NCBI GenBank assembly: GCA_902518415.1
Contig: CABYGA010000009.1
Coordinates: 1-44,691, forward strand
DNA length: 44,691 nucleotides
Direction: 5' to 3'
DNA from: an uncultured Pelagibacteraceae bacterium
Lineage (GTDB): Bacteria; Pseudomonadota; Alphaproteobacteria; Pelagibacterales; AG-422-B15
Below the pieces are notes generated by a model that was not told the origin of the DNA, ran no database searches, and saw only the letters and a list, made by a program, of their open reading frames with translations. Of the stretch, positions 1 through 44,691 are shown piece after piece (position 1 is the first letter of the stretch; each line of letters begins with the position of its first letter). Position numbers and translations under genes: made by a program.

Positions 1-506
1 CCCCATTGCCAACCCATCTCAATTGGATAAATAACTCCTGTTAGTATCGCTACAAACAAAAAGAAAGGCCAAATTTTTATTCTTTCAGCCAAAGTTCCTG
101 AAACAATTGAAGCTGTTGTTGCACAGAATACCATCTGGAAAAACCAGTCAGATCCATCAGAATAACCAGTCGCTACTGCTGAACCATCGCTCCATGTAGT
201 AAATGTTCCAATATATCCACCTTCTGGAATACCGTATGCAAGGTTATAACCTACTAACCAGAACATTATTCCAGCAATAGAATATAAGCCTATGTTTTTT
301 GCAGCAATTGTTGAAACACTTTTAGATGTAACCAGACCAGATTCTAACATACAGAATCCAGCAGCCATCCACATCACCAAAAATCCACTTATTAAAAATA
401 ATAATGTATTCAATGCATAAGCTGTTTCGTCATCGACAGCGGCAAATGCATTGGCAGATAATAGTGATGAAAACAATACTGTATAAAGTAGTACTTTTTT
501 TAACAT
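1..506 (-). CDS. amt: Ammonium transporter (Amt family), N-terminal part; C-terminus lies off the left edge
   Basis: Minus-strand reading from ATG at 506 gives MLKKVLLYTVLFSSLLSANAFA... followed by ...GFLVMWMAAGFCMLESGLV.SKSVSTIAAKNIG... and ...IWPFF.F.AIL.GVIYPIEMGWQWG, closely parallel to the complete Amt at 678..1958. Absent from the ORF track because it is truncated. Confidence 0.9.
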   Translation of the reverse strand, partial: MLKKVLLYTVLFSSLLSANAFAAVDDETAYALNTLLFLISGFLVMWMAAGFCMLESGLVTSKSVSTIAAKNIGLYSIAGIMFWLVGYNLAYGIPEGGYIGTFTTWSDGSAVATGYSDGSDWFFQMVFCATTASIVSGTLAERIKIWPFFLFVAILTGVIYPIEMGWQW

Positions 507-577
507 ATATTTTCTCCCTATATTTAATTTTATAAGGGCATCTTTTATCAAATGAAGGGTTTCACAATTACTGATGT

Positions 578-592
578 TTGCCAAAATGACAA
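578..592 (-). promoter_or_regulatory. Candidate promoter/operator element upstream of the truncated amt
   Basis: Minus strand TTGTCATTTTGGCAA, 72 nt upstream of ATG 506. A near-identical element sits at almost the same distance before the second amt. Confidence 0.45.
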
Positions 593-625
593 AGTGTGAA
601 TATTTTTGAAAACGTTGAAAATGTT

Positions 626-653
626 ACTGCCTCACTCCTAGAAGTGAGGCAGT
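626..653 (-). terminator. Stem-loop between tandem amt genes; probable intrinsic terminator or attenuator of the upstream amt
   Basis: ACTGCCTCACT-cctaga-AGTGAGGCAGT: perfect 11-bp stem with 6-nt loop, 25 bp past the amt stop at 678; on the minus strand it is followed by AACATTTTCAACGTTTTC (only moderately T-rich). Confidence 0.7.
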
Positions 654-677
654 ATGTATAAAAATTAATGATTAAAA

Positions 678-1958
678 TTAGTCTCTAATTGAATAAGCAA
701 TCACTCCTACCTCAGCTTTATCAGTGCCTAATTTTTCTGCTTCTTCACTGATTCTAAGTCCAACTGTGTTTTTAATTACATAAAAAACAATGAATGAGAC
801 AATGAAAACAAATGTAATTACTGAGATAATTCCAATGATTTGTGTGCCGAAAGATGTGTCAGGATTAGAAAAGGGAACAATAAGTGTACCCCATATTCCA
901 GCAAACATATGAACTGGTATAGCGCCAACAACATCATCTAATTTAAGAGAGTTTAGGAAATTTGTTCCAACATACATTATTAATCCACCTATCGCCCCAA
1001 TAACAATAGCAGCCATTGGTGAAGGCATAAGCGGTTCTGCAGTAATTGAGACAAGTCCCGCAAGCGCGCCATTTAACATCATAATAATATCTGTTTTGCC
1101 GCCAACCAATCTAGTAATAACTGCGCCAGCAATACAACCTCCACAACCTGCTAATTGAGTATTCATGAATATTCTAGACATTGCCGTCGAGTCTTCATAT
1201 GAACCCAAAGCTAATTGCGAACCACCGTTGAAACCATACCAACCCATCCATAATATAAATGTACCAAGAGTTACAAGTGGAATGGAAGAAGCGGCGAAAG
1301 GTTCCATATTTGCAGGATCACCCGTATTAGAGAATCTTCCTAAGCGTGGTCCTAATAAAATTACTCCTGCGAGTGCAGCTGCGCCACCACATGCGTGTAC
1401 AATTGTTGATCCAGCAAAATCTGAAAAGCCAAGAGTAGCAAGCCATCCACCTCCCCATTGCCAACCCATTTGGATTGGATAAATTATACCACCTAAAATT
1501 GCTGCAAATATAAAAAATGGCCAGATTTTAATTCTTTCAGCTACTGCTCCTGATACAATTGAAACTGTGGCACAAACAAATAACGCCTGAAAAAACCAAT
1601 CAGAGGCATCTGAGTAACCTGTTTCTAGTGATGAAGAGTCAGTCCATGTAGAGAAAGATCCTATATATCCCCCCTCTGGAATGCCATAACCTAAATTGTA
1701 GCCTACAAGATAAAAAACAACACAAACAATAGCGAACTTACCAATATTCTTTGCCGCAATTGTTGATACACTTCTTGTTGTCACCAAGCCTGATTCAAGC
1801 ATACAAAAACCTGCAGCCATCCACATAACTAAAAAGCCACAAATAAGAAAAGAGAAAGTATTAAAAATATATTCAACTTCCGCACTAACCTCTGCCAATG
1901 CAGATGAATTGAAAAAACAAAAAAATATTGTCGAAAAGACTAAAATTTTTTTAAACAT
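678..1958 (-). CDS. amt: Ammonium transporter (Amt family) with N-terminal signal-like segment
   Basis: 426 aa; Amt signatures including TIVHACGGAAALAG and IPVHMFAGIWGTL (twin-histidine regions). Confidence 0.95.
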   Translation of the reverse strand: MFKKILVFSTIFFCFFNSSALAEVSAEVEYIFNTFSFLICGFLVMWMAAGFCMLESGLVTTRSVSTIAAKNIGKFAIVCVVFYLVGYNLGYGIPEGGYIGSFSTWTDSSSLETGYSDASDWFFQALFVCATVSIVSGAVAERIKIWPFFIFAAILGGIIYPIQMGWQWGGGWLATLGFSDFAGSTIVHACGGAAALAGVILLGPRLGRFSNTGDPANMEPFAASSIPLVTLGTFILWMGWYGFNGGSQLALGSYEDSTAMSRIFMNTQLAGCGGCIAGAVITRLVGGKTDIIMMLNGALAGLVSITAEPLMPSPMAAIVIGAIGGLIMYVGTNFLNSLKLDDVVGAIPVHMFAGIWGTLIVPFSNPDTSFGTQIIGIISVITFVFIVSFIVFYVIKNTVGLRISEEAEKLGTDKAEVGVIAYSIRD

Positions 1959-2034
1959 AAATTACCCCTAATAAATAAATTTAAAAATTAAATTTATATT
2001 CTAGTTATAATTTGTGATACTCAATTTCAGTTTA

Positions 2035-2049
2035 TTGCCAAAATGTCAG
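2035..2049 (-). promoter_or_regulatory. Candidate promoter/operator element upstream of amt
   Basis: Minus strand CTGACATTTTGGCAA, 77 nt upstream of ATG 1958; matches the 578..592 element. Confidence 0.45.
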
Positions 2050-2095
2050 AGAAATATGAAAAACGCTGGATTACATAGATATTGAATTAACTGGG

Positions 2096-2260
2096 CTATT
2101 TATTGATATTTCGCCAAGCATCTATGGCCAAAAAGACCATTGCTATCATCATGCCAAGATAAATAACATAAGAGAAACCGAATCCATATGCGGTTAAGTA
2201 GGCCCAACTAAAAAGACTTCCTACTACTAACGATATAATGGATGGGACTAAATATTTCAT
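2096..2260 (-). CDS. Small hydrophobic membrane protein, 54 aa
   Basis: ATG at 2260, TAG at 2096..2098; translation MKYLVPSIISLVVGSLFSWAYLTAYGFGFSYVIYLGMMIAMVFLAIDAWRNINK. Fills the gap between the DUF3604 gene and amt; below the ORF-track size cutoff. Confidence 0.55.
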   Translation of the reverse strand: MKYLVPSIISLVVGSLFSWAYLTAYGFGFSYVIYLGMMIAMVFLAIDAWRNINK

Positions 2261-2272
2261 TTAAAATAAATT

Positions 2273-4678
2273 TTAGGATAAATAATCTATATAAATTGGC
2301 GATGACCAAGCACGATGCTCATCTATTTCAGAGCAAGTCTCAATGTCTCTTGGATGCCTCCAGTCTTGAGTGCAAAGCTTAAACTTTATACAATTTCCAT
2401 CTGCATCAAATTCGCAAACACCACCCTTAACATTAATTTGTGGTGTGGGCACTTCAATGGCCCTTACATAATAACTTACATCTTTTTGATCTATCGAAAA
2501 ATCTTTATCCGAGAATTTAAAAGAACAGCCTAGTTCATTTGGATCACAGTAATGCGTATACCATGGGTCTAGAATTCGTCCTTCAATAGGTTGATCTACA
2601 TACTCTTGTGGCAAAACTTTAATTACTTCAATTCTATGAATAAATTTTCGATCGTCTGAAGGATTGTAACATTCGTTAAAACACAGCTCATCTACTCTTT
2701 CCTCACCCAATGCATTATATGCATCCTCAGGACAACCTGGCTTCTGAACAAACGAGCCCATAGCTTTAACTTCGAATTCTGGTTGAGTGCCTGTTTCAAT
2801 AGAGGAACCCATAGTGATTTTTTTACTTTCACTAATTAAATTAAACCAGAGCAATATACGCGTACCACTTGTTGCATAAGTTTCTTTTCTTTTTAAAGCA
2901 TCCCAGATTTCCTCTTTAGATCGTCCGTCAGAGTGAACAGCTGCGAGTCCTCCAGTGGTGAAAAAACCTCTCTGCCTTTCCCACTCAACAGTATTGAATC
3001 CAACAATTAAATCAGGAATATCATAAACCTGTGGGTGTGAAGGAGAAACAAAAGAGTCGCCGATCGGGTCGGAATTCCTTCCAATTGGACTTGTACTCTT
3101 AGGAAAATAATATGGCTTCAAATGTAAAACCTTGTCCAAAAACTCACTTGGGGGTCCACTGCCATCAATATTATTTCCAAAAAGTTCTTTGTAACCACTT
3201 CCTGGTGCGGCTAAATGATTATCACTCGAACCTATGAAACCATATCTAAATCTGTGTTTTGAGCCATCTTCTTTAAATTTTGTTAACGCTAATCCATACT
3301 GAGAACTTCCACCAGGAACATGGTTCATAGGTGGACTAAAACAATCTAAACATTGCCCAGATATGTTTCGGTCAAAATCTGTAAACGTTGGAACCACGTT
3401 GTACCCTGATCTTCCTCTATTTACTGACGCTTGTTCAGTTACTTCTCTTCTTTCGCTACATTCTGAAACTGATTCACCTTCGGCAATACATCTTTCATAG
3501 ATTACTTTACCCGCTTGCCAACATTGAGGGATATAATTATCAGATGGCTCCGGGCAAGTTTGAGTACCTATATCAATGATCTCATTCTCTCCAGACTGGT
3601 TTTTAAGAGTAAATGTTCCCTGGTCTAAGTCAATTTCTCCCATGGTGAATGTAAATGGTCTGATTACTTCCTGTCCATCTCTTACAACATCAACTCCTCT
3701 CCATGAGCGATATTCTTCTGAATTTCCATGCCCAGAATAAGTTTCTAATAATTCAAACATTTTTGGATATTTTTTTGAAATCTCTAAACCTTTATCTAAG
3801 GTATATCCAGCAGGAGTATAAAGCCCCCAAGTCTGCCCGTGCGGTATAACCATGTAGTCACTATCATATTCCTCAAGCCTATTTACTAAATCTAATGGGG
3901 TTACTGCTTCTTCATGACAGTTCATTGGTAGATCTTTAGAAAGTACACCTCGCTCACAATTTTTTATTTTTCCTGTTTCCGCAAAGTATCGATTTATATC
4001 GTTATATCTTTTGAAATTTTCAAAATCCACAAATGGGAAAAATACATTTGGTACTAACGGCCTAGAAGTCATTGCTTGTCGAGTTACAGATAACGATGCA
4101 ATAGCTCTGCTTGGAACTGCTTCATCAGATTCTTCTTTCAAAATAACATTATGATGACCCCAATGGTTTCCTCTTATAACGCCTACTTGTGTCCACTCCC
4201 ATCCCAAAAAAGCAACACAATCTGGATTAGCAGGATCAATATTTAAAGCGTTACATTTCCTGATCGTTTCTTTTGTTTCCATCCACCGTTTTGGTGTAGT
4301 TGCTTCAGCATGATCATTGATTGACCAAAAATCTAATGCCGAACAATGCCTTGCAAAGTCGCAAGCATCTGCAACAGGATGCACACCGTGACCACCAGTG
4401 ATGGGAAGACTCATCATATGTGCATCAGCTGAAAATGTTGAATGAACATGAAGATCACCAAACAAAATTTGTTTAGTTGGCAACTCGTTAAGAGTTGCCA
4501 TTGCGTTTAATTGCCTTGTCTCCTTATCTTTTACAAACTCGATAGTATTAATTTTACCAGTGATTTCGCCTCCATCTAAATCTTCACTAAATAAATGGAA
4601 TTCTAAAACTACGAGTAAACTAATTATAAAGAGGATTGAAAGAATGAAAAAATATTTTATAACTTTTACAATACTCAT
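2273..4678 (-). CDS. DUF3604 domain protein, membrane-anchored or secreted, PHP-like metal hydrolase family
   Basis: 801 aa; N-terminal hydrophobic segment; GDLHVHSTFSADAHMMSLP signature, ...GFIGSSDNHLAAPGSGYKE..., ...GFFTTGGLAAVHSDGRSKEEIWDALKRKETYATSGTRILLWF, characteristic of DUF3604. Confidence 0.88.
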   Translation of the reverse strand: MSIVKVIKYFFILSILFIISLLVVLEFHLFSEDLDGGEITGKINTIEFVKDKETRQLNAMATLNELPTKQILFGDLHVHSTFSADAHMMSLPITGGHGVHPVADACDFARHCSALDFWSINDHAEATTPKRWMETKETIRKCNALNIDPANPDCVAFLGWEWTQVGVIRGNHWGHHNVILKEESDEAVPSRAIASLSVTRQAMTSRPLVPNVFFPFVDFENFKRYNDINRYFAETGKIKNCERGVLSKDLPMNCHEEAVTPLDLVNRLEEYDSDYMVIPHGQTWGLYTPAGYTLDKGLEISKKYPKMFELLETYSGHGNSEEYRSWRGVDVVRDGQEVIRPFTFTMGEIDLDQGTFTLKNQSGENEIIDIGTQTCPEPSDNYIPQCWQAGKVIYERCIAEGESVSECSERREVTEQASVNRGRSGYNVVPTFTDFDRNISGQCLDCFSPPMNHVPGGSSQYGLALTKFKEDGSKHRFRYGFIGSSDNHLAAPGSGYKELFGNNIDGSGPPSEFLDKVLHLKPYYFPKSTSPIGRNSDPIGDSFVSPSHPQVYDIPDLIVGFNTVEWERQRGFFTTGGLAAVHSDGRSKEEIWDALKRKETYATSGTRILLWFNLISESKKITMGSSIETGTQPEFEVKAMGSFVQKPGCPEDAYNALGEERVDELCFNECYNPSDDRKFIHRIEVIKVLPQEYVDQPIEGRILDPWYTHYCDPNELGCSFKFSDKDFSIDQKDVSYYVRAIEVPTPQINVKGGVCEFDADGNCIKFKLCTQDWRHPRDIETCSEIDEHRAWSSPIYIDYLS

Positions 4679-4718
4679 AAGAAAATTATTTGATAATAAT
4701 TAAGTATAATTAAGTATA

Positions 4719-5633
4719 ATGATTCATGCAATGACCAAGATCTTAAATAAAAATAGTCTTATATTTATTATTGCAATAATTTTAGGCATAGCCCTTATTT
4801 TTTATGAGACTATTTCATTCAATGATGAGTTTCTTCAGCTCAAAGATAGAAAGGCTGTCGCTTTAGTAAATGATGTTGTAATTTCTGAAGATCAATTTCT
4901 AAAATATGCTTCAAACCTAGGAGCAGATATTCAACCAGAAGATGATGTTGAAATCTTAGAATTATTATTAGAACGAATGATAGAAGAGGAACTTCTTGTA
5001 CAAAGAGGAATTGAACTTGATCTGCATAAGAAGGACATTGGTGTCAGAAAAGAAATGATAAAACAGGTGATTGACTTCATAATTCAAGTTGAAAAAAATC
5101 AGTTTAATGAAGAAGATATTAGAGATTTTTATAATGAAAATATTGGAAAGTATAGACCTACACAAAAAATTCAATTTCAATCAATATATATTAACTCTCT
5201 CAATAAAGAGTCTGTTCTACTAGGCACAGAGTCAGATTTAAAGACGCTTCAGCCAAAGTTATTAAACTTATATGATGAGCTTAATACAAAAGATTTTTTA
5301 GATATTAAATCTAGTTATGATGAAAATAATTTTTTTGAGGTTCCCGATAAGTTAATTAATATTAAAGATTGTAATCTTCTTTTTGGTAAGTCTATATGCA
5401 ATCAAATTGCTTCACTAAATATTGATGAAGTATCTCAACCCATATTTTTTGATAATGGATATTTTATCTTTAAGCTTGTAGATCAGGTTAAACAAGAAAT
5501 TAATGAAGACTATTATAATGAAATTAGAGAGAAGATTATTTTTGATTACAACAATGGTTTAGATGATGAAAAATTAAAAAACTATCTAAAATACTTAAAA
5601 GATAATTCTGAAATTGTTCGATATTCTTTTTAA
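4719..5633 (+). CDS. PpiC/SurA-like peptidyl-prolyl cis-trans isomerase, N-terminal TM anchor
   Basis: 304 aa; N-terminal TM; SurA_N-like ...AVALVNDVVISEDQFLKYASNLGADI...LLERMIEEELLVQRGIELDL...; C-terminal parvulin-like region ...IDEVSQPIFFDNGYFIFKLVDQ... Confidence 0.75.
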   Translation: MIHAMTKILNKNSLIFIIAIILGIALIFYETISFNDEFLQLKDRKAVALVNDVVISEDQFLKYASNLGADIQPEDDVEILELLLERMIEEELLVQRGIELDLHKKDIGVRKEMIKQVIDFIIQVEKNQFNEEDIRDFYNENIGKYRPTQKIQFQSIYINSLNKESVLLGTESDLKTLQPKLLNLYDELNTKDFLDIKSSYDENNFFEVPDKLINIKDCNLLFGKSICNQIASLNIDEVSQPIFFDNGYFIFKLVDQVKQEINEDYYNEIREKIIFDYNNGLDDEKLKNYLKYLKDNSEIVRYSF

Positions 5634-6861
5634 ATTTATGCATATTTGTAAATTACTAATAATTTTAATATTTCTTTTATTTAATTCACAATCATATGCC
5701 CATTATTTTAGTGAGTCCTTTTCTAAGTGGAATATTATGGGATCAGATATTATTGCTAATTTCTCCATACTAGAATTGGAAGCAACAAGAGTGCTTCAGG
5801 TTAAAGAATATGAAAAAATTTTAATAGACAACGAGCTTAATGAAAAAGATATATTTAAAATTTATTTAAATGATCACATTCATGTTTATTCAGCTGATGT
5901 AAAATGTCAGTCTAGCAATAACATTAGAGAGTTAAGTTCAGATGAAGGCTATTTAAGATATGAACTAGAATTCCAATGTCCTTCAGAAGAAAATATAAAG
6001 ATAATTAATAATGCTTTATTTAATGTTATTCAAAGTCATATTCATATAGCACGAATATATTTAGAAAATGATTTACTCACAGAGAAAGCACTTTTTTTTA
6101 ACGATCAATCAGTTGATATATCAGAAAAGGAAACTCAATTAAGTTTTTTTAGCAGTTTTAAAAATTTTTTTTATTCTGGACTAAGTCATATTTTAGGAGG
6201 GTATGATCATCTTCTCTTTATCCTAGGACTGCTCATTATAGTTACAAATCTTAATAGACTTATCTTAGTCATTACTGGCTTTACCATTGGACATAGTCTT
6301 ACCTTATTCTTATCTTTAGTTGAGATTGTTCAAGTAAATGCAAGCATAGTAGAATCACTTATTGGATTTACTATTATGTTTGTGGGTTTAGAATATTTCT
6401 ACAAACATAATAACGGAAAATTATTAAGCTTGGGGTATCTAGTTTTACTTTTACCCCTATTATTTATTTTAAGCTTTATTACTAATATCCAGTTTTCTGG
6501 ATTCCTAATGATGGGCTTATTACTATTTTCTGTAGGATATTTTTTTCTCAAAGAAAATTTGAAGAATAGTGATAATTTATTAATATTAATAACTATAGTA
6601 TTTGGGCTCATTCATGGCTTTGGCTTTGGAGGATTTTTATTAAATACAGAAATAAACTCAGGCAATATTTTATCAGGTTTATTAGGATTTAATTTAGGAG
6701 TTGAATTTGGTCAAATATTGTTCGTATTAGCAGTATTATTAATATTTCAATTAGTTGATTTTATTCGCCTGAATTTCATTATTAATTTATTTAAAGATAC
6801 TTCTTTTGCCTTGCTGATTTGTTTTGGCCTATACTTTTTTATTCAAAGACTAATAGTTTAA
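5614..6861 (+). CDS. HupE/UreJ-family membrane protein with N-terminal extracytoplasmic domain
   Basis: 415 aa; signal peptide; GLSHILGGYDHLLFILGLL, FTIGHSLTLFLS, FGLIHGFGFGGFL are HupE/UreJ_2-type motifs. Start could be 5614 or M at 5638. Confidence 0.8.
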   Translation: MFDILFKFMHICKLLIILIFLLFNSQSYAHYFSESFSKWNIMGSDIIANFSILELEATRVLQVKEYEKILIDNELNEKDIFKIYLNDHIHVYSADVKCQSSNNIRELSSDEGYLRYELEFQCPSEENIKIINNALFNVIQSHIHIARIYLENDLLTEKALFFNDQSVDISEKETQLSFFSSFKNFFYSGLSHILGGYDHLLFILGLLIIVTNLNRLILVITGFTIGHSLTLFLSLVEIVQVNASIVESLIGFTIMFVGLEYFYKHNNGKLLSLGYLVLLLPLLFILSFITNIQFSGFLMMGLLLFSVGYFFLKENLKNSDNLLILITIVFGLIHGFGFGGFLLNTEINSGNILSGLLGFNLGVEFGQILFVLAVLLIFQLVDFIRLNFIINLFKDTSFALLICFGLYFFIQRLIV

Positions 6862-6862
6862 T

Positions 6863-7309
6863 TTATATAAAAATTATTAGTATAATTGTCAGTATTGATA
6901 CCGTTAATGAAAGTATCAGTTTCATTGTAATAAACCAAAGGGGCGTAATCTTAAGCTGCTGATAAAGATAGTAATCGTGTAATAGAGATATAACATACCC
7001 GATAAGCAATAGTAACAGGGAAAGTTTTAAATTTTCTAAAGATAATAACGCAGCCCATGAAATTAGCGCTGGAATTACTGTTATTAAAAGTGGAGTAAAA
7101 ACATAATAAATTTTGTCTGCAAAAGCTGTTATCAACCCCCATTGTATACCTCCTAAAAAAGATGAAATGATTGCAGCGTAAGCAATATAAATAAATATCA
7201 TTAAATTATATATTTCATCATTAGGTGGAGAGATGAAATACATCAAAAATATTATGATGAATGGAACAAGTCCCAGTAAACCAAGAATATATGATTGCTT
7301 TTGACCCAT
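6863..7309 (-). CDS. DUF3429 family small membrane protein
   Basis: 148 aa; multiple TMs; GLLGLVPFIIIFLMY...AYAAIISSFLGGIQWGLI resembles DUF3429. Confidence 0.7.
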   Translation of the reverse strand: MGQKQSYILGLLGLVPFIIIFLMYFISPPNDEIYNLMIFIYIAYAAIISSFLGGIQWGLITAFADKIYYVFTPLLITVIPALISWAALLSLENLKLSLLLLLIGYVISLLHDYYLYQQLKITPLWFITMKLILSLTVSILTIILIIFI

Positions 7310-7318
7310 TATTAAATA

Positions 7319-9037
7319 CTAATCTGTAAATAATCCTAGAAACTTCAAGAATTCGATATTACCTCCCTCAACTTGAATGGTATCATTTGCAAGGGATAAA
7401 GATATTGAAGCAATATTTCTTAACCCCGCTAGTGTTTCCTTTATGGTTTGTTGATCGCTATATATTTTTAAGTCATTCTTCTCAGCGGGTAATAAACTTA
7501 ATTCAGCTACTCCTTTTCTGATCTTGATTGTAAAAGTTTCTTGGTTATCAGAAAATGAAAAAGAAACTGTTTGAATTATATCAATGGCTTTCTCAGGATT
7601 CAAATTTACAGGAAGTGATTTCATAATTGCATCCATTGGCGTTGCTCTTAGTTGATCTGGAGTTGCTTTATTATTATCAGCACTAATTATAAATTCATCT
7701 CTTAATTCAGCTGCAACTGTTTTATAAAAATAATAATCATTTGAAGCTGATTGATAATTAGATAGTTTATCAGCTGCGCTAGATTTTATTTCTTTTGCTT
7801 TATCATCATCTTTGTTAATTGCTAATAACATATCGGCAAGTTCCATAGACCATTGATACTCACCCACAGAAAAAGCATTTAATGCCTCATCAAGAATTTT
7901 AGTTTGCTTTTGTGCCATCTCAGATAGCTTTATTGCCCTTTGTTCGTTTGTGAGGGGATGTAGATCACTAATGTTACCACTGAACCATCCTATGTAACCA
8001 CTGAATGTAGATCTTATATACGATGAAATTGATCCGTAAAATTCTTGTAAATAAGGAGAATTAGCTAAATGTTCAGGTAGTTTTACTTTTTCAACTATCT
8101 CATCTGGTGTAAAACCTTTATTAATATATCTTATTGTTTGGTCATGCACAAATTGTATGCCATCTCTATAATCTGTTAAAGCTTTCGAAACATTTTCGGT
8201 TCCAGAAATCGGACGAGAGTGACTCGGTATTAAATATTCGGCATTTAACATCCTGATTTTATCAAGGCTTTGAACCCATTCCATTGGATTCCTGAATTTT
8301 GTTCCTCTTATTGCATACAGATTTGCAAAAGATCTATAAAAATTATCTCCTACCATTACTGCATTTTTGTCAGGCAACCAAACGTAAAGATGATCGTCTG
8401 TTTCGCCAGGTACATGAGCTAAGATAAAAGTTAAGCCATCGACTTCAAATTTTAATTCATCTTTAAAAAGTTTTGTTGGCCTTACTAAGCCAAATGTTGA
8501 CTCACTATTGATTTCCATGAAACCTCCTATGCCCTGATGTACGATCTCTTCATCCGGCAAGGGAATTCCGAACTGTCTATTTGTTCTCTCTAATATAACT
8601 GGTCTTATGGTGGTTGCTATATTATCAAGATTATAAATTATATTCTCTTGGGCATAGATCTCAGTTTGGTTATCTTCGAAGAATACTGTTGCGCCACCTA
8701 AATGATCTAGATGGTTATGAGTATAAACAATAGCAATAATAGGTTTTTCTGAGATCTTTCTAAAATCTTTATAGAGTACTTCAGCACTTTCTATAGAACC
8801 TAAAGTATCGACAATAACTAGGTTATTCTCTGTCTCAATCATAATAGAATTTGCAATTCCATAGCCAACGCCGACATAAATATCGTCTGTGACCTCAATT
8901 AATTCTTTTCTGAACTCATATTTATGTTTCTGAGACAAGCCTTGCTCAGAGTCTAATGTCTCATTAGACTGATTTTGGTCACTACATGAGATAAGAAAAA
9001 ATAAACATAATAAAATTATTTTGAAATGATTGATCAT
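7319..9037 (-). CDS. Alkylsulfatase-like MBL-fold hydrolase, lipoprotein
   Basis: 572 aa; lipobox LISC; metal motif THNHLDHLGG, then HVPGETDDHLYVW and PSHSRPISG; dimerisation domain and C-terminal SCP2-like domain as in SdsA1/BDS1-type enzymes. Confidence 0.85.
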   Translation of the reverse strand: MINHFKIILLCLFFLISCSDQNQSNETLDSEQGLSQKHKYEFRKELIEVTDDIYVGVGYGIANSIMIETENNLVIVDTLGSIESAEVLYKDFRKISEKPIIAIVYTHNHLDHLGGATVFFEDNQTEIYAQENIIYNLDNIATTIRPVILERTNRQFGIPLPDEEIVHQGIGGFMEINSESTFGLVRPTKLFKDELKFEVDGLTFILAHVPGETDDHLYVWLPDKNAVMVGDNFYRSFANLYAIRGTKFRNPMEWVQSLDKIRMLNAEYLIPSHSRPISGTENVSKALTDYRDGIQFVHDQTIRYINKGFTPDEIVEKVKLPEHLANSPYLQEFYGSISSYIRSTFSGYIGWFSGNISDLHPLTNEQRAIKLSEMAQKQTKILDEALNAFSVGEYQWSMELADMLLAINKDDDKAKEIKSSAADKLSNYQSASNDYYFYKTVAAELRDEFIISADNNKATPDQLRATPMDAIMKSLPVNLNPEKAIDIIQTVSFSFSDNQETFTIKIRKGVAELSLLPAEKNDLKIYSDQQTIKETLAGLRNIASISLSLANDTIQVEGGNIEFLKFLGLFTD

Positions 9038-9076
9038 TAAATGAATTTGTTTGGTAAATTAATTTTGAACTAAAAT

Positions 9077-9955
9077 ATGAACAAATACAACAATGAAGTT
9101 TTTGGAGCTTTATGCTTATTGGCCGCAGGATTCTTTCTTAGTTTTGGAGGGCTTCTTATAAGGCTTGTTGATGAAGCATCAACAATGCAGATTACGTCCT
9201 ACCGTTCAATAACGTTCTCACTTGTGGCACTCATTTATATTTTATTTAAGTATAAATCTCAAACCCCAAAAGCATTTATTAACATTGGAAGAAATGGTTT
9301 AATACTTATGCTCGTTCTAGGATTTAGTAATATTTTTTTTGTTTTTGGGATGAGCAATACAACCGTTGCAAACGCTGTATTTATAATGAGTACAGGTCCA
9401 TTATTTGCAGCCTTTGCAAGCTATTTTTTTTTAAAAAAGATAATAGGTACTAAAACTATCATCGCAATAGCAGGATCAATGGTTGGAATTGCTATAATGT
9501 TCTCTCAAGGATTAGGATCGGCCAATAGTTTAGGAAATATAATTATTTTATTTGTTCCAATTTGTTTTGCTATTCAATTAACAATGGTTAATAGCAAGCC
9601 TGATGTTGATTATGTTCCTTCTGTCTTTCTCTCAGGTATCTTTGTTTTATTTGTAGGTCTGGCTATCATCCCAGATTATTCAATTAGCATAAAAGATATG
9701 TTTATAGTTCTTTTTATGGGCGCATTTCAAGTTGGGTTAGGATTTTTATTAATCACAATCGGATCAAGATATATACCTCCACATAGAGCTGCGCTTTACA
9801 TACTGCTTGAACCGGTGTTGGCTCCACTATGGGCGTGGATCGGCGTGGGCGAAACACCTCCTTATATTGAACTACTTGGGGGATTAATTGTCTTTTCTTT
9901 TGTCCTCTGGAGACTGATTGATCAGTTTCTGGAAGTAGAGAAACATAAAGAATGA
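9077..9955 (+). CDS. EamA/DMT-family transporter
   Basis: 292 aa; about ten hydrophobic segments; ...YILLEPVLAPLWAWIGVGETP.... DMT signature. Confidence 0.88.
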   Translation: MNKYNNEVFGALCLLAAGFFLSFGGLLIRLVDEASTMQITSYRSITFSLVALIYILFKYKSQTPKAFINIGRNGLILMLVLGFSNIFFVFGMSNTTVANAVFIMSTGPLFAAFASYFFLKKIIGTKTIIAIAGSMVGIAIMFSQGLGSANSLGNIIILFVPICFAIQLTMVNSKPDVDYVPSVFLSGIFVLFVGLAIIPDYSISIKDMFIVLFMGAFQVGLGFLLITIGSRYIPPHRAALYILLEPVLAPLWAWIGVGETPPYIELLGGLIVFSFVLWRLIDQFLEVEKHKE

Positions 9956-9985
9956 CAATTTTTTCTAAAAAAAGTACATTTTATT

Positions 9986-10816
9986 ATGGACATTAAACTT
10001 CTTTCAGGAGCATTAGGAGCAGAAATTTCTGGTATATCTTTAAATAATATCAATCAAGAAATATTTAATACTGTAAATGAATTATTACTTGAACATAAAG
10101 TTATTTTTTTTAGAGATCAAAATATCACTCCTGAGGAACAAATAAGATTCGCAAAATATTTTGGCCCTATTGAAGAGCATGCCTATGTTAAAGGAAGAGA
10201 AGGCTATCCTGAAATAACGAGACTTATTAAAGGTGCAGAAGAGAAAAATCAATGGGGTGAAGGATGGCACAGTGACGTCAGCTATAATGAAAACCCTACA
10301 AAAGCAGTCATACTAAAATCAGTTAAAATACCACCAGTAGGTGGAGATACAGTTTTCTCAAATATGGAATTAGCTTGGGAGACGCTGGATAAAGAAATAA
10401 AAAATATTGTTGAAGATAAAAGAGCTGAACACTTTTCTCTTGGTGCGGGTTTCTTTATAGATGAATATAAATATTTTGAAAGTAATGGTAATGATGCTGA
10501 AGAATATTCCAATCATCATCCTATCGTAAGAACTCATCCTGAAACGGGAAAAAAAATATTATTTGTAAATTGGACCTATACAAAAAAGATTGAAGGATTG
10601 GAAGAGTCCGAAAGCAATGAAATACTCTCTAAAATATTTGAACATCAATCACGTCTAGATTTAACATGCAGATACACATGGTCCGAAAATAATGTAGCAA
10701 TATGGGATAATCGTAGCGTAATTCATTACGCAATAGCAGATTTTTTTCCTGGCAGAGGCCTTGGACATGAAAGAATAATGGACAGAATTGCGGTATTAGG
10801 AGACCGTCCTTATTAA
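9986..10816 (+). CDS. TauD/TfdA-family Fe(II)/2-oxoglutarate dioxygenase
   Basis: 276 aa; LLEHKVIFFRDQNITPEEQIRFAKYFG, WHSDVSY (HxD), WDNRSVIHYAIADFFPGRG..ERI..R. Confidence 0.88.
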   Translation: MDIKLLSGALGAEISGISLNNINQEIFNTVNELLLEHKVIFFRDQNITPEEQIRFAKYFGPIEEHAYVKGREGYPEITRLIKGAEEKNQWGEGWHSDVSYNENPTKAVILKSVKIPPVGGDTVFSNMELAWETLDKEIKNIVEDKRAEHFSLGAGFFIDEYKYFESNGNDAEEYSNHHPIVRTHPETGKKILFVNWTYTKKIEGLEESESNEILSKIFEHQSRLDLTCRYTWSENNVAIWDNRSVIHYAIADFFPGRGLGHERIMDRIAVLGDRPY

Positions 10817-11355
10817 TTATCTAGAAGGTTTTTCTGAATAAAAAATACTTGAGAAAAAATAAATATAAAGGTGAGTCCCATAATGCCAAAAAGCTTGAAG
10901 TTTACCCATACCGCATCAGAAAAATTCCTGTAAACTACCTCATTTGCAGCGGCTAAAAATAGAAAGAAATACGCCCATCTTTTACTTAGATTTATCCAGC
11001 CAAAATCTGTTAAATTTATTGCTGAGCCCATAAGATTTTTTAATAAAGGTTTGTTAAAATATAAGCCTATAAATAATGATAAAGAAAAGATTAAATTTAC
11101 AAGTGTCACTTTAAACTTAATGAAGAACGGATCATTAAAGTAAATCGTCAAACCCCCAAAAACAAAAATCAGGATTGTACTAAACAATAACATAGGAGAT
11201 ACTTTTCTTTCAATTAAGTATGATCCAGCAATCGCAATGCCTGCCGCAATCATCAAAGGAAGTATAGCTTCTTGAATTTGTCCTGTTTTAATAAAAAAGT
11301 AAAAGAATACAACTAAAGGTCCAAGCTCAAATACTTGTTTTAAGGAACCACGCAT
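10813..11355 (-). CDS. yciB: YciB / inner membrane septation protein A family
   Basis: 180 aa; ELGPLVVFFYF, NDPFFIKFKVTLVNLIFSLSLFIG, GWINLSKRWAYFFLFLAAANEVVYRNFSDAVWVNFKLFG are YciB/IspZ signatures. Confidence 0.92.
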   Translation of the reverse strand: MRGSLKQVFELGPLVVFFYFFIKTGQIQEAILPLMIAAGIAIAGSYLIERKVSPMLLFSTILIFVFGGLTIYFNDPFFIKFKVTLVNLIFSLSLFIGLYFNKPLLKNLMGSAINLTDFGWINLSKRWAYFFLFLAAANEVVYRNFSDAVWVNFKLFGIMGLTFIFIFSQVFFIQKNLLDN

Positions 11356-11367
11356 ATAGATATAATT

Positions 11368-11694
11368 TTAATTATGTTTCGCTTTGGAAATATATTTTCC
11401 GTTTTTAATACCCTCAAACATCTCTTCTAATAATGGATGTGTTACGGGGTCGTCTGACTCATCAACTAATAAGTTTTGTTGAGAAACGTATGCAACATAA
11501 GATGGTTGACTTGGGGCTTCAGCGAGTAAATGATAAAATGGCTGATCTTTTCTTGGACGAACTTGCATAGGTATTGACTGATACCATTCTTCAGTATTAT
11601 TAAATTCTGGATCAACATCAAATATAACACCACGAAAATCGAAATACTTGTGTTTTACAATCGAACCAATTTGAAATTTTGCTTTATTAATCAT
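11368..11694 (-). CDS. hspQ: Heat shock protein HspQ
   Basis: 108 aa; KFQIGSIVKHKYFDFRGVIFDVDPEF...QPFYHLLAE...YVAYVSQQNL. Confidence 0.9.
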   Translation of the reverse strand: MINKAKFQIGSIVKHKYFDFRGVIFDVDPEFNNTEEWYQSIPMQVRPRKDQPFYHLLAEAPSQPSYVAYVSQQNLLVDESDDPVTHPLLEEMFEGIKNGKYISKAKHN

Positions 11695-11760
11695 TATAGA
11701 AAAGAATAAGTATATTCTCAGATATTTTCAAGTATGTTCTTAAAACAATATATTTGATAA

Positions 11761-12363
11761 TTACTTAATTAATGTTTCTAACGTCTTATATTGAAGATAA
11801 CCGGGGTAGATAGAATCATTTACAATCGAAGCAGGTGTTCCGCGAAGCCCAAGACTCTTTGCTAATTTCATATTTGCCTCAATAATGTCATTTGACTTTT
11901 GACCGATTGCCTCTTGAAATATTTCTTCACCATTTAATTCATTCTTATTAAGTATATCTATTAAACTTACTTTTTTCATCTTTGGGCCAAGCTGCATAAA
12001 CTGATTATGGACTTCAAAATACAAATTGGGATATCTTTGCCAAACAATAAGGGCAATCTTGGCGGCTGTATCAGATATATCTCCAAATATAGGCCATTCC
12101 ATATAAATAATTTTAACATTATTGGTATTGTTTAAGAGCTTCTGAAAATCATTGGCCTGCTTTGAACAGTATCCACATCTATAATCAAAAAACTCTATAA
12201 TTGTATAATCCGCTTCACTACTTCCAACTGTAGGAAGGGCTGCAGTGTCATAATTTCTTATGATGAAACTTGCTAGGTTTTGATCATCTTCAGCGAAGCT
12301 AATACTGAATACATTAAAAAATAAAATTAGTACTAAAGTTGTTTGAAATAATTTATTTATCAT
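11761..12363 (-). CDS. DsbA-family thiol oxidoreductase, secreted
   Basis: 200 aa; signal peptide; FFDYRCGYCSKQ active site (CGYC); LGLRGTPASIVNDSIYPGY (cis-Pro region). Confidence 0.88.
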   Translation of the reverse strand: MINKLFQTTLVLILFFNVFSISFAEDDQNLASFIIRNYDTAALPTVGSSEADYTIIEFFDYRCGYCSKQANDFQKLLNNTNNVKIIYMEWPIFGDISDTAAKIALIVWQRYPNLYFEVHNQFMQLGPKMKKVSLIDILNKNELNGEEIFQEAIGQKSNDIIEANMKLAKSLGLRGTPASIVNDSIYPGYLQYKTLETLIK

Positions 12364-13048
12364 CTCTTAAATATTCTTTTAATAATTCAGCTGTTCCTAA
12401 ATGTAGTGCATTTGTATTAAATTGGTATCCCTTCAGGGTTTTTTTATTAATACATGAGTTCCAAGCTTCATTAACCGAAAATACATCTTTTTCTATGCCG
12501 TTAAATGCATTTTTGCTGATAATTTGAGCGCCGATATAAACATATGGCTCAGAACTTGCATCATATCTTATTAAATTATTGTTCTTTCTTATACAAAAAT
12601 CACCTTTCCCTTTGAACCCTCTAATATTTTTTTTAGGCACCAAACCAAGAAATGCTTCGGCTTTTTCTGGATAGCTATTTATCATATCTACAATTAATTT
12701 CTTATCTGAGTCACCCCATATAACATCACTATTCAAAACCAGAGATTTGTTAATATTATATTTATCAAATATTTTCTTTATACCACCTCCAGTATCTAAA
12801 AGTAAATCTGACTCATCGGAGACTATGATATTATTTTGACTTAAGTTTTTTATAAATTTCAATATCTCATCTGACTTATAGTGAACGTTTATGACTATTT
12901 TTTTGGCTCTAATTTCATTAAGTAAATCGATTGCGTATTGTATGAATGGCTTATTTTTGACCTTAATTAATGGTTTAGGAATAACAGGATCAAATTCTCT
13001 CATTCTTTTACCAAGGCCTGCAGCTAGAATTATTGCCGTATCAATCAT
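12353..13048 (-). CDS. murU: Nucleotidyltransferase, MurNAc-1-phosphate uridylyltransferase-like
   Basis: 231 aa; AIILAAGLGKRMRE....PKPLIKVKNKPFIQYAID; ATGA overlap with the upstream kinase gene. Confidence 0.82.
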   Translation of the reverse strand: MIDTAIILAAGLGKRMREFDPVIPKPLIKVKNKPFIQYAIDLLNEIRAKKIVINVHYKSDEILKFIKNLSQNNIIVSDESDLLLDTGGGIKKIFDKYNINKSLVLNSDVIWGDSDKKLIVDMINSYPEKAEAFLGLVPKKNIRGFKGKGDFCIRKNNNLIRYDASSEPYVYIGAQIISKNAFNGIEKDVFSVNEAWNSCINKKTLKGYQFNTNALHLGTAELLKEYLRDDK

Positions 13049-14025
13049 ATTAGTTCATGATTTTTAAATTGCTTTAGCCAATTTACTAGATTAATAAAAA
13101 ATGGATCTTGCAAATTTTTTCTTAAAAGTTTTACTGCATTTGGTAAATATTTTAGATAACCATCTTTTTTATCTCTTATAGAGAGTCTGCAAAAAATTCC
13201 TAAAATTTTCAAATTTCTCTGAATTGAAAAGAACCTCATTTCTCGCTCTGCATCCTGAATATTAATACTTATAGCTTTTATGTAAATTTCTAATAATTTT
13301 TTTTGTAAATTTCTCCTTAGCGGCCTTCTTACATCCTCAAGTATGGAGGCTAAATCATATAGAGGAGATCCAATTACGGCATCTTGAAAATCAATTAAAC
13401 CAACCTGCTTTAAAGACTTTTGATTATTTAAAAAAAATAAATTATCTACGTGATAGTCTCTTAATACCAGAGTCGATGATTGTGGTTTTATATTATTAAA
13501 AAAATCATTCAAAATTTTAATAAATTCTTTTTTTTGATCACTACTAACCAACTCACCTTTTCTTTTTTCTAAATACCAATCTATAAATAATAATGACTCA
13601 TTAACTAGCAAATCTATAGAATAGCTTTTTAATTTACTAATTTTTTTTTCTTTACTTTTTGATTGTTTATTAATTTCTATTAATACCTCAATCGCTTTTT
13701 TATATAATTTACTCTCATTATCTTTGTTAAGAATGTTTGAAAATGACGTTTGCCCAAAATCTTCTAGTAACATAAATCCCTGTTTAGTATCGAAAGATAC
13801 TATTTGTGGCGCACTCAGATTAAAAGTATGAATTATGTCAGCTATAGTTCTGAATTGCTCAATTGACTCCCCTTTATCAGGAGGTGCATCCATAACAATC
13901 AGTTTTTTATTTTTGATGCGATAATATTTTCTAAAGGAGGCATCATTTTTAATAGGAATAATATCCTCCTCTTCAAAGCCACAATTAAGGACAAAACTAT
14001 AAAGGTTTAAATCTCGATTATTCAT
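13045..14025 (-). CDS. amgK: Aminoglycoside-phosphotransferase-fold sugar kinase, AmgK-like (anomeric MurNAc/GlcNAc kinase)
   Basis: 326 aa; LVLRDYHVDNLFFL...VGLIDFQDAVIGSPLYDLASILEDVRR; adjacent to murU and tsaE. Confidence 0.82.
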   Translation of the reverse strand: MNNRDLNLYSFVLNCGFEEEDIIPIKNDASFRKYYRIKNKKLIVMDAPPDKGESIEQFRTIADIIHTFNLSAPQIVSFDTKQGFMLLEDFGQTSFSNILNKDNESKLYKKAIEVLIEINKQSKSKEKKISKLKSYSIDLLVNESLLFIDWYLEKRKGELVSSDQKKEFIKILNDFFNNIKPQSSTLVLRDYHVDNLFFLNNQKSLKQVGLIDFQDAVIGSPLYDLASILEDVRRPLRRNLQKKLLEIYIKAISINIQDAEREMRFFSIQRNLKILGIFCRLSIRDKKDGYLKYLPNAVKLLRKNLQDPFFINLVNWLKQFKNHELI

Positions 14026-14469
14026 TTAATACTTTTGATTTTTAAATTTTCCTCTTAAAGTGATTTGCACACTTCTTGAAACCTTACTTTTAATTTGAAA
14101 ATTAATTTCGATTCTGTCATTTGGTAATACTTCTTCAAATTTATCCGACCATTCAATCAAGCAAATATCATCTGTTACAGCCTCACTAAAATTAAGTTCA
14201 AACAGTTCACTAGAATTTTTTAATCGATAGAAATCATAGTGATTTATTGTATGGTTATCATGCTCATAAACTTGCAATAGAGTAAATGTTGGGCTTGGAA
14301 TTTCTTTAATTTTAGAATTCTTAAAAAAATTTCTAATAAAATATCTTGCAAATGTAGTCTTTCCTGAACCTAAATCCCCGTTTAAACATATAACTGTATT
14401 GTCTTTTTTTGACAGTTTAACCAGTCTTTTGGCGAGTTTCTCTGTATCACCTTCATTCTTCAGAAGCAT
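14026..14469 (-). CDS. tsaE: tRNA t6A biosynthesis ATPase TsaE
   Basis: 147 aa; NGDLGSGKTTFARYFIRNF, SPTFTLLQVYE, HYDFYRL, LIEWSDKFEEVLP. Confidence 0.93.
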   Translation of the reverse strand: MLLKNEGDTEKLAKRLVKLSKKDNTVICLNGDLGSGKTTFARYFIRNFFKNSKIKEIPSPTFTLLQVYEHDNHTINHYDFYRLKNSSELFELNFSEAVTDDICLIEWSDKFEEVLPNDRIEINFQIKSKVSRSVQITLRGKFKNQKY

Positions 14470-14496
14470 GAAAAAATAATATCTTAAAAATGTGAA

Positions 14497-15789
14497 TTAG
14501 TATCTATAAGCTTCAGGCTTATAAGGCCCTTCAGGAGTAACACTTATATAATCTGCTTGTTCTTTAGATAATTTTGTAAGTTTTGCACCTACTTTTTCCA
14601 AATGAAGTCTTGCAACTTTCTCATCTAAATGCTTTGGAAGTACGTACACTTTTTTCTCATATTTTTCAGGATTGTTCCAAAGTTCAATCTGAGCAGTAAC
14701 CTGGTTTGTAAATGATGCGCTCATAACGAAACTAGGATGACCTGTTGCACAACCAAGGTTAACCAACCTACCTTCTGCAAGTAAAATAATTCTCTTTTCA
14801 CTAGGAAGAGTAATTTCGTGAACTTGAGGTTTAATTTCATCCCATTTATAATTTTTTAGAGCCTCAACTTGAATTTCATTATCGAAGTGACCAATGTTAC
14901 ATAGTATTGCTCTATCTTTCATTTCTCTCATATGATCAGCGGTTACAATGTCCTTGTTACCTGTAGCAGTTACGACAATGTCTGCTTCTTTTATCATATC
15001 ATCCATTGTAACAACCTCATAACCCTCCATAGCTGCTTGCAATGCGCATATAGGATCAGCTTCTGTAACCATTACTCTTGCCCCACTTTGACGTAATGAA
15101 GCAGCACTTCCTTTTCCAACGTCTCCAAACCCAGCGACGATTGCAACCTTTCCTGACATCATCACATCTGTCGCTCTTTTAATACCATCCACTAAACTCT
15201 CTCTACATCCATAGAGATTATCAAATTTAGATTTAGTTACAGAATCATTCACATTTATTGCTGGCACCATAAGAGTTCCATCAATTTCCATTTTTTTGAG
15301 TGCTAGCACTCCAGTAGTAGTTTCTTCAGATAGACCTTTTACATCATTAAGCAGCTCTTTGTATTCTCTATGCATAAGACCTGTAAGATCGCCGCCATCA
15401 TCTAATATTAAATTAGGTTTCCATCCTTCTTTTCCCTCAATAGTTTGTCGAACACACCACCAATACTCTTCTTCTGTTTCCCCTTTCCAAGCATAAACAG
15501 GGATGCCTGCTTTAGCTATTGCAGCGGCAGCATGATCTTGTGTTGAAAAAATATTACAGGATGACCATCTGACGTCAGCTCCCAGTTCTACCAAAGTTTC
15601 GATTAAAACTGCAGTTTGGATAGTCATATGAAGACACCCGACTATTCTTGCACCATCAAGAGGTTTCTGGCCTTTATACTCATCTCTTAAGGCCATCAGG
15701 CCTGGCATCTCAGTCTCAGCAAGGGATATTTCTTTCCTGCCGAATTCAGCTTGTTCTATATCTGCTACTTTAAAATCTTCGTTGGCCAT
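14497..15789 (-). CDS. ahcY: Adenosylhomocysteinase
   Basis: 430 aa; [25 protein letters not shown]-type NAD motif ([16 protein letters not shown]), C-terminal YKPEAYRY. Confidence 0.97.
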
Positions 15790-15835
15790 AATTATGAGTA
15801 AAATATAGGGTTAAATAGATTAATATTCAATATGA

Positions 15836-17368
15836 TTATTTATTAATATTTACCTGTGGTAGGTTGACGATAAACTTCGCGCCCTTAATATCATTTTCTT
15901 CTATAATATTATCTACAGAAATTGAGCCTTCATGTGCATCAACAATCTGTTTGGCAATATTTAATCCAAGTCCAGAATGTGATTTATTATCTTCTTCTCT
16001 TAAGGAGTAAAAACGCTCAAAAATTCTTTTCATATCAGGCTCCTTAATACCCGGTCCCTCGTCAACAATTGCTATACTCAAGTAGTTACTGGTCGATGAT
16101 AAAAGGACTTTTATAATTCCAGGCTTTGGAGAAAAAGAAATTGCGTTATCTATAATATTTTTAATAGCTTGTGAAAAAAATTTCTTCTGGCCATCAACAA
16201 AAATATCCTTTTGATTATCTTGATCGTATAAAAATTTTATTTGGATTTGATCTGGTAATACTTTTTGAGTATCTTCTATAATGTCATGTAATAAGGATTT
16301 AATTTCAAATTTTTGTAATTGGCTTTTATATAAATTTACTTCATTTTTAATCATCGCTGAATAATCGGTGATGATACTTTCAATTCTTGAAATATCATTC
16401 TGAATAAGATCTAGAAATTTTTTTTGGCTATCACTCATCTTATCCGTAATAACCTCTGAAGCCATTTTAATCGAGGCAAGAGGATTTCGAATTTCATGCA
16501 TCAAATCAGCTGAATTATTTTCAGCATTATCAATTTTATTATATAAACTATTTAACATTTCATTAATGATTTTAGATAGTTGGCCAATTTCGTCATCTCT
16601 TCTATCCAGTCCAGAAATAAGAGGTTTTGTTTTATAGTCCATTTGGACTTTTTCAGCAGCATTTGCTAAGTTTCTAATAGGTTTGAGGATTATAAAGTTT
16701 AAAAAAAATGAAAATAATATGAGGCACCCTCCAATAGCTAAACCTGCTAGTAATACGTTTAGTTGTATTTGATTATTTATGTTTTGAATATTGGTATTGT
16801 CTTCATGCGCAACAATATAGTAGTAAATGTCATCATAACTAATGGGCAGTATTGAGACCAATTCAAGTTTATTTTTATTCAATTCGATTGAAAAATTTTT
16901 CTGAGTCCCTTTTTCTAAATTTTTAAAATTAATAAGGAACGTTGGGTGATTTAAAAAATCTCTATTAGCTAAGTTTTCTTTTTGATCTAAGCTAGAAGTA
17001 ATTGTTGAACTATTTTTATCTATGATCTCTACTTCTGCAGCAGACTGATTTGCAAAAGAACTATTTTCTAAGTCATAGCCTTTCGTATCTAATAAGATAC
17101 TCATGTTCTCATCCATAATTATAATAGAAAGATTTTTGATTTCTAACTTAGAGAGAATAACCTCCGTAGATAGTTGTGTTTTTATATCTCTGAGCAAATT
17201 TGAGGTTTTTAAGAAGTTATAAATAATTAACGACTGATTATCGATTTGTTTAAGTCTTTTATTAAGTTGATAGTTATTAAGGAAAATAATTATAAATATT
17301 GCACTAACTATTAAAATTAGTAATCCAACAAAATTATATAATAAAAATTTTTTAAATAGGCTGTTCAA
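15836..17368 (-). CDS. chvG: Sensor histidine kinase, ChvG-like
   Basis: 510 aa; two N-terminal TMs flanking a periplasmic loop, HAMP, LMHEIRNPLASIKMASE H-box, IVDEGPGI and HSGLGLNIAKQIVDAHEGSI; adjacent to chvI and pckA. Confidence 0.85.
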   Translation of the reverse strand: MNSLFKKFLLYNFVGLLILIVSAIFIIIFLNNYQLNKRLKQIDNQSLIIYNFLKTSNLLRDIKTQLSTEVILSKLEIKNLSIIIMDENMSILLDTKGYDLENSSFANQSAAEVEIIDKNSSTITSSLDQKENLANRDFLNHPTFLINFKNLEKGTQKNFSIELNKNKLELVSILPISYDDIYYYIVAHEDNTNIQNINNQIQLNVLLAGLAIGGCLILFSFFLNFIILKPIRNLANAAEKVQMDYKTKPLISGLDRRDDEIGQLSKIINEMLNSLYNKIDNAENNSADLMHEIRNPLASIKMASEVITDKMSDSQKKFLDLIQNDISRIESIITDYSAMIKNEVNLYKSQLQKFEIKSLLHDIIEDTQKVLPDQIQIKFLYDQDNQKDIFVDGQKKFFSQAIKNIIDNAISFSPKPGIIKVLLSSTSNYLSIAIVDEGPGIKEPDMKRIFERFYSLREEDNKSHSGLGLNIAKQIVDAHEGSISVDNIIEENDIKGAKFIVNLPQVNINK

Positions 17369-17381
17369 GTTGTATACTGTA

Positions 17382-18080
17382 TTATTTCCATTTATATCCT
17401 GAACCGTATAAAGTATTGATGGATTTAAACTCAGGATCGATTTTTCTAAATTTTTTTCTAATCCTCTTTATATGGCTGTCAATTGTTCTGTCATCAACAT
17501 CTAATTCATCTCTATAAGCAACTTCCATTAATCTATCTCTTGATTTAACAATGCCTGGTCTTTCAACCAATTCCCTTATTATTTTAAATTCTGTTGTGGT
17601 TAAAGGTTCTAAAAGTAATTTCTCCTTCCACTCACATTCGTATCTCAAACAGTCTAGCCTGAGATTTCCAAGGATAATTATTTGTTTTTTTTCAGAATTT
17701 TCCTTATCTATATTTTTTCTATTGAGTGTATTTTTAATTGTTTCTATCAAGATTTCCTTAGAAAAATTTCCACTTTTTGTTACATAGCTATCAACACCAT
17801 GCATTAAGCCTTTCAATCTATCGGCCTCTTGGTCTTTTGATGTCAGGAAGATCACAGGTATTTCAGTTTTTTCTCTTATTTTTTTAAATAATTCGTATCC
17901 ATCCATTTTTGGCATTTTTATATCAATTACTGCTAATTCTGGAGGATACCTAGACATGCCAATCAATGCTGACTGACCGTCACTATAGGTATGAATTTCA
18001 AATTCCTCTTTCTTAAGCAACTCTTCAAGGGAAATTAAAATATTTCGATCATCATCTACGAGTGCAATAAGGTGTTTCAT
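17382..18080 (-). CDS. chvI: OmpR-type response regulator, ChvI-like
   Basis: 232 aa; ALVDDDRNILISLEELL, PKMDGYELF, winged HTH ...RDELDVDDRTIDSHIKRIRKKFR...INTLYGSGYKW. Confidence 0.9.
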   Translation of the reverse strand: MKHLIALVDDDRNILISLEELLKKEEFEIHTYSDGQSALIGMSRYPPELAVIDIKMPKMDGYELFKKIREKTEIPVIFLTSKDQEADRLKGLMHGVDSYVTKSGNFSKEILIETIKNTLNRKNIDKENSEKKQIIILGNLRLDCLRYECEWKEKLLLEPLTTTEFKIIRELVERPGIVKSRDRLMEVAYRDELDVDDRTIDSHIKRIRKKFRKIDPEFKSINTLYGSGYKWK

Positions 18081-18183
18081 TTCAAATTTTCACTATATTT
18101 TAAAGTATTATATGACCATAAAATGGCAGAAATATTGCATAATTTAACTAACAGCTTTTTTCATTTATTTAGATATTAGCACT

Positions 18184-18197
18184 TAACATACATGTTA
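18184..18197. promoter_or_regulatory. 14-nt inverted repeat in the pckA leader
   Basis: TAACAT-AC-ATGTTA, 6-bp perfect arms, ending 4 nt before the annotated pckA ATG at 18202. Confidence 0.3.
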
Positions 18198-18201
18198 TTA
18201 T

Positions 18202-19806
18202 ATGTTTTTATCACAACCTCAAAATATGCAAAATTCAGTAAAAAACAGCATTATACAAAATGCTTCTTCAATTAAAAACGACCTAAACTCTGAGGAACTA
18301 TATGAAGTTGCTCATACCTCTGGCGAAGGCAAACTATCATCGCATGGAGCTTTAGTTGTTAAAACTGGTAAGCATACAGGTAGGTCAGCTAATGATAAAT
18401 TTTTTGTTAAAGAAAGTATAAATGATCAAAAAATCTATTGGGGTGAAACAAACGTGCCTATCTCAGAAGAATATTATACAAAAATCGCCGATGCATTTAT
18501 AGATTTCTCGAAAGATAAATCATTATATTTACATAACTTAATGGGCGGAGCAGATCGTAATCATTCGTTAAATGTTTCAATAATAACAGAATATGCTTGG
18601 CATGGATTATTTGCTAGACATTTACTTGTTAGACCAAACTCTGATGAGCTTGAGCATTTTAATTCAGAGTATACTATTGTGAACTTCCCAAGTTTGAAAA
18701 TGGATCCGAGCATTCATGGTACTAATAGTGAAACTGTAATAGCTGTTAATCTCGCAGAAAAAATAATTTTAATAGCTGGTACTGAGTACGCTGGCGAGAC
18801 AAAAAAATCTGTATTTACTCTTTTAAATTTCTTGCTTCCTGAGAAAAATATTATGCCAATGCATTGTTCTGTTAATACTGGTGAAAATGGTGATGCTGCA
18901 ATCTTCTTTGGTCTATCTGGCACGGGTAAAACTACATTAAGTGCGGATCCTAAAAGATCACTCCTTGGAGATGATGAGCATGGATGGTCAGATGAGGGTC
19001 TTTTTAATTTTGAAGGTGGATGCTACGCAAAACTCATAAGACTATCTGAAGAAGCAGAGCCAGAAATTTATGCTACTACTCAAATGAAAGGTACAGTTAT
19101 TGAAAATGCCGTCATGAAAGATGACGGAACTTTAGATTTAGATGACAATTCTTTGACAGAAAATACTAGGGGAGCTTATCCCTTAGACTATATTCCGGGT
19201 GTTACCGAATCTGGAAAAACTGGTCACCCAAAAAATATTATTATGCTAACTGCTGATGCATTTGGTGTATTACCTCCTATTGCTAAACTTTCTGCAGATC
19301 AGGCGATGTATCATTTTCTATCAGGCTATACAGCAAAAGTTGCAGGTACTGAAATTGGTCTTTCAAACGAACCTCAAGCAACATTTTCAACATGTTTTGG
19401 TGCACCATTTATGCCAAGGAATCCAATAGAGTATGGAAACTTACTTAAACAAAAGATATCAGATCATGAGGTAGACTGTTGGCTTGTAAATACTGGTTGG
19501 TCTGGAGGCGTATATGGAGTTGGCAAAAGAATATCAATTAAAAATACCAGAACATTGCTTAATGCTGCCCTCTCAGGCGAACTAGTTAATGCAGAAATGA
19601 GAAAAGATCCAAATTTTGGCTTCTCAGTTCCAGTCAAAGTTGATGGAATTAATGAACAGATATTGGATCCAAAAAAAACTTGGCAAAGTGAGTCTGACTA
19701 TGATGCGCAGGCTAAAAAATTAGTGCAAATGTTCATTAGTAATTTTACTAAGTTTGAATCTGACGTTGAAGAGAATGTAAAAGCTTCAGGTCCTATTGCT
19801 AATTAA
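18202..19806 (+). CDS. pckA: Phosphoenolpyruvate carboxykinase (ATP)
   Basis: 534 aa; [14 protein letters not shown] kinase motif, [19 protein letters not shown]. Confidence 0.97.
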
Positions 19807-21071
19807 GATTTATTTACTCTCTCAATATCCTCTTTGTAGCTAAAACTGGCAATATAATAACAAATGATTGCTATAATTCCTGTAAGCCCAATTGTAATTA
19901 GAGAAAATGTATATGGAGATGAAAAATCATTAAATACGTAATCAATAAGGTAGCCTGTAAAGAAACTACCTACTCCCATTCCAATAATATTTACTCCCAA
20001 TATAAATACGGCAACCATCGTTGACCTAACTTTAACTGGAGTTAATTCCTGTACTGAGGCAAAAACTGGCCCATAGAAAAAGGTAACGTTAAATGAAACA
20101 AAGAATAAAGTTAAATAGAAAAAGTTTGTTTCAGGACTAATAAATCGATAGCTAACAGTTAAGGGTGTTAAAATTAGATAAGATATAACCAAAAAGGTCA
20201 TTACACCTCCTTTAAAGTAATGACTTATGCGATCAGATAAAACGCCACCTAGGACTGCTCCAACAGTACCACCTAATATAAAAAAAATCCCAAACAGAGA
20301 ATTATATGAGCTTGCGGTAAAACCTCTTTCATTTACAGCCCATAAAACTTCAAAGTTTCCTGCGCCTAATGGTATGTGCAAAAAAATACTACCAATAATT
20401 ACAAATGTTAGACATTTAGAATTATAAAGAGCAGATTTTGTCATACTTATAATTTCTCTAATGCTTGCAGATTTACTATCTTGATTAAAAGATTTATCTA
20501 GTTGACCACGTCTCGGTTCAAAAAGAAAATAAGTTAATATTCCAAGTCCCATTCCAATCAAACCTAATGTGATAAATACCGCTCGCCATCCAAAAACTGG
20601 TCCAAAAAAAGCTGCGATTAACATTCCGAATCCAACACCCAGAGGTATGCCTAAATAATAAATAGCAGAAGCAGTCCCTCTTTGATTTTGTTTGAAAAGA
20701 TCAGATAGCATTGATATTGCATTAGGAGTTAATGCAGATTCTCCAACACCAATAAGAGCTCTGGCGAAAATTAAGTGTGAGAAATTTTTAGCAACGCCAG
20801 TAAAAGCTGTCATTAAGCTCCATAAAAATACTCCCGCCGCAGCAATTTTCATTCTACTAAATTTGTCTCCAAGCACACCCATAAATATGCCAAAAACTGA
20901 ATAAAAAAAGAGAAAATAAACACCTGTCAGGAGTCCCCATTGCACATTTGTAAGATTAAACTCAGACTTTATTTGAGGAGCAAAAGCTATAAGAAGATTT
21001 CTATCTACAAAATTAAATATATTAAGTAGTAAAAAAAAAGCTAAATAAAGATATGGGTAATTAACTTTCAT
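19803..21071 (-). CDS. MFS transporter, spinster-like
   Basis: 422 aa; [31 protein letters not shown]...GVLGDKFSR...[24 protein letters not shown]. Confidence 0.88.
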
Positions 21072-21074
21072 ATA

Positions 21075-21851
21075 TTACGATCGATTGTAATCATCTTCAT
21101 ATCTTTCTATGTCATCCTCACCAAAATATGATCCTGTTTGAATTTCAATAATATTTAATTTCATATCCGACTTATTTTCTAATCGGTGCTTAGAATTAAC
21201 TGGAATAAATATTGATTCGTTGATTTTTAACTCTGTTATTTTGTCATCAATTGTTACCAGGGCTTCTCCACTAATCACAGTCCAGACTTCAGATCTTTTA
21301 GAATGTGATTGGTAACTTAATCTTGACTTAGGATTGACTTCTATTTCTTTGACTTTGTGCTCATCACTATCATCTAAAACTCTATACCAACCCCACGGCC
21401 GATGTTCAACTGGCCCTTTCCAATTTTTTAATATCCAACTAGACGAATTTTTTTTAAAATCTCCTCCAACCCCAAACTCAAAACTTACTCTTTCATTATT
21501 CACAAATTTATCCATTTCAGGAATATTGGCTTGATTTCTATCACCGCCATTTGCAAAAATTATTTTATCATCTGGATAAATTTCTAAAACTTTTTGAATC
21601 GCATTTGACGCAGATTGGTACTCATCATCTTCAAATTCAATAGCAGCATCAACTACAGCTAAATTCGAAACAATTTCTATTCTCTCTTGAATGGGAAGAA
21701 ACGCACTACCCTTTTTTTTTATCAACCAATTATCTGAATTAACACCAACTACAAGCTTGTTTCCTAATTTTTTTGCATCCTTGAAGTAAGCAATATGTCC
21801 ACTGTGAATAGGATCAAATCCTCCCGTAACAAGTATAATAGTTTCAGTCAT
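21075..21851 (-). CDS. Two-domain fusion: RfaE2-like cytidylyltransferase + ManC-type cupin
   Basis: 258 aa; N-terminal VTGGFDPIHSGHIAYFKDAKKLGNKLVVGVNSD; C-terminal VEHRPWGWYRVLDD...KEIEVNPKSRLSYQSHSKRSEVWTVISGEALVTID resembles the type-II mannose-6-phosphate isomerase cupin. Confidence 0.85.
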   Translation of the reverse strand: MTETIILVTGGFDPIHSGHIAYFKDAKKLGNKLVVGVNSDNWLIKKKGSAFLPIQERIEIVSNLAVVDAAIEFEDDEYQSASNAIQKVLEIYPDDKIIFANGGDRNQANIPEMDKFVNNERVSFEFGVGGDFKKNSSSWILKNWKGPVEHRPWGWYRVLDDSDEHKVKEIEVNPKSRLSYQSHSKRSEVWTVISGEALVTIDDKITELKINESIFIPVNSKHRLENKSDMKLNIIEIQTGSYFGEDDIERYEDDYNRS

Positions 21852-24652
21852 TAATGAGCATCACTCCAATTATCTGCATTATTACTATCAACGGAAAGTG
21901 GTACAGAGAGATCGAACTTTGGTTTAAGTGCATTTTCCATTTCGGCTACAATTAGTTTTCTAAATTGTTCAAGTTTATCTTTTTTTATTTCAAAAATGAG
22001 TTCATCATGGACTTGAAGAAGCATCTTACATTCATTAGTAGATTTTATTTTATCATTAATCTTTATCATAGCTAACTTTATTATATCTGCTGCAGTCCCC
22101 TGAATTGGAGCGTTTATAGCTGCTCTTTCTTGAAATGACCTTAAAGCAAAATTTTTATCTTTTATTCGTGGGAAAAAACACTTTCTCCCACATAGTGTTT
22201 CAACATAACCATTTTTTCTACAAAGCTCTTTTGTATTTTCCATATATTCTTTTATTCCAGAAAACTTTTTAAAATATTCTTTAATAAAATCACTTGCTTC
22301 GTAATTTGATATTGATAACTGTTTTGCTAGTCCAAATGCAGAAATCCCATAAATTATTCCAAAATTAACAGCTTTTGCTTTTCTGCGTAGATCTTTACTT
22401 ACATCTTTGTGTTTGACATTAAAAATCTCTGACGCAGTTAATTGATGTATATCTTCATTATTATTGAAAGCATCTTTGAGTTGGGATACATCAGCCATAT
22501 GAGCCAATACTCTTAGTTCTATCTGGCTGTAGTCTGCAGCAAAGATTGTTTGACCTTTATCTGGAATAAATGCCTTACGAATTGATCTACCTTCTTCTGT
22601 TCTAATTGGAATATTTTGCAAATTTGGATCGGAGGATGCAAGTCTACCAGTGCTGGTTGAAGCCATTGCATATGAAGTATGTATTCTTCCTGTAGGTTTA
22701 ACAATATGAGTTTGTAGGGCCTCTGTATAAGTATTCTTTAGCTTTGATAGCTGCCTCCATTCTATAATAGTTTCAGCAACTTTATTCCCTCCGTATGCGA
22801 GATCTTCAAGCGCCTCTATTCCAGTAGACTTTTCTCCTGTTCTTGTTTTTTTTGGCGGTTTGAGTTTGAGTTTATCAAATAATACCTCGGATAGCTGCTT
22901 TGGTGATGCAATATTAAACTCTGTACCAGTATCCTTGTATATCTTACTTTCTAATTTTAATATTCTTTTTGAAAAATCTGTTGATAGCTTTTTTAAGTAT
23001 TCTTTATCAACCTTTATACCATTTAATTCCATAGTTTGAATGCAATCAATTAAGGGTTTCTCAATATTAGAATAAATATAATTATTTTTTTCATGGTTAA
23101 TCCTTTTTTTAAAAAATAAATAGAGTTTATAAGTAATATCTGCATCCTCAGCGGCATATTTTAACGCGTTCTTTAAATCAACTTTATCAAATGTGATCTG
23201 AGATTTACCACTTCCAACAACTTCTTTATATTTTATTGTTTCTTTGTTGAGATGTATCTTTGCAAGATCATCCATTCCATGGCGATTGATCCCTGCATCA
23301 GAAATGAATGACATTAACATAGTATCATCATAGCCAATCACACTGATACCATATTTCTTTAATATGGCATTATCGTATTTTATATTGTGTCCAATTTTAA
23401 TAATTGATGGGTCTTCCATTATCAGTTTAAAGATTTTGAGAAAATCTTCGATTTTAATTTGCTTTTTTATTCTTTGATTAGTTTCATCAATGTGATTAAA
23501 CGGAATATAGTAAGAAGTTTCTAAGCCATAACAAATTGATATACCAATAAGATTGGCTTCTAATATATTTAAAGAGTCGGTTTCTACATCATAAACGAAA
23601 TGGCCTATCTCGTAGATTTTTGATTTTAATTTCTCAAGGTATTCTATGTCATCAACAAGTATATATTTAGTATTTATATTTTTAGCCGCAATTTTTTTAT
23701 CAATACTTGTGTTAGCTGATTCCTTTTTTTCGGTTATAGATTCCTCAGTATTTTTGTTTACAAATATTACTTCTGGATTTTTTTTTCTAATACGATCTGC
23801 TAATTTCTTCAGTTCAAGATTTTCTAGAAACGGAACTAATTTTGTTATTGCTAATTTATTATTTTTTAGATCCGCAAGTAATGGAATATCTTTTACGTCT
23901 TTCTTTAAAGTAACTAACTCCTTACTAATTATTATTTGCTCTTTATTATTTTGAATATTATCTCTTCTTTTTTCTTGTTTAATATCTCCACACTTTTCTA
24001 ATAATTTATCAAGATTTCCAAATTCATTTATTAGTTGAGCTGCCGTCTTTATACCTATGCCAGGTGCCCCTGGGATATTATCTGAACTGTCACCAGCAAG
24101 AGCTTGAACATCAATTACCTTATCTGGCCCTACACCAAACTTTTCCTCAACTTCTTTGGGTCCAATATTTTTATTTTTCATTGTATCAACAAGATTGATT
24201 TTTTCTGAGACCAATTGCATTAAATCTTTATCAGATGATACAATCGAAACTTGCCAGTCCTTTTTCACAGCAGCGTCAGCATATGTAGCTATAATATCGT
24301 CTGCTTCGAATCCCTTCGACTCTATTGATTGAATACCAAACGCAGTCACTGCATCCTTTATAATTTTAAATTGTGGTATTAAATCCTCTGGTGGGTCACC
24401 TCTGTTAGCTTTATAGTCTTTATAAATATTATTTCGAAAAGTTTTTCTTGCGCTGTCAAAAATTACAGCTAAGTGAGTTGGTCCAATACTTTTATTGGTA
24501 TCTTCAATCAGCTTATAAAGCATATTGCAGAAACCGTTTACTGCACCAGTAGGTAAACCATCACTCTTTCTATATAATGGTGGCAATGCATAATATGCTC
24601 TAAAAATATATCCTGAGCCATCAACTAAAAAAAGGTGATTATTGCTTTTCAT
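21851..24652 (-). CDS. polA: DNA polymerase I with 5'-3' exo, 3'-5' exo and polymerase domains
   Basis: 933 aa; LFLVDGSGYIFRAYYALPPL, VYDVETDSLN exonuclease motif, FAADYSQIELRVLAHMA, LLQVHDELIFE. Confidence 0.97.
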   Translation of the reverse strand: MKSNNHLFLVDGSGYIFRAYYALPPLYRKSDGLPTGAVNGFCNMLYKLIEDTNKSIGPTHLAVIFDSARKTFRNNIYKDYKANRGDPPEDLIPQFKIIKDAVTAFGIQSIESKGFEADDIIATYADAAVKKDWQVSIVSSDKDLMQLVSEKINLVDTMKNKNIGPKEVEEKFGVGPDKVIDVQALAGDSSDNIPGAPGIGIKTAAQLINEFGNLDKLLEKCGDIKQEKRRDNIQNNKEQIIISKELVTLKKDVKDIPLLADLKNNKLAITKLVPFLENLELKKLADRIRKKNPEVIFVNKNTEESITEKKESANTSIDKKIAAKNINTKYILVDDIEYLEKLKSKIYEIGHFVYDVETDSLNILEANLIGISICYGLETSYYIPFNHIDETNQRIKKQIKIEDFLKIFKLIMEDPSIIKIGHNIKYDNAILKKYGISVIGYDDTMLMSFISDAGINRHGMDDLAKIHLNKETIKYKEVVGSGKSQITFDKVDLKNALKYAAEDADITYKLYLFFKKRINHEKNNYIYSNIEKPLIDCIQTMELNGIKVDKEYLKKLSTDFSKRILKLESKIYKDTGTEFNIASPKQLSEVLFDKLKLKPPKKTRTGEKSTGIEALEDLAYGGNKVAETIIEWRQLSKLKNTYTEALQTHIVKPTGRIHTSYAMASTSTGRLASSDPNLQNIPIRTEEGRSIRKAFIPDKGQTIFAADYSQIELRVLAHMADVSQLKDAFNNNEDIHQLTASEIFNVKHKDVSKDLRRKAKAVNFGIIYGISAFGLAKQLSISNYEASDFIKEYFKKFSGIKEYMENTKELCRKNGYVETLCGRKCFFPRIKDKNFALRSFQERAAINAPIQGTAADIIKLAMIKINDKIKSTNECKMLLQVHDELIFEIKKDKLEQFRKLIVAEMENALKPKFDLSVPLSVDSNNADNWSDAH

Positions 24653-24829
24653 TTAAATCAATTTAAATATTTTACTGCAATACGGACAAACCACGCTTTC
24701 ATTATCGCCCATATCTAGATAAACTTTAGGATGACCAAGTGGACCGTCAGGCCCAGAACAGCTTACTTTTTTGGATGATACTAATTCAATATTTACATCT
24801 TGATTTTTTTTTATTTCTGGAGAATTCAT
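24653..24829 (-). CDS. Small zinc-finger protein, zf-CHCC type
   Basis: 58 aa, not in ORF track: MNSPEIKKNQDVNIELVSSKKVSCSGPDGPLGHPKVYLDMGDNESVVCPYCSKIFKLI; stop TAA directly abuts the polA ATG (24652). Matches the C..GHP...CPYC pattern of zf-CHCC proteins. Confidence 0.88.
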   Translation of the reverse strand: MNSPEIKKNQDVNIELVSSKKVSCSGPDGPLGHPKVYLDMGDNESVVCPYCSKIFKLI

Positions 24830-24890
24830 ATGCTCGATGATACAAGAAATTACTTTGAAAAACTATATATTCTCTTAATTAATAAAATAT

Positions 24891-25820
24891 ATGAACAGTG
24901 AATTAGCAATAGCAGTTAATAATTTAAGCAAGGTTTATAAATCAAGTTCTGACACTGATAAACTTGCATTAGATAATATTTCATTGACAATAAAGAAGGG
25001 TTCAATATTCGGCTTACTTGGGCCTAATGGAGCTGGTAAATCTACATTCATTAATATTTTAGCAGACTTAGCAAAAAAAACTTCTGGGGAAATTGAAGTA
25101 TTAGGTATTAATCACGAAAGCAATTTAATAGACGCTAAGAAGCTTATGGGCATTGTACCTCAAGAATTAAACATTGATCCTTTTTTTACTCCTTACGAAC
25201 TTTTAGAAATACAGGCAGGCTTATACGGTATTAGAAAGAAAGACAGAAGAACAATGGAAATTCTAAAAATGCTTGCATTAGAAGATAAAGCCAAAGCATA
25301 TGCTAGAACTTTGTCTGGAGGAATGCGAAGACGTCTTCTTATTGCTAAAGCAATGGTCCATGATCCAGAAATATTGATACTAGATGAACCAACAGCAGGC
25401 GTCGATGTAGAGCTTAGAAGTAATTTGTGGGAGAATATTCAAAAACTAAATCAAAAAGGAAAAACTATAATTATTACTACTCATTATTTGCATGAAGCGG
25501 AAGAACTCTGTAATGAAATAGCTATCATTAACGAAGGCAGGTTGATAGCTCATGATAGTACAATTAACATAAAATCCTTTTTAGATAAAATGACAATAAT
25601 TGTTGATTATAATGATAACAATTTTAATTTGTCGGAACTTAAAAACTTTAATTTGGATATGCAAATTAAAGATAGGCAAGTCCACATAAACTATAAACCC
25701 AGTGAAGTAAATTTTAATGTAATGCTAAATGCTATAAATTCTTCTGGATCTAAAATAAATGATATGAAGATAATTGAAACTAAATTAGAGGACGTCTTTC
25801 TTCAGCTTACCCAGAAGTAA
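24891..25820 (+). CDS. ABC transporter ATP-binding protein (ABC-2 export type)
   Basis: 309 aa; GPNGAGKSTFINIL, LSGGMRRRLLIAKAM, ILDEPTAGVD; no permease gene adjacent. Confidence 0.93.
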   Translation: MNSELAIAVNNLSKVYKSSSDTDKLALDNISLTIKKGSIFGLLGPNGAGKSTFINILADLAKKTSGEIEVLGINHESNLIDAKKLMGIVPQELNIDPFFTPYELLEIQAGLYGIRKKDRRTMEILKMLALEDKAKAYARTLSGGMRRRLLIAKAMVHDPEILILDEPTAGVDVELRSNLWENIQKLNQKGKTIIITTHYLHEAEELCNEIAIINEGRLIAHDSTINIKSFLDKMTIIVDYNDNNFNLSELKNFNLDMQIKDRQVHINYKPSEVNFNVMLNAINSSGSKINDMKIIETKLEDVFLQLTQK

Positions 25821-28494
25821 TTTTTCTAGGAAAAAGCTTATCTAGTATAACTGCAAGCGCTGGAAGTGTTGTCATTGCACAAACCATATTGATTAAAAAC
25901 ATAAATGTTAATAATGATCCCATATCGGCTTGGAATTTTAGTGCAGAAAATGACCAAGTTGAAACACCAATTGCCAAAGTGATTGCCGTGAAGACAACTG
26001 CTGCCCCAGTGTTAGCGAAGGTATGTTCAAAAGCCTCTGTTATATTCATGCCTTCCTTTAAGCGAGTCTGGGTTCTATTGTATATGTAAAATGCGTAATC
26101 TACACCCACGCCAACTGCCAGCACCATAACTGGAAGTGTTGAAACCTTCAAGCCTATTTGAGCTAAATCCATGAATGCATAGCCTAGCATTGTTGCAAAT
26201 GTTAGTGGTACTGTACAACATATTGTCGCGCGCCAATCAAGATAAGTTACAAATACTAGTATTAAAATAACTATATAAACAATTATCATCATCGGCAGCT
26301 CACCTTTTTCAATAACTTCGTTGGTTGCGTGCTGAATGCCAACTGATCCGCTTGCTAATCGATTTTTAATTTCATCAGATTCGAAAATGATACTTTCAAA
26401 CTCAGGATTATTTTTAAAAAACTCTTTAATGCTTATTTCAGATTGCTTGATGTCTTTCACCATGTAATTTACATTGTCATCGAATGAGTCAATGTCTCTG
26501 TAATAATTGATTAGGCCAGGGCCAAGCATAATATTTCTTGAATTAAAACCATTCTCATATCCAAAATCAGCGAATTCATCGTCTGTAAATACTTTAGGAT
26601 TATCAATATTTAATAGATCTTCAATATTAGTTTCTTCACCCCCTAAGTTATCAACATAAGGTATTACATCTGTTCCTTCTGCTGGCTTAGCTATTAAAGT
26701 TTTGAACGTTATTGTGTCATCTAACTCACGAAACTTCCTATTATATTCTTCAACACTTTCTATAACTGTACTAATAGTCGTTGCCTTATGGTCTTCAGTG
26801 AAAACATAGATGGGCATAATAGAACATTCTTCATTCAACAATCCAGTCGATGGATCTACAACGCTAGTTGCAAAACCTAGTGCTTGAGCATTACGAGGAA
26901 GATAAGACCATTTTAAATTACCTTCGGCGTATCCACTGAGAGCTCTCTTTGCAATACTTGAAAGTGAAATTACTTTTGTTACTCCTGGAATATTCTCTAA
27001 ATACCAATGAAGATTATTTTGTGCATCAACTACATAAGTAGATCTGCATGGGTTTAAACCTCCTGTTGCTAATGCCTCAGTAATTACAACCAAAACGTCT
27101 GTTGTAACATTGTACCTTTTTGTTATTTCATTTATATCTTGATTGAACCTTGCTTCGGGCCTTAACTCAGGAGCTCCTGCATGTAAATCACCAACATGCC
27201 TTTCACTAGCCAAGTATGCGGCACCAATAAATAATACTGCGCTTACTGATAGAGTAATAACGGCTTCTCTGGGTCTAGCTAATTTTCCAAAATATCCCAT
27301 AAGATTTTGTCTATAAGAGATTGCAGATTGTGCTCGGGTTGCAAAACTTTTGTTATATCTTGCGTAAGATGCTGCTAGGGGTAACATGATAAGGTTTGTT
27401 ACAATTTTAAAAGCAACACCAATAGATGCAGTAATGCCAAGTTCTTGGATCATTCCAATTGGCAATAAAATTAATGTACCAAATCCTACCAAGTCGGTGA
27501 CTAATGCCATTGAACCAGGTACAAGAAGTCTTGAGAAAGATGCCCTTGCAGCGTATTCGGCTGTTTGTCCTTCTATGACTTCCTTAGTAATCTGATTCAC
27601 TTGTTGAATACCATGAGAAACACCTATCGCAAAAACTAAAAATGGAACTAAAATTGCAAGAGGATCAAGTCCAAACCCAAGTATTTTGAGCATTCCAAAT
27701 TGCCATATAAGAGAAGTAAGTGAGCAAATAAGTGGAAGAAATGTCAATGTCCAAGATCTAGAGTACCAATAGACCGCTAAAACTGTCAGAAAGAATGCAA
27801 GTCCAAAAAATATGACAACATTATAAGCTTCACTTGCAATATCAGAAATCATTTTTGCGAAGCCAGTTATCTCAACTCGATAGTCGCCCTGTTCATACTC
27901 ATCTCTTATTGTTTCAATTTCTTGACCGAGCTTAAGGTAATCTAATTTTTCCCCAGTTTTAGGATTGTATTCAGTTAACTCAACTTTAATGAGCGATGAA
28001 GTAAAATCATTCGCCACAATACTTCCAACATGTCCACCTGTTAATATTCTTTCCTTAATGCTTTCAATAATTTTTGGTGTAAGACTTTCAGGAGTAACTG
28101 TTCCTGGTATCACCTCAGAACTCTCAAAGCCTTCTTCCGTTACTCTCATTACTCTAATATTAGGGGTCCATAGAGATTGCATTGATCCCTGGTTCACACC
28201 AGGTAGATATCTTATTGTATTATTTAAATTAAAGAGCTTGGATAAATATTCTTTTGTAAAAATATCACCTTCAGTTTTTCTTAAAGCGATGGTAATACTA
28301 TTTGTTCCACTAAGATCATCCTGATACTCATAATATGTTTTTACAAATGAATGGCTGTTGGGTAGCTGTTTTGCAAAACCTGCATCCATTCTTATCTGAA
28401 CTGCAAAATAAGCCATCACAATTGTAATGAGGACAAATCCAGCAAGAACTGGAAGACGGTATCTGAAAAACCAATTTTCTATTTTTTGTAACAT
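25807..28494 (-). CDS. MMPL/RND-superfamily exporter
   Basis: 895 aa; twelve-TM RND layout with two large loops; AIGVSHGIQQVNQI and VGVGVDYAFYIYNRTQTRLKEG motifs. Confidence 0.88.
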   Translation of the reverse strand: MLQKIENWFFRYRLPVLAGFVLITIVMAYFAVQIRMDAGFAKQLPNSHSFVKTYYEYQDDLSGTNSITIALRKTEGDIFTKEYLSKLFNLNNTIRYLPGVNQGSMQSLWTPNIRVMRVTEEGFESSEVIPGTVTPESLTPKIIESIKERILTGGHVGSIVANDFTSSLIKVELTEYNPKTGEKLDYLKLGQEIETIRDEYEQGDYRVEITGFAKMISDIASEAYNVVIFFGLAFFLTVLAVYWYSRSWTLTFLPLICSLTSLIWQFGMLKILGFGLDPLAILVPFLVFAIGVSHGIQQVNQITKEVIEGQTAEYAARASFSRLLVPGSMALVTDLVGFGTLILLPIGMIQELGITASIGVAFKIVTNLIMLPLAASYARYNKSFATRAQSAISYRQNLMGYFGKLARPREAVITLSVSAVLFIGAAYLASERHVGDLHAGAPELRPEARFNQDINEITKRYNVTTDVLVVITEALATGGLNPCRSTYVVDAQNNLHWYLENIPGVTKVISLSSIAKRALSGYAEGNLKWSYLPRNAQALGFATSVVDPSTGLLNEECSIMPIYVFTEDHKATTISTVIESVEEYNRKFRELDDTITFKTLIAKPAEGTDVIPYVDNLGGEETNIEDLLNIDNPKVFTDDEFADFGYENGFNSRNIMLGPGLINYYRDIDSFDDNVNYMVKDIKQSEISIKEFFKNNPEFESIIFESDEIKNRLASGSVGIQHATNEVIEKGELPMMIIVYIVILILVFVTYLDWRATICCTVPLTFATMLGYAFMDLAQIGLKVSTLPVMVLAVGVGVDYAFYIYNRTQTRLKEGMNITEAFEHTFANTGAAVVFTAITLAIGVSTWSFSALKFQADMGSLLTFMFLINMVCAMTTLPALAVILDKLFPRKITSG

Positions 28495-28658
28495 TATGGG
28501 TATTTATAATAGTGGCTCAAAATATGGAAAAAATCATAGTTTGTACAACAAATTCTTTAAGTTTTTAATTCAAATTAAAGTTATAATTAATAGATGAAAA
28601 TTATGACATATTTGTTTACAATTTATAAACTATTGAAAATAAATGTAATTTTTTTAAT

Positions 28659-28682
28659 ATTTATGAACATATGCTCATAAAT
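28659..28682. promoter_or_regulatory. 24-bp near-perfect palindrome, candidate operator
   Basis: ATTTATGAACATATGCTCATAAAT, one mismatched pair out of 12, about 23 nt upstream of the diiron-protein ATG at 28705. Confidence 0.5.
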
Positions 28683-28704
28683 TTATAGGACATAATTTAT
28701 AATT

Positions 28705-29916
28705 ATGTATAATAATCACATGGCCGAACTACAACAAAAATTAGATTTTGCAAAAATATATGCGAAAGATCAGATCTTTAAATTGAAAAGAATGTGGCAA
28801 ATGTCACGTAATGGAAAAAATGCGATGAATAAAGATCCAGCATATAACGCCACTAACCCTAGTCATTTCATACCGATGATAGAAAGAGATAGATACATTG
28901 AAAGAGTTGATAGTTTTGATCAGATGATATCAGCAACTCATAAACATTTTTGGGATCCAAATGACAAATCTTACATTGATTTTGACGAGCCGTTTGACAT
29001 GGAAAATGAATATATAGTCGACCCTAATGTCTTTTGCATGGAGCTTAGAGTACCTGCGATTGCTGATAGCTTGACTGAAAAACAAAAAATTAAATTAAAT
29101 AATGAGAGTTTCAGATGGGTGCTTTCTCAGATTCTGCATGGTGAGCAAGGTGCTTTATCTTTAAGTGCGAGTCTTTGCCATGTATTAAAAGATCCGGGAG
29201 CACAAGAATATGCAGCTAACCAAACTCGCGAAGAAGCTAGACATGTTACTGGGTTTACTAATTATATAAAAGCAAGATGGGGATCTCCATATCCAGTTGG
29301 TCCAACTCTAGGAAGAATTTTAGAACAAATTGTGTCATCGGATGTTGTTTATAAAAAAATTGTTGGAATGCAAATGATGATTGAAGGTCTTGCAATGGGT
29401 GCGTTTGGTATGGCTCACCAAGATACTAATGATCCACTCCTTAAAACTCTTTTGAAATTCACAATGAGTGATGAGGCGTTTCATCATAAGTTTGGTAAAA
29501 TTTGGGCAGATAGAACTGTGCCTAAGTTATCTGAATCAGAAAGATACAAAGTAGAAGATTGGTCTGCGATGATTTTCAAAGATTTGCTCTACAACCTTGT
29601 TAATCCTTGGGAAAAAAAAGCAATTTATCAAAGCGTTGGCCTAGATCATAAATTTGTAACTAAACACTTTATGCAAGAAATTGATCGAGACTCTGTAATA
29701 CGCGAAGAAATGATGGAAAGTAACAATATATTCAGAGTACTTTGTAAAACGCTACTTAAAGCAAATATCATCACTGAAAGAACAAGAAAAACTTACGCTG
29801 AATTTGTAAATATGGAAGAGCTTAATGCTGAAGATGATGAAGTTGCAGGAATTGACATAGCAAACGAAGGATTAGCTCAACTTGAACAAATCAATAAAGG
29901 CCGTAAAGTAGCTTAA
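28705..29916 (+). CDS. Ferritin-like (R2-type) diiron carboxylate protein of unknown function
   Basis: 403 aa; ligand pattern E147, E177xxH180, E227, E257xxH260 (HGEQGAL, EEARHVTGF, MMIEGLA, SDEAFHHKF). Start could be 28705 or M at 28720. Confidence 0.78.
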   Translation: MYNNHMAELQQKLDFAKIYAKDQIFKLKRMWQMSRNGKNAMNKDPAYNATNPSHFIPMIERDRYIERVDSFDQMISATHKHFWDPNDKSYIDFDEPFDMENEYIVDPNVFCMELRVPAIADSLTEKQKIKLNNESFRWVLSQILHGEQGALSLSASLCHVLKDPGAQEYAANQTREEARHVTGFTNYIKARWGSPYPVGPTLGRILEQIVSSDVVYKKIVGMQMMIEGLAMGAFGMAHQDTNDPLLKTLLKFTMSDEAFHHKFGKIWADRTVPKLSESERYKVEDWSAMIFKDLLYNLVNPWEKKAIYQSVGLDHKFVTKHFMQEIDRDSVIREEMMESNNIFRVLCKTLLKANIITERTRKTYAEFVNMEELNAEDDEVAGIDIANEGLAQLEQINKGRKVA

Positions 29917-29928
29917 TTTCTATAGATT

Positions 29929-30486
29929 TTATTTTGGTGATTTTTTCTGAAGTATTCTTTGTAGTGTTCTTCGGTGCATTTTCAATCTTCTGGCTGTCTC
30001 TGAAACGTTTCTATTACACAACTCATAAACCCTAAGTATATGCTCCCATTTTACTCTATCAGCTGACATAGGGTTCTTTGGAGGTTCTGGACTAGATGAA
30101 TAAGGTGCTTTTAAAGCTGCTTCAATATCATCTGCATCTGCAGGCTTCGCTAAATAGTCGCAAGCTCCTTCTTTCACAGCCGCAACTGCAGTTGGAATAT
30201 TTCCATATCCAGTAAGCATAACAATTTTACTATCAGATCTTTGTTTTGAAAGTAGAGATACTATCTCTAAACCGTTTCCATCATCTAGCCTTAGATCAAC
30301 TACAGCATATTTTGGAAATTTCTCTGCTAGTAAAGACTTAGCCTCTTGAACTGAAGCAGCGCCATATGCTTCGTACCCTTTTCTTCTCATAGCAGTAATA
30401 AGTCTATTTCTAAACACATCATCGTCATCAAGTATCAATAACGACTTATCTAAGTTTAAGTTATTTTCTATATTATTCATCTTCAA
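29929..30486 (-). CDS. regA: RegA/ActR/PrrA-type response regulator
   Basis: 185 aa; receiver plus Fis-type HTH VSETARRLKMHRRTLQRILQKKSP. Confidence 0.9.
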   Translation of the reverse strand: MKMNNIENNLNLDKSLLILDDDDVFRNRLITAMRRKGYEAYGAASVQEAKSLLAEKFPKYAVVDLRLDDGNGLEIVSLLSKQRSDSKIVMLTGYGNIPTAVAAVKEGACDYLAKPADADDIEAALKAPYSSSPEPPKNPMSADRVKWEHILRVYELCNRNVSETARRLKMHRRTLQRILQKKSPK

Positions 30487-31771
30487 GTCCTAGGGCGCTT
30501 TTAATTAAGATTACCTGAACACATCCGCCTTTATTCTTTCTATAGAGAAACTTAATCTCACCAAGTGACTTTGCAAGTAAGTTCTTCGAAATAAATAAAC
30601 CCAGACCCAGACCTTCCTTATCCTTGTCTCTATTATTACGTAAATATGGCTCACCTAGAAATGGATAAATTTCAGATGCAAACCCTGGACCATCATCAAC
30701 AATCTCTATTATGATTTTTCCCTCTTCATTTTTTAAACTAATTTCTACAGAATTTACAGCATACTTAAATGCATTATCTATAATATTAGTTAGTGCATGT
30801 ACTAGTTCAGCAGATCTGTGAATAACAACTTTATCTCTTTCAAAATAGTCATCAAAAGATATATGAAATTTTATTTTATTGTCATCATATGGCGAAACAA
30901 TTTCATTTATTAAACGAATAAAATTTAATTGATTAATAAATTCATTACTTTTATCAGATAAATTATTTGATCTCAGTCGTTCTAATATTTCTTTACACCT
31001 CTCTAGTTGAGATTGAATAACTAATAAATCCTCACTTAAAGCTCCATCTTTATTATTGTTAACTAATTCCTTATTGATGATTGAAATTGTTGAAAGTGGT
31101 GTTCCTAGTTCATGAACAGCTGCAGCAGTAAGGCTCATTAAAGCTGAGACCTGTTCTTCATTGGATAGTGATAATTGTGATTGTCTTAAAGCCTGTCTTG
31201 TTTTTCTTGAGTCATCTGCAACTCTAAAGCAGTAGGCCGTTATAAAAATTGAAGTAATTACTAAAGCTGACCATATTAAAAATATTTCAAATCCTGAAAA
31301 ATCACCTTTACTGATCCCGAGAGTTATGCTTTCAAGAGGATAGTAATAATAAGCTAAAAAATTGAGGGAGACGATGGCAATTACAGTTATCATAACTGTT
31401 CTTCTAAAATCTAAATATGTAGCTGCAATTACAAGTGGTGCCAATATCAAAACGCAGAAAGGATTTGTTAATCCACCAGTTAAATACAACAATGAAATTA
31501 ATTGAATTAAATCAAAAACTAAATAAAAAAAAGTTTCATTGTAATTAAGAATCTTTGTTAGAGGATACAAAACGCTTACTGCTATATTAAGAGTTACGCT
31601 AAGTAAGATTAATAAAATGCAGATATAAATATTAAAGACTATCTGGAAATAAAAAAAAGCTATAACGACAGCAGAGAATTGGCCAAGGACCGCTATCCAA
31701 CGAATAAGATTGAGTGTCCTTAATCGTAGGTTAATGTCTTCATTTTGCAATAAATCAGCAGAATTTTTCAA
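30473..31771 (-). CDS. regB: RegB/ActS/PrrB-type redox sensor histidine kinase
   Basis: 432 aa; multi-TM N-terminus with LTGGLTNPFCVLILAP (GGxxNPF quinone motif), AAVHELGTPLSTISI H-box, QLERCKEILERL cysteine-containing redox-box-like region. Confidence 0.92.
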   Translation of the reverse strand: MKNSADLLQNEDINLRLRTLNLIRWIAVLGQFSAVVIAFFYFQIVFNIYICILLILLSVTLNIAVSVLYPLTKILNYNETFFYLVFDLIQLISLLYLTGGLTNPFCVLILAPLVIAATYLDFRRTVMITVIAIVSLNFLAYYYYPLESITLGISKGDFSGFEIFLIWSALVITSIFITAYCFRVADDSRKTRQALRQSQLSLSNEEQVSALMSLTAAAVHELGTPLSTISIINKELVNNNKDGALSEDLLVIQSQLERCKEILERLRSNNLSDKSNEFINQLNFIRLINEIVSPYDDNKIKFHISFDDYFERDKVVIHRSAELVHALTNIIDNAFKYAVNSVEISLKNEEGKIIIEIVDDGPGFASEIYPFLGEPYLRNNRDKDKEGLGLGLFISKNLLAKSLGEIKFLYRKNKGGCVQVILIKSALGLEDE

Positions 31772-31826
31772 AATATATTCAAAATTTAAAAGTTATAATA
31801 TTTATATAATAATTTATAGTTTCTTT

Positions 31827-36083
<4,257 letters not shown>

Positions 36084-37211
36084 TCAAATACGCATTGGCA
36101 TTAAAACAAAGAATAAATTTTCGTCAGTTTTATCTATAATAATAGCAGGTGATATTGAATCGAGTAAGTTTACATCTATTTCATCACCATCAACCTCATT
36201 ACAGATATCCAGCAGATACCTAGAATTAAAACCAATATCAACTTTTTCATTAGTATAACTAATATCAATCTCTTCTTTTGCGGATCCCTTAGATTGACTT
36301 TCAACGCTGAGATTTAGTTTATTATTTTCAATTGTTAATTTAATTGCCTTTGATTTTGTTTCCTCATTAATAGCTACAGCTGATACTCTATCAATAGCAT
36401 TTTTAAGTTCAGAATTATTTGTTTTAAATTTTTTATCATTATTTTGGGGAATAACTTTTGTATAATCAGGAAAAGTACCGTCAATTACTTTTGATATTAT
36501 TTTCAAATTATTAAATGAGAACTTAATTTTATTTTCGTTTAAAGATACACTGACGTCACCATCAGCATCATCTAATACCTTTCTTAATTCAAAAACTGTT
36601 TTTTTAGGGATGATTATTCCAGTAATTTCTTCAGCACCTTGTGGAAGAGGTATATCATATTGAGCCAATCGATGTCCATCAGTTGCTACGGCTCTTAAAA
36701 ATTTAATAGAATTACTTTCTGCTTTATGAAAAAAAATACCATTTAAATAGTATCTTGTTTCTTCATTAGATATTGCAAACTTTGTTTTGTCGATCATCCT
36801 GCTTAGTTCATCAGAACTAATTACAAAATTAGTAGATAAATCTTTATCTGAAAGTATTGGGAAATCCTCAGTCTTTAACGTGGAAAGATTAAATTTAGAC
36901 CTTCCACACTTTAATATTAGCTCTGTGTCTTCGTCGCCCATACTCAGTATTACGTCTGATCCTGAAGGCAATCTTTTAACAATTTCAAAGAAAGTTATTG
37001 CAGGAACAGAAATTTCCCCTGAGTTCACTATTTCTGCATCTATTTTGTCGGAACAAAAAATATCTAGATTAGTAGAGGATAGGGTAAGCTCGTTGTTTTC
37101 TGCAGATAATACAATATTAGATAATATTGGTAATGTATGTCTAACCTCAACAATTCCGTGTATATGATTTAGAGCTTTTAAAAGGTCAGAACTGTTTGCT
37201 TTAATTTCCAT
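36084..37211 (-). CDS. dnaN: DNA polymerase III beta sliding clamp
   Basis: 375 aa; LPILSNIVLSAENNELTLSSTNLDI, ATDGHRLAQ, C-terminal FVLMPMRI. Confidence 0.97.
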   Translation of the reverse strand: MEIKANSSDLLKALNHIHGIVEVRHTLPILSNIVLSAENNELTLSSTNLDIFCSDKIDAEIVNSGEISVPAITFFEIVKRLPSGSDVILSMGDEDTELILKCGRSKFNLSTLKTEDFPILSDKDLSTNFVISSDELSRMIDKTKFAISNEETRYYLNGIFFHKAESNSIKFLRAVATDGHRLAQYDIPLPQGAEEITGIIIPKKTVFELRKVLDDADGDVSVSLNENKIKFSFNNLKIISKVIDGTFPDYTKVIPQNNDKKFKTNNSELKNAIDRVSAVAINEETKSKAIKLTIENNKLNLSVESQSKGSAKEEIDISYTNEKVDIGFNSRYLLDICNEVDGDEIDVNLLDSISPAIIIDKTDENLFFVLMPMRI

Positions 37212-37274
37212 AAATCTAATTAATTATTATTACTATAACATATTTCTTCAATTTTTTGAATAATATGAAAATAA

Positions 37275-38687
37275 CTAAACTGATGTGATCATCTGGGTAA
37301 TTAAATTAATATCCTCATCAAATTTTGGATTATTCTGTTTTAATTCTTCAATCTTTTTAACCGCATGTATTACAGTTGTATGGTCTCTGCCTCCAAATTT
37401 TCTACCAATCTCTGGCAAAGATCTAGTTGTCAATTTTTTTGTAAGGTACATCGCCACCTGTCTTGGTCGAGCAAAAGTTCTGATCCTTCTGCTTGAAATT
37501 AGATCATCAATTTTAATATTAAAATAACTTGCAACCTTATTTTGAATCTCATCGATTGTTATTCTTCGATTGCTCGATTTAAGCAAATCTTTAAGAACTG
37601 ATTTTGTTAATTCGATATCAATCTTTTTTCCTAATATGTTTGAAAAAGTGAATACTTTATTCAAAGCGCCTTCTAGTTCTCTTATATTTGATGTTATTGT
37701 TTTAGCTAAAAATTCTAGAATATTTTCATCAAGTTCAAATGTACTATTTTTATTTTTTTCTCTTAATTCACTATACTTATTTTTTATTATCGAATATCTC
37801 AATTCATATGTTGTTGGCATTATATCAACAACTAAACCTCCTGATAATCTTGACTTCATACGATCATCAAAACTACTGAGCTCACTTGGAGATCTATCTG
37901 CAGATATGATAACTCTTTTATTCAAATCTAATAATGAATTAAAAGTGTGAAAAAATTCTTCTTGAGTTGAATTTTTTCCAATCATAAACTGAATGTCGTC
38001 TATAATTAAAACATCAGCAGATCTAAATTTCTGCTTAAAAGTCATCGTGTCTTTTTGCCTAAGTGATTTTATAAACTGAAACATAAATCGTTCAGCTGAT
38101 AGATAAAGTACTTTACTGTTTACATTCTCTTCACTTATCTGCCAGGCTATAGCATGTAGAAGGTGAGTTTTTCCTAGTCCCACTCCACCATAAACATAAA
38201 GTGGATTAAATTCGTATGTGTCATCCGAGCAAAGTCTCTTGGCTGATGCAAAGGCAAGTTCGTTGGTAGGACCCGTTATAAATTTGTCAAAAGTGAATCT
38301 CTCATCTAATGGCCAATCGTCAGATGAATTTGAATTAAATGAAGCCTTAATCTGAATATTTTCTGAAGATATATCCTTATTTAGGTTAAGCATATTTGAA
38401 GTAAGTGCATTATCTATACTTATTTTTACTCGTTTAATATCAGGATTTTCTTGATTTAAAAAATAAATAATCTTGTCTAAATAATGTGAAGTAATCCAGT
38501 CTCTGATAAACCTTGTTGGAACTGTAAAATATATAATATCATTGTCTAAGTTTTTTATAGATATATTTTTTATCCAGCTATTAAATATTTCATTTCCATA
38601 TTCAGAATTAAGTTTTTTTAAAACAATATTCCATTGATCTCGAATGCTAGATTTTGAGGGGTGTGCATTTTCTAGATCTTGAAACAT
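37275..38687 (-). CDS. dnaA: Chromosomal replication initiator DnaA
   Basis: 470 aa; PLYVYGGVGLGKTHLLHAIA, DVLIIDDIQF, C-terminal GGRDHTTVIHAVKKIEEL. Confidence 0.98.
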   Translation of the reverse strand: MFQDLENAHPSKSSIRDQWNIVLKKLNSEYGNEIFNSWIKNISIKNLDNDIIYFTVPTRFIRDWITSHYLDKIIYFLNQENPDIKRVKISIDNALTSNMLNLNKDISSENIQIKASFNSNSSDDWPLDERFTFDKFITGPTNELAFASAKRLCSDDTYEFNPLYVYGGVGLGKTHLLHAIAWQISEENVNSKVLYLSAERFMFQFIKSLRQKDTMTFKQKFRSADVLIIDDIQFMIGKNSTQEEFFHTFNSLLDLNKRVIISADRSPSELSSFDDRMKSRLSGGLVVDIMPTTYELRYSIIKNKYSELREKNKNSTFELDENILEFLAKTITSNIRELEGALNKVFTFSNILGKKIDIELTKSVLKDLLKSSNRRITIDEIQNKVASYFNIKIDDLISSRRIRTFARPRQVAMYLTKKLTTRSLPEIGRKFGGRDHTTVIHAVKKIEELKQNNPKFDEDINLITQMITSV

Positions 38688-38716
38688 TAATTATAAACTC
38701 CCTCAATTTTACTCAT

Positions 38717-38736
38717 TAAAATTGTATCCAATTTTA
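38717..38736. promoter_or_regulatory. Inverted repeat in the dnaA leader
   Basis: TAAAATTG-TATC-CAATTTTA, 8-bp perfect stem, about 30 bp upstream of the dnaA start. Confidence 0.35.
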
Positions 38737-38771
38737 GATAAAAGCATAATTTTTTTTTGCACTTTTTTTAA

Positions 38772-38792
38772 TTTGGAAAATACAATTCCAAA
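38772..38792. promoter_or_regulatory. Second inverted repeat upstream of dnaA
   Basis: TTTGGAA-aatacaa-TTCCAAA, 7-bp arms. Confidence 0.3.
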
Positions 38793-39011
38793 AAGTACCT
38801 ACTGCATTCGAATTATGAATCCAGACCTAAAAAAAAATAATTTGGATAATTAAAATGATTATTTTTAATTAAGTAAACTTAGCGTTATTAAAATTGAAGC
38901 GCAATAAAAAATATTATTTACTTGGTGCTAAATTTTAATACGAAATTAAACTCTATTGTTTCCAGATAACATCCATTGAGGGCCTTAACATACGGAAAAA
39001 GTTTGATGAAT

Positions 39012-39275
39012 CTATTTTAGTGATTTTATCTTATTCGATAGTCGAGAAATTTTTCTTGCTGCAGTGTTTTTATGAACAATTTTTTTTGACACGGCAGACA
39101 TCATTTCGGACTCAGCTGATCTCAGAGCAGTTTTTGCCGCCGACTTATCACCACTCACAATATTTAGTTCAACTTTTTTAATAAAGGTACGATATCTATT
39201 TCTCACTGACTTATTTACATCAGTTTTCTTAGATATTTCTCTTATTTTTGCTTTTGCAGATTTAGTGTTAGCCAT
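39012..39275 (-). CDS. rpsT: 30S ribosomal protein S20
   Basis: 87 aa; MANTKSAKAKIREISKKTDVNKSVRNRYRT..., HKNTAARKISRLSNKIK. Confidence 0.97.
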   Translation of the reverse strand: MANTKSAKAKIREISKKTDVNKSVRNRYRTFIKKVELNIVSGDKSAAKTALRSAESEMMSAVSKKIVHKNTAARKISRLSNKIKSLK

Positions 39276-39290
39276 ATTTTTTTGTATTTA

Positions 39291-40121
39291 TTATTTTTGA
39301 CAGCTACTACAGTAGAATGTCGATCTCTGGGCTATTACTATGCGTATTATGGGCAGCTGACAAGATTTATTTCTACATTTTTGCCCATCACGTCCGTATA
39401 CTTGAAGTTTATTCTGATAATGGCCTAACTTGCCAGAAATCATCGTATGATCATTTATACTTGATCCCCCCATTTGAATTGATTTTTTAAGTACCCTCTT
39501 AATTGAACGCACCAATCGATCGCTTTCAGATAAAGTAAGTTTGCTGCCTATTTTATAAGGACTTATGTTTGATAAAAATAGAGACTCAGATGCATAAATA
39601 TTCCCGACACCTACAACATACTTCTGGTTCATAATTATGGATTTAATTGGTGATGTTTTATTGCTAGCAATTTCATGCAAATATTTGTGATTAAAAGATT
39701 TATCAAGCGGTTCAACGCCTAAATGTTTAAGAAGCCTTTCTTCTAATAGCTTGCTGGTTTCTCTTAATAATATGCAGCCAAACCTTCGCGGATCTATAAA
39801 TTGCAATACTAAATCATTGGAAAAATGTAACTGAAAATGTGTGTGTTTAATCGATTTAATCTCTTTTTTTTTACCGATAATTATTCTTCCGGACATACCG
39901 AGGTGAATAATAAGAGAGTAGTCATTAGATAACCTTAAAATTATGTATTTTGCTCGCCTCTTTACATCTAATAGTGAGCTTTTATTAATTTTATTTTTTA
40001 GGTTTATTGGTACAGGATATCTGAGTTTTTTCACAAATACCTCTGTGTCTTTGATCTTTAATCCAATAAGTTTACTTTTTATCCCATTAACTACAGTTTG
40101 AACTTCAGGCAACTCAGGCAT
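39291..40121 (-). CDS. mutM: Formamidopyrimidine-DNA glycosylase
   Basis: 276 aa; N-terminal MPELPEVQTVVNGI, HLGMSGR, VGNIYASESLF, C-terminal zinc finger. Confidence 0.97.
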   Translation of the reverse strand: MPELPEVQTVVNGIKSKLIGLKIKDTEVFVKKLRYPVPINLKNKINKSSLLDVKRRAKYIILRLSNDYSLIIHLGMSGRIIIGKKKEIKSIKHTHFQLHFSNDLVLQFIDPRRFGCILLRETSKLLEERLLKHLGVEPLDKSFNHKYLHEIASNKTSPIKSIIMNQKYVVGVGNIYASESLFLSNISPYKIGSKLTLSESDRLVRSIKRVLKKSIQMGGSSINDHTMISGKLGHYQNKLQVYGRDGQKCRNKSCQLPIIRIVIAQRSTFYCSSCQK

Positions 40122-40186
40122 ATATTTTTATATATTAATTATTAGTTATAAAATAAAAGATACTTAACTTATCAAATATTTATTAG

Positions 40187-40870
40187 ATGGAAACAAAAGA
40201 AGTCTTTAATTCAGTTGCAAGTAAATACGATATTATGAACGATGTAATGTCTATGGGTGTTCATAGGTATTGGAAAGAATTAATGATTGATTGGCTTTCA
40301 CCTCATGAAGAAATGAAAATAATTGATGTCGCTGGTGGCACAGGAGATATTTCAAGGCGCTTCCTTAAAAGAGTTAATGGAAAAGGTAAGGCTATAGTCT
40401 GTGATCCGAATGAGAATATGGTTGAAGCAGGAAAAAGAATAAAGCAGTATTCAAATGATATCGAGTGGGTAGTCGCACCAGCTGAAGAACTGCCTTTTGA
40501 AGATAATACTTTTGATGCTTACTTAGTTTCTTTTGGTGTTAGAAATTTTAGTGATCTTAAAAAATCCTTGCAGGAAGCGAAAAGAGTTTTGAAACCTGGT
40601 GGTAGATTTCTATGTCTTGAATTTTCTAAGGTTAAAAATGAATCTTTATCTAAGGTATACAACTTATATTCTTCATTAATTCCGATATTTGGAAAAGTTA
40701 TTGTTGGCGATGAAGAGCCTTATAAATATTTAACTAGAACAATTAAAGAATTCCCATCACAAGAAGAGTTTCTAGAAATAATTAAAAGTTCAGATTTTGT
40801 AACAGTTGACTACCGCAATATTTTTAATGGAGTAGTTGCAATGCATTCGGCAGAAAAGAAAGAGTTATGA
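40187..40870 (+). CDS. ubiE: Ubiquinone/menaquinone C-methyltransferase UbiE
   Basis: 227 aa; NSVASKYDIMNDVMSMGVHRYWK, VAGGTGDISRRF, GVRNFSDL. Confidence 0.96.
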   Translation: METKEVFNSVASKYDIMNDVMSMGVHRYWKELMIDWLSPHEEMKIIDVAGGTGDISRRFLKRVNGKGKAIVCDPNENMVEAGKRIKQYSNDIEWVVAPAEELPFEDNTFDAYLVSFGVRNFSDLKKSLQEAKRVLKPGGRFLCLEFSKVKNESLSKVYNLYSSLIPIFGKVIVGDEEPYKYLTRTIKEFPSQEEFLEIIKSSDFVTVDYRNIFNGVVAMHSAEKKEL

Positions 40871-42402
40871 TAAATAATTTTTTTTTTCTATTAAAGATAA
40901 TCAGAATATTTAAAGCACACGACATATTACGACTAATAGGTCAAAATGTGAGATACAGAATTATTTACACAATAATCACTCATCTTTTGTCTATGGGAGT
41001 TTCTAAAAATAAAGAACTAGTGAATGACTCAGACGGAGTTAGGATTGCTAAAGCATTAAATGAGCTAGGCCCCTCTTTTATCAAATTGGGCCAACTAATT
41101 TCAACACGGCCAGACATTGTTGGAAATACTATTGCAGATGACTTGTCTATTTTAAGAGATAATTTACCACCTTTTTCAAAAGATATTGCAATTAAAATTG
41201 TAGAAAGTGAGTTTGGAACAACTATAGATAAGGTATTTACTGATTTTAGCGAACCAATTGCTGCGGCATCTATAGCTCAAGTTCACTTTGCAAAAATAAA
41301 TAATAATGGGGTTGAAACTGAAGTAGCGGTTAAAATACTCAGACCTCAAATTGAAAAAATCATAGAACAAGAAATGTCACGCCTAGAATGGCTGACTTCT
41401 TTCTTGGAGAATTTTAAGGAATTTGAGAGATTAAGGCCTAATTCAATTATAAAAAAAGCAAAAGAAGTGATCAAGTTTGAGCTGGACTTGAGATATGAGG
41501 CAGCAGCTGCATCAGAACTTAGAGAGAATACTCAATTAGACAGGAGTTTTTATGTTCCACTAGTTTATTGGGAAAAAATTACTCAAAAAATACTTACCAT
41601 GGAAAAGATTAATGGTATCCCAGCAGATAAAATCGAAAAACTTAATGAAAATAATTATGATATCAAAAAATCAGCTGAGAATTTAATAGTAAATTTTTTA
41701 AGACAGTCAATCAGAGACGGCTATTTCCATGCAGATCTTCATCAAGGTAATTTATTTTTAAATAAAAATGGAAATTTACTTGCAGTAGACTTTGGAATTA
41801 TGGGAAGGCTTGATAAGAAGAATAGATCTTACCTAGCAGAAATTATTTACGGATTTATAAAGCAAGATTATTATTTGATAGCTAAAATTCATCAAGAAGC
41901 TGGACTAATTGATAAAAGTCAATCTACTGAAGACTTTTCACAAGCTTTGAGGTCAATTGGAGAGCCTATAATTAATCAAAAAGCAAAAAATATTTCTATG
42001 GGCAATGTATTAATTCAACTTTTTGATATAACAGAACAATTTAATATGTTTTTACAACCTCAACTTCTTTTGCTGCAAAAGACTATGATTACTGTTGAGG
42101 GCGTAGCAAGAAAACTGGATCCTGAAATAAATTTCTGGGAAGTTTCTAAACCTGAAATAGAAACTTGGCTTAAAGATGAACTGGGAATAAAAAATAGATT
42201 AAAAGAAACACAGGAAACGCTTCAAAGTATTGCACGTAAAATGCCAGATATTCCTGATTTTATCTCAAGAGCCGATCAAGCTTTTAATATCATCACTGAA
42301 AGCAATTCAGTTGATGCACCCCAAAAGACTAATAGAAAGTACTTAATAATTGGCGGAACGGTCTTAATTTCAAGCTTGGCTTTAATTATATCATTGATAT
42401 AA
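40867..42402 (+). CDS. ubiB: Ubiquinone biosynthesis ABC1-like kinase UbiB
   Basis: 511 aa; LGPSFIKLGQLISTRPDIVG, AAASIAQVHFA, DGYFHADLHQGNLF, VDFGIMGRLD; C-terminal TM. Confidence 0.95.
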   Translation: MINNFFFLLKIIRIFKAHDILRLIGQNVRYRIIYTIITHLLSMGVSKNKELVNDSDGVRIAKALNELGPSFIKLGQLISTRPDIVGNTIADDLSILRDNLPPFSKDIAIKIVESEFGTTIDKVFTDFSEPIAAASIAQVHFAKINNNGVETEVAVKILRPQIEKIIEQEMSRLEWLTSFLENFKEFERLRPNSIIKKAKEVIKFELDLRYEAAAASELRENTQLDRSFYVPLVYWEKITQKILTMEKINGIPADKIEKLNENNYDIKKSAENLIVNFLRQSIRDGYFHADLHQGNLFLNKNGNLLAVDFGIMGRLDKKNRSYLAEIIYGFIKQDYYLIAKIHQEAGLIDKSQSTEDFSQALRSIGEPIINQKAKNISMGNVLIQLFDITEQFNMFLQPQLLLLQKTMITVEGVARKLDPEINFWEVSKPEIETWLKDELGIKNRLKETQETLQSIARKMPDIPDFISRADQAFNIITESNSVDAPQKTNRKYLIIGGTVLISSLALIISLI

Positions 42403-42462
42403 AATACTTTTTTATAATTGTATTTTCTTTTCAAGATAAACAATAAAGTATAACTCTACAGA

Positions 42463-43662
42463 ATGAATAAAACAAAAAAGGTACTGTTAATCATTACTGG
42501 TGGTATTGCCGCTTATAAATCGCTTGAAATAATAAGGGGTCTTAAAGCCAATAACATTGATGTTACTTGTATTCTAACAAAATCAGGTTCAGAATTTGTA
42601 ACACCCTTATCCATTGAGAGCTTATCAGAAAATAAGGTTTATACAGATCTATTCAACTTAACTGATGAACATGAAATGGGTCATATACAGCTTTCCAGAC
42701 AAGCTGACGTCATTCTTGTTGCACCTGCAACAGCAAACATTATGTCCAAAATTGCATATGGAAATACAGAAGATTTAGCATCAACTGTTTTGGTGGCTAC
42801 AAATAAACCCATTATTGTTGCACCAGCAATGAATGTAAGAATGTGGCTTAATAATGCAACACAAAGAAATATTCAAACTCTTAGGAATGATGGCATAAAA
42901 TTTGTTGGACCAGAAAATGGTGAAATGGCTTGCGGGGAATATGGTGAAGGCCGAATGAGTGAACCGAGTGAAATTATAAAATATACAATTGATTTTATTA
43001 ATGGTTTAGATTTCAAACCACTTAGAGATTTCTCAGCTCTTGTTACATCTGGGCCAACAAAAGAAATGATTGATCCTGTAAGATTTATTTCTAACGAATC
43101 TTCTGGGAAGCAGGGCTACACAATTGCAGAAAAATTATCATCATTGGGTGCTCATACAACTTTAATCTCTGGACCAACTAAATTATCTGATCCCAATGTT
43201 GATAAAGTTGTTCATGTGTCATCGGCTGACGAAATGATGTTCGAATGCGATAAAGCGTTACCTGTAAATATTGCTATCTGTGCTGCTGCGGTTGCTGATT
43301 ATAAAGTTATGAAACAAAGTGAAACTAAAATTAAGAAAAACGGTTCAAGGTTAGACATCACATTAGAAGAGAATCCAGATATTTTATCTAGATTAAGTAA
43401 ACGTAATGATAAGAGACCAGACCTTGTAGTTGGCTTTGCAGCTGAAACTGAAAAACTAGAGGAAAATTCAAAAATTAAATTAGAAAAAAAGGGCTGTGAT
43501 TGGATTCTCGGCAATAATGTTTCAAACGGACAAGTTATTGGTAAAGATACAAATGAGATTTATTTTATATCTAAATCTGAAACCGAAAACTGGAAACAGA
43601 TGCAAAAAGAGGAAGTTGCTGAAAAATTATCTCGTAAGATAGTTCAGCATCTAAAGAGTTAG
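42463..43662 (+). CDS. coaBC: Phosphopantothenoylcysteine decarboxylase/synthetase
   Basis: 399 aa; GGIAAYKSLEIIRGL, PAMNVRMW, MACGEYGEGRM, TSGPTKEMIDPVRFISNESSGKQG. Confidence 0.97.
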   Translation: MNKTKKVLLIITGGIAAYKSLEIIRGLKANNIDVTCILTKSGSEFVTPLSIESLSENKVYTDLFNLTDEHEMGHIQLSRQADVILVAPATANIMSKIAYGNTEDLASTVLVATNKPIIVAPAMNVRMWLNNATQRNIQTLRNDGIKFVGPENGEMACGEYGEGRMSEPSEIIKYTIDFINGLDFKPLRDFSALVTSGPTKEMIDPVRFISNESSGKQGYTIAEKLSSLGAHTTLISGPTKLSDPNVDKVVHVSSADEMMFECDKALPVNIAICAAAVADYKVMKQSETKIKKNGSRLDITLEENPDILSRLSKRNDKRPDLVVGFAAETEKLEENSKIKLEKKGCDWILGNNVSNGQVIGKDTNEIYFISKSETENWKQMQKEEVAEKLSRKIVQHLKS

Positions 43663-43666
43663 AAGC

Positions 43667-44122
43667 TTGTCCATTAAAAAAAATTCTATATTCATTAAAA
43701 AAATATCTGATATTGAAAACTTTGAATTACCTAAGTATCAGTCAGAAGAGGCTTCAGGAGTTGATTTATGTGCCTCAATAAAGAGTGATATTACAATAGC
43801 ACCATGGGAAAAAGAAATAATCGCATGTGGAATTTCAGTTTCTATGCCAACAGGTATGGAAGCTCAAGTAAGACCAAGGTCTGGCCTTGCTTTTAAACAC
43901 GGAATAACTGTTTTGAATACACCAGGTACCATTGATAGTGATTACAGAGGAGAAATAAAAGTAATATTAATAAATTTAAGTAAAGAAAAATTTATTGTTC
44001 GTCCTCTAGATAGAATTGCTCAAATGATTTTCTCAAACGTCACTAAAGTAGAATTTAAACAAGTTAACAATTTAGATGACACTACTCGAGGTCAAGGTGG
44101 ATTTGGATCCACTGGTAAATAA
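43667..44122 (+). CDS. dut: dUTP diphosphatase
   Basis: 151 aa; ASGVDLCAS, RPRSGLAFKHGI, GTIDSDYRGEIKVILIN, RIAQMIF, RGQGGFGSTG. Probable alternative start (TTG) slightly upstream of the first ATG cannot be excluded. Confidence 0.95.
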   Translation: MSIKKNSIFIKKISDIENFELPKYQSEEASGVDLCASIKSDITIAPWEKEIIACGISVSMPTGMEAQVRPRSGLAFKHGITVLNTPGTIDSDYRGEIKVILINLSKEKFIVRPLDRIAQMIFSNVTKVEFKQVNNLDDTTRGQGGFGSTGK

Positions 44123-44125
44123 AAG

Positions 44126-44691
44126 TTACCTAAAGTCTTTTGCCAAGGCCTCTTTCACTTCTTTAGACAGTACAGTACTATGGAGATAGTTATCGTGGTC
44201 TGTACCAATTTCAATTCTGCTGCTTGAGTTTTTAAATTCCTCAATTTGCTTATCACTAAATTTAAAATGAATAAAATGAACAGATGAAGTTTTTCCTGAA
44301 TTATCTGTACGATCTACATCTTCTTCAGGTGTCGCGTATAGTTTTGTCCCATTAATACTTATGAATAGTTTATTTTCAACGTTTCCTAAGGACGATAAAA
44401 CTTTTTTTCTTATATTTGGGTTGTCAATTTCAAACATATAAGTTGCTACAAGTTCTGAGCCTTGTGGTACTAGAGGATTATAAGCCTCTAACTCATCCTT
44501 GAGTTGTTCATCGCCACCCTTTTCTATATAAAGCATCTCTTGAATTTGAGCTTTCATAGTAAAGAAGTTTTCGAAATAAAACGTAGAATGTGGTCCGAGT
44601 TCCACTCTCCTATTTTTTTTCATCTGAACTACCTCTTTTCTTATACTTCTTCTTTCTTTCGCATAAGTGCTATATTCAAGCAGATCAGAGG
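44126..44691 (-). CDS. DUF3501 family protein, N-terminus off the right edge
   Basis: The frame stays open upstream of the listed ATG 44623 to the window edge, adding SDLLEYSTYAKERRSIRKEVVQ before MKKNRRVELGPHSTFYFENFFTMKAQIQEMLYIEK, as expected for DUF3501. Confidence 0.82.
   Translation of the reverse strand, partial: SDLLEYSTYAKERRSIRKEVVQMKKNRRVELGPHSTFYFENFFTMKAQIQEMLYIEKGGDEQLKDELEAYNPLVPQGSELVATYMFEIDNPNIRKKVLSSLGNVENKLFISINGTKLYATPEEDVDRTDNSGKTSSVHFIHFKFSDKQIEEFKNSSSRIEIGTDHDNYLHSTVLSKEVKEALAKDFR

Follow-up and report, generated by a model that had tools for sequence, protein, structure and literature searches.

A regulated gene for a putative diiron oxygenase of an uncharacterised family in SAR11 bacteria of the AG-422-B15 group

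The window analysed here, a 44,691-nt stretch of DNA, carries a real, conserved and regulated enzyme gene of an uncharacterised family, for which a specific function can be proposed. The window is part of a 929-kb genome (77% complete) of an open-ocean SAR11 bacterium of the AG-422-B15 group. As judged from sequence, the gene would encode a diiron oxygenase that acts on apolar aliphatic substrates, is controlled by a TetR protein and is fed by a ferredoxin, a reading to which we give about an even chance. The features referred to below are, in window coordinates:

25807–28494, minus strand: divergent RND exporter, HAE3-like (AmeD-like), 895 aa, co-occurring with the oxygenase gene
28659–28682: 24-bp palindrome, candidate operator, 11 of 12 pairs, conserved in SAR11 orthologs
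28664–28677: palindrome core TGAACATATGCTCA, within the 24-bp palindrome
28705–29916, plus strand: ORF as first read, 403 aa
28708–28713, plus strand: TATAAT, -10 hexamer by sequence, with ortholog counterparts at about -12
28720–29916, plus strand: diiron oxygenase-like protein, 398 aa with the probable start codon
29143, 29233, 29242, 29383, 29473 and 29482, plus strand: codons of the ligands E142, E172, H175, E222, E252 and H255 (398-aa numbering)
29929–30486, minus strand: convergent RegA-like response regulator, conserved neighbour
30473–31771, minus strand: RegB-like sensor kinase, conserved neighbour

The names of the last two genes come from the sequence-only reading that preceded this study and from sequence appearance.

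The gene, its product and its family

The sequence-only reading had described a 403-aa ORF with a complete ligand set, and both were found. Two ExxH motifs and two single Glu ligands (E147, E177xxH180, E227 and E257xxH260 in 403-aa numbering) form the R2-type ferritin-like pattern, all six ligands are invariant across 42 aligned relatives, and the predicted fold is all-helical (model pLDDT 80). The start likely lies at the second Met, ATG 28720, because the TATAAT hexamer overlaps ATG 28705 and the orthologs begin at the Met corresponding to ATG 28720. The gap between TATAAT and ATG 28720 is 6 nt, a spacing that fits a leaderless mRNA, which would be expected here.

In a Pfam search the window protein matched AurF (PF11583) with 32.4 bits against a gathering cut-off of 29.6 (E 7e-8), and 41 of the 42 relatives also match this model. 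The ferritin-like diiron core is thus shared with the AurF/CmlI N-oxygenases. AurF has a seventh ligand, a third histidine four residues before the last ExxH; this position is T248 in the window protein and is not His in nine other aligned members from two phyla, and membership of AurF was rejected on this ground. No amine context was seen either. The best matches in a PDB profile search, aligned through the ligand region, were aldehyde decarbonylases (ADO; E 6e-4 to 3e-3), with no AurF chain among the matches, and a PDB search with the single window protein matched nothing. The four-carboxylate/two-histidine ligand set and its spacing are like those of cyanobacterial ADO, but ADO chains in the PDB are about 230–265 aa long, as against about 400 aa here, and the window protein does not reach the ADO models PF11266 and TIGR04059 (no match up to E 10), which are weakly matched by 30 and 31 of the 42 relatives, respectively. 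Helical fold and ligand layout are also shared with R2-like proteins (NrdB/NrdF, R2-like ligand-binding oxidase), but there is no nrd context, and Foldseek returned only weak R2-like matches (E no better than 8e-3, about 11–16% identity), which are not decisive. Taken together, the Pfam and PDB profile matches, the missing AurF histidine, the all-helical model and the weak R2-like structural matches give good support to placing the protein in the superfamily of ferritin-like diiron oxygenases, where it falls between AurF and ADO and belongs to neither.

Many alphaproteobacterial families have homologs with 48–61% identity, frequently as multiple copies, and a second subfamily is found at roughly 27–39% identity. 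The family is therefore common in Alphaproteobacteria, and it is uncharacterised; a literature search on the family, on alkane use by SAR11 and on AG-422-B15 found nothing directly relevant. The earlier description of the protein as not obviously a named enzyme holds, given a marginal AurF match, a ligand set that departs from AurF, no NCBIfam model matched and no confident match to a characterised family. The term 'orphan' is apt in so far as no model names a function, but not otherwise, as the Pfam AurF score is just over its cut-off and homologs are common and multi-copy.

The upstream palindrome and its counterparts in other Alphaproteobacteria

The 24-bp palindrome reported upstream of the gene was confirmed; its downstream end lies 22 nt from ATG 28705 and 37 nt from ATG 28720. 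A palindrome of such quality is not in itself remarkable in this window of 32% GC, where four with 11 of 12 pairs were found against 0.35 expected from dinucleotide shuffles, so the case for its function rests on conservation. The three others lie at 628–651, 25647–25670 and 34330–34353. Conservation upstream of orthologs, which the sequence-only reading had proposed as a check, was found: 30 of 40 SAR11 orthologs have the core TGAACAnnTGTTCA with no more than 2 mismatches, in every case -56 to -58 relative to the ATG, and a TATAAT follows downstream at about -12. Relatives in other orders are likewise preceded by a palindrome of this architecture. Five of the remaining ten SAR11 orthologs have an obvious other palindrome at about the same place, and five have no clear one (none clear in L132–L134, one good half in L108 and L109). 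In some variants both arms are altered in step (GAGC/GCTC in L096 and L098), and in four orthologs (L110–L113) the operator is replaced by TATATCAnnnTGATATA at about -60 from the ATG. Symmetric changes of this kind are the pattern expected of a site for a dimeric regulator. The exchange in L110–L113 would fit a joint change of regulator and site.

No second convincing operator site was found in the window's genome. A perfect palindrome with the operator's core, TTGAACAGCTGTTCAA, is present in several genomes of the same genus (L287, position 2456; L288, position 2537; L291, position 2392), where it sits between an aminomethyltransferase-like gene and an aminotransferase–Rieske gene pair; the regulator may have another target there, or the site may belong to a different regulator.

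Relatives of the gene in other Alphaproteobacteria carry TGACGCnnGCGTCA, which has the 6-2-6 layout of the SAR11 operator and TGA...TCA ends; the layout is alike, the sequence different. Within 1.19 Mb of loci, 67 such sites (up to 1 mismatch) were found compared with 4 after shuffling, and 51 of the 67 lie upstream of the oxygenase family, although these are not counts of independent events, as many of the loci are closely related (Caulobacter) and a few occur twice in the set. In a scan of 24 genomes, each had 0–6 sites, against 0–1 for a reversed-motif control. Intact or near-intact sites precede genes for CYP153 P450s (L234, L244, L246, L136, L196; P450 match to CYP153A7 at 3e-157), ferredoxin reductase (L242, L250 and Caulobacter loci), ferredoxin (L243, L181, L183; matching putidaredoxins), flavin monooxygenases (L236, L252) and acyl-CoA dehydrogenases (L251), the other operator-sharing genes having been identified with Pfam and NCBIfam. 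Further matches (e.g. L235, L239, L249) have no obvious connection. That the genes sharing TGACGCnnGCGTCA in relatives make up an alkane and fatty-acid oxidation set is well supported by these assignments, and is the main functional evidence. This regulon is seen in the relatives and not in SAR11, where no regulon gene besides the oxygenase gene was found.

Genes in the high-GC loci were called with a simple GC3-weighted script, and neighbours were clustered on those calls. Members of the second subfamily (about 30% identity) in L181 (7481, 7942) and L183 have two exact TGACGCnnGCGTCA sites and adjoin genes for a ferredoxin, a divergently encoded TetR and a fatty acid desaturase. On plasmid pTM3 of Tistrella mobilis (L031), a divergent family member is clustered with Rieske oxygenase, radical SAM, PaaA-like and thioesterase-like genes and has a different palindrome, ATTGACGTATACGTCAAT, upstream; since this is a divergent copy with another palindrome, its neighbourhood was set aside as a functional clue.

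The regulator of the palindrome is likely a TetR protein, here called TetR-A, encoded near beta-oxidation genes; the evidence for this is circumstantial. The scanned SAR11 genomes have mainly two TetR types, BetI-like and TetR-A. The BetI-like type is disfavoured, as it has its own, different palindrome, and the WHG-type TetR of L181/L183 was discarded as a general regulator, since it was seen in that one cluster only and was missing from the TetR types found in the scanned SAR11 genomes. TetR-A aligns over its full length with a TetR of G096 whose own promoter has an exact TGACGCnnGCGTCA. Of the genomes examined for its clade, 17 of 23 non-SAR11 genomes have a member, in one case a partial gene at the end of a contig, as have all of the three SAR11 genomes, and a TGACGCnnGCGTCA-type site lies at the regulator's own promoter in 3 of the 17. 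The site-scanned genomes that have no member of the clade (G095, G355, G140, G129, G197) show no intact core among their listed sites, a match that is suggestive only, because several genomes with the regulator also have no intact core. In SAR11, TetR-A lies in a pyrD-tetR-SDR run, and up to about 9 kb away are genes for an enoyl-CoA hydratase, a MaoC-like protein, two acyl-CoA dehydrogenases and a further SDR (all names by sequence appearance).

Neighbouring genes and distribution in SAR11

The nearest public relatives of the window are Pelagibacteraceae/Pelagibacterales single-cell genomes, and AG-422-B15 falls in the same ortholog set. Two groups were compared: 36 genomes of the same genus (G000–G035) and 23 genomes of another SAR11 family, taken as Pelagibacteraceae proper (the sister family below). 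Of these, 28 of the 36 and none of the 23 have the oxygenase-like gene; as the genomes are incomplete, its absence from any single one is weak evidence. The divergent exporter gene occurs in essentially the same SAR11 genomes, the mismatches (G013, G027, G032) lying at contig ends, and is likewise in 0 of the 23 sister-family genomes. Divergent RND genes also flank family members in five non-SAR11 loci (L136, L174, L179, L192, L196). A functional link between exporter and oxygenase, left open by the sequence-only reading, thus gains support from co-occurrence, from the one intergenic region common to both genes and from the similar arrangement in these five loci. A further large contrast in lipid metabolism inside SAR11 is that genomes of the genus have 3–10 acyl-CoA dehydrogenases each, compared with 0–1 in the sister family.

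The exporter meets the Pfam MMPL model, and its best NCBIfam model is HAE3 (TIGR00921; E 7e-56, 190 bits against a cut-off of 352). In Castellaniella, tolerance of apolar monoterpenes involves the AmeD pump of the AmeABCD system together with DUF1302, DUF1329 and YCF48-like proteins (PMC6394551). The SAR11 genome similarly has an HAE3-like RND pump and partners of these types, the latter in a DUF1302-DUF1329-YCF48-SDR run of the window's own genome (DUF1302 and YCF48 by sequence appearance); unlike in AmeABCD, the pump gene is away from its presumed partners and beside the oxygenase gene. DUF1329 genes are present in all 36 genomes of the genus, and no full-length DUF1329 was found in the sister family. 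A second full-length DUF1329 gene, with no DUF1302, YCF48 or RND neighbours, occurs in G000 (contig C3; L305, 8436–9719), and this copy is widespread in the genus.

On the other side of the gene, RegBA-like genes also adjoin family members in many Alphaproteobacteria, and in Caulobacterales lipocalin-like and MmcB-like genes lie between the two; the link to RegBA is one of conserved neighbourhood only. In the gene tree, the SAR11 proteins form one clade, next to a G104 copy that lies outside a RegBA/RND locus. Neighbourhood and gene tree are thus not fully in agreement, for which gene replacement or tree error are possible explanations.

Proposed function, alternatives and significance

The earlier suggestion (a regulated oxidase, oxygenase or stress protein) holds, and the choice can now be reduced to an oxygenase acting on aliphatic, lipid-type substrates. 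Since relatives share their kind of operator with genes that degrade alkane- or fatty acid-type compounds, the enzyme probably oxidises compounds of this type. In the proposed scheme, a TetR-type repressor would sit on the palindrome just upstream of the promoter and be released by a lipid-derived signal such as acyl-CoA. A [2Fe-2S] ferredoxin would give electrons to the enzyme, whose putative diiron site would activate O2 and oxidise an apolar aliphatic substrate (an alkyl chain, fatty acyl or fatty aldehyde), and the product would go into acyl-CoA beta-oxidation. Whether the chemistry is hydroxylation, desaturation or aldehyde C–C cleavage cannot be told from sequence. The HAE3-like pump, together with the DUF1302, DUF1329 and YCF48 envelope proteins encoded elsewhere in the genome, may move the hydrophobic substrate or product. 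A parallel among the operator-sharing genes is the CYP153 operon with its ferredoxin and reductase, with which relatives share the operator and sometimes the locus; CYP153 is, however, a P450 and not a diiron enzyme, and no P450 was found in the window's genus, where a CYP153 partner was looked for.

Two alternatives concern the reaction itself. A functional ADO, converting fatty aldehyde to alkane and formate, would account for the ligand set, the top PDB profile match and the many relatives that touch the ADO models, but the window protein itself falls below those models and is much longer than the PDB chains, and the genes co-regulated with its relatives oxidise alkanes and fatty acids and do not make alkanes; we consider it unlikely. 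Very improbable is an AurF/CmlI-like N-oxygenase acting on an amine, towards which the Pfam match of nearly all members points: the extra histidine ligand is missing, no AurF chain appeared in the PDB profile search and the regulon is without amine or nitro chemistry.

Two others concern its role. The enzyme might modify terpenoid, hopanoid or other membrane lipids instead of food compounds, the RND pump then placing the product in the envelope. The co-occurring divergent pump fits such a role, HAE3 members being known to move hopanoids or monoterpenes (PMC6394551), and a single gene copy in SAR11 with a leaderless promoter would suit a housekeeping function. The operator-sharing genes of relatives are nevertheless CYP153 and acyl-CoA genes, no hopanoid or terpenoid biosynthesis gene was seen adjoining the oxygenase gene, and this reading is judged improbable. 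A redox or oxygen-stress function linked to the adjacent RegBA system could explain why RegBA-like genes are kept beside the family in so many Alphaproteobacteria, but is hardly probable, as the operator is common to lipid and alkane oxidation genes and not to stress genes, and in Caulobacterales the two are separated by other genes. The preferred reading remains that of an oxygenase of aliphatic compounds.

A wider reading, offered tentatively and in our estimation somewhat doubtful, is that a module for oxidising hydrocarbons or lipids operates throughout the AG-422-B15 family of SAR11. At its centre would be a soluble diiron alkane/acyl oxygenase of a hitherto unknown kind that receives electrons from ferredoxin, joined by HAE3-type export and expanded acyl-CoA dehydrogenases. 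On the same reading, the enzyme family would also be co-regulated with CYP153 in many Alphaproteobacteria, as a partner that has escaped notice. The usual picture of SAR11 bacteria is one of organisms living on small dissolved molecules. Alkanes made by Prochlorococcus and Synechococcus are also present in sea water, and their removers are only partly known (PMC10176705). For enzymology, the family lies between AurF and ADO, and its operator-sharing genes predict both a substrate class and an electron donor. For SAR11, the presence in one family of the oxygenase, the exporter and many acyl-CoA dehydrogenases, all absent or nearly so in the sister family, provides a testable case for the use of lipids or hydrocarbons.
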